Below are positions 1 through 64,000 of a stretch of 64,000 nt of DNA, in pieces. The position numbers and the translations under genes were made by a program. Positions within the stretch are counted from its first letter, which is position 1. The number at the start of each line of letters is the position of its first letter. Location of the stretch: the NCBI GenBank assembly GCA_009778915.1, contig WRFH01000001.1:186001-250000 (forward strand). Reading direction: 5' to 3'. The notes under the pieces were generated by a model. It had not been told where the DNA came from, did not search any database, and was given only the letters and a program-made list of their open reading frames with translations. This stretch comes from Elusimicrobiota bacterium. Its GTDB lineage: Bacteria > Elusimicrobiota > Elusimicrobia > Elusimicrobiales > Elusimicrobiaceae.

Positions 1-1
1 C

Positions 2-478
2 AGCGCGGAAATCAAACAAAAAATCGCGATGCTCCGCCGTTACGTTCCGGACATGGGCCTTCGCACAAATTTTATAGCCGGCTTTCCCGGCGAGACTGAT
101 GAAGATTTTGAAAAACTTAAAAAATTTATTGCGGAAATAAAATTTAATAACGTCGGAGTTTTTGCTTACAGCAAAGAAGACGGCACCGCCGCCGCGTCGA
201 TAAAAAACCAGATTCCGCAAAAAATAAAACTCGCGCGCGCCGCGGAACTAACCGCCGCGCAAAGCCGCGTCGTTGACGGGATTAACAAAAAACTGAAAAA
301 TAAAACCGTCAGCATAATGCTTGACGCGCGGGAAAGCGGACGCATGGAATACGACGCGCCGGACATCGACGGCCGCGTGCGCATAATAAATAACAAAAAA
401 TATAAACCGGGCGACATTGTAAAAGCTAAAATAATTTCCGCCGCAGGTTATCAGCGCACTGCTAAAATATTGCCGTAA
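2..478 (+). CDS. rimO: RimO-type methylthiotransferase, C-terminal part
   Basis: This is the 3' end of a gene that starts before the window; the frame is open from base 2. RimO is a radical SAM enzyme that methylthiolates an aspartate of ribosomal protein S12. The visible part holds the end of the radical SAM domain (RTNFIAGFPGETDEDF), the GVFAYSKEDGT segment typical of RimO, and the C-terminal TRAM domain with the DAPDIDGRV motif that binds substrate. The N-terminal cysteines lie outside the window. MiaB is the main alternative, but the FAYS..DGTAA and APDIDG motifs fit RimO better. The last 17 bases overlap the 3' end of the convergent porin-like gene. Confidence 0.85.
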   Translation, partial: SAEIKQKIAMLRRYVPDMGLRTNFIAGFPGETDEDFEKLKKFIAEIKFNNVGVFAYSKEDGTAAASIKNQIPQKIKLARAAELTAAQSRVVDGINKKLKNKTVSIMLDARESGRMEYDAPDIDGRVRIINNKKYKPGDIVKAKIISAAGYQRTAKILP

Positions 479-1613
479 TTTCCATGCCAAAGTTAAACTG
501 CGCTGTATCTTTTCCGCCGTTATAAGCAGGAAATGTTCCCCATGAATATCTGGCTTCCGGTCTGACATAAAACCATTCAGCCGGTTTATAAGTTATATTC
601 GCGGTCGCCGCGTAACTGTTTTTATTTTCATGGTAATAAGCGGTCCATTCCGCGCGCAGCCCGCCTGAAAAAGCTTGGTTTATTTTATATACCGCGTACT
701 CCGTGGCGCCGTAAATATTATTAACCGGCAATCCGCCGGAGGGGGAATGGTTGTCTTGGTTATAATAAGCCTCTGTCACCAGACGCAAATTCTTTGCCGG
801 CATAAACTGGAAAAGCAGATTATGAAAATAGACAAACGCGCCAGCCGGCACAAATATACGCGCGCCGCCGTCTGTATTGCCTCCGTACCGCCCGCCGATA
901 AACGAATAAGAAATAGTTGTATTTTTGCCGGTGTTTATATTTGCGGCGCCTGAAAAAAAGTAGTCTTTATAAGGATTATCAAACCCGCTGTCCAGGCCGG
1001 AATAAGCCGCGGCCGTAAAATCAAAAGGCCCGAAACTTTTTTGAAGCATACTTCCGGTGGCGGAAGACGGCAGCGACAGCGTATAAAAAGTTTTGGAATA
1101 GAAATTATTCTGAGTCGCGTCCACGCTTTCATAACCAACGAACGAAAAAAAGCGGCCGGCCGTGAGTTTCCATTTATAGTAAGCTATTTCAATATATGTC
1201 TGCGGCAGGGCAAGCCCGTAAATGCCCGGAGAAGGATAACCGCCGCGGAAAAAATTTGAATCCCAGTATTTTTTTACGCTGCCGTCCTGCCGCAGATAAT
1301 CACTGTTATTTGCGGAGGCAAAAAAAGCGTCGGTGCCGTAAAAAGCGTCCAGACGGAAACCGAAATCAAAATCATTTGTTTCGGTCCGCGCGTCTTTTCC
1401 TAACCAAATCCACGCCTGATTAACGTTGAAATCCGGGTTTGTCATAAACCCCAAATCACCGTTGCCCTGCGCGCCGCGAGCGCCGTGGTCATTAGGGTAA
1501 AGCCCGGCCTGTATATGCGCGCCGAAATCCATAAAGCCGAGTGAGTGTCCTTCCTGCGCGTAAACCGGCGCCGCGAACAGCAAGATTAAAAATAAATTTT
1601 TTATTTTTAACAT
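462..1613 (-). CDS. Outer-membrane beta-barrel (porin-like) protein
   Basis: A 383-residue exported protein. It starts with a clear signal peptide (MLKIKNLFLILLFAAPVYA, cleavage after AYA or AQA) and continues as alternating aromatic/polar strands such as FDFGFRLDAFYG and YFVRPEARYSWG-like segments, ending in a hydrophobic residue plus Phe, as expected for a BAM substrate. The pattern resembles the putative beta-barrel porin-2 (OmpL-like, BBP2) family, which is my best assignment; the substrate is unknown. It converges on rimO with a short 3' overlap. It lies downstream of, and in the same direction as, two other exported-protein genes but is separated from them by a terminator, so it probably has its own promoter. 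Confidence 0.7.
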   Translation of the reverse strand: MLKIKNLFLILLFAAPVYAQEGHSLGFMDFGAHIQAGLYPNDHGARGAQGNGDLGFMTNPDFNVNQAWIWLGKDARTETNDFDFGFRLDAFYGTDAFFASANNSDYLRQDGSVKKYWDSNFFRGGYPSPGIYGLALPQTYIEIAYYKWKLTAGRFFSFVGYESVDATQNNFYSKTFYTLSLPSSATGSMLQKSFGPFDFTAAAYSGLDSGFDNPYKDYFFSGAANINTGKNTTISYSFIGGRYGGNTDGGARIFVPAGAFVYFHNLLFQFMPAKNLRLVTEAYYNQDNHSPSGGLPVNNIYGATEYAVYKINQAFSGGLRAEWTAYYHENKNSYAATANITYKPAEWFYVRPEARYSWGTFPAYNGGKDTAQFNFGMEITAIF

Positions 1614-1630
1614 ATTAAAAGTTTAACAAA

Positions 1631-1660
1631 AAAACCCCGTGTTTTGAACACGGGGTTTTT
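1631..1660 (-). terminator. Rho-independent terminator
   Basis: A 9-bp perfect stem (CCCCGTGTT / AACACGGGG, 1635-1643 and 1647-1655) is flanked by A and T runs on both sides. It sits just after the stop of the leftward gene ending at 1676 and before the porin-like gene. Confidence 0.85.
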
Positions 1661-1675
1661 AAATTTCAAAAATAC

Positions 1676-2143
1676 TTATCTCGCGGCGGTTCTGAAGAAG
1701 TTGCCTCTTGTCGAAACCATTTGCGGTTTGCCGGTCATTTTGTCCGCGTTTAAAACAATGTCTTTTGAATTAAGCGCGTAAGTACCGGCCGTGGAACCGA
1801 AAATATCGCCGGTTTTCAGCACGCCAAGGTTGCCGTGGTTGTTAATCTGCACTTCAAGTTTGACGTTGCCGTCAACCTCGCCCACCAGCAAATCTTTGGA
1901 ACCTATTTTGAACTGCAGCGGGAAAACGGGGTTAATAACGCGTTGGATAGCTATAGGCACGTCGGCCTCGTTTTTAACTATTATAGAACACGTATTGTTC
2001 TGCGCCTGCGCCACGGTAAGCAGTCTCTCGGGCACGGTCACGGTGCCGGAAAGAGAAAATTTATTCTCCACGGTTTTATTGTAATAAGTATAAGCGCAGA
2101 AAACTAAAGCGCCTAAAACTAACAGTGAGAAAAAGTTTTTCAT
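1676..2143 (-). CDS. Membrane-anchored CcmI/CycH C-terminal-domain-like protein
   Basis: 155 residues. An N-terminal hydrophobic anchor (residues 4-20, LLVLGALVFCAYTYY) is followed by a periplasmic domain that reads like the C-terminal domain of cytochrome c biogenesis factor CcmI/CycH: LSGTVTVPE, a bulky-hydrophobic strand CSIIVKNE, the PIAIQRV segment, FPLQFKIG and the GNLGVLKTGDIFG ending. In CcmI this domain binds apocytochrome c. No Ccm haem-lyase genes are visible nearby and the TPR domain normally found with it is absent, so a role in cytochrome maturation is only an inference. It may be a generic periplasmic chaperone-like domain. Confidence 0.5.
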   Translation of the reverse strand: MKNFFSLLVLGALVFCAYTYYNKTVENKFSLSGTVTVPERLLTVAQAQNNTCSIIVKNEADVPIAIQRVINPVFPLQFKIGSKDLLVGEVDGNVKLEVQINNHGNLGVLKTGDIFGSTAGTYALNSKDIVLNADKMTGKPQMVSTRGNFFRTAAR

Positions 2144-2179
2144 GTTTTTATAACCCGCCTAATTAATATTTATACAACT

Positions 2180-2647
2180 TTATTTTACGGCCGGAGCCCA
2201 TACATTGGCGCCGTAAACCCAGCCCTGGCAAACGGGATCGCCTGTCTTCTCAGGCCAGTCGGACACATTTAACCATCCGTTGCTTTTTGACAAAAACTTG
2301 AACGCGTAACCTTTTTCCACCGAACAGGCCACTTCCCCTGTCGAGGAAGCGGTTTTACGCACGTTTAAATCAGTCTTTGCGGCAACGCCTTTTGTTTTGC
2401 TCAGCGAAGTGTAATAAATCCACCCCGTATGTCCCGCGAAGTCTTTAATCTGCACCCATTTTTTGTCTTTGCTGACGGCGGTCATGGCGACGGGCGTGTA
2501 TTTCCACGCTTTCCATTTCACCGCGCATTTGGTGCCGCCGCAGGAGCGGATGTTTGCTTCAGCTATTCCGATGCTGGCATATTTTGCCGCCAATGCCGGA
2601 GCGGAAACTAAGGCTAAAAAAAAGATAATTGACAATAATCTCTTCAT
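2180..2647 (-). CDS. Exported protein with two bacterial SH3 domains
   Basis: 155 residues from the ATG at 2647. That start is chosen because AAAGGTGAG lies about 5 nt upstream; a GTG 9 nt earlier would bury this ribosome-binding site. It has a signal peptide (to about APALA) followed by two SH3b domains: the first with ANIRSCGGTKC and GWIYYTSLS, the second with LNVRKTASSTGEV and GWVYGANVW. SH3b domains usually bind peptidoglycan or metals, so a periplasmic wall-binding role is likely. Paired cysteines (SCGGTKC; AC and VC in the second domain) could form disulfides. No catalytic domain is present. Confidence 0.75.
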   Translation of the reverse strand: MKRLLSIIFFLALVSAPALAAKYASIGIAEANIRSCGGTKCAVKWKAWKYTPVAMTAVSKDKKWVQIKDFAGHTGWIYYTSLSKTKGVAAKTDLNVRKTASSTGEVACSVEKGYAFKFLSKSNGWLNVSDWPEKTGDPVCQGWVYGANVWAPAVK

Positions 2648-2717
2648 TTGTCTCACCTTTTACTAAAGTATAATCAAAATTCCAATAATTACAATATACA
2701 ATAATGATATCAAATTT

Positions 2718-3170
2718 TCACGAATGTTTTAAGGCCAGCAGGAACAAATATCTGCTGAGCCTGTTTATAAAGCGCAAAATATCAGCGTCCTGCAAAGGCA
2801 GTTCCGCGATATAAGTTTCCGCCAAACGGCATTTTGCGCGGGCTATGTGCAGCGCGGTCTCGGCCTCGTTTTTGCCGCTCAGGATAAAATGGCCGGGCGT
2901 TTTGTATTTCTTTTCAAGCGCGGCGGTCTTTTTCTCAATAAATTTTATGGTTTCAGGCGCCAATTCCGCCTGGCTGCCGGCCACTATGCCGCAGACCGCT
3001 GTTAAAAAATTTTGCAGTTTTTCCAAATCCGCTTCTTTGCTTTTTAATTTTGCATAGCCCAGCGCGGCCGTTAAATCATCCAAATGCGCAAGCGTTCTTA
3101 CGCGCAAATCGCTCTTTTTTACGCTGGTCTCGCTTATTAAATCCGTCAGCCCGACGTCCCCTTTTCTCAT
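2718..3170 (-). CDS. PduO-type cobalamin adenosyltransferase-like protein
   Basis: 150 residues, all helical. It matches the ATP:cob(I)alamin adenosyltransferase fold: an N-terminal ATP-binding segment (RKGDVGLTDL, where typical family members have TGDKGxTSL), KKSDLRVRTLAHLDDLTAALG, a central FILSGKNEAET segment and the helix ARAKCRLAE, corresponding to the RxxCRxAER signature, ending with INRLSRYLFLLA. The enzyme makes adenosylcobalamin from reduced cobalamin. The LFGG that usually follows TSL is missing and the final R of AER is T, so activity is plausible but not assured. The start has a good GAGGAGAG ribosome-binding site. Confidence 0.65.
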   Translation of the reverse strand: MRKGDVGLTDLISETSVKKSDLRVRTLAHLDDLTAALGYAKLKSKEADLEKLQNFLTAVCGIVAGSQAELAPETIKFIEKKTAALEKKYKTPGHFILSGKNEAETALHIARAKCRLAETYIAELPLQDADILRFINRLSRYLFLLALKHS

Positions 3171-3221
3171 ACTCTCCTCAAAATACTATAATATAATATA
3201 CCACAAAAAAGAGGACAAAAC

Positions 3222-3446
3222 ATGAAAGAAAAAGTTGAAAAAGTTATAAACTCAATACGCCCGATTTTGCAGGCTGACGGCGGGGATTTGGAACTTGTCG
3301 GCGTTGACGAAAAAACCGGCACGGTCCAAGTGTCGTTACGCGGCCGCTGCGGGTGCTGCCCGGCGTCCCAGATGACTTTAAAAGCGGTTGTCGAAAGCAA
3401 AATTAAACAGGAAGTGCCCGAAGTTAAAACCGTGGAACGCGTTTAA
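3222..3446 (+). CDS. Nfu/NifU C-terminal-domain Fe-S scaffold protein
   Basis: A 74-residue protein consisting only of the Nfu domain: ADGGDLELVGV near the N-terminus and a CxxC motif (C43-G-C-C46-P) that binds or transfers a 4Fe-4S cluster, followed by ASQMTLK and a helix ending in VPEVKTVERV. It is a likely iron-sulfur carrier; the window encodes several 4Fe-4S clients (IspH, NrdG, aconitase-like enzyme, RimO). An AGAGGAC ribosome-binding site precedes the start. It opens a four-gene operon in which each stop overlaps the next start. Confidence 0.85.
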   Translation: MKEKVEKVINSIRPILQADGGDLELVGVDEKTGTVQVSLRGRCGCCPASQMTLKAVVESKIKQEVPEVKTVERV

Positions 3447-4258
3447 TGCCGCTCATTGACCTTCACACGCATTCAAGATATTCCGACGGCATGACAAAGC
3501 CGTCGGAAGTCGTTGTCGAAAGCGCGAAGCGCGCCGTTTTGCTTTACGCGCTGACGGACCATGACACCACCGAAGGCGTTGAAGAAGCGCGCGCACGCGC
3601 CGCGAAATGCGCGATGAAATTTCTGCCCGGCGTGGAAGTAAGCACGTGCGAGCACGAGCATTTGCATTTTTTGGGTTTAGGTATAGATTTGCAAAACTCC
3701 GCTTTCCAAAAATTTTTAAAAGATAATTCCGAAGCGCGTATTATAAGAATAAAACGCATAATACAAAAACTTGCCGCCGCCGGCGTGGATATAACGGAGG
3801 AAGATGTTTTCGGCCGAGTGAGAGGTATAGTTTCCCGCGCGCACGTTGCGGACGCGCTCAGGCAAAAGGGCTTGGCGCAAAACCGGCAGGAAGGTTTCAG
3901 GAAATTTTTAGTAAAAGGCGCGCCGGGGTATGAGGCGCCTATCGGTGCCAGCGCCTGCGAAGCCATAGAAAAAATAAAATCCGCCGGCGGAAAAGCCGTC
4001 ATCGCGCACTCCGGTATAGTTAAGGATATTTGGGATTTTGATAAATGGGTTAAGTGCGGCCTTGACGGAATTGAGGTTTTTTATCCGTCGCATAATGAAG
4101 AAATGATACAGACTCTTTTGGATATTTCCGCGCGTTATAATTTATTCGTAACCGCCGGCTCCGACAACCACGGCCCCGGCAGCGGCAGAACTGCAAAACC
4201 CGGTATGGAAATCCCGGCAGCGCATTATGAATGGCTGCTAAAAATTTTTAATTTATGA
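3446..4258 (+). CDS. PHP-domain phosphatase (RNase AM / YciV family)
   Basis: 270 residues. The PHP metal site is visible as DLHTHSRYSDG near the N-terminus, ALTDHDTTEG, PGVEVS, then AVIAHSG and the C-terminal GSDNHGPG. This is the arrangement of YciV/TrpH-type PHP proteins, which hydrolyse 3',5'-nucleoside bisphosphates and trim RNA 5' ends. The insert domain between (IVSRAHVADAL) also fits this family. The start codon shares one base with the upstream Nfu stop and the stop overlaps the next start by 4 bases, so translation is probably coupled. Confidence 0.8.
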   Translation: MPLIDLHTHSRYSDGMTKPSEVVVESAKRAVLLYALTDHDTTEGVEEARARAAKCAMKFLPGVEVSTCEHEHLHFLGLGIDLQNSAFQKFLKDNSEARIIRIKRIIQKLAAAGVDITEEDVFGRVRGIVSRAHVADALRQKGLAQNRQEGFRKFLVKGAPGYEAPIGASACEAIEKIKSAGGKAVIAHSGIVKDIWDFDKWVKCGLDGIEVFYPSHNEEMIQTLLDISARYNLFVTAGSDNHGPGSGRTAKPGMEIPAAHYEWLLKIFNL

Positions 4259-4932
4259 AAATAATAGCGCACCGGGGCGCGCCTTTTTTTGCGCCGGAGA
4301 ATACGATTAAATCCTTTTTGCTCGCGCAAAATTTGGGGTGCGGTATTTTTGAGACGGACGTGCACATGTCGTCGGACGGCGCGCTTTTTATTTGCCACGA
4401 CGAAAATTTGAAAAGAACGTACGGCGTTGACGCGGAAATAAAAACGGCTCCTGCCGCCGCGCTCAGAAAATACGACGTGCCGGAACTAAGAGACCTGCTG
4501 GCGGTTTTGTCATCGCGCGCGGTGCTTAACGTGGAAATTAAGACGGACATTATTGATTATCCCGGAATTGAAAAAGTGGTGTTAAAAGAAATTTCCGCGC
4601 GGAAAGAAAATATTATAATTTCATCTTTTAATTTTAATACGCTTAAAAACGTGCGCGCTTTAGACGGTAAAATTAAAATAGGTTATTTGACGCGTGAGTT
4701 TGACGAAGCGCGGGCGCTGGATATTAAGCCGTTCTCTTTAAACATGAATTACAAAAGGATTACACCTGAAATTGTGCGCCGCGCAAAAAAACTGGGACTC
4801 GAAGTCTGGGCATACACCGTCAATGATTTTGAAATTTTGAAGAGTTTGGAAAGCATGGACGTTGACGCGGTGTTTTCTGATAATCCTTACGTCGCGCAGC
4901 CGCACGCTTTGGCGGACGGGGGAGTAAAATGA
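4255..4932 (+). CDS. Glycerophosphodiester phosphodiesterase
   Basis: 225 residues, a complete GDPD TIM barrel. Diagnostic motifs are HRGAPFFAPENT at the start, ETDVHMSSDG for the metal-binding E and D, and CHDENLKRT carrying the second catalytic His; the barrel ends with GLEVWAYTVND and DAVFSDNP. No signal peptide is seen, so it is probably cytoplasmic, hydrolysing deacylated phospholipid head groups to glycerol-3-phosphate. It overlaps both neighbours by 4 bases (ATGA). Confidence 0.85.
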   Translation: MKIIAHRGAPFFAPENTIKSFLLAQNLGCGIFETDVHMSSDGALFICHDENLKRTYGVDAEIKTAPAAALRKYDVPELRDLLAVLSSRAVLNVEIKTDIIDYPGIEKVVLKEISARKENIIISSFNFNTLKNVRALDGKIKIGYLTREFDEARALDIKPFSLNMNYKRITPEIVRRAKKLGLEVWAYTVNDFEILKSLESMDVDAVFSDNPYVAQPHALADGGVK

Positions 4933-6140
4933 CTTTTGAATTCTCCGTCGCTCTCAGATATCTCAACGCAAAAAAGAAGGGTTTGTTTGCGCTGCTCACC
5001 ACTATTATTGCCATCGCCGGCGTTTCCATCGGGGTGGCTACTCTTATTACCGCGATGGCCGTCATAAGCGGTTTTGAAACTACAATCAAAGAAAAGATTT
5101 TGGGTTCGCAGAGCCACATCATGGTCTTCGGGTATATGACGGAAGAAATTTATAAAGAAAAGCTGGCCGCTATTCTCGCGCTGCCGCAGGTCAAAGCCGC
5201 GTCCGCGGATATTTACGGGCAGGCGATAATCACAAAATCAGGTTCTTCGTCCGGCGTGATGCTGCGCGGGGTTAACCCGGAAACAGAAAAAAATGTCAGT
5301 AATATAATGGACTCTTTTGTGCAGGGTTCTTTTGAAAATACAGTGGGCGGCGCGCCGCCGCTGGTCGTCGGCTACGGTCTGGCGGAGAAATTAAATTTGA
5401 AAGTGGGCGACGACGTTGTGTTAATATCGCCGACGTCCGTCAAAACCAGCGCGGGCTCAATACCCAAAATGAAAAAATTTAAAGTTACCGGTATTATCAA
5501 AACGGGTTATTACCAGTTTGATTATACCGTCGGTTATACTGACCTTGCCGCGGCCAGCGATTTTTTAAATATGCAGGGCGGCGTAAACAGCATTGGCGTA
5601 AAACTTAACAATTTAAACGATTTGGGCGTCGTCGTCGATAAGATGCGCGGTTTTCTCAACGGTTACGCCGTCAGGACTTACGCGCAAATCAACAGCACTT
5701 TTTACGCTTCTTTGAAATTGCAGAAAGTGGTAATGTTTATAATTTTATCTCTTATAATTTTAGTCGCCGCGCTTAACATAGCGTCAAATTTGATTTTGCT
5801 AGGCAAGGAAAAATTAAAAGAAATAGGCATAATGCGCGCCATGGGCGCCGCGCCGAAAAGCATAAGCCGCATATTTTTATGGGAAGGCATGATGATATGC
5901 ACCGCCGGCATTTTGCTGGGCACGCTGCTGGCTTTCGCGCTTTGCTGGGTTATAAGCAGTTTTAATCTTATAAATCTGCCGCAGGATATGTATATGCTAA
6001 GCCGCGTGCCCGTCGATATAAGCGCGCGGGACGTGCTGAGCGTTATCGCCGGCAGTTATATATTATGTTTCGCGACGGCGCTGTATCCGGCGTTTCGCGC
6101 GGGGAAAGTAAAACCCATAGACGCTATCCGTTACGGTTAA
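4929..6140 (+). CDS. LolC/LolE-type ABC transporter permease
   Basis: 403 residues with one N-terminal membrane helix (LLTTIIAIAGVSIGVATLIT), a large periplasmic MacB-PCD-like domain, and three C-terminal helices with the FtsX-type ending. The N-terminal ALRYLNAKKKG and GIMRAMGAAPKSISRIFLWEG segments are typical of lipoprotein-releasing permeases LolC/LolE, which extract lipoproteins from the inner membrane for transfer to LolA. The matching ATPase (LolD) is not in this window. It is the last gene of the Nfu-PHP-GDPD operon; the following gap contains a repeat and then a separate signalling operon. Confidence 0.8.
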   Translation: MTFEFSVALRYLNAKKKGLFALLTTIIAIAGVSIGVATLITAMAVISGFETTIKEKILGSQSHIMVFGYMTEEIYKEKLAAILALPQVKAASADIYGQAIITKSGSSSGVMLRGVNPETEKNVSNIMDSFVQGSFENTVGGAPPLVVGYGLAEKLNLKVGDDVVLISPTSVKTSAGSIPKMKKFKVTGIIKTGYYQFDYTVGYTDLAAASDFLNMQGGVNSIGVKLNNLNDLGVVVDKMRGFLNGYAVRTYAQINSTFYASLKLQKVVMFIILSLIILVAALNIASNLILLGKEKLKEIGIMRAMGAAPKSISRIFLWEGMMICTAGILLGTLLAFALCWVISSFNLINLPQDMYMLSRVPVDISARDVLSVIAGSYILCFATALYPAFRAGKVKPIDAIRYG

Positions 6141-6183
6141 AAAACGGCAACGGCTCCCAAATCTTTGGCGGATTTTGAATTTT

Positions 6184-6374
6184 TCCCCTCTCCCTAGAAG
6201 GGAGAGGGCGGGGTGAGGGTTTGGAACACAATATATACACGGCATATTGATGTGTCGTTCATCAACTTAGGATTTTCATCTTATCGGCCCCGGAAGGGCG
6301 GGGCCTTGAACAAATTAAAAATACATTTTGTGTTTCAAAACCCTCACCTGTGTCCTCTCCCTGTCAGGGAGAGG
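6184..6374. repeat. Family A palindromic repeat, two facing copies
   Basis: The left part (6184-6315) begins with a hairpin CTCTCCC..GGGAGAG, then GGGGTGAGGG, and ends near CTTATCGGCCCC. A ~130-bp stretch at 52388-52516 shares this order. The right part (6329-6374) is the start of the element in opposite orientation (CAAAACCCTCACC..CCTCTCCC). No ORF is supported here. Shorter relatives occur at 24090 and 41355. Confidence 0.65.
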
Positions 6375-6387
6375 AAAAAAATCGGAT

Positions 6388-6428
6388 AATATTCTACTTA
6401 ATTTTATTTTAAAATTAAGTAGAATATT
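6388..6428 (+). promoter_or_regulatory. Perfect 19-bp AT-rich palindrome before the sensor kinase
   Basis: Arms 6388-6406 and 6410-6428 are exact reverse complements around a TTT centre. The element ends 7 nt before the kinase start codon. The region between has no Shine-Dalgarno. It could be an operator, a cruciform or an mRNA hairpin; there is no T-run directly after it, so a terminator is less likely. Confidence 0.5.
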
Positions 6429-6435
6429 TCTATAT

Positions 6436-8283
6436 ATGCCCGTCAAATCTAAAAGTCTTTTTTACGCCATCGTAAAAGTGCTGCTGCTGGCCGCGTTGAT
6501 TCCGGCCGCGGTTTCCGGCTTTTATATGATGGAAATGGATTCGCGCATAATAAAAACCGAACTTATCGACAAACAGAGTTTTATGAATATTACCGTCGAA
6601 AATTCGGTCCGCAGTTATCTTGGCAGAAAGCGCGGCATGCTGCGCTCTTTTTTAAGTCTCTATGAAATTTTCGCAAACGACCGACAGGGCGGCATAGTAA
6701 AAAAAGATTTGGCGGCCATAACCAGAATTAATCCCGATATCATCGCCATAGGTTTTATGGACGCGAACGGAGTTATGAAAGCGTCCGAAGGCACGCTTGA
6801 TTTAAGCCCGGGCCGCAGCGGCGAACTTAACGCCGTCAAATACCTGTGCATAAACAAAGGGGAAGATTATATAGGCGTCATAAAAGACGACGGCGCGGTC
6901 AGGAGCATGATTATTGCCGTTCCGTATAAAGTTAAAGACGCCGTAAAAGGCGCGCTTGTGGCGCGTTTTGATATCGCCGAAATGTTTGAAAGTATTTCGG
7001 AAAATTTTACCGGGGACGTTTTTTACGGCCTTTTCACGCAGGACGGTAAAGTTTTAACTTCGTCCCAGCCCGTCACTGAAGATATTAAAAACGCTTTTGT
7101 GAAAATGCAGGGCAGAAGCAGCAGGGAATTCAGATTTTCGGACGGCAAAAAATATATAGTCACCGTCAGCATGATAAGCGCGACGGGCTGGGTGGTTTAC
7201 GTGCAGCAGCGGTCCGTGCCGAGGAGCGCGCTGTTTTTTAAAAACTATTACGCCATGCTTATTGCGGCGGCAATGATAATTTTTGTAATTATTTTTGTTT
7301 TAATTCTGAGTAAAATAGCGATAAAGCCCATAGTCGAGCCGGTTAAAATGCTTGAAGAAGCGGCGGATAAAATAAGCCGCGGCAAATATGATTCTCTGCC
7401 GGAGCCCGAACAAATGTCCGACAACGAAGTGGGCGACTTGGGCCGCGCTTTTATAAAAATGGCCGCGTCTCTTAAAGCGCAGAGCGAAGAAATTCATGTG
7501 GCCAAAGAAGAACTGGCCGACGAAAACACCGTTTTGGAAAAACGTGTTGACGAACGCACGCGCCAGCTCGCGCATACGACGGATGCGCTGGTTAAAAGGG
7601 AGCGTCTGGCCGCGATAGGCGAAATGGCGTCTATAATCAGCCATGAAATAAGGAACCCGCTTGCCGTCATCAGCAATTCCGCGAAACTTATTAAAGCGCT
7701 TTGCAACAGCAGCAACCCGAAACTTGCAAAACAGTTTGAAATTATTGACAGCGAAATTAAACAGGCTAACAGAATCGTCGAAGAAGTGCTGGGTTACGCG
7801 CGGGACAGGAAACAGATTTTAAGCGAAGTCGGCATAAATTCGTATATTAAAGACATTCTTTCGATACAGTCGCTGCCGGAAAAAATTAAAGTGGAAACCG
7901 CTTACGATGAAGTTGACGCTCCCGTCCGCATAGATTTGGAAGAAATGAAACAGGCCGTCATCAACCTTCTCAACAACGCCGTAGACGCTATGAACGGTTC
8001 CGGCACGCTGGGCATAGGCACGAAAGTCGGCAAAACGGCGGTCTGCGTTTACGTGTGCGACGAAGGCGCCGGCATGGGCGCGGACACGCTGATGAAAATT
8101 TTTACGCCGTTTTTTACGATGAAGGCGCGCGGCACCGGCCTCGGCCTCGCCGTGGTAAAAAAAGCCGTCGCTAACAACCGCGGCAAACTTTTTGTGGAAA
8201 GCGTTAAAGGCAAAGGCTCAAAATTTATGATATTTTTAAGGAAATCCGAAAATGGAAAAACAAGCCAAAATATTAATAGTTGA
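6436..8283 (+). CDS. Membrane sensor histidine kinase with periplasmic Cache-like domain
   Basis: 615 residues from the ATG at 6436; a longer reading frame upstream runs through the palindrome and repeat and is rejected. Order: membrane helix (about 10-30), a periplasmic double-Cache-like sensor (about 35-270), a second helix (about 271-293), HAMP (about 294-350), coiled coil, HisKA with ISHEIRNPLAV (phospho-acceptor H403), and HATPase with NLLNNAVDAM, DEGAGMG and GTGLGLAV. Its last 32 bases overlap the start of the receiver-kinase gene. It probably senses a small ligand, as Cache domains do, and feeds the downstream proteins; the ligand is unknown. Confidence 0.85.
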   Translation: MPVKSKSLFYAIVKVLLLAALIPAAVSGFYMMEMDSRIIKTELIDKQSFMNITVENSVRSYLGRKRGMLRSFLSLYEIFANDRQGGIVKKDLAAITRINPDIIAIGFMDANGVMKASEGTLDLSPGRSGELNAVKYLCINKGEDYIGVIKDDGAVRSMIIAVPYKVKDAVKGALVARFDIAEMFESISENFTGDVFYGLFTQDGKVLTSSQPVTEDIKNAFVKMQGRSSREFRFSDGKKYIVTVSMISATGWVVYVQQRSVPRSALFFKNYYAMLIAAAMIIFVIIFVLILSKIAIKPIVEPVKMLEEAADKISRGKYDSLPEPEQMSDNEVGDLGRAFIKMAASLKAQSEEIHVAKEELADENTVLEKRVDERTRQLAHTTDALVKRERLAAIGEMASIISHEIRNPLAVISNSAKLIKALCNSSNPKLAKQFEIIDSEIKQANRIVEEVLGYARDRKQILSEVGINSYIKDILSIQSLPEKIKVETAYDEVDAPVRIDLEEMKQAVINLLNNAVDAMNGSGTLGIGTKVGKTAVCVYVCDEGAGMGADTLMKIFTPFFTMKARGTGLGLAVVKKAVANNRGKLFVESVKGKGSKFMIFLRKSENGKTSQNINS

Positions 8284-9373
8284 CGACGACAATAATCTGA
8301 GGGAAACGCTGTCCGACCTTCTGGAAATGGAAGGTTACAGCGTTTACCAGGCCGGTTCCAGCGCGGAGTGTCTGGACCTTGTGGCGACGGATTTTTTTAA
8401 CGTTATAATTATGGATTATAATTTGCCGGACGCTTCCGGCCTGGATATTATCAAGCAAATCAGGACGTTCAACACCGAAACGCAGATTTTAATGGTTACC
8501 GCCCACGCGTCTCTTAACGCTATGATAGGAGCCATGCAGGAAAGCGTTTATGATTTTCTTTTAAAACCGGTGGATTTCGATTATCTTAAACGTACAATCA
8601 AACGCGCGCTTGAAAGATTTTACCTTGAACAGAGCAACAGGGAACTGCTTGAGCAGCTTAAAAAAAGCAATGAGGATTTAAAGCGTCTGGACAATATGAA
8701 ATCCCGTTTTTTCTCAATAGTTTCGCATGACCTTTCTAACTCTCTTATGACGTTAAAAATGAGTTATGACATGTTCAGGAAAAACCTTACCGTAGACGCG
8801 GACAAAGCCAAAAAACTCAGTTTCATGCAGGAGAGCATGGGCCAGATTGAGCTTTTGATAAGAGACCTTGTTGACTGGGCTGCGATAGAAAAAGGCAAAC
8901 TGAGAATAGAAAAAACCAATTTTGATTTAAGCGTTATTATAAAAAACATAACGGAAGTTTTTAAAGAAAAGGGGCTAGCAAAGGGGATAACGCTTACTTT
9001 TGAATCTTTCGGCCAGTGCAATGTCAGTGCGGATGAAAAGAGAATCCGCCAGGTAATTTCCAATTTGCTGGAAAACGCTTTAAGACATTCAAACGACAAC
9101 AGCAGGATAGAGGTAAAAATAACAAAAATCGACCAAAAAAATGCTAAAGTATCGGTACGGGACTTCGGCGACGGCATTGACGCCAAAAACGCCGGCATTC
9201 TTTTTGACAGTTTTTCGCAGATAGGCGAGAAAGGCAAAGTGGGCAGGCTTGGCCTGGGCCTTTCTATAGCAAAAGATATTATTGTAAACCACGGCGGCAG
9301 GATTTGGGCGGAGAGCGAGGGGCTTGGCAAAGGCGCGACATTTTTATTTACCATACCGCTGTCAAATACGTAA
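8252..9373 (+). CDS. Hybrid response regulator - histidine kinase
   Basis: 373 residues, soluble. An N-terminal receiver domain has acidic pocket D11-D13, phospho-acceptor D55 (IIMDYNLPD) and the conserved Lys in LLKPVD. A coiled coil then leads to a HisKA domain (SIVSHDLSNSL, H159) and a HATPase domain (NLLENALRHS, FGDGID, GLGLGLSIAKDI). The kinase part lies after the receiver, which suggests that phosphorylation of the receiver by the upstream membrane kinase controls a second kinase step. It overlaps the upstream gene by 32 bases and precedes the NarL-type regulator by 18. Confidence 0.85.
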   Translation: MEKQAKILIVDDDNNLRETLSDLLEMEGYSVYQAGSSAECLDLVATDFFNVIIMDYNLPDASGLDIIKQIRTFNTETQILMVTAHASLNAMIGAMQESVYDFLLKPVDFDYLKRTIKRALERFYLEQSNRELLEQLKKSNEDLKRLDNMKSRFFSIVSHDLSNSLMTLKMSYDMFRKNLTVDADKAKKLSFMQESMGQIELLIRDLVDWAAIEKGKLRIEKTNFDLSVIIKNITEVFKEKGLAKGITLTFESFGQCNVSADEKRIRQVISNLLENALRHSNDNSRIEVKITKIDQKNAKVSVRDFGDGIDAKNAGILFDSFSQIGEKGKVGRLGLGLSIAKDIIVNHGGRIWAESEGLGKGATFLFTIPLSNT

Positions 9374-9391
9374 AAACCTCAGGAGCTTATT

Positions 9392-10078
9392 ATGGCAGAG
9401 AAAAAGAAAAAAGTCAGAATTGTCATTGTTGACGACCAGACGCTTTTCCGTGAAGGCATTAAGGACGTTCTTACCGGCGAGAAATGGATAGAAGTCGTCG
9501 GCGAGGGGGAAGACGGGGAGGCGGCCGTCGCGCTGGCTAAAAAGCTTAAACCCGACGTTATTTTAATGGACATTAAACTGCCGAAATTAGACGGCATTTC
9601 CGCCACGCGCCTGATACGCAAGGAAAACGCGGATATCAACGTTCTCATGCTGTCAAGTTTTGAGGACGAGGCCCATGTGCTTGAGGCCATACAGGCGGGC
9701 GCCAACGGCTATCTTTCAAAAATGCTTCCGGCGTCCGAACTTTTAAATTCAATAAAAACTTTTACCAGCGAAGGTTTGATGATACCGCAGCAGCTGATGG
9801 GAAAGCTGCTTCACGGGCTGCGCAAGATGGGGGACGGCGGCGCGCCGTCGCAGGCGCTGCTTACGAAAACTGAGGTTAAAGTTATAGACCTGCTGGGCAA
9901 AGGTTTGAGCAATAAAGAGCTGGCAGTCGAGCTTAGCTGCAGCGTGAAGACGGTTAAAAATCATTTGAACAGCGCGTTTCATAAGCTGGGCGTCAGCAGC
10001 AGGACTGAGGCCGTAGTTAAAGCCATAGAAAAAGGTCTGATTTCAGCCGAGGACAGCAGGGTGCCGACAGAGGAGTAA
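9392..10078 (+). CDS. NarL/FixJ-family response regulator
   Basis: 228 residues. A receiver domain (D14, D15, phospho-acceptor D60 in ILMDIKLP, signalling Ser-Ser in MLSSFED and Lys in YLSKMLP) is joined to a C-terminal LuxR/GerE helix-turn-helix (LTKTEVKVIDLLGKGLSNKE to SVKTVKNHL). It is the likely DNA-binding output of the upstream two-kinase relay. The AGGAG ribosome-binding site is good. Pilin-like genes begin 45 bases downstream in the same direction, so these are candidate targets or operon partners. Confidence 0.9.
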   Translation: MAEKKKKVRIVIVDDQTLFREGIKDVLTGEKWIEVVGEGEDGEAAVALAKKLKPDVILMDIKLPKLDGISATRLIRKENADINVLMLSSFEDEAHVLEAIQAGANGYLSKMLPASELLNSIKTFTSEGLMIPQQLMGKLLHGLRKMGDGGAPSQALLTKTEVKVIDLLGKGLSNKELAVELSCSVKTVKNHLNSAFHKLGVSSRTEAVVKAIEKGLISAEDSRVPTEE

Positions 10079-10122
10079 GTCTCACAGGGGTACGTCCAGC
10101 GCGGGGCGGTGGCATTAATTCT

Positions 10123-10278
10123 ATGCAAAAAAAAATATTTAATAAAAAAGGCCAGGCCAGCGTGGAGTTTATGCTTATGATGGGCACCATTATAACTATT
10201 CTGCTCACGTTCATGGTTTTGTTCCATGAAAAGCTGGCCGGAATATTTTTTTATCTGGTGGGGGGCATACTTGGTTAA
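10123..10278 (+). CDS. Small pilin-like protein (51 residues)
   Basis: Short reading frame: MQKKIFNKKGQASVEFML, then a hydrophobic stretch (about residues 17-36), a short charged loop (HEK) and a second hydrophobic tail ending in VGGILG. The KKGQAS.E sequence before the hydrophobic helix is the class III / Tad-pilin type processing signal, with cleavage expected before Q or nearby and Glu at position 5. The two following genes carry the same RRGQ signature. It could be the major subunit of a Flp-like filament or a pseudopilin. No strong ribosome-binding site is seen. Confidence 0.6.
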   Translation: MQKKIFNKKGQASVEFMLMMGTIITILLTFMVLFHEKLAGIFFYLVGGILG

Positions 10279-10300
10279 TTTTTTTTCCAAAACCCTTAAA

Positions 10301-11392
10301 ATGTTCCGCGCGGCCGCGTATTCCAGACGCGGCCAGTTCCTTTTGCCGTCCGTGCTGCTGGTCCCTATAGTCCTTCTTGTCATATATCTGATTTACGAAA
10401 CCGCCAAACTGTCGCGCGAAAAAATACGCCAGCAGTTCGCGGTTGACGCGGCCGCGTTCGTCGAGCTGCAGCCGGCGGCCACATATTTAAACGCGTCGGC
10501 ATATATCAACGCCGCCTTTCCTTACAGGGTTTTCCGCGACAATATGAACACGCCGCTTAAATTTTCAAACCGCGGCGGGCAGGACGAACGTTTGACGGTC
10601 TATGACTGGTTTTACCGCGGCGGCGCTTTCCCGGGCTCTGTTGACAGAAATGACGAAAACGCGTGGAACCCTAAAGATACCGACCTTGAATGGAATTTAA
10701 AATATTCGGCGGACCCGGACGCTGACCCAGTCCGTTCCCGCTGGGAGGTAGAATCTCCGCAGTCGGCGGGCAGCGCGCCGGTGACGCTGATGTCTAAAAC
10801 CGTGGCGGACCATTATGAAGCGGACGAAACGCTGCTTTATGATTCGTTGTGGTTTTACGTTACGGTTTACGGTTTGTTCGGCGATATTTTTGACAAGCAG
10901 GGCGCCATTTACAATAAAATAAGCACCGGCGGCATGTTCTTTAAAAAGTCATATTATTTAAACACCGGCACCTGCAATGAAGACGAATGCGGCAGGGAAG
11001 GCGCGCAGGCTTTTTCGGGGCTGTCAATCAAACTCACTCCTTTTTATATAAGAACAATGAAACTTGTTTATTCTGATTTTTTCTACGGCGGTTCCCAGCG
11101 CTACCAGACCGGCACGCAGTCTCTTAGCATGCCCGTTGAAAAACTTGTCACCGGCGGTAATTTATTCCAGTTCGCGTATCTTGACTCAGGCTCGCGCAGG
11201 ACGCTGGGTAAACTTAAAAGCGGTATTGAAGTAACCCAGCCTTTCACGCCGCCGGACAATTATTTTAACGTTGACCTGCGCGGTTATACCCCGCACGTAC
11301 ACGCCACGGTTTCGCTTGAGTGCCCGGCGGCAAGCAATAACTGCGTCTGGCCGAAAGCGACGTCTAAATACCAGGTCAGGATGGAACCATGA
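10301..11392 (+). CDS. Tad-like pilus assembly protein (TadG/TadE-like)
   Basis: 363 residues from the ATG at 10301. It starts with YSRRGQFLLPSVLLVPIVLL, a pilin-like basic segment and membrane helix, then a long extracytoplasmic domain with two close Cys (TCNEDEC) and another pair near the end (ECPAASNNC). The start is uncertain: a TTG at 10271 has GGTGGGGGG upstream and would overlap the 51-residue gene, and an ATG at 10226 is also in frame. The family is not certain; it resembles minor pilin-like TadE/TadG proteins in topology only. It overlaps the next TadE-like gene by 4 bases. Confidence 0.55.
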   Translation: MFRAAAYSRRGQFLLPSVLLVPIVLLVIYLIYETAKLSREKIRQQFAVDAAAFVELQPAATYLNASAYINAAFPYRVFRDNMNTPLKFSNRGGQDERLTVYDWFYRGGAFPGSVDRNDENAWNPKDTDLEWNLKYSADPDADPVRSRWEVESPQSAGSAPVTLMSKTVADHYEADETLLYDSLWFYVTVYGLFGDIFDKQGAIYNKISTGGMFFKKSYYLNTGTCNEDECGREGAQAFSGLSIKLTPFYIRTMKLVYSDFFYGGSQRYQTGTQSLSMPVEKLVTGGNLFQFAYLDSGSRRTLGKLKSGIEVTQPFTPPDNYFNVDLRGYTPHVHATVSLECPAASNNCVWPKATSKYQVRMEP

Positions 11393-11958
11393 AAATTAAT
11401 AAAATTTTAAACAGGCGCGGACAGGCGACCACCGAAGTGGTTCTGCTGTTCCCGCTGTTTCTTATTTTTATTATTTTTATGACAAAGATTTTCGGCCTTC
11501 TGGTGCTGGTGCAGAAAATGGAAATAGCGTCCGTATACGCCGCCAAACGCTGGCAGCTGGAGTCCCACACCACGGCGTCTTTCGCCACCGGCTGGGACGT
11601 CAGTTTTTTGCAGAGAGACATTGAACAGCGCGTGTCAGATTATATAGGTTTTAACAATGCCGCCACGCGGAATTTTTTGAGCCTCAGCCGCATGGAAGTG
11701 AATATTGAAAGAACGCAGGTGTGGAACGAAGTCCGGGTTACCGTCTATACCGATCCGCCGAAGCTGGGTATTTTGTGCAACTATAATAAACTTATCGTCT
11801 GTGATGATTACAGAATAAGGGAAAACTGCCTTAAAGGGTACAGCTATATCTGCGAATCCGGCGGCAAACTTGAAGTCAAAAAATTCGTGCCGAACAGAGA
11901 CCGCCCGATACCGTTTGTCTTGCCGCTCGGCACCAGCGGCAAGGGGAAGCCTTCATAA
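11389..11958 (+). CDS. TadE-like pilus protein
   Basis: 189 residues. The N-terminus NRRGQATTEVVLLFPLFLIF matches the TadE pattern (RRGQA..E followed by a hydrophobic helix, residues about 17-38). The rest is a periplasmic or surface domain with five cysteines (GILCNYNKLIVCDD, ENCLKGYSYIC). TadE proteins are pseudopilins needed for Flp pilus assembly. It is coupled to the upstream TadG-like gene through ATGA. The secretin, ATPase and prepilin peptidase genes that should accompany a full system are not in this window. Confidence 0.65.
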   Translation: MKINKILNRRGQATTEVVLLFPLFLIFIIFMTKIFGLLVLVQKMEIASVYAAKRWQLESHTTASFATGWDVSFLQRDIEQRVSDYIGFNNAATRNFLSLSRMEVNIERTQVWNEVRVTVYTDPPKLGILCNYNKLIVCDDYRIRENCLKGYSYICESGGKLEVKKFVPNRDRPIPFVLPLGTSGKGKPS

Positions 11959-11961
11959 AAT

Positions 11962-13167
11962 ATGAAAATGTTTACGCAGACAGAACTAGAAAAATACGCG
12001 CAGATACTTGTCTGGGCGCTGAGAGAAGCCAGAACGCGGGAATTTAAAAAATACGATACCGTGCTCGTGAATTATGATATCGCCGCGCTGGATTTGGCCG
12101 AAAAAGTTTATGAAATTTTGCTTAAAGAGCGGTTGAATCCCGTCTTACAGGCACAGAGCTCGGAAAACTCCGCAAAATCATTCTACAGTTTGTCCGACGA
12201 CGCGCAGCTCAAATTTACGCCTCAGTGGTTTGAACAGCTGCACAAAAGCGTGAACGGCTTGATTTCTATCCGCGCGCCGCAAAGCCTTACGCATTTAAAA
12301 GATATTGAACCAAAAAAAATAGCGCTGTCCGCGCTAAGCAAAAAGCCTTTCAGGGATATTCTGAACGCGCGTGAAGCGGCCGGGGAGTTCGGCTGGACTT
12401 TATGCAGTTATCCGACTCAGGCTCTTGCCGACGGCGCGAAAATGACCGCGGCGGATTACGCCGGGCAGATTAAAAAGGCCTGCTATCTTAAAGTTCAAAA
12501 CCCGGTTAAAAAATGGCGGGAAATTTATAAAGACATGAATGAAATCGCCGCATGGCTTTACGGTTTAAAAATTGACACTATTAATACGCGGACAAAAAGT
12601 ATGGATTTGACGGTAAAACTGGGCGACAAACGCAAATTTCTGTGCGCGCGCGGCTGCAATATACCGTCGTTTGAAATTTTTACTTCGCCGGACTGGCGCG
12701 GCACTAACGGAACTTATTACGCAAATATGCAGGCGCTCAGAAGCGGAAATATTGTCGAAGATATCAGGATTGAATTTAAGGACGGCCGCGTAGTGAAGTC
12801 CGGCGCCGGCAAAGGGGAAAACTACCTCAAAAAAATGCTCGAAATGGACAAGGGAGCGGCGCAAGTGGGGGAATATTCTCTGACGGATAAAAGGTTTTCC
12901 AAGATAGACCGTTTTATGGCGGACACTTTGTTTGACGAAAATTTCGGCGGGCTGCACGGCAACTGCCATATAGCGCTGGGCTCAAGTTACGCGGACACTT
13001 ATACCGGCAACGTCGCAAGGCTGACTAAAGAGAAAAAAACCGCGCTGGGTTACAATGATTCTTCGCTTCACTGGGATATTATTAACACCGAAGATAAGGT
13101 TGTCAAAGCAAAACTGAAAAACGGCAAAATTGTGACCATCTACGAGAAGGGACAGTTTAAATTTTGA
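11962..13167 (+). CDS. M29-family aminopeptidase
   Basis: 401 residues matching thermophilic aminopeptidases (AmpS/AmpT, peptidase family M29), dimeric enzymes with two metal ions. The expected metal ligands are all visible: Glu in IPSFEIFTSP, Glu in VGEYSLTD, the two His in GNCHIALGSSY and SSLHWDI, and the Asp that follows the latter His. No signal peptide, so cytoplasmic peptide turnover is likely. It starts 4 bases after the TadE-like gene and may be co-transcribed, although a functional link to the pilus is not evident. A bidirectional terminator follows. Confidence 0.85.
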   Translation: MKMFTQTELEKYAQILVWALREARTREFKKYDTVLVNYDIAALDLAEKVYEILLKERLNPVLQAQSSENSAKSFYSLSDDAQLKFTPQWFEQLHKSVNGLISIRAPQSLTHLKDIEPKKIALSALSKKPFRDILNAREAAGEFGWTLCSYPTQALADGAKMTAADYAGQIKKACYLKVQNPVKKWREIYKDMNEIAAWLYGLKIDTINTRTKSMDLTVKLGDKRKFLCARGCNIPSFEIFTSPDWRGTNGTYYANMQALRSGNIVEDIRIEFKDGRVVKSGAGKGENYLKKMLEMDKGAAQVGEYSLTDKRFSKIDRFMADTLFDENFGGLHGNCHIALGSSYADTYTGNVARLTKEKKTALGYNDSSLHWDIINTEDKVVKAKLKNGKIVTIYEKGQFKF

Positions 13168-13174
13168 AATAAAA

Positions 13175-13200
13175 AAAAGCGGCCCGTAAGGGCCGCTTTT
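13175..13200. terminator. Bidirectional terminator
   Basis: Stem AAAAGCGGCCC / GGGCCGCTTTT around a GTAA loop. It separates the aminopeptidase from the convergent small membrane protein gene. Confidence 0.85.
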
Positions 13201-13461
13201 TTAATCTTGTTTCTTTCTGAATTTTGCTAGAGCCGTTACTGCGCAAAAGATTTTTCCCCATGTGCCGTTAAGCGTGTTCGTGATATTTTCAATGAGTTCA
13301 AAAGTTTTGCTGGTTCTTTCCACCTGCTGGTTGGCGTTTAAAACCAAAAGTTCGACGGACATTGCCGTTGTTCTTGCCTGTATTAAAAACCTGACCAGAT
13401 AAATGACCAGTATGACAAAAGCAACGGTAATTACCCCGGCGCAAATCTGATAGACTAACAT
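13201..13461 (-). CDS. Small DUF948-like membrane protein
   Basis: 86 residues: an N-terminal membrane helix (about 5-27, ICAGVITVAFVILVIYLV) followed by a helical, coiled-coil-prone segment (NANQQVERTSKTFELI) and a short C-terminal tail (KFRKKQD). This resembles DUF948 proteins, small membrane coiled-coil proteins of poorly known role. The start has a strong AGGAGGGG ribosome-binding site. Convergent with the aminopeptidase and transcribed alone. Confidence 0.6.
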   Translation of the reverse strand: MLVYQICAGVITVAFVILVIYLVRFLIQARTTAMSVELLVLNANQQVERTSKTFELIENITNTLNGTWGKIFCAVTALAKFRKKQD

Positions 13462-13523
13462 AATTCCCCTCCTGTAAAATCCTATAAATATTAAACAAGT
13501 TTAAGCGCGCGTAGTCAATAACA

Positions 13524-13550
13524 AAAAAACCGGCCGTTTAAGGGCCGGCC
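13524..13550 (-). terminator. Terminator after nrdG
   Basis: CCGGCC (13530-13535) pairs with GGCCGG (13543-13548); on the minus strand the stem is followed by a run of seven T. It closes the nrdD-glycyl-radical-nrdG gene set. Confidence 0.75.
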
Positions 13551-13573
13551 TTCGAACAAAGCGTAAATCCCAG

Positions 13574-14197
13574 TTAAATTTTTTCTCTGCGGATTTTCAA
13601 AACCGGCTTAACCGCGACCGGCTGGCACTCCTGCAGGACAAAGCGGTCTTTCTCAGGCAGCGTTTTGGTAATGACGTCAATATCTTCTTTTTTCAAAATA
13701 GACTTGTCATACGTCGTCCTGAATTCATAATCCGCGCCGGAGGATACTATCAGCGCCATACTTTTGGAAATATTGTGGAGGTTGACTTTGCCGCCGGCCG
13801 CTTCTTCATATTTGCCAAACGGTGCTTTTATATCCATAGCTACGCTGTCCGCCAGTTTAAGCTCGAATATTTTTTCAAGCACGTCCGGCATGGAACCGTT
13901 TGTGTCAAGTTTTATTTTATAGCCCATGCTTTTGATTTTAGCCATAAAATCAACCAAATCAGGCTGCACCGTCGGCTCTCCGCCGGTGATGACGACGCCG
14001 TCCAGCGACGATTTTCTTTTGGCAAGAAAATTAAGCACCGCTTTTTCATCGTACGCGTCCAGCAGCATGTCCGGGTAAACAAGCTCCGGATTATGGCAAT
14101 AAGGGCAACGCATGTTGCAGCCCTGCGTAAAAATTACCGCAGAAACGCAACCCGGGTAGTCAACCAAGGAAGTTTTTATAAGCCCGCCTATCTTCAT
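13574..14197 (-). CDS. nrdG: Anaerobic ribonucleotide reductase activating protein
   Basis: 207 residues, a radical SAM enzyme. The CxxxCxxC cluster motif is in FTQGCNMRCPYCHNPEL, followed by the SAM-binding VITGGEPTVQPDL and LDTNGSMPD. NrdG uses S-adenosylmethionine and a 4Fe-4S cluster to place a glycyl radical on NrdD. Here its target glycine would be in the separate 64-residue protein encoded just upstream. It is slightly longer than E. coli NrdG and closer to the long form seen beside ATP-cone NrdD proteins. AAAAGG precedes the start. Confidence 0.9.
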   Translation of the reverse strand: MKIGGLIKTSLVDYPGCVSAVIFTQGCNMRCPYCHNPELVYPDMLLDAYDEKAVLNFLAKRKSSLDGVVITGGEPTVQPDLVDFMAKIKSMGYKIKLDTNGSMPDVLEKIFELKLADSVAMDIKAPFGKYEEAAGGKVNLHNISKSMALIVSSGADYEFRTTYDKSILKKEDIDVITKTLPEKDRFVLQECQPVAVKPVLKIRREKI

Positions 14198-14236
14198 TGT
14201 TTAAACCTTTTTGTAGAACTGCCGATTTTTAGGAAA

Positions 14237-14431
14237 TTATTTGTCTTCCGAGACCGACATAAGTTTCCTCATGCCGAATTCCTCTTTTTTGCCGTTATTC
14301 CAGTTGGATATCGGGCGGAGGTAGCCGCATACTCTCGAATAAACTTCGCACTTTGAGCCGCTGACTTCCTGCTTTTTGCTGTTAAGGTCAGCAAGTTCCT
14401 TTTCTAAAATTGTTCTTTCCTGTGCGGTCAT
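14237..14431 (-). CDS. Stand-alone glycyl-radical domain of class III ribonucleotide reductase
   Basis: 64 residues. The second half, EVYSRVCGYLRPISNWNNGK followed by KEEFGMRK, is the C-terminal glycyl-radical loop that normally ends NrdD (the E. coli radical is on Gly681). The radical would sit on G36 in RVCGY. The first 25 residues form a charged helix (TILEKELADLNSKK) that may dock onto NrdD. It lies between nrdD and nrdG in the same direction, has a strong GGAGGGG ribosome-binding site and its own candidate promoter. The neighbouring NrdD lacks this segment, so the two proteins probably act together. No frameshift joins them: 111 bases and an in-frame stop intervene. Confidence 0.85.
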   Translation of the reverse strand: MTAQERTILEKELADLNSKKQEVSGSKCEVYSRVCGYLRPISNWNNGKKEEFGMRKLMSVSEDK

Positions 14432-14461
14432 AATCCCCTCCGTTTTTTTGCAGCTGTATTA

Positions 14462-14490
14462 ATTCTATACTTTTTGCCGGTTATGTTCAA
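14462..14490 (-). promoter_or_regulatory. Candidate promoter for the glycyl-radical gene
   Basis: On the minus strand TTGAAC (14490-14485), a 17-nt spacer and TAGAAT (14467-14462) lie about 30 nt upstream of the start codon. A weak 8-bp hairpin (14500-14523) without a T-run lies further upstream. Confidence 0.5.
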
Positions 14491-14542
14491 CTGGTTTTTT
14501 TGGATTAGAAAAAATTAATCCAAATTACCTCTTGCCATAAGC

Positions 14543-16615
14543 TTAAGAATTTACTTTCACGTCTGAGAACAGCTGCTCCTCAACGGCCTTTATTCTGCGC
14601 TCGATATCTTCCACGGCGTCCGCTTTGCATTTTGGGCACTCTTTATGTTCGCCTTCAAGATATCCGCATTTCGGGCAGACGCTGAAAGTGGGCGTGATTG
14701 AAAAATACGGCAGGCCGTAATTGCTGCATACTTTTTTGATAAATTTTTTGAGCGCTTTTATGTCTTTAACTTTTTCGCCCATGTAAATATGCATGACGGT
14801 GCCGCCGGTGTATTTGGCCTGCAGCGAATCCTGCAAGTCAAGCAGTTCAAAAACGTCGTCGGTGTAATTGACCGGCAGCTGGCTGGAGTTTGTGTAAAAC
14901 GGCGCGCGGCCTGCTTTGAATTGAGCTTCGTCGGCGCAGATTATGTCCGGGTATTCCTGCTTGTCGATTTTCGCGAGACGGTAGGAAGTTCCTTCCGCCG
15001 GCGTGGCTTCCAGATTATAATTATTGCCGGTTTCTTCCTGGAATTTTATAAGTTTTTCTCTCATAAAAGTCAGCACTTTTTCGCCGAACTGTTTGCCGCG
15101 CGTCGTGCCTATATCTTCGCCCAGCAGATTTACACACGCTTCGTTAAGCCCGACGAGGCCGATTGTCGAAAAATGGTTTTTCCAATACTGGTTAAAACGT
15201 TCCTTGACGGCGCGCAGATAAAAACGCATGTACGGGTACAAATTGCCTTCTGTAAATCTTTCAATGACTTTGCGTTTTATTTCAAGGCTGGTTTTGGAAA
15301 GTTCCATAATATCTTCAAGCCGTTTAAAAAAATCTTCTTCGTCTTTAGCCAGAAAACCGAGCCGCGGCATGTTGACTGTTACCACGCCTATTGAGCCGGT
15401 CAACGGCGCGCTGCCGAATAAACCGCCGCCGCGTTTGATAAGTTCGCGGTTGTCAATTCTCAGACGGCAGCACATGGAGCGCGCGTCTTCCGGGCTCATG
15501 TCGGAATTAATAAAATTCGCGAAATACGGTATGCCGTATTTGGCCGTAATTTCCCACAGCGGGACAAGCTCTTTATTATCCCAGTCAAAATCTTTTGTAA
15601 TATTGTACGTCGGAATGGGGAAAGTAAAAACGCGGCCTTTGGCGTCGCCCTGCAGCATAAGTTCGAGAAAAGCTTTGTTAAGCAAATCCATTTCTTTCTG
15701 GAAGTCGCCGTAAGTCTTATCCATATATTTACCGCCGATAATCGCAGGCTGCGTTTTGAAATAAGACGGCACGTTGAGGTCCATAGTCAGATTTGTAAAC
15801 GGCGTCTGGAAACCGACGCGCGTCGGCACGTTTACGTTAAACAAAAATTCCTGCAAAGCCTGTTTTACGTCGTCGTAAGAAAGTTTGTCGTAATAAATGA
15901 ACGGCGCGAGCAGCGTGTCAAAATTGCTGAACGCCTGCGCGCCGGCGCTTTCGCCCTGCAGCGTGTAAAAAAAGTTTACCACCTGGCCAAGCGCGGTGCG
16001 GAAATGTTTTGCCGGGCTGCTTTCCGCCTTGCCGCTGACGCCTTTAAACCCGCTGATTAATAAATCCTGCAAATCCCAGCCGACGCAATATGAACCCAGC
16101 AGGCCGAGGTCGTGTATATGCACGGCGCCTTCGAGGTGCGCCTTGCGGACATTCTCCGGATAAATTTTGTTAAGCCAGTAAGTTTTGCTGATTTCAGACG
16201 ATATATAATTGTTAAGCCCTTGCAGCGAATAACTCATATTGCTGTTTTCATTAACCTGCCAGTCCATTTTTTTAAGATACTGGTCGACGAGGTCAACGTT
16301 GAATTTCGACGATATTTCCCTGATTTTAGCGCGCTGGTCGCGGTAGAGGATATAAGCTTTGGCTGTTTTGTGATTGTTGGATGTCAACAGTACGTCTTCG
16401 ACAATGTCCTGCACGTTTTCGACGGTAGGCATCGTATCGGAGTACAGCTGCTGTATTATATTTACCGCGCGTATCGTCAGTTTGTCCGCCGTTTCTTTGC
16501 TAAATTCACTGGTGGCTTCGCCGGCTTTTAAAATGGCGGCGGTAATTTTTTTTGAATCAAAATTCTGGGCGGTCCCGTCTCTTTTGATAATTTTTGTAAT
16601 GATTTCGTTTGGCAT
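14543..16615 (-). CDS. nrdD: Class III anaerobic ribonucleoside-triphosphate reductase, without the glycyl-radical tail
   Basis: 690 residues from the ATG at 16615 (AAAGGAAA upstream; an earlier in-frame ATG lacks support). It reduces ribonucleotides under anaerobic conditions. An N-terminal ATP-cone (KIIKRDGTAQNFD, about residues 5-95) gives allosteric control, then the catalytic barrel follows with SMCCRLRIDNREL and FGSAPLTGSIGVVTVN. The C-terminus carries the zinc site (CPKCG and CPKC, about 652-672) and ends some 20 residues later. The expected RVxGY glycyl-radical segment is missing here and is found in the next gene. The first member of a three-gene leftward cluster. Confidence 0.9.
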   Translation of the reverse strand: MPNEIITKIIKRDGTAQNFDSKKITAAILKAGEATSEFSKETADKLTIRAVNIIQQLYSDTMPTVENVQDIVEDVLLTSNNHKTAKAYILYRDQRAKIREISSKFNVDLVDQYLKKMDWQVNENSNMSYSLQGLNNYISSEISKTYWLNKIYPENVRKAHLEGAVHIHDLGLLGSYCVGWDLQDLLISGFKGVSGKAESSPAKHFRTALGQVVNFFYTLQGESAGAQAFSNFDTLLAPFIYYDKLSYDDVKQALQEFLFNVNVPTRVGFQTPFTNLTMDLNVPSYFKTQPAIIGGKYMDKTYGDFQKEMDLLNKAFLELMLQGDAKGRVFTFPIPTYNITKDFDWDNKELVPLWEITAKYGIPYFANFINSDMSPEDARSMCCRLRIDNRELIKRGGGLFGSAPLTGSIGVVTVNMPRLGFLAKDEEDFFKRLEDIMELSKTSLEIKRKVIERFTEGNLYPYMRFYLRAVKERFNQYWKNHFSTIGLVGLNEACVNLLGEDIGTTRGKQFGEKVLTFMREKLIKFQEETGNNYNLEATPAEGTSYRLAKIDKQEYPDIICADEAQFKAGRAPFYTNSSQLPVNYTDDVFELLDLQDSLQAKYTGGTVMHIYMGEKVKDIKALKKFIKKVCSNYGLPYFSITPTFSVCPKCGYLEGEHKECPKCKADAVEDIERRIKAVEEQLFSDVKVNS

Positions 16616-16765
16616 AACTATGTTTCCTTTCGGACTTAATGAATATTTAAATTCTGGCAAATATGCCCGCGAAATGCAAATCAGCAATACAACGCGCCGC
16701 GCGCGTTTGCGGGGTTTTGTGTATTTCCCGTCGGAGACTGCATATTTTTAAGTATTTCAAAAATA

Positions 16766-16830
16766 GGCAAAAAGGCCTATCCGCGCTTAGGCCTTTTGGC
16801 CCTTGTTTTTTTCGTGTCATTTTTTATATT
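16766..16830 (+). promoter_or_regulatory. Conserved dyad and promoter, copy 1
   Basis: A 14-bp imperfect inverted repeat (16766-16779 and 16788-16801, loop TCCGCGCT) ends one base before a -35-like TTGTTT (16803-16808); TATATT (16825-16830) follows after 16 nt. The same layout occurs at 17594 and 38034. The sequence after the right arm reads CCTTGT in all three. Confidence 0.65.
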
Positions 16831-16861
16831 CTTATTATATAGCCCTTAAAGGAGAATTGTT

Positions 16862-17491
16862 ATGAAAAAATTTTTGATACTGACATGCGCGATATTATTT
16901 GCCGGCGCAGCTTTCGCTTTTGAACCCAGTGTGAACGATATAAACAATGCCGTTAAAGCCAAAGAGAATGAGAAACAAGGCTTTGTTGAAAAAGCTAAAA
17001 GTGCTGCCAAGAGTGCCACCTTAGCAACTCTTAAATTCTTTTTCGGCGGAGACGATTCGGCGATTTATCTTAACCCTGATAAGGTAGATATCACGCATCT
17101 GCGTGAACTGTTTGATTATATGACGATGGATAATGAATTTTTGCAGGAGGCATGCCAGCAGGCGGCGGCATTCGACCAAAAGACAAGGGAACAGTGCGTT
17201 AAAGGAGCGGAGCCTTTGAAAGATTATATTTCGCAAATGCACACAAACGCTTATAATCAAAAATTCGATGCCAAGCTCTTTGATGACTACCGCGATTTTT
17301 GGAATAGCTATCAGAGTATGGTGTTTTCCGTATATGACAGCTATTATAGTTCTCTTACGGTAAAGGCGGACTATTTTAAGAAAAAATTGGAAGAAATAAA
17401 ATCGGTAATTCAATTTTCTAATGACAGGTATTCAGAAATAGACAAAATGGTCGGAATAGATAAAAACGCCGACTCTGCCGCCAAAAAATAA
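16862..17491 (+). CDS. Exported protein of unknown function, tandem paralog 1
   Basis: 209 residues. A signal peptide (MKKFLILTCAILFAGAAFAF) is followed by a helical, charged domain. I do not recognise the family. The shared core with the next gene includes LNPDKVDITHLRELFD, TNAYNQKFDAKLFDDY, and the ending YFKKKLEEIK..FSNDRYSEIDKMVGIDK. Two Cys (EACQQ, EQCVKG) are conserved in spacing with the paralog and may form a disulfide. GGAG precedes the start. The unit of dyad-promoter, gene and terminator is repeated immediately downstream. Confidence 0.75.
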   Translation: MKKFLILTCAILFAGAAFAFEPSVNDINNAVKAKENEKQGFVEKAKSAAKSATLATLKFFFGGDDSAIYLNPDKVDITHLRELFDYMTMDNEFLQEACQQAAAFDQKTREQCVKGAEPLKDYISQMHTNAYNQKFDAKLFDDYRDFWNSYQSMVFSVYDSYYSSLTVKADYFKKKLEEIKSVIQFSNDRYSEIDKMVGIDKNADSAAKK

Positions 17492-17504
17492 AGATATATA
17501 AAAT

Positions 17505-17546
17505 AAACCCCCCGGCGCGTAACTTTGCGCCGGGGGGTTTATTTTT
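17505..17546 (+). terminator. Terminator of tandem unit 1
   Basis: A 14-bp perfect stem (17505-17518 with 17527-17540, six C:G pairs plus GGCGC) followed by ATTTTTAT. Nearly identical to the terminator of unit 2. Confidence 0.9.
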
Positions 17547-17593
17547 ATCCGCCGCCGGGTAATTTTCATAATAAATTATGATAAGTAAGAATA

Positions 17594-17657
17594 GGCCAAA
17601 AGACCTATGCGCGCTTAGGCCTTTTGGCCCTTGTTTATCTGCGGCTCTTTTTATATT
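17594..17657 (+). promoter_or_regulatory. Conserved dyad and promoter, copy 2
   Basis: Inverted repeat 17594-17607 / 17616-17629 (GGCCAAAAG with CTTTTGGCC plus inner CCTA/TAGG, one mismatch, loop TGCGCGCT), one C, then TTGTTT at 17631-17636 and TATATTCT from 17652. Same architecture as copies 1 and 3. Confidence 0.65.
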
Positions 17658-17689
17658 CTTATTATATAGCCCGAAAAAGGAGAATTGTT

Positions 17690-18292
17690 ATGAAGAAGTT
17701 TTTGATACTGACATGCACAATTTTATTTGCCGGTGCCGTTTTCGCTTTTGAACCTGATATGCGGCTGGTAACCGACACCGTTAAAGCCAAAGAGAGCGGG
17801 AAACCGGGCTTTTATGAAATTCTTAAATCTATTTTCGGCGGGAAGGAGGAACCTGTCAACAAAAACCTGATAGTTCTTGATCCTGATAAAGTAGATATAA
17901 TACATCTGCGTGAACTTTTTGACGATATGACGAAGGATAATGCGTATTTTCAGTCGCAATGCCAGATTGCAAAAGAACAAAAAATAAAGGATATCTGCAT
18001 TACCGGAACCAAACCTTTACAAGATTTTATTAAGGAAATGGATACAAACGCTTATAATAAGCAATTTGATACCGAGCTCTTTATCAGATACAGCAGGTTT
18101 TCGAATAACTATCAGACTATGACTCTTGCCATATATCAAGACTATTATAATAACCTTACAATAAAAGCGGAATATTTTAAGAAAAATTTGGATAGTATAA
18201 AATTGATGATTAAATATTCTAACGACAGGTTGTCACAAATAGCCGAAATGGTCGGGATGGATAAAACCGCTCTAACGGTCGCTAATAAATAA
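17690..18292 (+). CDS. Exported protein of unknown function, tandem paralog 2
   Basis: 200 residues from the ATG at 17690, placed by GGAG 7 nt upstream and by the signal peptide MKKFLILTCTILFAGAVFAF, nearly identical to that of paralog 1. The mature part is shorter between the signal peptide and the LDPDKVDIIHLRELFDDM core, then follows the same plan (DTNAYNKQFDTELFIRY, AEYFKKNLDSIKLMI, EMVGMDK). The sequence has diverged clearly from paralog 1 in the middle, while promoter, leader and terminator are more alike, which suggests selection on joint regulation. Function unknown. Confidence 0.75.
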   Translation: MKKFLILTCTILFAGAVFAFEPDMRLVTDTVKAKESGKPGFYEILKSIFGGKEEPVNKNLIVLDPDKVDIIHLRELFDDMTKDNAYFQSQCQIAKEQKIKDICITGTKPLQDFIKEMDTNAYNKQFDTELFIRYSRFSNNYQTMTLAIYQDYYNNLTIKAEYFKKNLDSIKLMIKYSNDRLSQIAEMVGMDKTALTVANK

Positions 18293-18305
18293 AAATATAT
18301 AAAAT

Positions 18306-18345
18306 AAACCCCCGGCGCGTAACTTTTGCGCCGGGGGTTTTTGTT
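18306..18345. terminator. Terminator of tandem unit 2
   Basis: A 13-bp stem (18306-18318 with 18328-18340) followed by TTTTTGTTG. It lies between convergent genes and may also serve greA. Confidence 0.9.
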
Positions 18346-18352
18346 GTTTAAG

Positions 18353-18826
18353 TTATTTATATTCAAGTTTTAAAAGTTTATATTTCTTTTTTCCTTTTGG
18401 AAGTACGGCCTCAAACTCCGCGCCTTCTTTTTTGCCGAGCACGGCTCCGGCAAGCGGCGAACTTACGGAAAGCAAACCTTTTTCCGGATTGGATTCCATT
18501 GAACCCACAAGGGTATAAGTAAAATCAATATCCGCGTCCAAATCTTTCATCGTGACTGTGGCGCCGATGCGCGCTTCGCTTTTGTCCACCTGCAAATCGT
18601 CGGTAATCTGGGCGTTTCTTAAATTAAGTTCCAAATCCTGTATTTTAATCAAAGTCTCTTCCTGGCGGCTTTTGGCGGCGGCGTATTCGGCGTTTTCTTT
18701 CAAATCGCCCTGCTGCGCGGCCTCTCCTATTTCCTGCGACAGTTTTGCTTTGATTTCTTTTAAGGCCGCAAGGTCGTCCCTCATTTTCTCATAATTTTTG
18801 CGGCTGATATAAAATTTTTCCGCCAT
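18353..18826 (-). CDS. greA: Transcription elongation factor GreA
   Basis: 157 residues from the ATG at 18826, which has AGAGGAG 7 nt upstream. GreA binds RNA polymerase and stimulates cleavage of backtracked RNA. The N-terminal coiled coil (YEKMRDDLAALKEIKAKL, GDLKENAEYAAAK with the acidic tip D and E) and the C-terminal FKBP-like domain (VDADI..YTLVGS, SPLAGAVLGKKEG, Y.LLKLEY ending) are complete. The 5' leader contains a probable intrinsic terminator, so expression is likely attenuated. Confidence 0.9.
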   Translation of the reverse strand: MAEKFYISRKNYEKMRDDLAALKEIKAKLSQEIGEAAQQGDLKENAEYAAAKSRQEETLIKIQDLELNLRNAQITDDLQVDKSEARIGATVTMKDLDADIDFTYTLVGSMESNPEKGLLSVSSPLAGAVLGKKEGAEFEAVLPKGKKKYKLLKLEYK

Positions 18827-18848
18827 AAACAACTCCTCTGACAGGGAT

Positions 18849-18880
18849 AAAAAAAACACAAGCGTATTTTACAATACGCT
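18849..18880 (-). terminator. Attenuator hairpin in the greA leader
   Basis: On the minus strand an 8-bp perfect stem (AGCGTATT / AATACGCT, 18880-18861) is followed by TGTG and eight T (18856-18849). It lies between the greA promoter and its ribosome-binding site, about 10 nt after the predicted transcription start. Confidence 0.65.
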
Positions 18881-18895
18881 CCCTGTTGTTCCAAA

Positions 18896-18923
18896 AGTAT
18901 AGCAAATTTTAAGACTTAGTCAA
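18896..18923 (-). promoter_or_regulatory. greA promoter
   Basis: Minus strand TTGACT (18923-18918), 16-nt spacer, TATACT (18901-18896). Predicted start near 18889 gives a leader of about 63 nt that contains the attenuator. Confidence 0.7.
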
Positions 18924-18960
18924 CCCGGCAGCCAAATATATATATTAAAAAACACAAGCT

Positions 18961-19060
18961 GTCATTCTGAGGAGCGCAGCGACGTAAGAATCTCAAATGG
19001 AACTTGAACATTGGTTTCGCGCTTGAGATTCTTACGCCTGCTTCGCAGGCTCAGAATGAC
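18961..19060. repeat. Family B palindromic repeat, copy 1
   Basis: Ends are GTCATTCTGAG and CTCAGAATGAC (imperfect: GCTCAGAATGAC), with inner arms GTAAGAATCTCA and TGAGATTCTTAC. The right end overlaps the last 10 bases of radA and provides its stop codon. A second copy is at 25920. Confidence 0.8.
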
Positions 19061-20427
19061 GATACCTTTTGTAACTTTGCGGCTAAATCAACGATATTTT
19101 CGATTTGCAGTAACGCGATATCTTTCTCTTTAATATTTTCTTTGCCGAGCGGCGCGGTAAAAAATCTTTTGAACCCGAGCCGCGCAGCCTCCGCCGCCCG
19201 GCGGTCTGCAAGCGGCACCTTGGCAAGCGGGCCCAGAATACCGACTTCCGCCGCGAAGGCGTCTGTATTAGAAACCGGAATATCTTTTGCGGAACTTATG
19301 ACGGCCGCGCAAAGCGCCAAATCAAGCGCCTGGTCCTTTATTTTAAGGCCGCCGGCGAGACTTATATAAACGTCTTTATTATCCAGATTTATGCCCGCGT
19401 TTTTTTCAAGGCTGGCCAGCAAAACCTGACACTTATTAAAATCCATTCCCGTCGCCACGCGGCGCGGAAAAGGGTAGCGCGTCGGCGTGACAAGCGCCTG
19501 GACTTCGGTTAAAATCGGCCTGCTGCCTTCAAGCGCTATCGAATAAGCGCGTCCGATAAGCGGCCTGCTCCGCGCGCCGGAAGCGAAATACGCGCCGGCG
19601 TCTTCCACGGGCAATAAACCGGCGGAGGTCATTTCAAACAATCCTATTTCGTGCGTGGAGCCGAATCTGTTTTTATGCGGCCGCAGCAGCCGCAGAACAT
19701 TATCTTTTTCCGTATCAAAATAGAGCACGGTGTCCACCATATGTTCAAGCACTTTAGGTCCGGCCAGTTCGCCGTCTTTGGTAACGTGGCCGAGGATAAA
19801 AAGTATGGCGCCTTTAGGTTTGCACAGCCGCAGAAGTTCCGCCGCGCATTCGCGCACCTGCCCTATCGTGCCGGCGGAAGACGAGAAAGCCGGGTGGTAA
19901 ACCGTCTGAATGGAGTCAATTATCAGAACGTCCGGTTTAACGTTATCAAGCGCGGCTATAATATTTTCAATATTTGTCTCAGACTGCAGGAAAATATTTT
20001 TTCCGTCGACTTCCAGTCTGCGCGCGCGGGAGGAAATTTGGTTAAGGCTTTCTTCGCCGGAAATATAAAGAACTTTTTTTGTTTTGGACAGACTGGCCGC
20101 CGCCTGCAGCATAAGCGTTGATTTGCCTATGCCCGGCGCGCCGGCGAGTAAAATCATCTGGCCTTTGACAAGCCCGCCGCCGAGCAGCCTGTCCATCTCC
20201 GGAATGCCGGTGAGCTGGCGTTCTTCTTTCAAAGTTTTTGTGTCGGCGAGATTAATTATTTCAGAAGAGAACTCCGTAAACGCGCGGGATTTGGAGGCTG
20301 TTTTAGTCGGCTCCTGCACAACTTCTTCGACCATTGTATTCCACGCGGAACAATCGGGGCATTGTCCCATCCATTTAGGCGCTTTATATCCGCAGTTCTG
20401 GCAAATAAAAACGGTTTTTAATTTCAT
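19051..20427 (-). CDS. radA: DNA repair protein RadA
   Basis: 458 residues. An N-terminal zinc finger (CQNCGYKAPKWMGQCPDC), a RecA-like ATPase with Walker A GAPGIGKST and Walker B-like VLIIDSIQT, the RadA-specific KNRFG motif (PHKNRFGSTHEIG) and a C-terminal Lon-like domain (DVYISLAGGLKIKDQALDLA). RadA drives branch migration at recombination intermediates. The final residues (SSF) and the stop codon are encoded inside a family B repeat. The 5' end overlaps the RDD gene stop by 4 bases, so the two are co-transcribed. Confidence 0.92.
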   Translation of the reverse strand: MKLKTVFICQNCGYKAPKWMGQCPDCSAWNTMVEEVVQEPTKTASKSRAFTEFSSEIINLADTKTLKEERQLTGIPEMDRLLGGGLVKGQMILLAGAPGIGKSTLMLQAAASLSKTKKVLYISGEESLNQISSRARRLEVDGKNIFLQSETNIENIIAALDNVKPDVLIIDSIQTVYHPAFSSSAGTIGQVRECAAELLRLCKPKGAILFILGHVTKDGELAGPKVLEHMVDTVLYFDTEKDNVLRLLRPHKNRFGSTHEIGLFEMTSAGLLPVEDAGAYFASGARSRPLIGRAYSIALEGSRPILTEVQALVTPTRYPFPRRVATGMDFNKCQVLLASLEKNAGINLDNKDVYISLAGGLKIKDQALDLALCAAVISSAKDIPVSNTDAFAAEVGILGPLAKVPLADRRAAEAARLGFKRFFTAPLGKENIKEKDIALLQIENIVDLAAKLQKVSSF

Positions 20428-21308
20428 TGTTCTACGCTGACCTTAGTGTGCAGGTTGTCTTTTGCGACGGCGGTAATTTTATAGTTGTCGCCGCCCGGAC
20501 ATGCGTCTAACTTCGGGCACATTCCTTTTGCTACGGCGGCGGCTTTATATTTGTCGCCGCTGACGCCTATTAAAAACCCTTGTCGTCTTAAATTGGCCTG
20601 CATGTCGCGCCGGAACTGTACCGCGTCTCCGCTGATTAAACCCAGGCGCACGATGTCCTGCGTATATCTGCCGTATTTCTGTTTATGGATTTCCTGTAAA
20701 AACGCGAGTTTTGCCACCTGAATCCGCGCCCTGTTAACCAGCTCTTTCTGGTAAGCCGGCTGCGCTTTAAAAATATAAAACCCCATCATCGCTACCAGCC
20801 CGCCGGCGATAATCGCGGCCATAAACATTACCACCAGAGACTGCGCTTCGGTTTTTTCTCTTGTGCTTATCACGACGCTGCCGGCCATATAATCCTGCAG
20901 CGCGCGTTTGTCTTTTGTGATATAAGCCAGCGCGAAACCGGTAAAAGACAATACAAGTCCTATAAGGTAACCGAGGGAGCGCATTACTCCCCTGACGATA
21001 TTCAAATCATTTCCGTCCGTCGTTACCACTTTAAGGCCCATCAGCCATTTGCCCAGCGTCAGCCGGTTTCCGGAATTAAAAACCGCCGCGTAAACAAAAA
21101 ATAAAATTTGGCAAACCGCCAAAACGCCCAGCAGCGTGTTGTAAGATAAAAAAACGTCTTTAAGAAAAGTTGTTATAAACCATATTACCGCCGCCGGCAC
21201 GATAAAAAACGGAAGATAATCAATTATAAAAGCAAGCAGCCTGTCGGACACCGGGGCGATTGTATAAGATTTTTCCATAGGTTCTATAACGGGTTCTGTA
21301 TCTTGCAT
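20424..21308 (-). CDS. RDD-family membrane protein with pilin-like C-terminal region
   Basis: 294 residues. The N-terminal half is an RDD domain (RLLAFIIDYLPFFIV, GKWLMGLKVV, LQDYMAGSVVI) with about three membrane helices. A further helix (about 155-178) leads into a C-terminal region, RARIQVAKLAFLQEIHKQKY then GRYTQDIVRLGL, that resembles the N-terminal alpha helix and first loop of type IV pilin-like proteins, ending in a Cys-pair domain (MCPKLDACPG). The function of RDD proteins is mostly unknown, sometimes ion transport. AGAGGTG precedes the start. It is upstream of radA with a 4-base overlap. Confidence 0.65.
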   Translation of the reverse strand: MQDTEPVIEPMEKSYTIAPVSDRLLAFIIDYLPFFIVPAAVIWFITTFLKDVFLSYNTLLGVLAVCQILFFVYAAVFNSGNRLTLGKWLMGLKVVTTDGNDLNIVRGVMRSLGYLIGLVLSFTGFALAYITKDKRALQDYMAGSVVISTREKTEAQSLVVMFMAAIIAGGLVAMMGFYIFKAQPAYQKELVNRARIQVAKLAFLQEIHKQKYGRYTQDIVRLGLISGDAVQFRRDMQANLRRQGFLIGVSGDKYKAAAVAKGMCPKLDACPGGDNYKITAVAKDNLHTKVSVEQ

Positions 21309-21355
21309 AAATTCACCTCTGATTTTATTTCATATAATATTATATATAACAAATT

Positions 21356-22732
21356 ATGAGTATCGACACAATTTCACCGCTTGAAGAACCCGGACAGAGT
21401 ATTAGCAGAAATCCTTTCCGGGGCAGAAGTTTACAGGCGGTTCTTTTCAGGTTTTCCGGGCCGGCGGTAACCGGTATCTTAGTCAGCGCTATGTATAACG
21501 TGGCGGACAGAGCTTTCATCGGCCACAGCGCCGGGCCGGACGGAATAGCGGCCGTCACCGTCACGTTTCCTCTTTCAATTTTTATAATGGCGTGCGGCAT
21601 TCTGGCCGGCGTGGGCGGCAGCGTTCTGTTTTCTATAAGCCTGGGCCGCAAAGATTATAATAAAGCGGAACATGTTTTGGGTAATACGGTGACGATGGTT
21701 TTTATTCTTACCGCCGGCGTGGCTTTCGCGTGGAGAATGTTTTTAACGCCGCTGCTGGTTTTGCTCGGCGCAAGCGGAAACGTGCTGCCGCTGGCAAGAG
21801 ATTATATGAACGTGCTGCTTATCGGCGCGCCTATTCAGGGTATGGCGATGGGCATGAACAATATGCTGCGCGCGACGGGCAAACCGAAGCTTGCCATGCT
21901 GACCATGATAATCGGCGCGGTAATGAACTGCATTCTCGGTCCGCTTTTTATTTTCGGTTTCAAGTGGGGAATGAAAGGCGCCGCGCTGGGCGTGGTATTA
22001 TCCCAGACGGTTTCCATGACGTGGACGCTGGCGAATTTCCTTTCCCCGTCGTCGCGTTACAGGATACGCGTAAAATATTTGATGCCCGTCTTTAAACTAG
22101 TCAAACAAATCGCCGCGATAGGCTCGTCGCAGTTTGTAATGAACTCCGCCATCTGCGCGCTTAATATAATTTTAAATCTAACGCTTGTCCATTACGGCGG
22201 TGATTTGGCTATATCGGCTATGGGCATAGTAACCAGCGTCAACACTCTTGTCATAATGCCCGTCATAGGGATAGCGCAGGGTTTGCAGCCGATTTTGGGT
22301 TATTACTACGGCGCGCGTTATCACAAACGCATGCTCCAGTTTTTGCAAACCGGAATAAACTGGGCCACCGTAATTACCTGTGGGAGTTTTGTTTTGATTA
22401 TGCTGTTCGCGCGCCAGATGGCGCAAGTATTCAGCGGAGACGACGCGCTTATAAAACTGGCGTCTCACGCGCTGAGAACTTTTAATATGTTTGTTCCTCT
22501 CGTCGGTTTTCAGGTTGTCGGGGGAACGTTTTTCCAGGCGACGGCGCAGCCGGCCAAGGCTCTGATTTTAGTTTTATCAAGACAGATTTTGGTTTTACTA
22601 CCTCTTGTAATAATACTGCCGCTTTTTATGGGACTTAACGGCGTTTTTATCGCCGGCCCCGTTGCGGACGCGACAGTATCCGCCGTAACCTTTGTGCTTT
22701 TACGCAGGGAAATCAAAAAATATATTAAATAA
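21356..22732 (+). CDS. MATE-family efflux transporter
   Basis: 458 residues, about 12 membrane helices in two halves, matching the MATE (MepA-like) family: FRFSGPAVTGILVSAMYNVADRAFIG in the first half (shown in part), LRATGKPKLAMLTMI, and the second-half repeat QGLQPILGYYYGARYHKRM. These exporters use sodium or proton gradients to expel cationic compounds. Substrate cannot be told from sequence. TATAAC ends 5 nt before the ATG and no Shine-Dalgarno is visible, so the mRNA may be leaderless. Confidence 0.85.
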   Translation: MSIDTISPLEEPGQSISRNPFRGRSLQAVLFRFSGPAVTGILVSAMYNVADRAFIGHSAGPDGIAAVTVTFPLSIFIMACGILAGVGGSVLFSISLGRKDYNKAEHVLGNTVTMVFILTAGVAFAWRMFLTPLLVLLGASGNVLPLARDYMNVLLIGAPIQGMAMGMNNMLRATGKPKLAMLTMIIGAVMNCILGPLFIFGFKWGMKGAALGVVLSQTVSMTWTLANFLSPSSRYRIRVKYLMPVFKLVKQIAAIGSSQFVMNSAICALNIILNLTLVHYGGDLAISAMGIVTSVNTLVIMPVIGIAQGLQPILGYYYGARYHKRMLQFLQTGINWATVITCGSFVLIMLFARQMAQVFSGDDALIKLASHALRTFNMFVPLVGFQVVGGTFFQATAQPAKALILVLSRQILVLLPLVIILPLFMGLNGVFIAGPVADATVSAVTFVLLRREIKKYIK

Positions 22733-22784
22733 TTTTCTATAATGTATGTATTATCATACTGATACAGCAAAAGGGGGCGCGGTT

Positions 22785-24086
22785 ATGTCTGAAAAAATTA
22801 TTTATATCGTGGACGTTACCAACAGGGACGGCGTGCAGACTTCGCGCCTCGGCCTTGCCAAACTGCAAAAAACTCTTGTCAATATTTATCTGGACGAAAT
22901 GGGCGTCACGCAGTCAGAGTTCGGTTTCCCGACGACTAAACATGAAATAAATTACCTTAACGCCAATCTTGAACTTGCGGCGCGCGGCGCCATTAAAAGG
23001 ACAAAATTGAGCGGCTGGATGCGCGCGCTTGAAAGCGACGTAATTGAATCTTTTAAAAATGTGCCCGGCCTGAAAATCGTAAACCTTTCCGTTTCAACGT
23101 CCGACCAGATGATACGTGGCAAATTCGGCGGCCGGAAAACCAAACATGATATTATTAACGATACCGTCAAAGCCGTTAAAACGGCTTACAAATGCGGGGC
23201 GGAAATTGTCGGCGTAAACGCGGAAGACGCGTCAAGGACAGACCAGGAATTTCTGGTGAAGCTAGGCCTTGCCGTAAAAAAAGCCGGAGCAAAAAGGCTG
23301 CGCTACTGCGACACGCTCGGTTATGACTCTCCCGTCGTGGCCTATGAACGGCTTAAAGATTTGGCCCGCCGCGTCGGGCTGGATTTGGAAATGCATTTTC
23401 ATAATGACCTCGGCATGGCGGTGGCAAATTCCGTGCGCGGCGCGCAAGGAGCGATAGACGGCGGCGTTGACGCTTACATTAATACGGCGGTAAACGGCAT
23501 GGGCGAACGCGCCGGCAACGCGGATTTGGCGTGCTGCGTTCTGGCGATTTTAAAATCAAGCGGTTTTGCCGGCAAATATAAAATTGATTCCAATATTGAT
23601 ATTTCAAAAATCTGGCAGCTTGCAAAATATACGTCTTACGCTTTCGGCGTGCCGATACCGATTAACTACCCGGCCGTAGGCGGAAACGCGTTCGCGCACG
23701 AGTCCGGCATACACGCGGACGGCGCGCTTAAAGATCGCCGCAATTATGAGCTTTATGATTTTGAAGAGCTCGGCCGCGGCGGGCCGGAGATTGTCGAGAC
23801 CGGCCGCATGATAACCACCGGCGAATACGGCGGCATAAAAGGTTTCCGCGACGTATACGAAAAAATGTCCATTGAATTTAAAGACGATACCGAGGCGCAT
23901 AATATTCTTGAACTTGCCCGCTACGCCAACGTGCACACGCAGTTCCCGCTGGTGGAAAGCGAACTTAAATTTATTTACCACCACCCGGACCTCGCCGCCA
24001 AAATAATGACGGTGGTCCCGTTCTTCCAGCCGTCGGAAGATTTAAAAAATCGCATAAAAAAAAACCGCGGTAAAACAATACATTAA
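22785..24086 (+). CDS. Re-citrate synthase-like protein (homocitrate / isopropylmalate synthase family)
   Basis: 433 residues from the ATG at 22785 (GGGGG upstream). The HMGL-like barrel is clear: DVTNRDGVQTSRLG for the metal and substrate site, QSEFGFPTTKHE, GVNAEDASRTD, MHFHNDLGMAVANS with two metal-binding His, and NGMGERAGNADL. The C-terminal communication domain of LeuA is absent. The genes that follow encode an aconitase-like enzyme and isocitrate dehydrogenase, and there is no leucine or lysine pathway gene nearby, so citrate synthesis with Re stereochemistry, as in Clostridium kluyveri, is the best fit. Homocitrate synthase or 2-isopropylmalate synthase remain possible. Confidence 0.7.
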   Translation: MSEKIIYIVDVTNRDGVQTSRLGLAKLQKTLVNIYLDEMGVTQSEFGFPTTKHEINYLNANLELAARGAIKRTKLSGWMRALESDVIESFKNVPGLKIVNLSVSTSDQMIRGKFGGRKTKHDIINDTVKAVKTAYKCGAEIVGVNAEDASRTDQEFLVKLGLAVKKAGAKRLRYCDTLGYDSPVVAYERLKDLARRVGLDLEMHFHNDLGMAVANSVRGAQGAIDGGVDAYINTAVNGMGERAGNADLACCVLAILKSSGFAGKYKIDSNIDISKIWQLAKYTSYAFGVPIPINYPAVGGNAFAHESGIHADGALKDRRNYELYDFEELGRGGPEIVETGRMITTGEYGGIKGFRDVYEKMSIEFKDDTEAHNILELARYANVHTQFPLVESELKFIYHHPDLAAKIMTVVPFFQPSEDLKNRIKKNRGKTIH

Positions 24087-24089
24087 TTT

Positions 24090-24135
24090 TTCTCCCTCGC
24101 CCCTCCTGGGGAGAGGGCCGGGGTGAGGGGGAATA
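24090..24135. repeat. Short family A repeat fragment
   Basis: TCTCCCTCGCCCCTCC.. followed by GGGGAGAGGGCC and GGGGTGAGGGG. It has the hairpin and GGGTGAGGG core of the longer elements at 6184 and 52388 but not their remainder. Confidence 0.5.
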
Positions 24136-24163
24136 ATGTTTTTATCAAATAAAGAGGTTCTAC

Positions 24164-25417
24164 ATGCCACAAACAATCGCAGAAAAAATAATTTCCGCCC
24201 ACTGCGGCCATACAGTTAAGGCCGGGGAATTTGTTATAGCTAACGTGGACGTTACCGCCGTTCAGGACGGTACCGGCCCGCTGACCGTGGCCGAACTTAA
24301 AAAGGCCGGTTTTACAAAAGTGGTAAACCCGAACCGCACGATTTTATTCATAGACCACGCCGCGCCCAGCCCGAGGAGCGAACTGTCTAATTCCCAAATA
24401 GTTTTGCGTAATTTCGCCAAAGAAACCGGCGCGATTTTATCTGAAATCGGCGAAGGCGTCTGCCACCAGCTGCTTGCAGAAAAATATGTAAACCCGGGCG
24501 AAATTTTAATCGGCGCGGATTCACATACGTGCACGGGGGGCGCGTTGGGCGCTTTTGCCACCGGCATGGGTTCTACCGACGTGGCTATCGGCATGGCGCT
24601 TGGCAAAACATGGCTTAAGGTGCCGGAGACTTTTAAAATTGAAGTTAACGGAAAATTTAAAAATGGCGTGGGCGCGAAAGATTTAATTTTGCATTTAATC
24701 GGTATGGTCGGCGCCGACGGCGCAACATATAAAGCTCTTGAATTTCACGGCGGCACTATTAAAAATATGAATATGGCGGACCGTTTTACTTTGGCCAATA
24801 TGGCCGTGGAAGCCGGCGCGAAAGCCGGGCTTTTTGAGACGGACGGTGCCACGCGCAAATATCTTAAAGAACACGGCCGCAAGGACAAATTTAAATTAAT
24901 AAAAGCGGACGACGGCGCTCAATATGAGCGCGTTATAAAAATAGACGCGTCAAAACTGGAGCCGGTTGTTTCGTGCCCGCACACCGTCGACAACGTTAAA
25001 CCGGCGGCGCAGCTTATAAACGTTAAAGTAAACCAGATTTTTATAGGCACCTGCACTAACGGCCGTATTGAAGATTTAAGAATCGCCGCCAAAATTTTAA
25101 AAGGTAAAAAAGTTCATAAAGACACGAGAACTTTTATAACGCCCGTGTCGCGCGATGTCCTGCTGGCGGCTTTAAAGGAAGGGCTTATAGAAATTTTTGT
25201 CGAGGCCGGCGCCAGCGTGCAGACTCCCGGCTGCGGCCCGTGCGTCGGCGTGCACGGCGGCATTTTGGGAGACGGGGAGATTTGTCTTTCAACGCAGAAC
25301 CGCAATTTTCAGGGCCGCATGGGGAACCCTAAAGGGAGCATTTATTTATGTTCACCCGCGACGGCCGCTTACAGCGCGGTAACCGGGTATATCTCTGACC
25401 CGCGGGAGGTTTTATGA
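24164..25417 (+). CDS. Aconitase / isopropylmalate dehydratase family, large subunit
   Basis: 417 residues. The LeuC-type fold shows the three 4Fe-4S cysteines (GTCTNGR and GCGPCVG), GADSHTCTGGALGAFATG, and FIDHAAPSPRSELSNSQ. Such small two-subunit hydro-lyases act as isopropylmalate dehydratase, homoaconitase or aconitase. Placement between a Re-citrate synthase-like gene and isocitrate dehydrogenase indicates aconitase activity (citrate to isocitrate). GAGG precedes the start. It overlaps the small subunit gene by 4 bases. Confidence 0.8.
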   Translation: MPQTIAEKIISAHCGHTVKAGEFVIANVDVTAVQDGTGPLTVAELKKAGFTKVVNPNRTILFIDHAAPSPRSELSNSQIVLRNFAKETGAILSEIGEGVCHQLLAEKYVNPGEILIGADSHTCTGGALGAFATGMGSTDVAIGMALGKTWLKVPETFKIEVNGKFKNGVGAKDLILHLIGMVGADGATYKALEFHGGTIKNMNMADRFTLANMAVEAGAKAGLFETDGATRKYLKEHGRKDKFKLIKADDGAQYERVIKIDASKLEPVVSCPHTVDNVKPAAQLINVKVNQIFIGTCTNGRIEDLRIAAKILKGKKVHKDTRTFITPVSRDVLLAALKEGLIEIFVEAGASVQTPGCGPCVGVHGGILGDGEICLSTQNRNFQGRMGNPKGSIYLCSPATAAYSAVTGYISDPREVL

Positions 25418-25911
25418 TGAAAGGGAAAGCCTGGAAATTCGGCGACGATATCAGCACTGACCACATTGCGCCTGGCCGCCTGTTCCACCTGCGCAGCAAT
25501 TTGCCTGAAATGGCTAAACACGTTTTGGAAGACGCGGACGCGCAGTTTGCGTCAAAGATGAGCAAAGGCGATTTTGTGGTGGCGGGAAATAATTTCGGCC
25601 TGGGTTCCAGCCGCGAACACGCGCCGACCATCATTAAACTTGCCGGCGTAAGCGCCGTGCTTGCCAAAAGTTTTGCGAGAATATTTTTCCGTAACGCCAT
25701 AAACATCGGCCTTCTGCTTGTTGAGTGCGATACGGATAAAATTAACGCCGGCGACGAAATAGAGCTTGACGTTAAACAAGGCTTTGTTAAAAATTTAACG
25801 ACGGGCGAAAATATTAAAATCACGCCGCTGCCTGACGTCATGCTCAAAATTTTGGACGACGGCGGCCTTATGGCGCACATTAAAAAACACGGAAAATTTG
25901 ATTTAGTATAA
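25414..25911 (+). CDS. Aconitase / isopropylmalate dehydratase family, small subunit
   Basis: 165 residues, the swivelling LeuD-type domain: GDDISTDHIAPGR at the N-terminus, GNNFGLGSSREHAP and AKSFARIFFRNAINIGLLL. The substrate-selecting loop after the first motif reads FHLRSN; LeuD and homoaconitase enzymes have YLRx or YLxY variants there, so this sequence does not by itself decide the substrate. Two ATG codons in tandem at the start; the overlap with the large subunit (ATGA) supports the first. A family B repeat begins 9 bases after the stop. Confidence 0.8.
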   Translation: MMKGKAWKFGDDISTDHIAPGRLFHLRSNLPEMAKHVLEDADAQFASKMSKGDFVVAGNNFGLGSSREHAPTIIKLAGVSAVLAKSFARIFFRNAINIGLLLVECDTDKINAGDEIELDVKQGFVKNLTTGENIKITPLPDVMLKILDDGGLMAHIKKHGKFDLV

Positions 25912-25919
25912 AAAATGCC

Positions 25920-26023
25920 GTCATTCTGAGCCGCGCGGCGGCGTAAGAATCTCAAGCGCGTTTCCGACGGCAGTTTAATCATTGTTTGAGATTCTCACGT
26001 CGCCTGCGGCTCCTCAGAATGAC
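25920..26023. repeat. Family B palindromic repeat, copy 2
   Basis: Outer arms GTCATTCTGAG / CTCAGAATGAC and inner arms GTAAGAATCTCA / TGAGATTCTCAC; ends extend by CCG/CGG to 25918-26025. It lies between leuD-like and icd, and its right end is about 8 bases before the icd ribosome-binding site. Confidence 0.8.
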
Positions 26024-26038
26024 GGCAAAAGGTTATTT

Positions 26039-27232
26039 ATGGCTAGAATAAAAGTAAAAAAACCGCTGGTTGAAATGGACGGGGACGAGATGACGCGCGT
26101 CATCTGGGCAAGCATTAAAGAAAAATTAATTTTGCCTTACCTTGATATTGATTTAAAATATTTTGACCTTGGTTTAAAACACAGAAATGAGACAGACGAC
26201 AAAGTGACGCTTGACGCGGCGAAGGCCGTGGCGGAGTACGGCGTCGGCGTAAAATGCGCGACGATTACGCCCGATAACGAGCGCATGACGGAATATAATT
26301 TGAAAAAAATGTGGCCGAGTCCCAACGCGCAGATACGCGGTTTTCTGGACGGTACGGTTTTCAGAAAACCGATTATCGTAAAAAATATAAAACCCGCGGT
26401 GCGGGCATGGAAGAAGCCGATTACCGTCGCGCGTCACGCTTACGGGGACATTTATAAAGCGCAGGAAATAGTGACGGCTCAACCGGGCAAAGCGGAACTT
26501 ATTTTTACCGCGTCCGACGGCCAGACTTCCAAAGTGACCGTGGCGGACCTTAAAGGCCCGGGCGTTTTCATGGGCATGCATAACACGATTGTGTCGATAC
26601 AGTCTTTCGCGCGAGCGTGTATTCAGTACGCTCTGACGGAGAAAATTGATATCTGGTTTTCCGCCAAAGACACGATTTCCAAAAAGTACGACGGAAAATT
26701 TAAAGAAATTTTCGCGGCGGAAATTGCGGCGGCCAAAACTAAGCTGGACGCGGCCGGCGTAAATTACCGTTATTTTTTGATTGACGACGCCGTTGCCCAG
26801 ATTATGAAAAATGAAGGCGGCATGCTGTGGGCTATGAAAAATTACGACGGAGACGTTCTGTCGGATATGATAGCCGCGGGTTTCGGCTCTCTGGGCATGA
26901 TGACGTCCGTTCTGGTTTCGCCCGACGGTAAATTTGAATTTGAAGCCGCGCACGGCACCGTTAAACGCCACTATTATAAATATTTAAAAGGCGAAGAAAC
27001 TTCCACAAATTCCGTCGCGTCGATTTTCGCCTGGACCGGCGCAATTAAAAAACGCGGCGCGCTTGATAATACGCCGGACGCGGTAAAATTCGCGGAAAAA
27101 CTGGAAACCGCCGTGATAAGCTGCATTGAAAACGGCTGCGTGACTAAAGATTTGGTGCCGCTTATGGACGCTCCGCCTAAAAAAATCTACAACACGGACG
27201 AATTTATTGATGAAGTCGCTTCAAGATTATAA
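26039..27232 (+). CDS. icd: NADP-type isocitrate dehydrogenase (homodimeric, eukaryote-like class)
   Basis: 397 residues from the ATG at 26039, with AAAGG 7 nt upstream; a longer frame begins inside the repeat and is rejected. It oxidises isocitrate to 2-oxoglutarate. Class-specific motifs: [13 protein letters not shown], the substrate-binding [19 protein letters not shown] (usual form SPNGTIRNILGGT), [11 protein letters not shown], and [12 protein letters not shown], whose RH pair contacts the 2'-phosphate of NADP. The altered SPNxxIR neighbourhood is unusual but the key Ser, Asn and Arg remain. Last step of the citrate-to-2-oxoglutarate set. Confidence 0.88.
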
Positions 27233-27233
27233 A

Positions 27234-27262
27234 AAAACCGGCATTTCAAATGCCGGTTTTTT
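27234..27262. terminator. Terminator after icd
   Basis: AAAACCGGCAT / ATGCCGGTTTT with a short loop, A-run before and T-run after. It sits between icd and the convergent exported-protein gene. Confidence 0.85.
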
Positions 27263-27280
27263 GTTTCTCCAGTTAAAATA

Positions 27281-27721
27281 TTACTGCGGAACGGCTACCG
27301 CCGCGTTTACGTTATTCTGAGCCTGCGTTGCGACTGCAGCACCCTGGTCTTGCGCCGCTTTCATTTGTTTCTTGGCGGCTCTCTTGGCGGATTTGGCCTG
27401 GGTTTTGCCCTGGGCTTTTGCGTCTTTGGCTTGCTGGCGGGCGGCGTCTCTTTTGGCTTTAAGAGCCGCTTTGTCAGCGTCACTCAATTTATCATATTGG
27501 GCTTTTTTATCGGCCATTTTCTGTTTCATGGCTTGTTTATCAGCGTCTGACATATTGGCCATGTTGGCCTTTTTCTGTTCCCAAGCCTGTTTGTTGGCGT
27601 TTACGTCCTGCGTTACCGCGGCCTGCGTGCTGTTGACGGCGTTAGCCGTGTTTGAAACTACCTGCGCGCTGACGGCGGAAGCCGCCGCGAGCGCTAATAC
27701 TGCAACTAATAACTTTTTCAT
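27281..27721 (-). CDS. Exported Ala/Lys/Gln-rich low-complexity protein
   Basis: 146 residues: a signal peptide (MKKLLVAVLALAAASAVSA) and a highly charged, helical, low-complexity body with MSDADKQAMKQKMADKKAQ, LSDADKAALKAKRDAARQ and KSAKRAAKKQMKAAQ. Two SDADK segments suggest a short internal repeat. It could form coiled coils or bind polyanions in the periplasm. I cannot assign a function. GAGGGA precedes the start. Confidence 0.65.
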   Translation of the reverse strand: MKKLLVAVLALAAASAVSAQVVSNTANAVNSTQAAVTQDVNANKQAWEQKKANMANMSDADKQAMKQKMADKKAQYDKLSDADKAALKAKRDAARQQAKDAKAQGKTQAKSAKRAAKKQMKAAQDQGAAVATQAQNNVNAAVAVPQ

Positions 27722-27818
27722 TTTCTATCCCTCACTATAATTAATACTGCCTATATATGCTACAACTTATTAACGTTACAGACAAATATTTTATTGCATT
27801 ATACCGGCGTGTATAGAC

Positions 27819-27843
27819 AAAAAAAGACAGGCGTATGCCTGTC
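27819..27843 (-). terminator. Terminator after tRNA-Ala
   Basis: GACAGGC / GCCTGTC stem (27826-27843) followed on the minus strand by seven T (27825-27819), about 10 nt after the tRNA 3' end. Confidence 0.85.
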
Positions 27844-27852
27844 TGTAAAAAG

Positions 27853-27925
27853 TGGACCCGAACGGGATCGAACCGATGACCTCCTGCATGCCATGCAGGC
27901 GCTCTCCCAGCTGAGCTACGGGCCC
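27853..27925 (-). tRNA. tRNA-Ala (anticodon GGC)
   Basis: 73 nt on the minus strand. Acceptor stem GGGCCCG / CGGGTCC with one G:U pair, D-arm AGCTCAGCTGGGAGAGC, anticodon stem CCTGC/GCAGG with loop ATGGCAT giving anticodon GGC, and T-arm with GGTTCGATCC. Discriminator A at 27853. The CCA end is not encoded (CTTT follows), so a nucleotidyltransferase must add it. TATAAT-like sequence lies about 15 nt upstream. Confidence 0.95.
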
Positions 27926-27966
27926 TTCTTACACATATTATATAATATAAAAAACGGATTTGTTAA

Positions 27967-28836
27967 ATGTCACCTTATATATACGCATGGTTTTCTGATT
28001 TAAGTTTCGGCCTCGGCGCGCAGATTTTTACGCGGTTCTCCCGCAGAATTTCACCGGTGTGGATGACGGTTTTGAAGGGTTCGCTCGGCGCCGTTTTCTT
28101 TTTTATAACCGTTATTTGTACCGGCGGTTTTTCGGCGGTGAGCCCGAAATATATCGGCGCGTTTTTAGCGTCGGGGTTCGTCGGCCTCGGTCTGGCGGAT
28201 TTTTTGCTGTTAAAAAGTTTCGCGGACCTCGGGCCCGCGCGCACCATTTTACTTTTCGGTTTCCAGCCGCTTGTGGTGGGCGTTTTCGGTTTTTTCCTCT
28301 TCGGGCAGACGGTGCCGTTAATCAAAATCTTCAGCATAATATTTTTCTTAATCTGCGTTTTTATTTTCGCGCTGGAAAATTTCCGCCGCAGCGGGCGGTG
28401 GAGCGTGAAGGCAATGGGCGTCGCGTTTTTGGCGATGGTGTTGGACTCCGTCGGCATTTTGATAACGCGTTACTCTTTTGACGGCAGCGGTTTAAGCGCG
28501 CTGCAGGGCAATTTTTACCGCGCGCTCGGCGCGGTAATATGTTTTTTTATCGTATGCATGTTTTGGAAAATAAATTTCTGGAACACTCTTTTTAAGATGA
28601 AAAAGAGGGCAATTTCTCTGGCCGCGCTCGGCTCTTTCCTCGGCGTTTATTTAAGTCTTGTTTTTTATCTTACCGCCATAAAATACGGCAATCTGGCGAC
28701 GGTGACGGCCATAACTTCCACCGGAGTCGTCTTTGCCGCTATATTTGAAAGTCTGTTTGAGCGCAAATGGCCTTCCAAATATCTGCTGACCGCCTTTGTA
28801 TTTTTCGCGGCGGGTATGTATCTTCTTTTAATATAA
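27967..28836 (+). CDS. EamA / DMT-superfamily transporter
   Basis: 289 residues with ten predicted membrane helices in two repeats of five, the EamA (drug/metabolite transporter) layout. Each half has the usual helix-loop pattern (SGFVGLGLADFLLLKSF in the first, SFLGVYLSLVFYLTAIKYG in the second). It ends with a typical AGMYLLL segment. The substrate is unknown; relatives move amino acids, nucleotide sugars or metabolites. A TATAAT at 27941 could be its promoter. It lies 7 bases upstream of the ispH fusion. Confidence 0.8.
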   Translation: MSPYIYAWFSDLSFGLGAQIFTRFSRRISPVWMTVLKGSLGAVFFFITVICTGGFSAVSPKYIGAFLASGFVGLGLADFLLLKSFADLGPARTILLFGFQPLVVGVFGFFLFGQTVPLIKIFSIIFFLICVFIFALENFRRSGRWSVKAMGVAFLAMVLDSVGILITRYSFDGSGLSALQGNFYRALGAVICFFIVCMFWKINFWNTLFKMKKRAISLAALGSFLGVYLSLVFYLTAIKYGNLATVTAITSTGVVFAAIFESLFERKWPSKYLLTAFVFFAAGMYLLLI

Positions 28837-28837
28837 T
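28832..28837 (+). promoter_or_regulatory. -10 box, probable leaderless start of ispH
   Basis: TATAAT ends exactly 6 nt before the ATG at 28844. No Shine-Dalgarno. It overlaps the last codons of the EamA gene. Confidence 0.45.
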
Positions 28838-28843
28838 ATAGAT

Positions 28844-30526
28844 ATGAATAAGGATTACGGCGTCGTCACCGCCAAATCGGCCGGTTTTTGCCCGGGCGTT
28901 AAAAAAGCCATTGACAAAGTGCTTGAGCTTGAAAGCGCCGGCAAAAAACCTATTTATACTTTAGGTCCGCTGATACATAATAAACAGGTCATAGAAGCTT
29001 TTGAAAGCAAAGGTATAACGGCGATAGACAATCCGTCGCAGGCTAAAGACAGAAGCGGCGTTTTGGTAATCCGCGCGCACGGCGTAACGCCGCAGTTCCA
29101 GGCGGAAATTGAAGCCTGCGGCATGGAAACGGCGGACGCCACCTGCCCGCTTGTCAAACACGTTCACAATATTATTTCTAAATACGCGGCGCAGGGGTAC
29201 AGCACGGTTATAGTCGGGGACGCCGGCCACGCGGAAGTTATAGGCCTGCTGGGTTATACGCATGGCAACGGTTTTGTCGTCGCGGATGAAACAGAGGCGG
29301 AAAAACTGCCGGCCTTTGACAAAGTAAATATAGTCGCGCAGACTACGCAGAAAGAAGAAACTTTTTATAAAGCCGCCGAAGTTATTAAGAAAAAAGCGAA
29401 GGAGGCCGTCGTCTCAAATACGATTTGCGAACCTACAAAATCCCGTCAGAGCGAAACTATCGAACTTGCGAAAAACGCGGGGCTTGTTATAGTCGTCGGC
29501 GGCAAAAACAGCGCGAATACCGCGCGTCTTGCAAAACTTTGCGCCACGCTAGCGCCGGAAGTCGTGCACGTTGAGACGTTCAAAGATTTGGAAGGGACGG
29601 ATTTGGTTTCGCCGAAAACGATTTTTATTACCGCCGGCGCGTCTACTCCTAACTGGGTTATAGACGATGTAAGCGCGGCGGTCAAAGACATAAGACGCAA
29701 AAAAACTTTGCCGGGCTTATTGACGGATTTGTGGGCGTTCGCCGTCAACAGTTCGCTCTATACCGCTTTCGCGGCGACGGCGCTGACTTATGTCTGCATG
29801 CGTTTGCAGGGGACGCGGTTTCACCCGAAACTGCTGGCTTTATCATGGCTTTTTGTTTTCAGTCTTACGGTTATAAACAGGGGCGTTTCAGGCCCTTATA
29901 AAAATAAAAAGCTGCCGGTGATTTTCGGCGTTATAGCCGGCGCGGGCGCGATGTTTTTAGCGTTCGGTTTTAATTTTAAAATTTTCGCGGCGACGTTGTT
30001 TTTCTGGCTGGCAGGCGTAATGTACCCGTTCCGGTATATGCTGAAAGTCAAGAGATTTACGTCGCTGCCGGCGACAAAAGATATTCTGACCGCGTTCGGC
30101 TGGGCTTTTGTATGCGCGTATATTCCGGCGTTCGCGATGGGGCTTGCTTTTACAAAAGCTAATTATCTGGCGGTTTTTTACGCCGTGCTTCTTGTGTTCA
30201 TACGCTCGGTTACTCTCGGCATAGGCGCGGCGCATAAAGATATTATGATAGGACGTGAAAGTTTTTATAAAGCTTTCGGTATGAGCGTAACCCGCGCGGC
30301 GATTATGGCTATAATAGCCGCGTTGACGGTTGTTTTGGGCGCGCTTATAATGATGGGCTGGAAAATAAAACTTGTTATAATGCTGCTATTAGGTAATATT
30401 TATATAACCTTTGTGGCGGCGTATTATTACCGGAAACAAAAACCAAAAAATATAACGGAGGAAATTTTGGCGGACGGGCAGTTTTTTGTTCTTGCGGGAC
30501 TGGCTTTCTTGTCAAGATTTATTTAA
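28844..30526 (+). CDS. ispH: IspH (HMBPP reductase) fused to a UbiA-like membrane domain
   Basis: 560 residues, about twice the length of normal IspH. Residues 1-285 are IspH, the 4Fe-4S enzyme that makes IPP and DMAPP at the end of the MEP pathway: cluster cysteines C16 (GFCPGV), C101 (DATCPLV) and C195 (TICEPTKSRQ), plus RAHGV and the SANTxRL motif. Residues about 290-560 form 7-9 membrane helices resembling the UbiA prenyltransferase fold, but the usual NDxxDxxxD motif is not intact (VINRGVSGPYKNKK; AHKDIMIGRES near the end). The partner may use or anchor the isoprenoid product. The stop abuts pfk directly. Confidence 0.85.
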   Translation: MNKDYGVVTAKSAGFCPGVKKAIDKVLELESAGKKPIYTLGPLIHNKQVIEAFESKGITAIDNPSQAKDRSGVLVIRAHGVTPQFQAEIEACGMETADATCPLVKHVHNIISKYAAQGYSTVIVGDAGHAEVIGLLGYTHGNGFVVADETEAEKLPAFDKVNIVAQTTQKEETFYKAAEVIKKKAKEAVVSNTICEPTKSRQSETIELAKNAGLVIVVGGKNSANTARLAKLCATLAPEVVHVETFKDLEGTDLVSPKTIFITAGASTPNWVIDDVSAAVKDIRRKKTLPGLLTDLWAFAVNSSLYTAFAATALTYVCMRLQGTRFHPKLLALSWLFVFSLTVINRGVSGPYKNKKLPVIFGVIAGAGAMFLAFGFNFKIFAATLFFWLAGVMYPFRYMLKVKRFTSLPATKDILTAFGWAFVCAYIPAFAMGLAFTKANYLAVFYAVLLVFIRSVTLGIGAAHKDIMIGRESFYKAFGMSVTRAAIMAIIAALTVVLGALIMMGWKIKLVIMLLLGNIYITFVAAYYYRKQKPKNITEEILADGQFFVLAGLAFLSRFI

Positions 30527-31630
30527 ATGAAAAAAATAAAAAGAATAGGTATTTTAACGGCGGGCGGCGACTGCCCGGGGCTTAACGCCGTCGTGCGCGC
30601 CGTCTCAAAAAACGCTTTACGAAACGATATTGAAGTTCTGGGTTTTAAAAACGGTTTTGACGGCCTCGTCAGAAACGAATATATGAATATAGACGCGGCC
30701 GCCGTGACCGGCATTTTGACGAGGGGCGGCACGATACTGGGCACAAGCAACATAGCAAACCCTTTTAAATATACTCTGCCGCCTTTCGGCAGCCCGGAGG
30801 AGCCGAAGGATTTGTCCAAAGTGGCCATGCATAATTTCCAGATTAATAATTTGGACGCGCTGGTCACCGTCGGCGGGGACGGCACGCTGAGTATGTCAAA
30901 ACAGTTTGTTGATTTGGGCGTGCCGATAGTCGGCGTTCCGAAAACTATTGATAATGATTTGTCCGCCACGGACCAGACTTTCGGGTTTGATTCCGCCCTG
31001 TCCATCTGCACGGAAGCCATTGACCGGCTGCATACGACCGCCCAGTCCCACCACCGCGTTATGATTGTGGAGACTATGGGCCGTTACGCCGGGTGGCTTG
31101 CGCTGCGCAGCGGCATTGCCGGCGGCGGAGATATTATTTTGATACCCGAAATCCCGTATAACGAAGACGTCATTTGCGAAGCTATTGAAAACCGTAAACG
31201 CAGAGGAAAAACGTTCAGCATAATAGTCTGCTCCGAAGGCGCTAGAAATGAAAAAGGCGAAATGGTTATAGCCAAAAAAGTCGCCGAGTCGACGGACGCC
31301 GTGCGTCTTGGCGGCGTAAGCAATTATATAGGCTCCGTGGTTGAAGAAAAGTGCCATACGGAGGCGCGCGTCTGCATTCTGGGCCATGTCCAGCGCGGCG
31401 GCACGCCGACGGCGTATGACAGGCTTCTTTCCACGCGCTACGGCGCGAAAGCGCTGGATTTAATTTTGGAAGGCAAGCACAAACACATGGTTTCACTACA
31501 AGGTCCGCAGATTAAAGAAGTGCTTATCGAGGACGCGGTTTCAAAATTAAAACTTGTGGACCCTCATGGAGAGGAAGTGCAGACTGCGCTGCGCGTCGGC
31601 ACAAGTTTCGGTTCGACGGAGATTAAATAA
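30527..31630 (+). CDS. pfkA: 6-phosphofructokinase
   Basis: 367 residues. Motifs: GILTAGGDCPGLNAVVRA, GGDGTLSMS, PKTIDNDLSATD (catalytic Asp), MGRYAGWLA and HVQRGGTPTAYDR. The nucleotide site has Gly in GGDGT, typical of ATP enzymes, but Lys in PKTIDND, a residue shared with PPi enzymes (E. coli PfkA has G in this place). This G/K combination is found in the mixed-substrate group III, where ATP is usually the donor. Starts one base after the ispH fusion stop; the next gene starts on its last base. Confidence 0.9.
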   Translation: MKKIKRIGILTAGGDCPGLNAVVRAVSKNALRNDIEVLGFKNGFDGLVRNEYMNIDAAAVTGILTRGGTILGTSNIANPFKYTLPPFGSPEEPKDLSKVAMHNFQINNLDALVTVGGDGTLSMSKQFVDLGVPIVGVPKTIDNDLSATDQTFGFDSALSICTEAIDRLHTTAQSHHRVMIVETMGRYAGWLALRSGIAGGGDIILIPEIPYNEDVICEAIENRKRRGKTFSIIVCSEGARNEKGEMVIAKKVAESTDAVRLGGVSNYIGSVVEEKCHTEARVCILGHVQRGGTPTAYDRLLSTRYGAKALDLILEGKHKHMVSLQGPQIKEVLIEDAVSKLKLVDPHGEEVQTALRVGTSFGSTEIK

Positions 31631-32370
31631 TGGCTGAACTTGAAATAGTTTACGGCGTTCACGCCGTCGGCGAAGTTTTGAGAAGTAAAAAACGCCGCGT
31701 CGAACAAATTTACGTACTTGACGGCAAAGCCGGCCACCGCGGGATAGAAGATATTATCGCGCTGGCCAAACGCTCTAACGTAAAAATTGACCGCATGGAC
31801 GCGAAGCAGATGGATATTCTTACCAAAAAGGCCAATCACCAGGGCATCGCCGCGAAAGTCGAAGCCGTAAAATTTATGCGGCTGACTACGGCGCTCGACG
31901 CCGCGCGCGGCAATAAAAAAGAGTTGTGGCTCGCTGTCGATGAAATGACGGACCCGCAGAATTTGGGCTCTATAATCCGCAGCGCGGCGTTCCTCGGTTT
32001 CAGCACAATTTTACTGCCGACGCGCCGCACCGTCGGCCTGTCGCCCGCCGTCTACAAAGTAGCCTCCGGCGCGGTTGAGCGCGTTAATATCGTCGAAGTG
32101 GTTAATCTTAATACCGCGCTTTTGGATTTGAAGGACGCCGGTTTCTGGCTCTACGGCGCGGACATGGCCGGCAAGCCGATTAATAAAGTTAATTATACCG
32201 GCCCAGCGGCGCTGGTCATAGGTTCGGAAGGCACTGGCCTGCGGCAGAAAACGGCCGAGCACTGCGATGAAATTATCAGCATACCGCAGTCCCAGGGCGA
32301 AAGTCTGAACGCCGCCGCCGCCGCGTCGATAATCATGTATGATATGCGCGTTAAAATCCAATTAATTTAA
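31630..32370 (+). CDS. rlmB: TrmH/RlmB-type 23S rRNA 2'-O-methyltransferase
   Basis: 246 residues. An N-terminal L30e-like substrate-binding domain (VYGVHAVGEVLRSKKRRVEQIYV) is followed by a SPOUT methyltransferase with the three motifs DPQNLGSIIRSAAFLG, LVIGSEGTGL and IPQSQGESLNAAAAASI. RlmB methylates G2251 of 23S rRNA; a tRNA or other rRNA site is possible. The start codon overlaps the pfk stop by one base. Confidence 0.88.
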   Translation: MAELEIVYGVHAVGEVLRSKKRRVEQIYVLDGKAGHRGIEDIIALAKRSNVKIDRMDAKQMDILTKKANHQGIAAKVEAVKFMRLTTALDAARGNKKELWLAVDEMTDPQNLGSIIRSAAFLGFSTILLPTRRTVGLSPAVYKVASGAVERVNIVEVVNLNTALLDLKDAGFWLYGADMAGKPINKVNYTGPAALVIGSEGTGLRQKTAEHCDEIISIPQSQGESLNAAAAASIIMYDMRVKIQLI

Positions 32371-32374
32371 ATGA

Positions 32375-32380
32375 TATAAT
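32375..32380 (+). promoter_or_regulatory. -10 box, probable leaderless start of smc
   Basis: TATAAT preceded by TGA (an extended -10) and ending 6 nt before the ATG at 32387. No Shine-Dalgarno. Confidence 0.5.
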
Positions 32381-32386
32381 TAATAC

Positions 32387-35300
32387 ATGTATCTTAAAGC
32401 TATTGAAATTATCGGTTTCAAATCTTTCGCGGACCGTCAGAGGCTTGATTTTGAGCAGGGCATAACCTGCGTTGTAGGTCCTAACGGATGCGGAAAATCT
32501 AACGTGGTGGACTCCGTCCGCTGGGCCATAGGCGAGATGAGCTGGAAAAGTTTACGCTCTTCGTCGATGGTAGACATAATTTTTAACGGCACCGCGAAGC
32601 GTTCTTCCCTTAACCTGGCCCAGGTTAATATGATTTTTGATAATTCCAGCCGCAAACTTCCTCTTGATTTTAACGAAATTACCGTTTCCCGCAAAATTTT
32701 CCGCTCCGGCGAAAGCGAATATTTTTTAAACAAAGTCCAGTGCCGTCTGCGCGATATACGCGATTTATTTTTGGACACCGGTATAGGCGGAGAAGGTTAC
32801 GCCATAATAGACCAGGGCGGAGTCGAGAGCGTTCTGTCCGCCAACCCCGAACAGCGGCGCGAGATGTTTGAAGAAGTCGCCGGCGTGTCAAAATATAAAG
32901 CCAAGCGCGAGGAAGCCATACGCCGTCTTGAGCGCGTGGATTTGGATATTGCCAGACTGTCGGACACCGTGGCTCTGCTTGACGAGCAAATCAAAAAATT
33001 AGATGCCGAAGCCAAAAAAGCCCGTCTTTACCAAAAATACCGCGAGGAACTCAAAGAGAGCGAAATTGCCATTTCGCTGCAGTCCATACGCGAATTTGAC
33101 GCGAACATAGTAAAAGATTCCGAAGTTCTGGCGCCTCTTCTAAAACAAATCGAAGACGTGGAGACAAACACTTCCGCCGTCGAAGGCGCGGCGTCCGCGC
33201 TGGATTTAAATTTAACTCATAAACAAAAACAGTTAAGCGAATTTAACGAGCGTATTTCCGCAGTCCGCTACCAAATCGGCGTTTTGGAAGGGGCGGTGAA
33301 AAACTGCGATAACCTTACGTCCGAACTTTCGGCGCAAATAAAATATTCCGCCGCCGAGGGGGAAAGAGGGCAGAACAGGCTTAAAGAGCTAGGCCCCGTC
33401 ATAGAAAATTTAAAGGAAAAATTGAACGCCTGCGCGGCTGAGCTTGCGCCTTTGCAGCAGAATTATAACGACAAATTCGCGCAGGTCCAAAAAAACGAAG
33501 AAGAACTGAAAGCGGCGGACACTCTTAACCAGCAGTTAAACGCCAGGCTGATGACGTCGGTCCAGTCGGAAATGGAACTGTCAAATAAAATCGCGCTGGA
33601 AGAAACATCCGCTTCTCACGAGCAGGAAAATTTAATAACGCTTGAAAAACGCGGGCAGGGCAGCAGCGTAAATCTTGACGCGCTCAAAAACGCGCTTGAA
33701 ACTTTATCCCATAAAATTTCTGAAAAAACGGCCGCTCTTGAAGGCGTTAAAAACCAGCTGGTTAACGCCGAAGAAGCCGCGCGCTCAGTTTCCCGCGCAA
33801 GGACGGTGTTGGCGGACCAGAACAGCGCGGCCAAAGCAAACCGCGCCGCGCTGGAAGCGCGTCTTGAGATGATACAAAGCCAGGGTAAAAATGACCCTTA
33901 CTGGGTTGGCGCTAAACTGGCCGCGGAAAGCAATTTGCCCGGCGTAAAAGGGACATTGCGTAAGAATATAAAATTTGACGCTGCGCATAATCTGCTGATT
34001 GAAGAAACGTTCGGCAAGTTTCTGGATTCCGTAATCTGCGACAGTTTTGAGACGGCGCAAAAAGCGCTGGACCTTCTTAAACAGAATGGCCGCGCGCGCG
34101 GAAAATTTATAGTTTTAAGCGCCGTTCCGACGGGGACTGCGGCGGGCAGCATAAAAGATTTAATCAAATATCCGGCCGAACTTGAAAATTTGATAGCCCA
34201 CTTGTCCGGCGGAGTGAACATTGAAAACGCGGCCGCGAAAGGCGGGTTCTGGATTTCCGGCGGCGCGGAAAATATTAAAACGCCGGAAGCTTACTGGGGC
34301 GAAGAAGAGACGGTAAAAGACGAAATCACCGCCGCAGAAAAAACGGAGACTGCGCTGACGGCGCAGCTGCAAAAAAATACCGAAGAAGCCTCCGTCGCAG
34401 AGAATAATTTAAAAACGCTGCGCGCGCGTTATCAGGATGAAAGCATAGCGTTAAATTCCCTCAAAAACGATTTGGCGGCAAGACAGCGCGAAATAAAAAA
34501 TATCGAAGATTCAATTTCCGATATTTCCAAAAATAAAGAAACTCTGCTCAGCAAAGTCGAGTCCCGCAAAAACACGGCGCGCGAGTTAAAAAACCAGCTT
34601 GAAGAAATTAAACACGCGCAGACAACCGTCAAACAGGAAATGGAAACCGCCAGAAACGCGCGTATAAAAATTGTCCAGCAGGGCGAAACGCTGCGTACTG
34701 AAATCGCCGGCGTTAACGCGGCGCTGTACGACGGGAAACTGAAGAAAAACAATATTGAGGTTGACCTGCGCGGAACTGAATTTGAATATAATAATATTCT
34801 GGAAGCGGACAAAAAACGCCAGGAAGCCGTCACGCAGAGCAATGAGAGAATAAAAACTCTGGCGCAGGAAAAATTGTCCGCTCAGGCGGAGCTTTCCACG
34901 CGGCGCGAAGAACTGGCCGCGCTTGAAATTGACCAGAGCAAACTTGCCGGCGAACTTACCGCGCTCAAAAAAGATTTTGACGAAAAAACGGCTCAGCTTA
35001 ACGAATACAAAAAAACGCTTGCGGATTTGCATTTAAAAGCGCATGATTTTGAAAACTCTCTGACAAATTACCGCCGGCAGCGCACCGCCATTGTCAACCA
35101 CCTGCTTGAATCGTGGAATATAACCGTCGAAGAAGCGGCGATGAAATTTGACGTTAAAGAAATCGACCATGAGCGCGTCAAAATGATGCGCAAAAGAATT
35201 GAAAACATGGGCGCAGTAAACATGACCGCGCCGGAAGAATACGACGCGCTTAACGAGCGCAACGCTTTTCTTAAAAAACAGATTGAAGATTTGGGCGCGG

Positions 35301-35836
35301 CCAAGACGGACCTCAAAACGGCTATCGCCAAAATCAACGCGACGACGAAAGAAAATTTCAAATACACTTTTGAACACGTGCGCGGCCATTTTAAAAATAT
35401 TTACTCCACGCTTTTCAGAGGCGGGGAAGCTGATTTGGTGCTTACTGAACCTGAAAATCTGCTTGAGACAGGCATAGAAATTTTCGCGTCTCCGCCGGGC
35501 AAAAAACTGCTTAACATATCGTCGATGTCCGGCGGGGAAAAGACGCTTACGGCGCTGTCTCTTCTGTTCGCGTTTTTCACGCACAATCCGTCACCGTTCT
35601 GCATTATGGACGAAGCGGACGCCGCGCTTGACGAGGCCAACGTCGAACGTTTTGTCAATCTTATCAAAGAGTTCTCTAAAACCACGCAGTTTGTCGTCGT
35701 AACGCACAATAAGCGCACTATGGAAGCGGCCCGCACTCTGTACGGGATAACAATGGAAGAGAGCGGCGTGTCAAAAGTAATGTCTGTCAACCTCAAAGAA
35801 GAAGGGGAAAAGATAGAAGAACTGGTCGGCGTATGA
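32387..35836 (+). CDS. smc: Chromosome segregation protein SMC
   Basis: 1149 residues with the complete SMC layout: N-terminal head with Walker A ([20 protein letters not shown]), arginine-finger region, long coiled coil, hinge (about residues 505-650), returning coiled coil, and C-terminal head with signature [19 protein letters not shown] and Walker B [19 protein letters not shown]. With ScpA/ScpB (not in this window) it loads at parS and compacts the chromosome. The 3' end overlaps the phosphoesterase gene by 4 bases. Confidence 0.95.
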   Translation: [1149 protein letters not shown]

Positions 35837-36573
35837 GATACGGCGTTTTTTCGGACGCGCACGCGAACCTGGAAGCGCTGCGCGCCGTTTTGGTTGAACT
35901 TGAGAAGGAAAAAGTACAGGGTTATATTTTCTGCGGGGATATGATAGGCTACGGCCCTCAGCCGGACGGGTGCGTTGAAATTATTAAAAAACTGCCGAAC
36001 CTTGCCGCCGTTATGGGCAACCACGACAGCGCTTTGAAAGACACCTCGCTTTTAAATTTTTTCAGTCCGGATTCTCTGCCGCCCATAAGACTTGCAAACG
36101 AAGAACTGAGCAAAGAAAATTTTAAATTTGTTTCCGAGCTGCCGCATACTTATTCGGGCGGGCATTTTCACGTCGTGCACGGCAGTTTTATGGACCCTAT
36201 TAAAGAGTATTGGATAACAAAATCCCAGTACAGGGTTAATTATGATTTGTGGAAGGGGTTGGTCTGTTTCGTCGGGCACACTCATATACCGTTTATAATG
36301 CATTCAAAGGATAATAAAGAAATACGCATTGATTTATTTACGCAGGAAGGGGAAATAATCCCGCTTGACAAAAACTCGCGTTACGTTATAAATCCCGGTT
36401 CCGTCGGCCAGCCGCGGGACGGGGATAACCGCGCGGCCGCCGGAGTTTACGACAGCGAAAAAAATACTTTTAAAATTATCCGCGCGGAATATGATATAGA
36501 GCGCACGCAGTATGATATGGCCGCGAAAGGTTTTGCGGCGAGGATTATTGAGCGCCTCAGCACAGGTATTTAA
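35833..36573 (+). CDS. Calcineurin-like metallophosphoesterase
   Basis: 246 residues. The five metal-binding blocks are present: FSDAHANLEAL, CGDMIGYGPQP, VMGNHDSAL, HVVHGS and FVGHTHIPF, with INPGSVGQPRDGD near the end. This matches the MJ0936/YfcE-like group of small cytoplasmic phosphodiesterases. The natural substrate is unknown. The start overlaps the smc stop by ATGA, so the two are translated together, although I know of no shared function. Confidence 0.85.
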   Translation: MRYGVFSDAHANLEALRAVLVELEKEKVQGYIFCGDMIGYGPQPDGCVEIIKKLPNLAAVMGNHDSALKDTSLLNFFSPDSLPPIRLANEELSKENFKFVSELPHTYSGGHFHVVHGSFMDPIKEYWITKSQYRVNYDLWKGLVCFVGHTHIPFIMHSKDNKEIRIDLFTQEGEIIPLDKNSRYVINPGSVGQPRDGDNRAAAGVYDSEKNTFKIIRAEYDIERTQYDMAAKGFAARIIERLSTGI

Positions 36574-36576
36574 CAA

Positions 36577-38004
36577 ATGACCGCAGTAAAAAATAAAATA
36601 GAAAATATGCAGAATAACAGGCGCGTTTTGGCGTGGCTTGTGGCGGTGGCTTTTTTTATGCAGATGCTGGACGGCACCATTTTAAACACCGGGCTGCCGG
36701 CGATAGCGCGGTCTCTGGGCGCAAACCCGCTGCGCATGCAGTCGGTGGTAATTTCTTATATGTTAACTGTCGCGTTTTTGATTCCGGTGTCCGGCTGGCT
36801 GGCGGACTTTTTCGGCACCAAAAGAGTTTTTATAAGCGCGATATTTATTTTTACTTTGGGTTCTTTAGCCTGCGCGATGAGCCAGTCCCTCTGGCAGCTT
36901 GTGCTGGCCCGTATTTTTCAGGGCGTGGGCGGCGCGCTTATGGTGCCCGTCGGCAGGCTGGCGGTAATGCGCGTGTTTCCGCAGAAGGAGATGGTCAGCG
37001 CGCTCAGTTTTATAACCATCCCCGGCCTTGTCGGCCCGCTTGTCGGTCCTATACTCGGCGGCATAATAGTTTATTACCTGAACTGGCACTGGATTTTTTT
37101 AATTAACCTGCCCATAGGCGTTATCTGCGCTTTGCTGACGCGCTACTTTATGCCTAAAGTCAAGCCTATGAAAATGGCTTTTGACTGGCCCGGCTATTTT
37201 TTCTTCAGCGCCGCGGTAATTTTGATGTCCCTTTCTCTTGCCAGCGCGGAGGGCGTTAACATAAGCACGCGCATGACGGTTTTTATGTTTCTTGCCGGCC
37301 TGTTTTTTATGCTGGCGTACGCGCGGTTTTCGTTCACGCGGCCGTGGAGGGCGCTTTTTAAGCCGCGGTTGTTTTACGAGCGCAGTTTTGCAGTCGGCAT
37401 AATAGCTAATATTTTTCTGCGTTTTGCCGCCGGCGCGCTGCCGTTTCTTGGGCCGCTTATGCTGCAAGTCGGGTTAGGGTTTTCGGCGTTAAAAGCCGGG
37501 CTTACCATGATACCCATGGGCATAACTTCAATATGGGCCAAGACTATGATTGAGGGAAACCTTAACAGATTCGGTTATAAAAAATTTATGATAGTAAACA
37601 CGGTGATTATCGGCGCGCTTATCAGCTGCTATGCTTTGATTAACGTTGACTCAAGCTATATTTTTATTCTGGCGCTGTTCGGCGTGCTGGGCATTTTTAA
37701 CTCTATGCAGTTTACGGCGTTAAACACTCTTACGCTTATCGCCGTGCCTAAGCGGGATTTGAGCCAGGCAAACAGCCTGCTTTCCGCCATCATGCAGCTG
37801 TCCATCAGCTTAGGCGTCGGCGTGGCGGGCGCGGCGCTTGCGTTTTTTAACGCGCATAATTATTATGCCCAGGGCTCCTCCAGGCTTATGTACGCGTTTC
37901 ACGCCACTTATCTGTCCGTGGGTATTTTCACCATAGTGGCCGCCAGTCTTTTCCTTATGCCGTTTGCAAAAAACATAGTCGACCGGCCTAATAAACTGCA
38001 ATAA
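36577..38004 (+). CDS. DHA2-family (EmrB/MdtD-like) MFS exporter
   Basis: 475 residues, 13-14 membrane helices. Diagnostic pieces are MQMLDGTILNTGLPAIARSL in helix 1, the motif A loop GWLADFFGTKRVF, ARIFQGVGGALMVPVGRLAV, and motif C-like GPLVGPILGGIIV in helix 5, as in drug-proton antiporters of the EmrB/QacA group; the MdtD/HsrA branch is closest in feel. Substrate unknown. It starts 3 bases after the phosphoesterase and is probably the last gene of this operon. Confidence 0.85.
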   Translation: MTAVKNKIENMQNNRRVLAWLVAVAFFMQMLDGTILNTGLPAIARSLGANPLRMQSVVISYMLTVAFLIPVSGWLADFFGTKRVFISAIFIFTLGSLACAMSQSLWQLVLARIFQGVGGALMVPVGRLAVMRVFPQKEMVSALSFITIPGLVGPLVGPILGGIIVYYLNWHWIFLINLPIGVICALLTRYFMPKVKPMKMAFDWPGYFFFSAAVILMSLSLASAEGVNISTRMTVFMFLAGLFFMLAYARFSFTRPWRALFKPRLFYERSFAVGIIANIFLRFAAGALPFLGPLMLQVGLGFSALKAGLTMIPMGITSIWAKTMIEGNLNRFGYKKFMIVNTVIIGALISCYALINVDSSYIFILALFGVLGIFNSMQFTALNTLTLIAVPKRDLSQANSLLSAIMQLSISLGVGVAGAALAFFNAHNYYAQGSSRLMYAFHATYLSVGIFTIVAASLFLMPFAKNIVDRPNKLQ

Positions 38005-38033
38005 AACCTCAGGCGAAAGCGTTTTAAAACATA

Positions 38034-38099
38034 GGTCCAAAGACCTAGAAGCGTATAGGTCTTAAGGCCCTTGTCGCTTACACCGGTTATTCCTATAAT
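38034..38099 (+). promoter_or_regulatory. Conserved dyad and promoter, copy 3
   Basis: Inverted repeat 38034-38047 / 38056-38069 (two mismatches, loop GAAGCGTA), one C, then -35 TTGTCG (38071-38076), a 17-nt spacer and a perfect TATAAT (38094-38099). This is the clearest promoter of the three copies and shows that the dyad ends one base upstream of the -35 box. Confidence 0.7.
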
Positions 38100-38133
38100 A
38101 ATAGTGTCGAAGATTAAAAAAGGAGTATTACAA

Positions 38134-39948
38134 ATGAAAAAACTTATGTTATTAGCGGCGGTAATCGCAAGCGCGTTATTTGCCGCGTCCTCGGCGAAAG
38201 CCCAGGTTAATGTCAGCATAAACCCGCAAAACGGAATTTATACTGACGCGAACGCCGGTCAGATGACCTTTAAGGTTGACGACGCTTCGTCCACCCAGGC
38301 GGTAATTTATGTTCTGCCGCCAAGCGTAACTGACCTTAATAAATACATCTTTGCTTTCCCCGCCGGTTCTACGATTAACGGGGTAGCGACGTCTTTGTCA
38401 GGTTTTACCAGCTCAAGCGGCCTGACGATGGTCCCGCCTTATTCCAGCTCTAATATCAGCTACAGCCCTTACTTCAATAGTAATAAGGCGCTGTTAAACT
38501 CTTATATCTGGCAGGCGCCCGACGGCAATTATTATCTTAAAGCCGTCAACAACTATAATGTTATTTTAGCTTCCGTAGCGAACGGCAAAACCACGACTAA
38601 AACGGGGACTATGACCGTTAAATGGGACGCTACTAACGGCGGCGGCAACGGCGGAGGTAATTCCGGCGGCGGCTCGCTCCCGGGCAGCGGCGGCGGCAAC
38701 AACGGTGGTAATGGCGGCGGCAACGGCGGTGGTGGTAACAATGGCGGCGGTAACGACACGCTTCCCGGCACAGGCAGCAATAATACCGGTAACGGCACGG
38801 CTAGTTTGATTGGTAACGGTACTGTCAGTATAAACCCGCCCAATGGTATTTTTACCGACCAGAACGGCAACCAGGTAAATTTAAAAGCTGATCCGAACGC
38901 AACGGACTCTGCGGCTTATGTTGCTAAATCAGACGGTACCTATTGTTTAATGTACCCGAACGGTTCCAGCATGAACGGACAGACCGTCAATCTTAAAAAC
39001 GGAATTACGACCGGCATACCTTTCTCTTATACTGCCAGCAACGTATTCCCCGGCACATCCGCGACGAACTGCGGAACTTTAGGCAGCGACGGCAAATATT
39101 ATCTTAACCCGGGTTCTTATAACCTGGCCGTAGCGTCTATTGTAAACGGTAATCTCGTGTGGAATACGGTTCCGTTTACGGTCGCGTATAATGCTACCGG
39201 CAACGGCGGCGGCAGCGACGTTCTCCCCGGCACAGGCAACGGCGGCGGCGATACGCTCCCCGGTACTGACGGCAACGGCAATACTAACCAGGATAGTAAT
39301 CAAAATAATAATAATACCGTTACTTCCGGCACTAAAGTCAGCATTAATCCGCAGGCCAATCCGCCGATTTATGTCGACCAGAATAACAGCCAGGTATTCG
39401 CGCAGGCTGCCCTTAACTCAACCGCTTCAGCCGTTTACGTTACTCAGCAGGGGACAAACAAAATATGCGCTGTTTTCCCTGACGGCTCAAGCATGAACGG
39501 GCAGACTCTCAACCTTAAAAACGGCATTGTGACAAATACGCCTTATTCATATCCTGCGGGTAATGTGTTCCCCGGCTCCAACTGTGCAACTCAGGGCAGC
39601 GACGGTAAATATTACCTTAACCCGGGCAATTATAACTTAGTCGTAGCCTCTATTGTAAACGGTAAACTCACGCAGAAAGCTGGTCCGTTTACGGTTGCGT
39701 GGGACGCTAAAAATACTAACACCGGCATTGAGAACACTAACGCTTCTAATAAACAGGTCTATATGTCCAACGGCGTTATGTACGTAAAAAGCTGCCAGGG
39801 CACCACGTGCTCTGTTTACACGACCGACGGCAGAAAAGTTTACGGCAAAGCCATAAACAATGTTGAAGAACAAATCAACAATCTTCCTAAAGGTATATTA
39901 ATATACAAAGGCAGCGACGGTACGACCTCAAAAGTAATTAATCAGTAA
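38134..39948 (+). CDS. Exported multidomain protein with three repeats and a sorting-like C-terminus
   Basis: 604 residues from the ATG at 38134 (AAGGAG upstream). Signal peptide, then three copies of a ~110-residue domain starting near residues 24, 230 and 400 (consensus VSINPxNGIYTDxN, MNGQTxNLKNGI, GSDGKYYLNPGxYNL, VASIVNG). The copies are joined by Gly/Asn/Ser-rich linkers (about 168-215 and 345-390). The last ~65 residues (about 539-604: VYMSNGVMYVKSC, VYTTDGRKVYGKAI, LPKGILIYKG) resemble a C-terminal secretion/sorting domain. A surface location is likely. It shares the domain with the next gene. Confidence 0.7.
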   Translation: MKKLMLLAAVIASALFAASSAKAQVNVSINPQNGIYTDANAGQMTFKVDDASSTQAVIYVLPPSVTDLNKYIFAFPAGSTINGVATSLSGFTSSSGLTMVPPYSSSNISYSPYFNSNKALLNSYIWQAPDGNYYLKAVNNYNVILASVANGKTTTKTGTMTVKWDATNGGGNGGGNSGGGSLPGSGGGNNGGNGGGNGGGGNNGGGNDTLPGTGSNNTGNGTASLIGNGTVSINPPNGIFTDQNGNQVNLKADPNATDSAAYVAKSDGTYCLMYPNGSSMNGQTVNLKNGITTGIPFSYTASNVFPGTSATNCGTLGSDGKYYLNPGSYNLAVASIVNGNLVWNTVPFTVAYNATGNGGGSDVLPGTGNGGGDTLPGTDGNGNTNQDSNQNNNNTVTSGTKVSINPQANPPIYVDQNNSQVFAQAALNSTASAVYVTQQGTNKICAVFPDGSSMNGQTLNLKNGIVTNTPYSYPAGNVFPGSNCATQGSDGKYYLNPGNYNLVVASIVNGKLTQKAGPFTVAWDAKNTNTGIENTNASNKQVYMSNGVMYVKSCQGTTCSVYTTDGRKVYGKAINNVEEQINNLPKGILIYKGSDGTTSKVINQ

Positions 39949-39962
39949 AAGTTTAAAAAAAC

Positions 39963-39990
39963 CGCCCGTAGTAATACGGGCGTTTTTTTT
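39963..39990 (+). terminator. Terminator
   Basis: CGCCCGTA / TACGGGCG stem with GTAA loop followed by eight T. Confidence 0.9.
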
Positions 39991-40056
39991 GCCGCTTGAT
40001 TTTAAGCTGTTTTATAATATATTAGAGGTATCAAGACTTATGGACAGGAGAGTGAT

Positions 40057-41286
40057 ATGAGAAAATTGTTTGCAGCGCTTTTGCTGTTATTGCCGATTGC
40101 CTGTGTCGCGCAGACTTGGCCGCCGACGATAATGATGTATCCGCCGGCTAATACTTTGTACGCGCAGCCGGATTTGAATTTAGTTTTGCGCCCGGTTACG
40201 GCGCAGATGAATTTTAATAACGTCGTCCCGTGGGACAAGGCAGAAATGTTTGTCTGCCCTCCGGGCGGTTATACCGTCGGGGACGACGGCGCGCCGAGTA
40301 AATTTTATTCCAGAACGCCGCTTGATATTGAAACTTGTCTTAACGGCACCTGCAATCTTTATTTTAACACGCCGATTAACTGGAACGGACAGGGCAGCCC
40401 GACATTGCTCACGCCGTCTGATAAATATCCGACGGGTTTTGAAAAACTTTTGCCGCAAGGTGACTACGACGTTGTCTGGCGCATTCAAAGAATCCCCGAC
40501 GGCGCCACCCAGCCGGACGGCTCCATGGCGGTAAAAGCCGGCACTTTTACGATAAAAGGCATTGACGGCATGACGCCCGGCACCGACGACAGCGACGTTG
40601 AAATTAAAAACAACAACACTGTTTTCATCTACCCGCCGCAGGGTATTTTTGACGACTTGGGCAACTCAGAAATTTATATAAAACTTAATAAAGACGTCAC
40701 GAACGCGGCGGTGTTTATCGGCGGCAAAGGAGCTGATTTGAAAGACAGCCTTTTTGCGGCTTCCTCAAATGACGCCGGCGCGCAGATAAAAGAAGTTCCC
40801 GTTGCGCTTGACGCTTTAAAAAGCGGCGTGGAAATTCCGCCGCCGTCATATGTAACAACGCTGGATAACAGAGGTCTGCCGATATACCGCAATCAAATGC
40901 TGTTAAACCAGTATACGAATTTCCATGACAGCTGTATGGATATCGTTTTAAACGAGGGCCAGTTTGCCGTCACCGTCGTTTACATGATAGGCGACAATGT
41001 TTATTTTAAATCCGCGATATATAACGTCAAGTACAGCACCGACGTTACGACGGGTATTACTCCAGTTAACGCCGCAGACGTTAAAATTTACTTAAACGCC
41101 GCCAATAATTTGAATATTGACGGCAAAAACGTAAAGGAAGTAAAAGTTTTCGGTCTTAACGGCGCCGGCGTTTATAAAGGCAATTCGCAGTACGTTAACG
41201 CAAGCGGCTGGCCGGCCGGCGTTTATATCGTCACGGTTACGACGACCGACGGACGCGGCGCGGTGCAGAAAGTTATTAAGAAATAA
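40057..41286 (+). CDS. Exported protein with T9SS-like C-terminal sorting domain
   Basis: 409 residues. Signal peptide (MRKLFAALLLLLPIACVAQ), then two domains related to the repeats of the preceding gene (PPTIMMYPPANTLYAQPD; VFIYPPQGIFDDLGNSE). The last ~70 residues read KEVKVFGLNGAGVYKGN, ASGWPAGVYIVTVTTTDGRG, and VQKVIKK, closely matching the pattern of type IX (Por) type A sorting domains: a GxxVY strand, LPAGVYxV and a basic end. T9SS core genes are not visible here. AGGAGAG precedes the start. Surface or extracellular location is inferred; function unknown. Confidence 0.65.
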   Translation: MRKLFAALLLLLPIACVAQTWPPTIMMYPPANTLYAQPDLNLVLRPVTAQMNFNNVVPWDKAEMFVCPPGGYTVGDDGAPSKFYSRTPLDIETCLNGTCNLYFNTPINWNGQGSPTLLTPSDKYPTGFEKLLPQGDYDVVWRIQRIPDGATQPDGSMAVKAGTFTIKGIDGMTPGTDDSDVEIKNNNTVFIYPPQGIFDDLGNSEIYIKLNKDVTNAAVFIGGKGADLKDSLFAASSNDAGAQIKEVPVALDALKSGVEIPPPSYVTTLDNRGLPIYRNQMLLNQYTNFHDSCMDIVLNEGQFAVTVVYMIGDNVYFKSAIYNVKYSTDVTTGITPVNAADVKIYLNAANNLNIDGKNVKEVKVFGLNGAGVYKGNSQYVNASGWPAGVYIVTVTTTDGRGAVQKVIKK

Positions 41287-41297
41287 ATTATTTAAAA

Positions 41298-41333
41298 AAA
41301 CCGCCGCCGGCAATTTGCCGGCGGCGGTTTCTT
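41298..41333 (+). terminator. Terminator
   Basis: AACCGCCGCCGGCAA / TTGCCGGCGGCGGTT, a very stable hairpin with short T-run. Confidence 0.8.
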
Positions 41334-41354
41334 ATATCTGTCGAAAATTCTTGA

Positions 41355-41460
41355 ATAATTTTCTTCCCTTTATAAGGGAAGTGCCCGGAGGGCGAAGGGT
41401 TTTAATCCTGTTAAAAACCCCTCCCCGGCTTTGCCGGGACTCCCCTTAAAAGGGGAGAAA
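41355..41460. repeat. Diverged family A palindromic repeat
   Basis: CTTCCCTTTATAAGGGAAG hairpin, GGGCGAAGGGTTTT, then AAAAACCCCTCCCC, a CCCGGC/GCCGGG hairpin and TCCCCTTAAAAGGGGA. Two halves face each other as in the copy at 6184. It lies between converging gene ends and may terminate rpoD. Confidence 0.5.
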
Positions 41461-41477
41461 ATATGTCGGCATTTTTT

Positions 41478-43193
41478 TTATTCGTCGGAATAGTCTTTGA
41501 GCATTTTGGTTCTGCTCGGGTGGCGCAGTTTGCGTATGGCTTTGGCTTCAATCTGCCTGACGCGCTCTCTCGTTACATTAAACATTTTCCCAACTTCTTC
41601 CAGCGTGCGCGGATAGCCGGAATCTATACCGAAACGCAGGCGTATTATTTTCGCCTCGCGCTCGGACAGCGTGTTTAAAACTTCCGACACTTCCTGTTTC
41701 CTGAGGAAATCGGAGGCTGTTATCGTCGGATTGGCGCCGTTTTTATCTTCGATAAAATCTTCAAGGTTGCTATCTTCGTCTTCGCCCACCGGCGTGGAAA
41801 GAGAGATGGGATCCTGCATGATTTTGAGGACGCCTTTTACTTTTTCCATAGACAGACGCAGAGATTTTGAATAATCTTCAAGGCTCGGCTCGCGGCCGTG
41901 TTCCTGACGGAATTTGTTGGTGACTTTTGTCAGCTTTGAAACCAGCTCTTTCATGTGCACCGGTATGCGGATGGTGTTCGCCTGGTCCGCGATGGCGCGG
42001 TTAATGGACTGGCGTATCCACCACGTCGCGTAAGTCGAGAATTTAAAGCCGCGTTTATATTCAAATTTTTCGACGGCTTTCATTAAACCCAGGCCGCCCT
42101 CCTGTATTAAATCCGACAGTTCAAGATTAGAATTAACGTGCTTTTTCGCGATGGATACGACGAGACGCAGGTTGGCCTTAATGAGTTTCAGCTTATCCTG
42201 CAAAATCATATCTTCAAAAAACACAATGCGGTCGTTGAAAGCGATAAATTCTTTTTCGCTCATCGGCAGAGTGTTAACGATTTTCTCGTGTCTGGAGCGC
42301 ACGCCGTCTATGTTTGCCACCGCTTTTTCCAGTTCTTCGTAGGTAAATCCCGTCCTTTTTTTAAGGTCGGCATGTGTTGTTTTACCTTTTTGCGCGGCGG
42401 TAAATTCTTTTTTAATTTTGTCGTAAGGGCCGAAGTATTCGTCAAATCTTTCCATATCCGTGCGGGATTCGGATATTCTCTGCGCCAGGCTTTTTATTCT
42501 GTTCGTCAGACGTTTGATTTTATTTTGGTTTAAATTAAGTTTTATAATCGCGTCGACGACTTCTTTTTGTTTTTTCTCCAGCGCTTCCGTATTTTTGTTA
42601 AGCGTTTTGTCCGTGACGCCCGGCGCGCGGAGGCTTTTCATAAGCGCGGTGATTTCCTGCTCGCGTTTGCCTATAAAACGCGCCGCGTCTTTAAGTTTTT
42701 TGCGCATGTTGTTGAGCTCGCGCGTGGTTCTTTTACCGCGCGGCATCAGTTCCTTCGTCGTCATTTCTTCCTGGTCTACAAGTTCTTCCCAGTTGCAGAT
42801 TTCGCGCATTGTGATGGGGGATTCAAGAACCAGTTTGCGCAGTTCTCTTTCACGTTCGCGCACGTTGCGGGCCAGCGTAATTTCCTCGTCGCGCGAAAGC
42901 AGCGGCACTTTGCCCATTTCTGACAGGTACATGCGTATTGAATTTGAAATGTCCGGGTTCGCGATAAATTCTTCGGTGTAAGCTTCTTTATCCGCCATGG
43001 CGACGGCTTTATATTTTTTGCGGTCCACGACTTGTATTCCCAAATCTTCAAGCGTGCCCATCAGGCCGTCAATATCTTCGGCGCTCATCGAACTTGACGT
43101 CAGAGAACGGTTAATTTCGTCAAGTGTCAAAAAACCGTTTTCCTTTCCCACTTCAACTAAATCTTTAAACGCTTTATTCGCGACGTTTGCCAT
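41478..43193 (-). CDS. rpoD: Primary sigma factor RpoD (sigma 70)
   Basis: 571 residues. Region 1.1-like N-terminus ([11 protein letters not shown]), region 1.2 ([21 protein letters not shown]), a large non-conserved insert, regions 2.1-2.4 ([50 protein letters not shown]), region 3 and region 4 with the -35 helix-turn-helix ([20 protein letters not shown]). A housekeeping sigma is consistent with the TTGACA/TATAAT-like promoters in the window. Last gene of the rpsU-dnaG-rpoD set; AAAAGAGG precedes the start, and a foldback element lies immediately upstream. Confidence 0.95.
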
Positions 43194-43209
43194 ATTAAAC
43201 CTCTTTTAA

Positions 43210-43403
43210 GATTACAGAACGTTATTAACCCGTCGCGCGTTTGCCAAAAAGCAGGCAAACCCTGCGGGCTGTGTAATTTTTAGAAAATTTTAATTTTTTT
43301 GCTCCTTACGTAGGCTCCGCTTGTCAGCTACGCGCGTCGCAAAGAAAATTAAAATTTTCAAAAAATTACTTTGCGCGCGACGGGTTAATAACGTTCTGTA
43401 ATC
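43210..43403. mobile_element. MITE-like foldback element with 30-bp perfect terminal inverted repeats
   Basis: Positions 43210-43239 and 43374-43403 are exact reverse complements. Inside, 43275-43299 and 43346-43370 are a second inverted pair with one mismatch. No ORF. It begins directly at the dnaG stop codon and ends just before the rpoD ribosome-binding site. No target duplication is obvious. Confidence 0.6.
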
Positions 43404-45134
43404 CTATTGTTTAAGTTGTTTTTGTAATTCGTTTTGCGCTTTTAAAAGCGCCGCCGGCACGGTGCCGACAGGCATTTTTTTAATCTCCGCTTTCAAAGCG
43501 GCCAGACTTTTTGCCAAATAGGATTTTTCCATTCTTTTAACGCATTCTTTAATGTCGCGCGCCGGACTGAATTCTTTCGGCGCAGGGAAAACCGAAAGTT
43601 TTATAATAAGGTTCTCCCGCTGCGGCAGCTGCGCGATTAAAGCCTGGGTTATGTCCGCCGTGCTCGGCGTGTTTTTCATAATTTCAGACAGCGCGTTTAT
43701 AATTTCAAATATTGCCGCGTTTACAAATTTGTTTTCGCTTAAATGTTCCGCTTCAGTTATATATGCCGGCGATTTGAGCAGCCAGGCGGCCAAATCGCGC
43801 TCTTCCACCGGGATATTTTCCGCCGCCGGCTGCGCGCTCGGCGCCGTCTTCGCCGGCGCGGCCGAGCTGCGCGGAGTTTTTAAAAGGTTTTGCTCAATAT
43901 CCAGTTTTTCGGCTACTATTTTAATCCACTCCGCCTTGACAATCGAGTCCGGCTGCAGCGCGACTATTTCCATAAGTTCCGCCGCCGCCGCGGTTTTGTT
44001 CTGCGGCGTTAAACTGCCGCCGTATTTGTTGATTAAAACTTCCGCCTGAAAATCTATAATGTCGACGGCGGACTTTAAAACGTTTTCAAATTTTTCTTTA
44101 CCGTATTTATTTATAAATTCGTCCGGGTCCAAGCCTTCGCTGCCAAGACTGGCCACTTTTACAAACAAACCCTGCGAAATCAAAATCAGCGAAGTACGCA
44201 GACTTGCTTTAACGCCGGCGGCGTCGGGGTCAAAAAGAACCGTGACGTTCTGCGTATAGCGTTTTAAAAGTTTGGCGTGCTCTTCGTTAAAACTGGTGCC
44301 GAGCGGCGCCACGCAGTTTTCCACGCCGGCGGCCATTACGCCGATAACGTCCATATATCCTTCAAGTAAAACGGCGTTATCCGCCTTTCTTATTGCAGGC
44401 CCGGCGAAATTTAAACCGTAAAGTACGCGGCTTTTGGAAAACAGCGCGGTCTCCGGCGAATTTAAATATTTGGGTTCGCCGTCGCCGAAAATGCGCCCGC
44501 CGAAACCTACGGTTTCTCCCCGCTGGTTAATTATGGGGAACATTATCCGGCTTCTGAAATAATCCCTTACGCCGTACTGCCCCTGCGCGCCGAGGCCGGC
44601 GGCGTAAATTTCTTCCGGCTTAAAACCGCGGTTCAGCGCGGCCTTTGAAAAAACGTCAAACCCTTCCGGCGTAAAACCCAGTTCAAATTTTTCCGCCGTT
44701 TCTTTGGTTATTTCTCTTTTTTTAAGATATTCCCGCGCGGCGGTTCCCGCCGGACTTAAAAGCGTTTTGTGATAAAAAGTTTTGGCGTAATCAACCAAAG
44801 TCCGCAGGCGGACTTTCTGTTTGTCCGCGTCGGACATATTTTCTTCTTTTTTCCATTCCACACCGGCGCGGGCCGCCAGTTTTCTGGCCGCTTCGGTAAA
44901 AGACAGGTTTTCTATCTTCATCAGAAACGCAAAAATATCACCGCCCGTCTGGCAGCCGAAACAATAAAACAAACCTTTGTCCGGGCTGACGGTAAAAGAC
45001 GGCGTTTTTTCCTGGTGGAACGGGCAGCAGCCCTTGTAAGTTTTGCCCGCTTTTTTTAGGCCGGGCACATACTCTTTTACAAGTTCCGCTATATCCAGTT
45101 TTTCCCTGATAATTTCTATTGTATCTTCTGGCAT
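43404..45134 (-). CDS. dnaG: DNA primase
   Basis: 576 residues. The N-terminal CHC2 zinc-binding domain has C37, H40 (CCPFHQEKTPSF) and the CFGC pair (about 58 and 61). The TOPRIM catalytic core shows LLEGYMDVIG, FDPDAAGVKASLR and GLDPDEF. A C-terminal helicase-binding region follows after an Ala/Pro-rich linker (about 420-440). It synthesises RNA primers at the replication fork. It lies between rpsU and rpoD, transcribed leftward, with a terminator separating it from rpsU. Confidence 0.95.
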   Translation of the reverse strand: MPEDTIEIIREKLDIAELVKEYVPGLKKAGKTYKGCCPFHQEKTPSFTVSPDKGLFYCFGCQTGGDIFAFLMKIENLSFTEAARKLAARAGVEWKKEENMSDADKQKVRLRTLVDYAKTFYHKTLLSPAGTAAREYLKKREITKETAEKFELGFTPEGFDVFSKAALNRGFKPEEIYAAGLGAQGQYGVRDYFRSRIMFPIINQRGETVGFGGRIFGDGEPKYLNSPETALFSKSRVLYGLNFAGPAIRKADNAVLLEGYMDVIGVMAAGVENCVAPLGTSFNEEHAKLLKRYTQNVTVLFDPDAAGVKASLRTSLILISQGLFVKVASLGSEGLDPDEFINKYGKEKFENVLKSAVDIIDFQAEVLINKYGGSLTPQNKTAAAAELMEIVALQPDSIVKAEWIKIVAEKLDIEQNLLKTPRSSAAPAKTAPSAQPAAENIPVEERDLAAWLLKSPAYITEAEHLSENKFVNAAIFEIINALSEIMKNTPSTADITQALIAQLPQRENLIIKLSVFPAPKEFSPARDIKECVKRMEKSYLAKSLAALKAEIKKMPVGTVPAALLKAQNELQKQLKQ

Positions 45135-45154
45135 GCGGGATTTTAAAATGAAGA

Positions 45155-45188
45155 AAACAATAGCCTCGTGTTACAGAGGCTATTGTTT
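45155..45188 (-). terminator. Hairpin between rpsU and dnaG
   Basis: AAACAATAGCCTC / GAGGCTATTGTTT, 13-bp stem, followed on the minus strand by TTTTCTTCATTTT. A partial terminator at the same place is known from the E. coli rpsU-dnaG-rpoD operon, where it lowers dnaG expression relative to rpsU. Confidence 0.8.
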
Positions 45189-45200
45189 CTTTTTTATTCT

Positions 45201-45395
45201 TTAAAAGCGTTTACGCTTTGTGCGTCTCATTCTTCTCTGCGCTTCCTGAGACTTTAATTTTCTTTTTACGCTGGGCGGCATATAGGTTTCGCGTCTTTTG
45301 ATTTCTTTGAGTATGCCGTTTTTCTCGCACTCTCTTTTAAACCTTTTAAGCGCTTCTTCCAAATGTTCCGCGTCTCTTACTTTAACAAAGACCAT
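45201..45395 (-). CDS. rpsU: Ribosomal protein bS21
   Basis: 64 residues, highly basic: FVKVRDAEHLEEALKRFKRE, then EKNGILKEIKRRETY and a C-terminal RRMRRTKRKRF. This is the S21 pattern; the protein helps mRNA engage the 30S subunit. It heads the macromolecular synthesis operon (rpsU, dnaG, rpoD). A GGTGG ribosome-binding site lies about 8 nt upstream. Confidence 0.95.
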   Translation of the reverse strand: MVFVKVRDAEHLEEALKRFKRECEKNGILKEIKRRETYMPPSVKRKLKSQEAQRRMRRTKRKRF

Positions 45396-45458
45396 TTACT
45401 TTCACCACCTTCAACTATTGAGTATAAGATTATTTTAAAAATTTACAAGAGGTAATTT

Positions 45459-45797
45459 TCAACCCGGCGGCCACAACATTCTGCGGCCTGAAAGCAGGTG
45501 GTAGTGCAAATGCTCCACGCTCTGCCCCGCGCCTTTGCCGCAGTTGGTTACCAGGCGGAAATCCTTTAAATCCAAATCTTTGGCGATTTTTACCGCGGCC
45601 AGCTGCATCATGCCCAGCAACTCCAAATCTTCCTCCGCGGCCTGCGACAGGGAAGAAATATGCTTTTTAGGTATTATAAGTATATGCGTGGGCGCCTGCG
45701 GGTTCAAATCTTTAAAGGCCAGAAGAAATTCGTCTTCATAAACAATTCTAGTTTCAATTTCTCCGGACGCTATGCCGCAAAATATACAATCTGCCAT
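45459..45797 (-). CDS. HIT-family (HinT-like) nucleotide hydrolase
   Basis: 112 residues. CIFCGIASGE at the N-terminus, THILIIPKKHI, NCGKGAGQSVEHLHYHLL with the histidine triad HLHYH, and a terminal WPPG, all as in HinT phosphoramidases. The catalytic His is the middle one of the triad. It faces the YgjP-like gene across only 21 bp, with TATAAT 5 nt before its ATG and no Shine-Dalgarno, suggesting leaderless expression. Confidence 0.9.
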   Translation of the reverse strand: MADCIFCGIASGEIETRIVYEDEFLLAFKDLNPQAPTHILIIPKKHISSLSQAAEEDLELLGMMQLAAVKIAKDLDLKDFRLVTNCGKGAGQSVEHLHYHLLSGRRMLWPPG

Positions 45798-45802
45798 AAC
45801 AA

Positions 45803-45812
45803 ATTATATAAT
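45803..45812. promoter_or_regulatory. Interlocking divergent -10 boxes
   Basis: Plus-strand TATAAT at 45807-45812 (6 nt before the YgjP-like ATG) and minus-strand TATAAT at 45808-45803 (5 nt before the HIT ATG) share two bases. The intergenic distance of 21 bp leaves no room for ribosome-binding sites. Confidence 0.5.
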
Positions 45813-45818
45813 ATTTTG

Positions 45819-46448
45819 ATGACTGAAATAGAAACCACGTTGTCGGACATAAAACTCTTTATAGAGTCATTAAAAACGGAAATGCCGGAAGTTTTTTCCA
45901 AAGACGCGCCGGCGCAGGACGTTTCCGGCAAAGTGCTTTATATGGGCGGGTTATACGACGCCGTGGTTAACGCGGAGCCTGATTGTACTCCGTCTGTCAA
46001 ACTTGAAGACGGCAGAATAATAATCACCATAAAAGACGAAAACGCCGACGCCGGCCAAATGGCAGAGGACTGGTTGCGCGCCCAGGCAGAAACAATTTTA
46101 AAAGAGCGCACCGCCGCCTGGGCTAAGAAAATGGGCGTTGAATTTAATTCAATTTATATTAAAGACCAGCGCACCATGTGGGGCAGCTGTTCGGACAAGA
46201 AAAATATAAACTATTCTTACCGCATAGTAAAAATGCCGTCCGTCATAATGGACTATTTAATAGTGCACGAACTGGCGCACCTTGTGCATATGAACCACGC
46301 GGAGCAGTATTGGACGCTTGTCGCCGCGCACTGCCCGGATTATGACAAACACAGAAAATGGCTAAGCGGCAACCGCGCGCATATTATGGCGGATACAAAA
46401 ATAAAATATTCCAAACCCGCGGCGGAAATTACAAATGAACAAAATTAA
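45819..46448 (+). CDS. YgjP-like (M48-type) metallopeptidase domain protein
   Basis: 209 residues from the ATG at 45819; an upstream extension runs antisense through the HIT gene and is rejected. The zinc site is YLIVHELAHLVHMNH with a downstream Glu/His region (HCPDYDKHRKWL), and DQRTMWGSCSDKKNINYSYR is the typical YgjP/WSSG-type signature. The family is predicted to be metal-dependent proteases, with largely unknown substrates. The first ~60 residues are less conserved. The stop overlaps the next gene by 14 bases. Confidence 0.85.
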   Translation: MTEIETTLSDIKLFIESLKTEMPEVFSKDAPAQDVSGKVLYMGGLYDAVVNAEPDCTPSVKLEDGRIIITIKDENADAGQMAEDWLRAQAETILKERTAAWAKKMGVEFNSIYIKDQRTMWGSCSDKKNINYSYRIVKMPSVIMDYLIVHELAHLVHMNHAEQYWTLVAAHCPDYDKHRKWLSGNRAHIMADTKIKYSKPAAEITNEQN

Positions 46449-47376
46449 ACTGACGCTCGCGTTTCTGGTTCTGCCGCTTTTGTGCGCTGCCGCGAAGACG
46501 GAAACAACAAAATTTGCGGAACGTATTTTTATCGACGGCAACGAAGCCGCATACTCGGCGTTTCCGTCGTCTTATGTCAGTCCGCGCATGGTGCGTTTTG
46601 TGACGCCGAAGGATTATAAGAAAAATTCCAAAACATATCCCGTCGTATACGTGCTCGGCGAAAGCAAGAATAAAAAAGTAGTTGACTCGCCGGACGCGGT
46701 TTTTATTTTTGTCCCTCTTGCCACAGGGATAGATACCAAGGAAAACATTTCCAAATTTTTAACTAATGAACTTATGCCGTACGCGGAAACAAACTACCGC
46801 GTTTCAGATGAGCCGCGTTACCGGCTGCTTGCCGCCAGAGGCGTTTACTGCGACTATGCAGCTGATGTTTTTAACTTGCAGCGCAAAATTAATAACCTTG
46901 CGCTTATTGACGTATCGGCCATTGACGTAAATTTTCCTGCGCGCGGAAGGATTTGGCTTGCCGGAAGCAAAAAAAATATTCTTGCGGTTAATGAAAAATT
47001 AAAAGCCGCCGGATTTCTCTTCGGAAAAAATATGCTTTACAGTTTTACCGAAGATTCAACGTTTAACGATTTGCCTTTGACACTGATTTTCGGCGCAAAA
47101 TATCTACCGGAAGATTTTAATTTTACCGCGGCGGTTGATATGCCGGCGGTTCCCATTGCTTATGACGGGCCGATTGTACTAAGCGCGAAATTGGGTTTAA
47201 AAAACGGCGTTTCCGTCGATTATATTATTGATAAAGTAGCTTTCAGCAAAGACGCTTTCACGTGGATGCCGGGAAATCAGGTGTTTTTTATCAAAAACGG
47301 CGCTGAAAAAGGCAGTTATACGGCAAAAGTCGCTTTTGGCGGCAAAAACGCGGCGGCTAAGTTAAAATTATATTGA
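46435..47376 (+). CDS. Exported esterase-like protein, probably inactive
   Basis: 313 residues with a signal peptide (to about CAAA). The body resembles the putative esterase / ferric enterobactin esterase fold: RMVRFVTPKDYKKN, YPVVYVLGES, FLTNELMPYAETNYRV. The nucleophile elbow that should read GxSxGG is replaced by LLAARGVYCDYAADV, so the catalytic Ser is missing. A C-terminal beta domain (PIVLSAKLGL to AKLKLY) follows. It may have a binding rather than hydrolytic role. The candidate origin region starts right after its stop. Confidence 0.5.
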   Translation: MNKIKLTLAFLVLPLLCAAAKTETTKFAERIFIDGNEAAYSAFPSSYVSPRMVRFVTPKDYKKNSKTYPVVYVLGESKNKKVVDSPDAVFIFVPLATGIDTKENISKFLTNELMPYAETNYRVSDEPRYRLLAARGVYCDYAADVFNLQRKINNLALIDVSAIDVNFPARGRIWLAGSKKNILAVNEKLKAAGFLFGKNMLYSFTEDSTFNDLPLTLIFGAKYLPEDFNFTAAVDMPAVPIAYDGPIVLSAKLGLKNGVSVDYIIDKVAFSKDAFTWMPGNQVFFIKNGAEKGSYTAKVAFGGKNAAAKLKLY

Positions 47377-47399
47377 AAAATGCCTCTGAAAAGCCAAAA

Positions 47400-47692
47400 A
47401 TATCAACAAAATTTTGAATTTGTCAACAAATTTTTATGATAATTTTTAGTTATGTTGCCTAAACGTCATTTGTATTGCAGGGCACGTCGGGGATATTTGA
47501 ACTGTCAACAAGGTTTTTGCTATAGGAAAACGGCGTTTATAGTTGAGTTATCCACAGTTTTGCGCGGTTATCCACAGCTTTTCAGGCTTTAAAAACTAGA
47601 AATATTTTAAAAATGCGGATTTTGCACAGTAAAAATAAGGCTTAGCCGCTTTATAAACAAGTTATCAACAGCCTGTTGATAAGTGTTGATAA
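47400..47692. other. Candidate oriC: cluster of DnaA-box-like sites
   Basis: In a 345-bp non-coding gap: two perfect TTATCCACA boxes (47548-47556 and 47568-47576, 20 bp apart), TTATCAACA (47662-47670), two TGTTGATAA on the other strand (47674-47682, 47684-47692), and weaker ATATCAACA (47400-47408), TTGTCAACA (47420-47428), CTGTCAACA (47502-47510). An AT-rich stretch lies at about 47580-47640. No dnaA gene is in the window. Confidence 0.6.
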
Positions 47693-47704
47693 ACCTAGTA
47701 TAAT
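47676..47704 (+). promoter_or_regulatory. Promoter of the Pal-like gene, overlapping DnaA boxes
   Basis: TTGATA (47676-47681), 17-nt spacer, TATAAT (47699-47704). The -35 and spacer coincide with the two reverse DnaA-like boxes. Confidence 0.6.
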
Positions 47705-47722
47705 AAAGCACGGGAGATTTTT

Positions 47723-48241
47723 ATGAAACGCTTTAACATTTTTTTGCTGGCGTTTGTTTTGGTTTTTACCGCGTGCTCAAGCGGCAATCAGAATACCAAA
47801 AACACGCCGCAGGACCCCGTCATAAAAAGGGAACAGAAGAAAAACGCGAAATGGGCCAAACAATCTTCCGCCGAAATGCTGCGCTCCGGCCATATTCCCA
47901 CCGTGGAGTTTGAGTTTGATTCAATACGCCTTGCGGCCAGCGCTTACCCGATTTTGGATAAAGTAGCCGCTTTTATGGTGCCTAAGCCGGATATTAAACT
48001 TATTGTAGAAGGGCATACGGATTATATAGGCTCCGACGAGTATAATGATTGGCTGAGCGCGTCGCGCGCGATGGCTATTAAGAGTTATCTTGTCAGCCGC
48101 GGCGTTTATCCCGATTCCATAAAAGTTTACGGCTACGGCAAGCGCCGCCCGTTGACTTTGGACGGCAGTCCCGCCGGACGGCAGACAAACCGCCGCGTTG
48201 AATTTACGATTACCAACAGAAACTGGGAAGCTGTTTATTAA
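47723..48241 (+). CDS. OmpA/Pal-like peptidoglycan-associated lipoprotein
   Basis: 172 residues. A lipoprotein signal peptide ends in FTAC (lipid-modified Cys18). The OmpA-type domain has VEFEFDSIRLAASA, LIVEGHTDYIGSDEYN and a C-terminal GKRRPLTLDGSPAGRQTNRR, carrying the Asp and Arg that bind the diaminopimelate of peptidoglycan. It should tether the outer membrane to the wall, as Pal does. No tol genes are close by. CGGGAG precedes the start. Confidence 0.88.
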   Translation: MKRFNIFLLAFVLVFTACSSGNQNTKNTPQDPVIKREQKKNAKWAKQSSAEMLRSGHIPTVEFEFDSIRLAASAYPILDKVAAFMVPKPDIKLIVEGHTDYIGSDEYNDWLSASRAMAIKSYLVSRGVYPDSIKVYGYGKRRPLTLDGSPAGRQTNRRVEFTITNRNWEAVY

Positions 48242-48258
48242 AATTTAAGATAAAAAAC

Positions 48259-48288
48259 GCCGCCCGGCAACGGGCGGCATTTTTTTTA
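48259..48288. terminator. Terminator
   Basis: GCCGCCCG / CGGGCGGC stem, GCAA loop, then eight T. Separates convergent genes. Confidence 0.9.
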
Positions 48289-48314
48289 GGTATGGAGAAC
48301 ATTAGGAATTAAAA

Positions 48315-49205
48315 TTACTGTGCAGCTATCTGTGCCGCCAGAGTGTTATACGGTTTTGCGGTAGAATTATTTAAGTTGACCAACCATACGCCGCAGTCTA
48401 TCGGGTAATCTTTTAAAGTGTTTTGCGTTTTGCCAAGTTTTGATTTTGACGTGCAGTTTACCAAAAAATTATTGTTCTGCGGGACTACTTTCCACTCTTT
48501 CTCGGCGTTAATCAATACGTATCCTTTTTTGCGCTGCGCCAAATCCAGATTATAAAGATATTTGTCAATGGCTTGTCCGTAAATTCTTTTTACATAATCA
48601 ACGCTTCTGTTTTTATCAGCTTCATAAGTCAGGCGTTTTGTCTCTGCGGCTTCCTGCGTTTTCTGCTGCTGCGCTTGCTGCGCGGCAATATTGGCCTGCG
48701 CAGTCGCGGCTTCCTGCAGTTCAGCCTGCCGCGCGGCCGCGCGCGCCAGCACCGCGGGATTAGTTTCCTCTTTATATTTTAATTTGATGGTGCCGTCGCG
48801 TTTTATCGCGCCGGCGGGCGTTACTTTTGCGGTGATTAGCCCTAGAAGGCCGGAATATTTTATTTTTATTCTTATTTTGTCCGGCGTAAAAAGTCTTGCG
48901 GTGCCATTTTCTTCGAGTTCTTTTTTAAAGCCGGCGTTGAAGTCCAAAACTACTTCCGGCGTGCTGCCGCGCCAGCAGCATTCGTTAATGCAGTTGAAAT
49001 TATTGTTTACGCGCGCGGCCGCGTCCTGCGGCAGGAATTTAAAATTAAATTTGTAACAGGAATCAACCTGGTTCCCCTGCCAGTCTTTTTTATCGGTTAC
49101 AACTTCCAGCCAGTTTTTGTTGGATGCGTAGGCGGAATCATACGTCAGCGGATTACCGCAGCCGGCGGCCAGAAGAGCGCAGATAACCAAAAAAATCTTT
49201 TTCAT
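48315..49205 (-). CDS. Lipoprotein of unknown function with coiled coil
   Basis: 296 residues from the ATG at 49205, set by the lipobox MKKIFLVICALLAAGC; a start 66 bases earlier would spoil it. After a beta-rich N-terminal half with several Cys (SCYKF, NCINECCW) comes an Ala/Gln-rich coiled coil (about 170-215), then a C-terminal domain with CTSKSKLG and IDCGVW. I do not recognise the family. TATAAT lies 7 nt before the ATG and no Shine-Dalgarno is visible. Divergent from the MscS gene by 28 bp. Confidence 0.65.
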   Translation of the reverse strand: MKKIFLVICALLAAGCGNPLTYDSAYASNKNWLEVVTDKKDWQGNQVDSCYKFNFKFLPQDAAARVNNNFNCINECCWRGSTPEVVLDFNAGFKKELEENGTARLFTPDKIRIKIKYSGLLGLITAKVTPAGAIKRDGTIKLKYKEETNPAVLARAAARQAELQEAATAQANIAAQQAQQQKTQEAAETKRLTYEADKNRSVDYVKRIYGQAIDKYLYNLDLAQRKKGYVLINAEKEWKVVPQNNNFLVNCTSKSKLGKTQNTLKDYPIDCGVWLVNLNNSTAKPYNTLAAQIAAQ

Positions 49206-49212
49206 ATTTTCG

Positions 49213-49227
49213 ATTATATAATATAAT
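49213..49227. promoter_or_regulatory. Divergent -10 boxes between lipoprotein and mscS
   Basis: Minus-strand TATAAT at 49218-49213 (7 nt before the lipoprotein ATG) and plus-strand TATAAT at 49222-49227 (6 nt before the mscS ATG). Only 28 bp separate the two start codons. Confidence 0.45.
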
Positions 49228-49233
49228 AAAACT

Positions 49234-50487
49234 ATGGTACTTGTTTTAAAACTTTTTACAATTTTGGACACGCCGGCAAAATACGCGGTAATTTTTTCAA
49301 AACTTATCAGCCTGATAATTTTTCTGCTGGTTTTGTGGTTCGTCGGTTATTTGTGCCGGCTGGTTTCCGAGAAATACATAATAGATAAAATTTTTAAAGG
49401 CCGTTTTGAAAAATGGCACGCCGCGCTGCGCGCTGGAAATTTCTTTGCCGCCGTCGGGTATTTGGCGGCCGGTCTTATCATAGGGACGTTCATAAGTTTC
49501 TTTTTCCCGGAACAGTATACGAAATTCAGCGCATTGGGCGCTAAGCTGTTAAACGCTTACATTCAAATTTGCATACTGATAATGATTAATAAAGTTTTAA
49601 CCATTATCACGCATTTTTACGGCAATAATCCGAACATGCCGGTAAAAGGCCTGATACAGGCTTTAAAAATTTTAATCAATTTCTTCGGCATACTGATTAT
49701 AGTTGCGTCGTTTTTCGGCAAAGAGCCGATGTTCTTTATAGCTTCTCTTGGCGTCATAGCTTCCGTGCTGATGCTTGTGTTTAAGGACCCTATTCTAGGT
49801 CTTACCGCCAGTTTCCAGCTTTCTATGAACGACATGCTCCGCATAGGCGACTGGGTTGAAGTGCCGCAGCACGGCGCGGACGGGGACGTCATTGACATTT
49901 CGCTTACGACGGTACGCGTGCAAAACTGGGATAAGACCATTGTAAGCGTGCCGGCGTATGATTTAATTTCGTCATCTTTCAAAAACTGGCGCGGCATGAG
50001 CGAATCCGGCGGCCGCCGCATTAAACGCGCCATCAATATTGATTTGCAGACTATAAAATTTGTCGACGCGGAAATGTTAAAAAGACTTAAAAAAATAGAA
50101 CTTTTGTCAGATTACCTTGAATCTAAAGAAAAAGAAATCCTCGAATATAATTCCCATCACAACGTTACGGAAGCAATTATTAACGGCCGCAACCTGACAA
50201 ATATAGGTACGTTCCGCGCCTACTGCGCTGCGTATATTCAGAGCAGGGATTATATACATAAAAAATTTACCGCCATGGTCCGCCAGCTTGAACCGGGGCC
50301 GCAAGGTTTGCCGCTTGAAATTTACTGTTTTACAAACACCGTCGTCTGGGTGGATTATGAAATTTACCAGAGCGATTTGTTTGACCATCTTCTTTCCGCC
50401 ATGAAAGATTTCGATTTAAGGCCTTTCCAGAACCCGAGCAGTGCGGACATCAGTTCTCTTGCAGCTAAAACCACGTTAAAGATTTAA
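49234..50487 (+). CDS. MscS-family mechanosensitive channel (YbdG-like)
   Basis: 417 residues. Five or so N-terminal membrane helices lead to the pore helix and MscS beta domain: SLGVIASVLMLVFKDPILGL, then DMLRIGDWVEVPQHGADGDV, SLTTVRVQNWDKTIVSVPAY. The C-terminal region includes an insert with RAYCAAYIQSRDYIHKKF and ends in a domain with YCFTNTVVWVDYE, as in YbdG (MscM) rather than the short MscS. It protects against osmotic downshock. Followed after 12 bases by plsY. Confidence 0.88.
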   Translation: MVLVLKLFTILDTPAKYAVIFSKLISLIIFLLVLWFVGYLCRLVSEKYIIDKIFKGRFEKWHAALRAGNFFAAVGYLAAGLIIGTFISFFFPEQYTKFSALGAKLLNAYIQICILIMINKVLTIITHFYGNNPNMPVKGLIQALKILINFFGILIIVASFFGKEPMFFIASLGVIASVLMLVFKDPILGLTASFQLSMNDMLRIGDWVEVPQHGADGDVIDISLTTVRVQNWDKTIVSVPAYDLISSSFKNWRGMSESGGRRIKRAINIDLQTIKFVDAEMLKRLKKIELLSDYLESKEKEILEYNSHHNVTEAIINGRNLTNIGTFRAYCAAYIQSRDYIHKKFTAMVRQLEPGPQGLPLEIYCFTNTVVWVDYEIYQSDLFDHLLSAMKDFDLRPFQNPSSADISSLAAKTTLKI

Positions 50488-50493
50488 TATAAT
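50488..50493 (+). promoter_or_regulatory. -10 box, probable leaderless start of plsY
   Basis: TATAAT starts immediately after the mscS stop and ends 6 nt before the plsY ATG. No Shine-Dalgarno. Confidence 0.45.
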
Positions 50494-50499
50494 ATAAAA

Positions 50500-51135
50500 A
50501 TGAACACTAAATTAATTTTGATGGCGGTTCTGGCTGTTGTAAGCTATTTTTTGGGCGGCATACCGTCCGGCTATCTTATAACGCGCAAAGTGCTGGGCGT
50601 GGACATACGCACTATGGGTTCCGGCAATCCTGGCGCGGCTAACGTTTACCGCACGGTAGGCGCTAGGGCCGGGTGGGCCACTTTTATCATAGACTCTCTT
50701 AAAGGTTTTATCTGCGTTAAACTCGCTTTTTACTTTTTCCCGGGAAACTACACTATCGCGGCGGTCTGCGGAATGCTGGCCATAGTCGGACATATGTGGA
50801 CTTTGTTTTTAAAATTCCGCGGCGGCAAAGGAGTGGCGACGGCTGCCGGCGTCTTCGGCGCGCTGCTGCCCATACCCACGATTATAGCTTTTGCCGTTTT
50901 CGCTCTCGCGGTTTGGTACAGCGGCCACATTTCAGTGGGTTCTATTACGGCGGCTTTTGTTCTGCCGTTGTGTTCATATTTTATAGGCCATCAGCCTATG
51001 GCGGTTAATATTGTGGCGACGGTGGTCGGGCTCGTGGTAATCTATAAACATATTCCGAATATGAAACGTCTTATGCAGCATAAAGAACTTAATTTTGAAG
51101 ACGGCTCCAAAAAAAGGCAAAATGAAAATAAATAA
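50500..51135 (+). CDS. plsY: Glycerol-3-phosphate acyltransferase PlsY
   Basis: 211 residues, five membrane helices. The three conserved loops are GGIPSGYLITR, TMGSGNPGAANVYRTVG and FRGGKGVATAAG. PlsY transfers the acyl group of acyl-phosphate to glycerol-3-phosphate, the first step of phospholipid synthesis. It overlaps gpsA, which makes its glycerol-3-phosphate substrate, by 14 bases, a common pairing. It ends in a charged tail (GSKKRQNENK). Confidence 0.92.
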   Translation: MNTKLILMAVLAVVSYFLGGIPSGYLITRKVLGVDIRTMGSGNPGAANVYRTVGARAGWATFIIDSLKGFICVKLAFYFFPGNYTIAAVCGMLAIVGHMWTLFLKFRGGKGVATAAGVFGALLPIPTIIAFAVFALAVWYSGHISVGSITAAFVLPLCSYFIGHQPMAVNIVATVVGLVVIYKHIPNMKRLMQHKELNFEDGSKKRQNENK

Positions 51136-52105
51136 TATAACGGTTTTCGGCGCGGGCATATGGGGCAGCGTTATTGCTCAGCATTTGGCCGGCAAGGGTT
51201 ATAAAATTACGCTGTGGGAATATTATAAAGAGCTGTTTGACAAGCTTTTTACCACGCGCGTACATCCGCATATAGAAAATTTTAAACTGCACGAAAATAT
51301 TAAGCTTGAACGCGATTTGGGCGCGGCCGTTAAACACGCGGACATGCTTGTTTTTGTAATTTCGTCCAAAAGCGTAAGGCATTTCTGCGAACAGTTAAAA
51401 CCGGTGCTGGGCGGCCGTAAAGTGCTTGTCGTCAGCGCGTCAAAGGGCATAGAAGACAAAACTTTTAAAACAATCTGCGAAGTGATTGAAGAAGAACTGC
51501 CGCATTTGAAAGACCGCGTGATGGCGTTCAGCGGCCCCAGTTTCGCGCTGGAAGTAGCGCGCGGAATACCGACAAAGATTTTAGTCGCCGGCCCGGACCA
51601 GGCTCTTGTAAAAGAAACGGCGGCGGTCTTTAACGGCGGGCCGGTTGTGACGGTTCCGTCGGACGACAGGAGAGGCGTGGAGTACGGCGGCGCAATCAAA
51701 AACGTCGTCGCCATAGGCTGCGGCATTTTGGACGGCATCGGCGACGGCGCCAACACAAAAGCCGCGCTCATTACTCAGGCCATGCAGGAAATGGCTACAA
51801 TCACTATGGTTCAGGGCGGCAAAGTGGAAAGCATTTATAATTTGTCCGGTTTGGGGGACGCTATTTTGACCGGCATGTCTTCAATTTCCAGAAACCGCCG
51901 GTTAGGAGAAAAACTCGGCCAGGGTTTAAGCCTTGACAAAGCGCGCGAACAAGTCGGGACCATCGCCGAGGGGGCGGACAGCGTAAGCAGCGTTTACCAT
52001 CTTGCCCGCCAGCACGGTTTGACGACGCCCGTTTTAGACGCGGTCTGGCAGATTTTAATGCAGGGCGCGGACAAAAAAGTTTTGCTTAAAGCGTTAGGTT
52101 TTTAG
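51122..52105 (+). CDS. gpsA: Glycerol-3-phosphate dehydrogenase [NAD(P)+]
   Basis: 327 residues from the ATG at 51122 (AAGG upstream). A Rossmann motif (VFGAGIWGSVIAQHLA), SASKGIEDKTF, AFSGPSFALEVARG, the catalytic Lys region YGGAIKNVVAIGCGILDG and LSGLGDAILT are all present. It reduces dihydroxyacetone phosphate to sn-glycerol-3-phosphate for PlsY. The next gene, an HU-like protein, starts one base after its stop. Confidence 0.93.
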   Translation: MKINNITVFGAGIWGSVIAQHLAGKGYKITLWEYYKELFDKLFTTRVHPHIENFKLHENIKLERDLGAAVKHADMLVFVISSKSVRHFCEQLKPVLGGRKVLVVSASKGIEDKTFKTICEVIEEELPHLKDRVMAFSGPSFALEVARGIPTKILVAGPDQALVKETAAVFNGGPVVTVPSDDRRGVEYGGAIKNVVAIGCGILDGIGDGANTKAALITQAMQEMATITMVQGGKVESIYNLSGLGDAILTGMSSISRNRRLGEKLGQGLSLDKAREQVGTIAEGADSVSSVYHLARQHGLTTPVLDAVWQILMQGADKKVLLKALGF

Positions 52106-52106
52106 T

Positions 52107-52370
52107 ATGAAGAAAGAAGATATAGTTAATAAATTATCTCTCAGCCTGCTTGACAAAAAACAGGCTGCGCAGGCTTTTGAAAAAGTTTTTGAGATTATTA
52201 AAGAAGGTCTCGAAAGAGACGGTAAAGTGATTATAAGCAACTTCGGCGTTTTTACAAAAGTAAGAACAAAACCCGTCACGCGCCATAACCCGAAAACTCT
52301 TGAAAAAGTAGACGTGCCGTCAAAAATAAAAGTCCGTTTCAAATCCTCCCCGGCAATTTTACAAAAATAA
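52107..52370 (+). CDS. HU/IHF-type DNA-binding protein
   Basis: 87 residues, the full HU fold: KKEDIVNKLSLSL, QAFEKVFEIIKEGLERDGKV, ISNFGVFTKVRTKP and RHNPKTLEKVDVPSK in the DNA-embracing arm, ending FKSSPAI. Short homodimeric nucleoid protein. Whether it acts like HU or IHF cannot be decided from this sequence. It is translated with gpsA (1-base gap) and followed by a family A repeat. Confidence 0.9.
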   Translation: MKKEDIVNKLSLSLLDKKQAAQAFEKVFEIIKEGLERDGKVIISNFGVFTKVRTKPVTRHNPKTLEKVDVPSKIKVRFKSSPAILQK

Positions 52371-52387
52371 AACCCAACAACTTTTTC

Positions 52388-52516
52388 CTCTCCCTTTCAG
52401 GGAGAGGGCAGGGTGAGGGTTTTGAACACAGAATATACACAAAATTTTTTTGTGCGTTGTTGTGACGCTAAGTTTGGTTTTTAACCTTATCGGCCCCTGA
52501 AGGGGAGAGGAAAAAA
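52388..52516. repeat. Family A palindromic repeat, single full copy
   Basis: CCTCTCCCTTTCAGGGAGAGG hairpin (with one base beyond 20 omitted), GGGTGAGGGTTTTGAACACA, ATATACAC, then CTTATCGGCCCC, ending GGGGAGAGG. The order matches 6184-6315. No gene is present in this 166-bp gap. Confidence 0.65.
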
Positions 52517-52537
52517 ATTGGAGGACGGAGTCTTATT

Positions 52538-52951
52538 TTATGCGGCTATTTTTGATTTTTCCAAAACTTCCACCGCGCGTTCCGTGTCGTTTACTACGAT
52601 TATAAGCCGCGGCGCGTATTGTTCGCCGACGGAGCCGTATATCGCGGTTATGTTAATACCTTCATTGCCCAAAATAGCGCCTACGTCTCTTATCATTCCT
52701 ATGCGGTTTTTAGCTATTATGCAAATCGCGTCCGTTTTTACGCTTGTAAAACCGGCTTTTGTTATAGCGCGGCTTATCTCGTCCGAATCATTGTCTATGG
52801 CGAGCCTCACGACGGCGGAGTCATAACGCACGTCCTGCGATATGGCTATAATGTCTACGTTTTCCCGCACAAACAGGTCCGTAAACGCTTTCAAAGCGCC
52901 GGGCTGGTTTGCAAGAAAAATACTGTACTGTTTTATTAAAGTTATCGGCAT
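52538..52951 (-). CDS. Tandem ACT-domain protein
   Basis: 137 residues made of two ACT domains: IFLANQPGALKAFTDLFVRE in the first and AKNRIGMIRDVGAILGNEGI in the second. Stand-alone double ACT proteins usually bind amino acids and act as regulatory or sensing subunits. No enzyme is fused to it. The likely ligand is unknown. AAAAGGG lies about 12 nt upstream, a longer than usual spacing. Confidence 0.8.
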   Translation of the reverse strand: MPITLIKQYSIFLANQPGALKAFTDLFVRENVDIIAISQDVRYDSAVVRLAIDNDSDEISRAITKAGFTSVKTDAICIIAKNRIGMIRDVGAILGNEGINITAIYGSVGEQYAPRLIIVVNDTERAVEVLEKSKIAA

Positions 52952-53014
52952 AAAAAAATGTACCCTTTTATATAAATCTGCAATAATTATAGCAAATACT
53001 TTTAATCATTATTA

Positions 53015-53020
53015 TATAAT
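53015..53020 (+). promoter_or_regulatory. -10 box, probable leaderless start
   Basis: TATAAT ends 6 nt before the ATG at 53027, with no Shine-Dalgarno. Confidence 0.45.
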
Positions 53021-53026
53021 GTAAAT

Positions 53027-54649
53027 ATGAAAATTTTCGGCAGGACCTCTGGGTTAATATTTTTTATTTTGACGGCTGTTTTTTCTTACGCTGCGGTTTT
53101 TACTTCGTCTGACGGACAGTTCTCCATTGATATGCCGGCTGGCTGGGCAACCGCGAAAACAACCGTTGAAAATTCCGTGCTCAGCATCACAAAAGGCGCC
53201 AGCAGAATAGATTTCAAAATCCGTCCGGACTGCGCGAACGAAGACTGCATTACGCAGAAAATGAACGACGACCTTCTTGACGTAAAATCCCGCAAAATGA
53301 CGGTTCTGGCCAACACTTACACCGGCGAGGAAATAAAAAACGTTGAGTTTTCCACCGGCGAGCCTTTTCTATATATCAATTTTTCAACGCCGAAAACGGA
53401 TTACAGCGCCGGTTATTTTATGATAAACAAGCGCGCCTATTCCGTGCTGGCGCAAAACGTGACTTACGCGGAATCCGATTTATATTTTTCCTACATTTCC
53501 CCGAAAGCGGACAAAGGCGGCTATGACACTTACGCGCTGCCGCAGGTGCAGGAAGAAAATATTAAAGATTTCAAAAATCCGCAGACGGATACCGCCGCCG
53601 CGCCGCAGGCTTCCGCGCCGTCCGCTGTCCCGGCCGCGAACACAGCGCCCGCGCCGGCAGTTTCCGCGAGACCGAAAATATCCAGACATGACATACATAA
53701 AAAACTAAAAGAAATTTTTGAAACTCATAAAAATTTTACTTTTGTAAGCAAAAACATGCCGCCGTCCGTGCGTTCGCTGGGGAGGATTTTTGATGTCGCT
53801 GTGCTGGTTTTTATAATTTACGCCGCGCTGTTATTTTTATTTTTGCTTCTCAGGGTTTTTGTCCGCGGACGCGCGCCGGAGCTGGTTGTCAACCCCGCGT
53901 CTCCTTACCCGATAAAATTTAAAAGGCTTTACGGCACGCCGTCGCTGATTTTCCGCGCGCGGGACAACCAGGGCGCAGCTTTTCTTTCTTTTACGACGAG
54001 GTGGGGAGGAGTATTCCAGTTTTTCGGCGCGGCGTTTATTATTCTTTGCGTGTTGTTTATGTGCGCGGCAAGCTTTAACGAAACTTTTGATTTAATAAAA
54101 ATCAATCCGGCCCGCTATATGACGGTATATTCCGTTTCCGCGTTAATTTTGGCGATAGGTATTTTTGTCTGGGCGCTCGGTGCCGTTATATCGCTTGTCA
54201 CTCTGCGGGAATTTACGCTTTACAATAAAAACGGCAAAAAATCCGTCTACGTTTTGCAAAAAGGCTACGGCATAACAAAAGAAGTTTACACCGTCTATTA
54301 CGCGCATACGAAAGAGACTATGACTTTTGAGCGCGCCAAATTTTCGTTCAAACGCAAATGGCGGATGTTTGACAGCCAGGGCGACGAAATGGCGGTCATT
54401 GAGGAAACTTCCGCGCTGCGGTCTTTATGCAGAAAAATATTCGGACATATGTGGGGCCTGTTCAGGGCAAGTTATAAAGTCAGCGGCGTTTTGGACAGCA
54501 CCGGTTTTATTTATAACCACCATACGGTGTTTGACGAGTTTACGGCGAATATCGACAAGCCGCAGGCGCTTGACGCGCTTGACCTGCTGGTCGCCGCGCT
54601 TATAATAAATATAAGGGACCAGGATTTCTGGCACCCGTCTATAAATTAA
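53027..54649 (+). CDS. Membrane protein of unknown function
   Basis: 540 residues. Signal peptide or first helix (residues about 8-24), a periplasmic domain of about 150 residues beginning SSDGQFSIDMPAGW (reminiscent of PsbP/DUF1795-like lipid-binding folds, not certain), a Pro/Ala-rich linker (about 185-215), then three or four membrane helices (about 260-290, 325-355, 365-395) and a C-terminal cytoplasmic domain with LREFTLYNKNGKKSVYVLQK and DQDFWHPSIN. I cannot name the family. The next gene starts directly at its stop, so the two form an operon. Confidence 0.6.
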   Translation: MKIFGRTSGLIFFILTAVFSYAAVFTSSDGQFSIDMPAGWATAKTTVENSVLSITKGASRIDFKIRPDCANEDCITQKMNDDLLDVKSRKMTVLANTYTGEEIKNVEFSTGEPFLYINFSTPKTDYSAGYFMINKRAYSVLAQNVTYAESDLYFSYISPKADKGGYDTYALPQVQEENIKDFKNPQTDTAAAPQASAPSAVPAANTAPAPAVSARPKISRHDIHKKLKEIFETHKNFTFVSKNMPPSVRSLGRIFDVAVLVFIIYAALLFLFLLLRVFVRGRAPELVVNPASPYPIKFKRLYGTPSLIFRARDNQGAAFLSFTTRWGGVFQFFGAAFIILCVLFMCAASFNETFDLIKINPARYMTVYSVSALILAIGIFVWALGAVISLVTLREFTLYNKNGKKSVYVLQKGYGITKEVYTVYYAHTKETMTFERAKFSFKRKWRMFDSQGDEMAVIEETSALRSLCRKIFGHMWGLFRASYKVSGVLDSTGFIYNHHTVFDEFTANIDKPQALDALDLLVAALIINIRDQDFWHPSIN

Positions 54650-55339
54650 ATGAAAAAAATATTTTTTATCTTTTCCATGTTTCTTTCAGTCTGCGCGGCG
54701 GCGGAGTGCTTATCTGCTGACTTTTTTTCAAACACTTATCATTACGTCATAAATAAATACGACATAAACAAAGGCGTCTTAAATTTCGGCTGCCACGCGG
54801 TGCGGCTTAACAATGATTGGTTTTTGACCGCCGCGCACTGCTTTCTTGCCGTCGGGGACGGGGAGCAAAAAATTTCTTTTAACGGCGCGCCTGAGGTAAA
54901 AGCGGAAGTTTTTGTAAAAGACGCTTTTAAAAACGGCTTTAACAACGCGGACGATATAGCGCTTATAAAGACGGACGGGGGAGTACCGGGTTTAGCAAAA
55001 AACGTAACGCTTATCACCGTCGGGGACGATTATTATGATATTCAAGGCATGTTTTCCGCGGCTTTAGTCACACAGAAAGGGGCCGAAGTTTCCTGCGCCG
55101 AGGGCGGCAAATATATGGCCGGCAGCAAAGACGGCATGATAGAAAATCTTTATATCGGCGAAGGATTTTCCGGCGGCGGTATTTGGGACGAGAACGGAAA
55201 TCTGCTGGGTATAATTTCAGGCGGAGTAAATTTGACTTCCGGATTTGCCGCTTTTAACGCGGACAATCTGGCATTTATAAAATCTCATATTCCCGGTCTG
55301 AAAACGAAACCGGCAAAAAATGCGGCTGTTACGCCGTAA
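54650..55339 (+). CDS. Exported trypsin-like serine protease
   Basis: 229 residues with a signal peptide (to about CAAAEC). S1-type chymotrypsin fold with the full triad: H63 in FLTAAHCF, D102 in NADDIALIKTD, S174 in GEGFSGGGIWDENG. The usual GDSGGP becomes GFSGGGI, with Phe instead of Asp before the Ser, an unusual oxyanion-loop variation. A pair of Cys (GCHAVR and AHC) forms the standard disulfide. Likely a periplasmic protease of limited specificity. Its stop overlaps the convergent APC gene by 11 bases. Confidence 0.8.
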   Translation: MKKIFFIFSMFLSVCAAAECLSADFFSNTYHYVINKYDINKGVLNFGCHAVRLNNDWFLTAAHCFLAVGDGEQKISFNGAPEVKAEVFVKDAFKNGFNNADDIALIKTDGGVPGLAKNVTLITVGDDYYDIQGMFSAALVTQKGAEVSCAEGGKYMAGSKDGMIENLYIGEGFSGGGIWDENGNLLGIISGGVNLTSGFAAFNADNLAFIKSHIPGLKTKPAKNAAVTP

Positions 55340-57365
55340 ATTTGAAGTTTACTTCTCTTCCTTCCCACAAAATATCGACGGTTACCGGGTGGTCAAGTTT
55401 TTTATCTTTTACCGCGCCCCAGGCCATTGCCATGCGCTCTAACTGGTCCTGCGCGCCGTAGGTGCCGGAAACGCCTAAAATAATTTTGTCCGCGTTAGCT
55501 TCCGTGGCAACTTGGCTAAGCGCGTAATAAGGATCATTAGATTCAACCATCAGCGGGATTACGGCGTGGCCGTATTGTTCCGCTATCAAAATTACGTTTG
55601 AAAATATTTTTTTGTCGTCCAGCGGCGCGGCTTTCAGGGAGCCTTTGCCGAACATCGTGTCCGGCGACGGCCTTGCGTAAAGCACTATAATATCAAAACT
55701 GTCGTCCTTCATATTTTTTAAAAACTGTTCCAGGTGATACATATTTTCAGGGTCTTTAACGCCTATGACGACGCGGTTTTTATGCGTCAGTTCCGCCCGC
55801 ATTGCCTCGCCCAGAGTAGACATTGTCGTCGTGTTAATCTCTTCCCTGTGTCCTTCTTCAAACATTATGTTCGCTTTTTTGGCGTTAAATCTTTCGGAAA
55901 TATAAAATACCGAAAATAAGAACGCCGTGAACGCAAGACCGGAGATTGTAGCCACTTTTTTTGTTATAAGATTAATTGAAGCCACCGAGAAAAAGAATAA
56001 AAATATAACCGACGCGCCGACGGGCAAGCTGTAGTTTTTGTAACGTATGTTAAACGGCACCAGAAAAGTCCGCGCGTGCGGGCGTTTTACGCGCAGCAGT
56101 ATCGTGGACAGCGTTTGCAGCACTATGCTCCACAGAACGCCGAATGCGTACGCCTCTCCCAGCACGTAAACTTTGCCGTGCGAAATAAAAATTACGGCCA
56201 GTTGTATGAAAACTATAAAGTTAATCATACGATAAGTGGTGCCGTATTTTTTATGTATTTTTCTGAACCTGTCAGTCAAAATGCCGTCTTCGGCCACGCG
56301 GTTTAAGACGGCGTTAGAGCCTATGATGGCCGTGTTGACCGCGCCGGCAAGCATAACCGCGCCGCAAAGCACCAGCGCGCCCTGCATGATAATTCTTAAA
56401 ATTTCAGGCCCGTAAAGTTCCATGGCAAGGCCGGCAAGCAGGTTCTCATAATATTTCGTGGCCACAAGTTCGGACGGTATTATGATTGAAGCAAGAAACG
56501 TAAGCCCGCCGGTAAAAAGCAGAGAGAACAGAAAAACCGTCAGCGCGGCTTTCTTTAAATTTGCTATTTTGGGATATTCGATTTCGCGGTAAACCTGCGC
56601 CAGCGTTTCCAGGCCGCTCAAAGCCAGAACGCTGTGGCCGACTGCCATCAGCACGCCCAGCAGGCCGACGGCTTTAAACCAGTCAAAATTTTTGCTCCAG
56701 CCAAGAGCGTAAGGCGCAAAATCAGGTTTGAACGGCGGCAGTTTGACATGGCCTCTTATGAGAATGGTAAGCAGCGCCCACAGCGCGAGTATTATGGCGA
56801 CGAGCATTGAAATAATAACTATTTTTGCGCTTTTGTCCGCGCTTTCTGAAATGCCTTTTATGTTCTGCCGCCAGAAATAAAGGGTAACCAAAACGGCGAA
56901 AGCCACGGCGAAAACATTGTCCGGCACAGGGAAAGTCAGGTCCATATAAGAGAATACCGACTGTATGAACCCGGACAAATAATGTCCGGCGGAAACGGCG
57001 CTTATCGGCCCGGTAAGCACAAAATCAAAAATTATGGCTGACACGGCGATTTTCGCCATTCTGTTGCCGAGTCCCTCTTTGACAACCTTATAAATACCGC
57101 CGCGCACGAATAAAGAGCTGGATTCTATATAAACCAAAAGCAGCGGCCCCGCTCCCAGCATTACTATTAATATATACCACGGGAACGCCGGCCCGAAAGC
57201 GCGCATGGCGATACCGCCGGCGTAGAAAGCGCTGGAGCCGAAATCGCATAACACTACCGCCGCCGCTTTCCAAAAAGGGATAAACGTCAGAACGGCGGTG
57301 GTGATAATCATCACTTTTTTGACGCCCAGAGGGCTTTTGGTAGTTTTTTGAGGGTTGTCTGGCAT
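55329..57365 (-). CDS. APC-family transporter with UspA-like C-terminal domain
   Basis: 678 residues. About 12 membrane helices in the first 490 residues with the APC-family consensus (ALSGLETLAQVYREIEYPK, SNAVLNRVAEDGILTDRF). Residues about 515-678 are cytoplasmic and resemble the universal stress protein fold (HKNRVVIGVKDPENMYHLEQ, IIVLYARPS, ADKIILGVSGTYG). Transporters of this layout are thought to be regulated through the UspA domain. The substrate, probably an amino acid, is unknown. The start shares a base with the EIIA stop. Confidence 0.8.
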   Translation of the reverse strand: MPDNPQKTTKSPLGVKKVMIITTAVLTFIPFWKAAAVVLCDFGSSAFYAGGIAMRAFGPAFPWYILIVMLGAGPLLLVYIESSSLFVRGGIYKVVKEGLGNRMAKIAVSAIIFDFVLTGPISAVSAGHYLSGFIQSVFSYMDLTFPVPDNVFAVAFAVLVTLYFWRQNIKGISESADKSAKIVIISMLVAIILALWALLTILIRGHVKLPPFKPDFAPYALGWSKNFDWFKAVGLLGVLMAVGHSVLALSGLETLAQVYREIEYPKIANLKKAALTVFLFSLLFTGGLTFLASIIIPSELVATKYYENLLAGLAMELYGPEILRIIMQGALVLCGAVMLAGAVNTAIIGSNAVLNRVAEDGILTDRFRKIHKKYGTTYRMINFIVFIQLAVIFISHGKVYVLGEAYAFGVLWSIVLQTLSTILLRVKRPHARTFLVPFNIRYKNYSLPVGASVIFLFFFSVASINLITKKVATISGLAFTAFLFSVFYISERFNAKKANIMFEEGHREEINTTTMSTLGEAMRAELTHKNRVVIGVKDPENMYHLEQFLKNMKDDSFDIIVLYARPSPDTMFGKGSLKAAPLDDKKIFSNVILIAEQYGHAVIPLMVESNDPYYALSQVATEANADKIILGVSGTYGAQDQLERMAMAWGAVKDKKLDHPVTVDILWEGREVNFKFTA

Positions 57366-57832
57366 TATTGTTTTACGATTTTAAGAACTTCGTCGGCGGT
57401 TTTGGCCTGCGTCAGCCGTGTTACAAAGCTGTCTTTAAATTTCTCCGACAACTGGGCCAGTATTTGCAGATGTGTCTGGAAAAACGACGGGTTTGACGGG
57501 GAAATAAACAAGAACATTACCTTGATGTCTATATTATCCGCCATAGAGTCCTTAATGCCGTCTTTTACTACGGCCATGGCGGCGCGGCAGACGGATATTC
57601 CGTCAACCCTGCAATGCGGTATGCTTAAGCCCGTGTCTAAAGTGGTGGTTATACTTTCCTCGCGTTTAAGCACGCGGTCTAGAATATCAGCGGTGTCAAC
57701 GTTAGCCAACCCCGCGCAGGCCAGGTTTACAAGCTGCTTAATAAGCTCCCCTTTCTGCATGTCCGCTTTTTCAATTAAAAGCGTGTTCTTTTCATTTAAC
57801 AAACTGCTTATTGAAACCGTTTCCTGTTGCAT
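57365..57832 (-). CDS. PTS EIIA (fructose/nitrogen type) domain protein
   Basis: 155 residues. The conserved phosphorylation site is GLSIPHCRV, with the active-site His, and the fold matches EIIA-Ntr/Fru (ILDRVLKREESITTTLDTG, FLFISPSNPSFFQTHLQILA). No PTS membrane component or HPr gene is nearby, so a regulatory rather than sugar-transport role is likely. It is translationally coupled (TAATG) to the APC transporter, which it may control. TATAAT lies 6 nt before its ATG. Confidence 0.85.
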   Translation of the reverse strand: MQQETVSISSLLNEKNTLLIEKADMQKGELIKQLVNLACAGLANVDTADILDRVLKREESITTTLDTGLSIPHCRVDGISVCRAAMAVVKDGIKDSMADNIDIKVMFLFISPSNPSFFQTHLQILAQLSEKFKDSFVTRLTQAKTADEVLKIVKQ

Positions 57833-57838
57833 ACTAAC

Positions 57839-57844
57839 ATTATA
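57839..57844 (-). promoter_or_regulatory. -10 box, probable leaderless start of the EIIA gene
   Basis: Minus-strand TATAAT ends 6 nt before the ATG at 57832, no Shine-Dalgarno. Confidence 0.5.
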
Positions 57845-57927
57845 TCACAAAATTTTAACGCCGGTTCGCGGGAACGGCTGATTATGGATAAAAAACGGCC
57901 CGCTCTGTCAAGTGTTTTGCCGGGCGG

Positions 57928-57956
57928 TTGTTCAAAACCCGCGCTAAATTTAATAT
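57928..57956 (+). promoter_or_regulatory. Promoter of the megasynthase gene
   Basis: TTGTTC (57928-57933), 17-nt spacer, TAATAT (57951-57956), giving a leader of about 25 nt with AAGGAG before the start. The rest of the gap contains no ORF. Confidence 0.55.
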
Positions 57957-57988
57957 CATTAATGTATAACCATTTAAGGAGTATGTTA

Positions 57989-60900
57989 ATGTCAAATAAA
58001 AATTTGGAGCCTATAGCCATCATAGGTATAGGCGCAATAATGCCCGAAGCGCCGGACAAAGACATTTTTTGGCAAAACATTATAAACGGCAAGAACTGCA
58101 TAACCGAAGTATCTAAAGAAACCCACTGGGACCCCGCCCTGTTCTACAGCCCGGACCATAGCGCGCCGGACAAAACTTATTCCAAAATAGGCGGTTTCAT
58201 ACGCGGTTTTAAATTTGACTCCCTTAAATACAGAATACCGCCGCAGGTGGCAAAACAGATGGATATGGTCCAGTGTCTGGCGGTTGAAGCAACGGCTATG
58301 GCCCTTAAAGACAGCGGCTATGACGCTAAAGAATTTGACCGTACCCGCACGGCCGTTATCATAGGCAACGCCATGGGCGGCATGAAAGGCGAAATGTCCA
58401 ACACCCGCGCCAACGCCCCGCTTTTCAATGAAATCATAAAGAAAACCAAAACCTTTGCCTCTTTAACTCCGGCCCAGGCCGAGAGTCTGATTAACGAAAT
58501 CCGCGCCGGAGTGGACGAAGTTTTCCTGCCGATAACCGAAGACACAATGCCCGGCGAACTTTCAAACGTAATAGCCGGCCGCGTGGCGAACGTTTTTAAC
58601 CTTAACGGCACCAATTTTACGGTGGACGCCGCGTGCGCCACGTCAATAGCCGCGCTGGACCAGGCCGTCAACGGCCTCAGAATGGGTAATTACGACATGG
58701 CCGTCTGCGGCGGCGTTGACCAGATGATGAGCCCGAGCGCGTATATAAAATTCTGTAAAATAGGAGCTTTATCGGCGGACGGTTCTTATTCTTTTGACAA
58801 ACGCGCGAACGGTTTTGTAATGGCCGAGGGCGCCGGCATAGTCATAGTAAAACGCCTGTCCGACGCTGTCCGGGACGGTGATAAAATTTACTGCGTTGTC
58901 CGCGCCGTGGGCGCCAGCAGCGACGGCAAAGGCAAAGGCATTACCGCGCCCAACCCTAAAGGCCAGAAACTTGCCGTTGAAAAAACTTTTGAGCAGCTTG
59001 ACTACGGGTACGGCGACATAGGGCTTATAGAAGCCCACGGCACTGCAACCGTGGTTGGCGACGCGGTTGAAGTCACCGCGCTTAACGAATGTTTCGGCTC
59101 TAACGCGGCGCACGCGTCGATAGGCTTAGGCTCCATAAAATCGCAGATAGGCCACGCGAAAGCGGCGGCGGGCGCGGCGTCTTTAATCAAAACGGCTTTG
59201 GCTCTGTATAATAAAGTGCTGCCGCCGTCAATTAATTTTGTTGAACCCAACCCGCGCATTGACTGGGCGAACAGCCCTTTCCGCGTTATAACTAAAACCG
59301 AACCGTGGAACGCGGATAAAATCCGCAGGGCTAATATTTCGTCTTTCGGTTTCGGCGGAACCAATTTTCATGTTGCTTTGGAAGAGATGCACCCAGGTCT
59401 TACAGTAAAAAAAGAAGTTAAAACCGCCGCGTGCAGCATGCCGTCGGCGGCCCCCGTTAAGGAGACTTTAATGAACACCAGGTACGAACTCTTAGTTGAA
59501 GGTGACAAACTGCAGGGGGAAATGTTAACTTTCTCCGGCGCTACAAAGCAGGAACTTATTAACGAATTACAGCGCGCGGTCAAAGAATCACACTCCAATC
59601 CTTTATATATACCACAGACTGCCTATAAAAACCATCTCGCTCCTCAAAAACATTATGCTGTTGTAATAAATGTAGAAAACGCCGGCAAATTTAAAGAGAA
59701 AATTGAATTTTTTATAAAAATTTCTTCGACGATGGACGTCTGGACGCAGGATTCGCTGCATTTAAAGATGAAAGGTATTTATCCTTTTAATCCGTCAAAG
59801 CACACGCCCAAAGTCTGTTTTATGTTTCCCGGCCAGGGCTCCCAGTACGTCGACATGATGAAAGATTTATCCAGCAAATATAAAGTCGTAAAAGACACTT
59901 TTGACGAAGCCGACAAAATTTTAAAATCCTTAATAGACACGACGTTAACCGAAGTAATCTGGTCCAAACCCGGCGAAAGCAAAGAAGACTACGCCCGCCG
60001 CGAAGAGGCCATTAAACAGACGCAGATGACGCAGCCGGCGGTAATGACGGCCGACGTGGCAATGATGCGCCTTTTATCCTCTTTCGGCATAAAACCGGAG
60101 GTTGTAATGGGCCACAGTCTTGGCGAATACGCGGCCGCTGTCGGCGCCGGTATTTTTGATTTTGAAAACGGTTTAAGGTCCGTCACGACGCGCGCCAAAT
60201 CAATGGCCAATATAAAGGTTGAGGACCCGGGCGCGATGGCGTCAATTTCCGCGCCGGTGGAAACTGTTGAGCCGGAACTTAACAAAATCAGCGGTTATAT
60301 CGCGATAGCAAATAAAAACTGTCCTTCCCAGACGGTAATCGCCGGCGAAAAGAAATCGATTAACGAAGCCGTAAAAATGTTTACCGATATGGGCATACAG
60401 TCGGTTCTGGTGCCGGTGTCCGCCGCTTTCCATTCGCAGATTATTAAACCCGCCGAAGCGTCTTACAGAGAGTTTTTGAATACGCTTACCGTCGGCGTGC
60501 CGCGCATCCCGATAACCTCTAACGTCACGGCGGACTTTTATCCGTCGGACCCAGAGAAAATTAAAGATTTGCTGGTTGAACAGCTTGTAAGTTCTGTAGA
60601 ATGGATAGAGCAGCTTAAGCGCACCTATGATTCCGGCGTAAGACTGTTTGTAGAATGCGGCCCGAAACGCGTTTTAAGCGCGTTCGCCGCCAGCACGCTG
60701 GACGATAAAAAAGATATAAAAGTGCTCGCGTCAAACCACCCGAAGAAAGGCGGCATAAGCGAGTTTAACGACTTACTGGCAAACCTGACCGCCAGCGGCA
60801 TACCGCTTGACTGGGGCGGGACTGATTTAAACGACGCGGGCGATATTTTAAACCCGGCCTACAGGACCTGGGCGCTTGGCGGGAAAGCGGAAAGTTCAGC

Positions 60901-63900
60901 CGAACAAACCGTAACTCCCGCACCGGAGGAAGTTAAAATGACAAGCTGTAATAATAAATCTGTCGTCATCAGCGGCATAGCCGCCGGCACGCCCGGCAGC
61001 TGGGAAAAAGTTTTCCGGGACGGCGCGCTTGACGAAATTTTGCAGGGCCGCAACTTTATAGAGCCCATACCGGCGGACTGGCAGCAGAAACAGATTGATA
61101 AAAATGTCGAATACGTTATAAAGTCCAAAGACGGCAATCACAGGGTTGAAAAACTGACGGACATTTCCCAGGCCATCAAACTCAGCGCCCGCGCCGGCGC
61201 GTTTGACGTTGAAAAAGAATTCGGCCTGCCGGAAAAATGGGTTGCGTCAATGGACGCTACTTTTAAACTTTCCATAGCCGCCGGCATTTTGGCTCTTAAA
61301 GACGCGGGCATACCTCTTGTGCTTTACTATAAACCGACGACGGCAGGCGGTTATCTGCCGGACCGCTGGGGGCTGCCTGCCGAGATGATTGAAAACACCG
61401 GCATCATTTTTACGTCTGCGTTTCCTAATATCAATTCGATTATTTCCGAAGTATCGCGCTCTTTAAAAAGTTCCCTCGCCGGCAAAAGCAAAGACGACGT
61501 TTATAAATTTTATGAAACTTTAATTTCCAAAATTACGGACCCCGCCTTAAAGAAAGAAATTACGCAGTGGTTCGCCAACACCTACGCGTCGTACGGCGAA
61601 GAAAAAGAAATTTTCGCGCAGGATTTCCTTTTAAAAACAATTCCGATAGCGCACAGCCATATGGCGCAGTGGATAAGAGCCCGCGGCCCGGCGACCATGC
61701 TCTCCGGCGCGTGCGCGTCCACCGCCCAGGCGGTTGCGGTGGCCAGCGATTGGATTAAACTTGGCCGCGCGAAACGCGTTATAGTCATCAGCGCGGACGA
61801 TATCACAAACTCGAATATCCAGGAGTGGCTGATAGCCGCCTTTTTAGCTTCCGGCGCGGCTACGACGGAGGCTGACGTTGCCAAAGCCGCCGTTCCTTTT
61901 GACAAAAGAAGAAACGGCATGATTGTCGGCATGGGCGCTGCGGCGCTTGTGGTTGAAGAGGAGCAGGAAGTTTTTAACCGCGGCATGAAACCGCTTGTCC
62001 GCGTGCTTGAAACGGAAATCAGAAACAGCGGCTTCCACCCGACGAGGCTTGACGTTGCACACGTGGCCGATATTATGAATGAAATGGTCACCCGCGCGGA
62101 GCAGGATTATAATATAAACCGTTCCGATATAGCCAAAAATTTAGTTTTTATTTCGCATGAAACTTATACTCCGGCGCGCGGCGGCAGCGCCAGCGCGGAA
62201 GTGCACGCTTTAAAACGCACCTTCGGGCCGGACGTTGAAAAAGTGATTGTCAGCAACACCAAAGGTTTTACCGGCCACGCTATGGGCGCCGGCATTGAAG
62301 ACGTTATAGCGGTCCGCAGCCTTAACACGGGCATTATTCCGCCGGTGGCCAATTATCAAGAACCTGATCCTGAACTTGCCGGCATAACGCTGAGCAAAGG
62401 CGGCAAATATAATTTTAAATATTCGCTGCGTCTGGGCGCGGGTTTCGGCTCGCAGGTAGGCATGACGCTGATGGAAAAAATCTGGTCAGAAGGCGAACCC
62501 AGAGTTTTTGACGCTGCCAAACACGGCGCGTGGATGCAGAATATTTCCGGCCAGAAAAACCCGCAGCTTGAAATAGTCCAGAATACTTTAAGGATAAAAG
62601 ACAATTTTGTCCCCGGCCAAAAACCGGCGCTTATAATGGAAGGCTCTCAGGCTTTTGTAGATAAAGTGGCAAAACCCGCCGCGCAGCCGGCGGCGCCAGC
62701 GCCTAAGCCCGTTCCCGTGCCAGCCGCTCCCAAACCGGCTGTAGTTGCCGCCGCCAAGAAGCTAGACAGAGCGACAGTCCAGACGGAAATTATTAATTTA
62801 ATATCAGAAAAAACCGGCTACCCGCAGGATATGCTTGAGTTAGATTTAGACATGGAAGCGGACCTGGGCATAGACACGGTAAAACAGGCTGAACTTTTCG
62901 CCGCTATCCGCGAACAATATTCCATACCGCAGGTTGAAGGCTCTGGCATACAATTAAAAGATTATCCGACGATAAATCACGTAATAGGTTTTGTTCTTAA
63001 CGGTCAGTCATCCGTTGCCGCTCCTGCGCCAGCCGCCGTACCCGCTCCGACACCCGCGCCGCAGCCGGTAAAAACCGTTCAGGCATCCGCCGTTCCGACG
63101 GCAAAACTTGATAAAGCCGCTGTAACAAAAGAAATCGTCAATTTGATTTCAGAAAAAACCGGATATCCGCAGGACATGTTAGAACTTGATTTGGATATGG
63201 AAGCTGACCTGGGCATAGACACGGTAAAACAGGCTGAACTCTTCGCCGCAATCCGCGAAAAATATTCCATTCCGCAGGTTGAAGGTACCGGCATACAATT
63301 AAAAGATTATCCGACGATAAACCATGTAATCAGTTTCGTCCTAAACGGCGCGTCAGGCGGCGCGGCACAGAAGACAGTTCCCGCTCCGGCGGCCGCAAAA
63401 CCTGTACAGGCACCCGCACCCCAGCTTAAACCAGCGCCTGCGGCCCCAAAAGCTGATTTAAATGAGTCTCAGGTCACATCTGAAATAGTCAATTTGATTT
63501 CAGAAAAAACAGGTTACCCGCAGGATATGCTTGAGCTTGATTTAGACATGGAAGCGGACCTGGGCATAGACACAGTAAAACAGGCGGAACTTTTCGCCGC
63601 AATCCGCGAAAAATATTCGATACCACAGGTTGAAGGCACTGGTATACAGTTAAAAGATTATCCGACAATCCGCAGCGTAATAGGTTTTGTCATGAACGGC
63701 CAAACGGCCAAACCTGCCGCAGCTGTAGCGTCCGCTCCCGCTGTAACGCCCGCGCCGGTTGCTGCTCCAGTAGTCGCCAAGGCAGTTGCTCCCGCTCCGG
63801 CGGCCAAACCGTCCGGCAAATTTGACGAAGTGCAGGTAACAAAAGAAATAGTCAATTTGATATCAGAAAAAACCGGCTACCCGCAGGACATGCTTGAGTT

Positions 63901-64000
63901 AGATTTGGATATGGAAGCTGACCTGGGCATAGACACGGTAAAACAGGCGGAACTTTTCGCCGCCATCCGCGAAAAATATTCCATTCCGCAGGTAGAAGGC
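57989..64000 (+). CDS. PUFA-synthase-like type I polyketide/fatty-acid megasynthase, N-terminal part
   Basis: 2004 residues in one frame to the window edge, no stop. The start is the ATG at 57989, with AAGGAG 7 nt upstream; the ATG 6 nt earlier is too close to it. Domains: KS with triad C216 (VDAACATS), H350 (EAHGTATV) and H389 (QIGHAKAAAG), about 1-450; AT with FPGQGSQYVDM and S710 (GHSLGEYAA), about 605-930; a second KS-like domain with C1242 (SGACASTAQ), H1390 (SHETYTP, not HGT) and H1430 (FTGHAMGAG), about 970-1530; then at least four ACP-like domains between Ala/Pro linkers. The carrier motif reads LGIDTVKQAE, not LGIDS. KR and DH domains may follow outside. It probably makes a long-chain polyunsaturated or unusual lipid. 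Confidence 0.85.
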   Translation, partial: MSNKNLEPIAIIGIGAIMPEAPDKDIFWQNIINGKNCITEVSKETHWDPALFYSPDHSAPDKTYSKIGGFIRGFKFDSLKYRIPPQVAKQMDMVQCLAVEATAMALKDSGYDAKEFDRTRTAVIIGNAMGGMKGEMSNTRANAPLFNEIIKKTKTFASLTPAQAESLINEIRAGVDEVFLPITEDTMPGELSNVIAGRVANVFNLNGTNFTVDAACATSIAALDQAVNGLRMGNYDMAVCGGVDQMMSPSAYIKFCKIGALSADGSYSFDKRANGFVMAEGAGIVIVKRLSDAVRDGDKIYCVVRAVGASSDGKGKGITAPNPKGQKLAVEKTFEQLDYGYGDIGLIEAHGTATVVGDAVEVTALNECFGSNAAHASIGLGSIKSQIGHAKAAAGAASLIKTALALYNKVLPPSINFVEPNPRIDWANSPFRVITKTEPWNADKIRRANISSFGFGGTNFHVALEEMHPGLTVKKEVKTAACSMPSAAPVKETLMNTRYELLVEGDKLQGEMLTFSGATKQELINELQRAVKESHSNPLYIPQTAYKNHLAPQKHYAVVINVENAGKFKEKIEFFIKISSTMDVWTQDSLHLKMKGIYPFNPSKHTPKVCFMFPGQGSQYVDMMKDLSSKYKVVKDTFDEADKILKSLIDTTLTEVIWSKPGESKEDYARREEAIKQTQMTQPAVMTADVAMMRLLSSFGIKPEVVMGHSLGEYAAAVGAGIFDFENGLRSVTTRAKSMANIKVEDPGAMASISAPVETVEPELNKISGYIAIANKNCPSQTVIAGEKKSINEAVKMFTDMGIQSVLVPVSAAFHSQIIKPAEASYREFLNTLTVGVPRIPITSNVTADFYPSDPEKIKDLLVEQLVSSVEWIEQLKRTYDSGVRLFVECGPKRVLSAFAASTLDDKKDIKVLASNHPKKGGISEFNDLLANLTASGIPLDWGGTDLNDAGDILNPAYRTWALGGKAESSAEQTVTPAPEEVKMTSCNNKSVVISGIAAGTPGSWEKVFRDGALDEILQGRNFIEPIPADWQQKQIDKNVEYVIKSKDGNHRVEKLTDISQAIKLSARAGAFDVEKEFGLPEKWVASMDATFKLSIAAGILALKDAGIPLVLYYKPTTAGGYLPDRWGLPAEMIENTGIIFTSAFPNINSIISEVSRSLKSSLAGKSKDDVYKFYETLISKITDPALKKEITQWFANTYASYGEEKEIFAQDFLLKTIPIAHSHMAQWIRARGPATMLSGACASTAQAVAVASDWIKLGRAKRVIVISADDITNSNIQEWLIAAFLASGAATTEADVAKAAVPFDKRRNGMIVGMGAAALVVEEEQEVFNRGMKPLVRVLETEIRNSGFHPTRLDVAHVADIMNEMVTRAEQDYNINRSDIAKNLVFISHETYTPARGGSASAEVHALKRTFGPDVEKVIVSNTKGFTGHAMGAGIEDVIAVRSLNTGIIPPVANYQEPDPELAGITLSKGGKYNFKYSLRLGAGFGSQVGMTLMEKIWSEGEPRVFDAAKHGAWMQNISGQKNPQLEIVQNTLRIKDNFVPGQKPALIMEGSQAFVDKVAKPAAQPAAPAPKPVPVPAAPKPAVVAAAKKLDRATVQTEIINLISEKTGYPQDMLELDLDMEADLGIDTVKQAELFAAIREQYSIPQVEGSGIQLKDYPTINHVIGFVLNGQSSVAAPAPAAVPAPTPAPQPVKTVQASAVPTAKLDKAAVTKEIVNLISEKTGYPQDMLELDLDMEADLGIDTVKQAELFAAIREKYSIPQVEGTGIQLKDYPTINHVISFVLNGASGGAAQKTVPAPAAAKPVQAPAPQLKPAPAAPKADLNESQVTSEIVNLISEKTGYPQDMLELDLDMEADLGIDTVKQAELFAAIREKYSIPQVEGTGIQLKDYPTIRSVIGFVMNGQTAKPAAAVASAPAVTPAPVAAPVVAKAVAPAPAAKPSGKFDEVQVTKEIVNLISEKTGYPQDMLELDLDMEADLGIDTVKQAELFAAIREKYSIPQVEG
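62776..64000 (+). repeat. Tandem ACP-like repeats, at least four
   Basis: Carrier motifs (codon for the Thr) at 62876, 63221, 63572 and 63935; periods of 345, 351 and 363 bases. The core INLISEKTGYPQDMLELDLD is identical or nearly so in each copy, while the Ala/Pro linkers differ. The fourth copy is cut by the window end. Confidence 0.9.

What the first reader, a model, noticed from the sequence alone, without database searches (positions are those of the whole stretch)
13574..16615. Class III ribonucleotide reductase with the glycyl-radical tail on a separate 64-residue protein
The NrdD-like protein ends soon after its CPKCG/CPKC zinc site. The RVxGY glycyl-radical segment that follows it in known class III enzymes is found only in the next gene (RVCGYLRPISNWN, candidate radical G36). 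The tail gene has its own ribosome-binding site and probable promoter, and the activase gene nrdG follows. The reading frames do not join by a simple frameshift: an in-frame stop and 111 bases separate them. The effect would resemble GrcA (YfiD), a small glycyl-radical protein that rescues pyruvate formate-lyase, but here it would be an obligatory part of ribonucleotide reductase. The radical subunit could be replaced after oxygen damage without remaking the large enzyme.
Basis: partly seen in the sequence, partly recalled or inferred. Interest (0 to 1): 0.78.

Follow-up and report, generated by a model that had tools for sequence, protein, structure and literature searches.

The report
Ribonucleotide reductase with separate radical subunit
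In this bacterium, and in many unrelated bacteria and phages, the small part of the oxygen-free DNA-building-block enzyme that carries its radical is encoded as a separate mini-protein instead of as the enzyme's own tail, so the radical part could in principle be swapped or supplied by a virus.

Summary
The window (Elusimicrobiota) encodes a class III ribonucleotide reductase body that stops after its zinc site, then a 64-residue protein with the RVCGY radical loop, then NrdG. It is not a sequencing error: 61 of 62 Elusimicrobiota loci examined have the same arrangement, with junctions in all three frames, and in the 62nd the tail gene lies on another contig. The tail core is under strong purifying selection. 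74 of 90 family genomes show no class I/II reductase, so the split enzyme is probably essential. Split bodies also occur in Spirochaetota, Lentisphaerota, Desulfurellales, Termititenax, an acidobacterium and a Cereibacter plasmid; the tree needs about six changes of state, including one natural re-fusion. Of 50 virus contigs searched, 48 carry a separate tail without any body. AlphaFold places the tail where the radical domain sits in solved NrdD. In the papers I could search, phage nrdD genes broken by mobile elements are known and split class II is called the only cellular split RNR, but no enzyme with a separate radical tail turned up. Biochemistry and the repair idea remain untested.

The parts
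14543..16615 (-). nrdD body (large catalytic subunit), 690 aa, ATG at 16615, stop TAA 14543-14545; lacks the glycyl-radical segment
   Evidence: PF13597 1-538/562 (635.7 bits), ATP-cone PF03477 (83.4 bits), NF006126 1059.1 bits
15467..15469 (-). codon of C383, the predicted thiyl-radical cysteine of the finger loop (MCCR)
   Evidence: alignment to 8p23 (chain position 420, which is Cys416 in the numbering of the passages by my count of the construct's tag); position and conservation
14627..14677 (-). zinc site C647-x2-C650 ... C660-x2-C663, wholly on the body
   Evidence: positions; zinc role from solved NrdD described in the passages
14546..14626 (-). C-terminal extension of the body after the zinc site, predicted helix (AVEDIERRIKAVEEQLF), absent from joined NrdD
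   Evidence: comparison; helical moment z 2.6 in the window; helix 661-683 / 661-686
14432..14542 (-). intergenic gap of 111 bases; with the body's own stop, four in-frame stops before the tail
14462..14490 (-). sigma-70-like promoter match TTGAAC-17-TAGAAT (weak evidence)
   Evidence: 8 sites found in the stretch, 5.1 expected
14435..14441 (-). Shine-Dalgarno GGAGGGG of the tail gene
   Evidence: sequence
14237..14431 (-). glycyl-radical tail gene, 64 aa
   Evidence: PF13597 531-560 (37 bits); A1 alignment; selection
14357..14431 (-). N-terminal helix of the tail protein (about residues 1-25)
   Evidence: helix at model residues 731-749
14321..14335 (-). RVCGY glycyl-radical loop; candidate radical Gly36, codon 14324-14326
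   Evidence: lies between two strands in the models
13574..14197 (-). nrdG, radical-SAM activase (NrdG2 type), 207 aa
   Evidence: TIGR02495 209.6 bits, cut-off 131.15

Best explanation
This is a two-piece class III (anaerobic) ribonucleotide reductase. The large protein NrdD holds the ATP-cone, the barrel with the radical cysteine, and the zinc site. The 64-residue protein supplies the glycyl-radical loop in trans. NrdG would put the radical on Gly36 of the small protein, which docks into the barrel where the C-terminal radical loop of an ordinary NrdD sits and passes the radical to Cys383. In this lineage a helix added after the zinc site of the body and a helix added before the loop of the tail probably hold the two pieces together, perhaps by pairing as an antiparallel coiled coil broken at its tip. 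Shown here: separate genes, conservation, purifying selection, the complementary missing part, and the lack of another RNR in most relatives; docking is predicted. Inferred: NrdG acting on the tail, helix pairing, obligatory function, and any exchange of the tail after damage.
For: Body ends at NRDD position 538 and the tail supplies 531-560. Separate tail directly downstream at 61 of 62 Elusimicrobiota loci; junctions fall in all three frames (27/20/14 of 61 rows), 11 overlap by 4 bases, others are up to about 290 bases apart. In G302 (99% complete) the body is on contig C25 and the tail on C50, downstream of a PEP-utilising enzyme gene. In virus contig L190 the tail gene lies directly before its body. 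pN/pS over 25 family tails is 0.215, and 0.097 for the loop core. MCCR is present in 128 of 132 loci filed as split bodies; the other four are two loci fetched twice each, one with MGCR (L027/L089) and one with no match (L222/L279). No class I/II RNR in 74 of 90 family genomes, 44 of 51 of the near-complete ones. Tree of 76 bodies with the C-terminal region cut off: six changes of state, at least four forced by starred branches; L009, a joined enzyme, is nested among split Endomicrobium bodies (SH-aLRT 100 with L044), a natural re-fusion. AlphaFold of body plus tail joined by the window's own in-frame gap, once with joined relatives in the alignment and once with split relatives only: tail blocks at pLDDT 74-90 (the last two residues 54-57), best structural match P. 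copri NrdD 8p2s_B with an ordered radical domain, Z 36.2 and 35.5, 564 residues at 2.7 and 2.8 A, aligned range reaching model residue 787 and chain residue 735; the rows 8p27_A, 8p28_A, 8p2c_A, 8p2d_B and 4con_A end at model residue 641-642. nrdG-like ORF within 3 kb downstream at 124 of 140 loci filed as split (some genomes counted twice, a few misfiled).
Against: No expression, binding, EPR or activity data. Docking by AlphaFold uses a covalent linker in the query and the program has probably seen NrdD structures, so it is no independent proof of a complex; no distances were returned, the aligned range gives only first and last residue, and the block with the radical glycine has the lowest confidence within the tail (76 and 74). 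The tail's helix is only weakly amphipathic (10 tails: z from -0.3 to 2.3, 1 with p below 0.05), so the coiled-coil detail is conjecture. The window's own assembly is 66% complete.
Confidence: 0.88

Rival explanations
1. One continuous enzyme is still made: by stop-codon readthrough, frameshift or RNA splicing, body and tail are joined into one chain.
For: Body and tail are in the same frame in the window; some loci have only one in-frame stop between them (L094, L095, L131, L144). Phage nrdD genes interrupted by introns or inteins are published (PMC3653736, passages).
Against: Junctions lie in all three frames; the window has four stops; overlaps of 4 bases at 11 of 61 rows and gaps up to about 290 bases; no credible Rfam match in the stretch; tail gene unlinked in G302 and placed before the body in L190; tails start with ATG, mostly behind a purine-rich Shine-Dalgarno-like stretch.
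Confidence: 0.03
2. The locus is a broken pseudogene or an assembly error, and a normal NrdD does the work.
For: The window's assembly is 66% complete, so a second gene could be missing. On the Cereibacter plasmid neither piece is a listed CDS, which may mean that annotation treats them as broken (inference).
Against: 115 Elusimicrobiota genomes in three families have the truncated body (counted by eye from the listed rows); purifying selection; single-contig genome G079 has two NrdDs, both cut before the radical loop, and no class I/II RNR.
Confidence: 0.03
3. The tail is only a spare part in the manner of GrcA/YfiD: it rescues oxygen-cleaved NrdD but is not needed otherwise.
For: Small size; extra unlinked tails in G018, G025, G031, G035, G075 and G099; 48 of 50 virus contigs carry a tail without a body.
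Against: The split bodies have no radical loop of their own to be damaged, so the tail is needed from the start. It may hold for the orphan phage tails.
Confidence: 0.06
4. The split works as described but has no benefit: gene fission fixed by drift and kept because the two pieces still bind each other.
For: Splits and at least one re-fusion occur repeatedly, as expected for a nearly neutral change; some junctions overlap and may be translationally coupled.
Against: Recurs in distinct clades and in two NrdD subclasses within one genome; orphan tails in many virus contigs suggest that a separate tail is useful.
Confidence: 0.35

Closest known systems
Class III ribonucleotide reductase NrdD (T. 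maritima 4COI/4U3E, P. copri 8P23, T4 1H78, S. thermophilus 9D3X)
   Same: Body family, ATP-cone, radical cysteine, zinc site, RVxGY loop, NrdG partner
   Different: The radical loop is on a separate small protein; extra helices flank the break
GrcA/YfiD and T4 Y06I, spare-part proteins of pyruvate formate-lyase
   Same: Small free-standing glycyl-radical protein that completes a large enzyme in trans, also made by a phage (PMC8683613, passages)
   Different: GrcA replaces a damaged domain of a complete enzyme and is of PFL type; here the tail is of NrdD type and the body never has its own loop. The passages say only YfiD/Y06I are validated and others are speculation
Split class II RNR NrdJa/NrdJb of Pseudomonas aeruginosa
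   Same: An RNR catalytic chain divided between two genes, both needed (PMC4520616, passages)
   Different: B12-dependent; what splits off is not a glycyl-radical carrier. [quoted passage not shown]
Fragmented phage RNR genes: Aeh1 nrdA-a/nrdA-b, phiAS4 nrdD in three pieces, other nrdD with introns or inteins
   Same: RNR genes in pieces, nrdD among them (6 of 16 phages with split genes; PMC3653736, passages; Aeh1 also PMC3267527, passages)
   Different: The passages seen tie most of these to introns, inteins or homing endonucleases (phiAS4: cause unknown) and describe no separate radical-loop protein; the word glycyl does not occur in the main text of PMC3653736

Membership tests
Class III RNR (NrdD, PF13597) | NRDD catalytic domain and ATP-cone | tested here: met
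   635.7 bits (cut-off 26.2); ATP-cone 83.4 bits (cut-off 25.8)
Class III RNR (NrdD, PF13597) | Radical cysteine in the finger loop and CxxC/CxxC zinc site | tested here: met
   C382/C383 in MCCR; C647, C650, C660, C663 (by sequence only)
Class III RNR (NrdD, PF13597) | C-terminal RVxGY glycyl loop on the same polypeptide | tested here: not met
   body ends at profile position 538; positions 531-560 are on a separate ORF
Class III RNR (NrdD, PF13597) | Dedicated radical-SAM activase NrdG | tested here: met
   TIGR02495 209.6 bits, cut-off 131.15
Class III RNR (NrdD, PF13597) | Reduces ribonucleoside triphosphates with a glycyl radical | not testable with these tools
   needs biochemistry and EPR
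GrcA/YfiD autonomous glycyl radical cofactor | Belongs to the PFL-type Gly_radical family (PF01228) | tested here: not met
   the tail matches NRDD, and otherwise only one unrelated family below its cut-off; no PF01228 match in the window's assembly (66% complete)
GrcA/YfiD autonomous glycyl radical cofactor | Rescues a partner that normally has its own radical glycine | tested here: not met
   the body has no loop of its own and no second NrdD is found in the assembly
Split class II RNR (NrdJab) | B12-dependent class II catalytic domain (PF02867) | tested here: not met
   no PF02867 match in G000; the body is NRDD

The most novel reading that the evidence does not exclude
The glycyl radical of anaerobic ribonucleotide reductase is carried by an exchangeable, consumable subunit in a wide range of anaerobes. 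Cells replace it after oxygen damage, and phages bring their own tail proteins to activate or capture the host's reductase body for making their DNA. In Lentisphaerota-type forms the zinc site itself would be shared between the two chains and act as the staple.
Probability: 0.35. Interest if true: 0.9.

Novelty: new variant of a known kind. Interest (0 to 1): 0.75.

Why it matters
The characterised glycyl-radical enzymes that I know of (recalled) carry the radical on the catalytic chain; the validated spare parts serve repair of pyruvate formate-lyase. A naturally detached radical subunit gives a system for watching radical installation and transfer with two separable proteins, may explain loci that annotation treats as broken, and predicts that phages supply a key part of host DNA-precursor synthesis. 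It also widens the view that split RNRs in cells are limited to class II.

Tried and rejected
Sequencing error, readthrough, frameshift and intron: rejected. Tail as a relative of GrcA: rejected by family. Helix amphipathicity: in 11 body ends z ran from 0.1 to 3.1 (5 with p below 0.05); in 10 tail starts from -0.3 to 2.3 (1 with p below 0.05); so the coiled-coil idea rests mainly on predicted helices. Promoter in the gap: weak. Named phage records: tblastn found 2 and 3 INPHARED records (the third is new, the other two are the same); the Oceanotoga phage and MT835493 have joined enzymes, although my label for the first was 'split'; ANMV-1 has a separate 435-base CDS with the loop, annotated as anaerobic reductase (whether a body lies elsewhere in that record was not searched). 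Plasmids: 2 records with the type A tail query, one split (Cereibacter) and one joined (Actinomyces oris); none with the Victivallis tail. An alignment with bodies and tails as separate rows and no joined rows (A3) put the tails in the wrong columns and was not used; it was replaced by in-frame read-through rows (A4). Patterns missed some loci: one search used a wrong motif and was redone; L046 is missing but has its tail; L140, L147 and L167 show no tail but their genomes do; L190 counts as tail-less because its tail lies before the body. The script takes the last ATG before the loop, sometimes an internal one, so some gaps are too long. The listings were counted by eye.
Full report
WHAT IS THERE. 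On the minus strand lie, in order, an NrdD body of 690 residues (14543-16615), a 64-residue ORF (14237-14431) and an NrdG2-type activase (13574-14197). The body matches the Pfam NRDD profile from 1 to 538 of 562 and has an ATP-cone; the small ORF matches positions 531 to 560 of the same profile. The radical glycine of class III enzymes is therefore only on the small ORF (RVCGY, G36). Between body and tail are 111 bases and, with the body's own stop, four in-frame stop codons; a GGAGGGG ribosome-binding site precedes the tail ATG. Rfam gives only two sub-threshold matches elsewhere in the stretch.

NOT AN ERROR. The window belongs to G000; its closest named relatives are Elusimicrobiota. A phylum search found NRDD in 200 of 340 genomes. 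By my count of its listed rows, 115 genomes of three families (f1 81, f21 24, f15 10) have a body that ends at profile position 528-553; full-length enzymes occur in the same phylum and even in the same families (for example G080 and G081 in f1, 18 listed genomes in f21). I examined 62 of the 115 (28 of 81 in f1, all 24 in f21, all 10 in f15): 61 have a separate short tail ORF directly downstream. The distance runs from a 4-base overlap (11 rows) to about 290 bases, and the junction falls in all three frames (27, 20 and 14 of the 61 rows, which count the window twice and lack L046). In the 62nd, G302 (99% complete), the body is on contig C25 and a 60-residue tail is on C50, downstream of a PEP-utilising enzyme gene. 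Two unlinked genes cannot be one broken gene. Over 25 tails of the family pN/pS is 0.215, 0.097 for the loop core and 0.407 for the N-terminal helix.

IT IS PROBABLY THE ONLY RNR. Class I/II RNR (PF02867) is absent from 74 of 90 genomes of the family, and from 44 of 51 of the near-complete ones; G079 and G000 are among those without it (G000 is only 66% complete). The window's assembly shows no glycyl-radical enzyme of the PF01228 family. The radical-cysteine motif MCCR is in 128 of 132 loci filed as split bodies; the other four are two loci fetched twice each, one with MGCR and one with no match.

BEYOND THE PHYLUM. A scan of species genomes with a tail alignment gave 564 relatives, of which the best 80 are held. 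In one search, in 61 of the 80 the loop is not on an NrdD body, 16 are joined or joined fragments at contig edges, and 3 were missed by the pattern (all three lie in genomes that proved split). In 22 non-Elusimicrobiota genomes chosen mainly because they have separate tails, 21 show a truncated, stop-interrupted or contig-edge body with the tail next to it, and one (G351) could not be decided (my reading). They include Desulfurellales, Calditerrivibrio, Spirochaetales and Treponema, Termititenax, an acidobacterium, Victivallis vadensis and other Lentisphaerota, and Thermoguttaceae. V. vadensis also has two joined NrdDs of other subclasses. In the class of V. vadensis, 125 of 148 sampled genomes have NRDD; about 31 listed bodies end at profile position 525-532, about 10 more rows run through stops (only G348 of these examined), and most other listed rows are full length (my count). 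A complete Cereibacter azotoformans plasmid also has body, separate tail and nrdG; the plasmid table lists neither body nor tail as a CDS.

TWO DESIGNS. In type A (window, Elusimicrobiaceae, Endomicrobium and others) both cysteine pairs of the zinc site are on the body, which ends in an added helix, and the tail begins with an added helix. In type B (Lentisphaerota, Thermoguttaceae) the body ends within about 25 residues after the CP of the second pair, without that pair's second cysteine, and the tail begins like MxKCGxKCEVYSR, so the zinc site would be completed by the tail (inference from sequence). The ten f15 loci have a short body end and a tail without the helix. Joined enzymes have neither helix.

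HISTORY. A tree of 76 bodies (47 split, 29 joined), with the C-terminal region cut off, needs six changes between split and joined, at least four by strongly supported branches (quick method, SH-aLRT only, some long branches, L190 among them). L009 (G264) is joined but sits among split Endomicrobium bodies next to L044 (support 100), and its end resembles the split tails, so the two genes were fused again. G079 has a second NrdD of another subclass that is also cut before its radical loop; its tail has its own GGAGGGG and ATG.

PHAGES. Among the 80 virus contigs held (of 173 relatives), 67 have separate tails, 9 joined, 4 unclassified. Of 50 records with tails searched whole, 48 have a tail and no body; two (G389, G406) have a truncated body plus a separate tail (records may be fragments). 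In L190, not in that search, the tail gene lies directly before its body. One tail lies within 1 kb of a phage lysozyme gene (L173), another 0.6 kb from ThyX (L181), and an extra tail in an Elusimicrobiaceae genome lies 2 kb from a phage lysozyme gene (L294); of the ten neighbours and tails sent to Pfam, four gave no family. I read these as phage-supplied radical subunits; this is inference.

STRUCTURE. Reading the window through its own stops as glycine gives a fusion of body and tail. AlphaFold with 74 rows gave mean pLDDT 83.3, pTM 0.77; with 33 rows and no joined enzyme 81.5 and 0.76. In both, the ten-residue blocks of the tail score 74-90, the block with the radical glycine lowest (76, 74), the last two residues 54-57, and the linker is below 50. 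The best structural match is P. copri NrdD 8p2s_B (Z 36.2 and 35.5, rmsd 2.7 and 2.8 A over 564 residues), with an aligned range that reaches model residue 787 and so takes in the tail; rows such as 8p27_A, 8p2d_B and 4con_A end at 641-642. P. copri NrdD has an ordered radical domain in the active monomer and none visible with dATP (PMC11226230, passages). This agrees with docking of the tail as the missing radical domain, but the covalent linker and training data weaken it as proof.

LITERATURE. Ten full-text searches of open PubMed Central papers were made, eight of them (all but 25 and 101) on this question; no listing named a class III enzyme with a separate radical protein. Of twelve papers I saw passages only: PMC4390871, PMC9669993, PMC9531940, PMC8683613, PMC11226230, PMC1524935, PMC12662201, PMC4520616, PMC3267527, PMC5759034, PMC4009431, PMC3653736. 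[quoted passage not shown] PMC8683613 says only YfiD and Y06I are validated spare parts and speculates about others. Subscription papers and RNRdb were not available, so an earlier notice is possible.

VERDICT. A real, conserved, repeatedly evolved two-piece class III RNR. What it works like: an ordinary NrdD with a GrcA-like detachable radical carrier. What it is: an NrdD family member that fails one defining feature, the radical loop on the same chain. Why it is split is open.

Noticed in passing
L089 2522-4930 (G079, minus strand): A second NrdD of another subclass is also cut before its radical loop (tail MENNKLNKNGQGVGFERIRRITGYLVG...) with its own GGAGGGG Shine-Dalgarno; V. vadensis has the joined form (L254).
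   Followed up: partly
L301 6071-6790 (minus): The NrdD-type radical loop sits at the end of a 240-residue ORF whose first 180 or so residues match no Pfam family; possibly a phage protein fused to a tail.
   Followed up: no
L185, L187, L188, L207, L215, L216, L227, L229, L231, L244: Virus-contig tails that carry their own zinc ribbon (two CxxC) before the radical loop, a third design.
   Followed up: no
L190 3211-6422: Virus contig with the order reversed: tail gene directly before an NrdD body in a 1029-residue open frame, longer than usual, perhaps with an insert such as an intein.
   Followed up: partly
L170 4001-4504: In Termititenax the separate radical tail is followed in the same ORF by a thioredoxin/glutaredoxin-like segment (CPGC), perhaps a fused reductant domain (recognised by eye).
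   Followed up: no
window 16862-18292: Two tandem related ORFs (209 and 222 aa) with similar signal-like N-termini next to nrdD, not examined.
   Followed up: no
L302 1410-3698: Cereibacter azotoformans plasmid pORIO2 carries body, tail and nrdG; neither body nor tail is a listed CDS in the plasmid table.
   Followed up: partly
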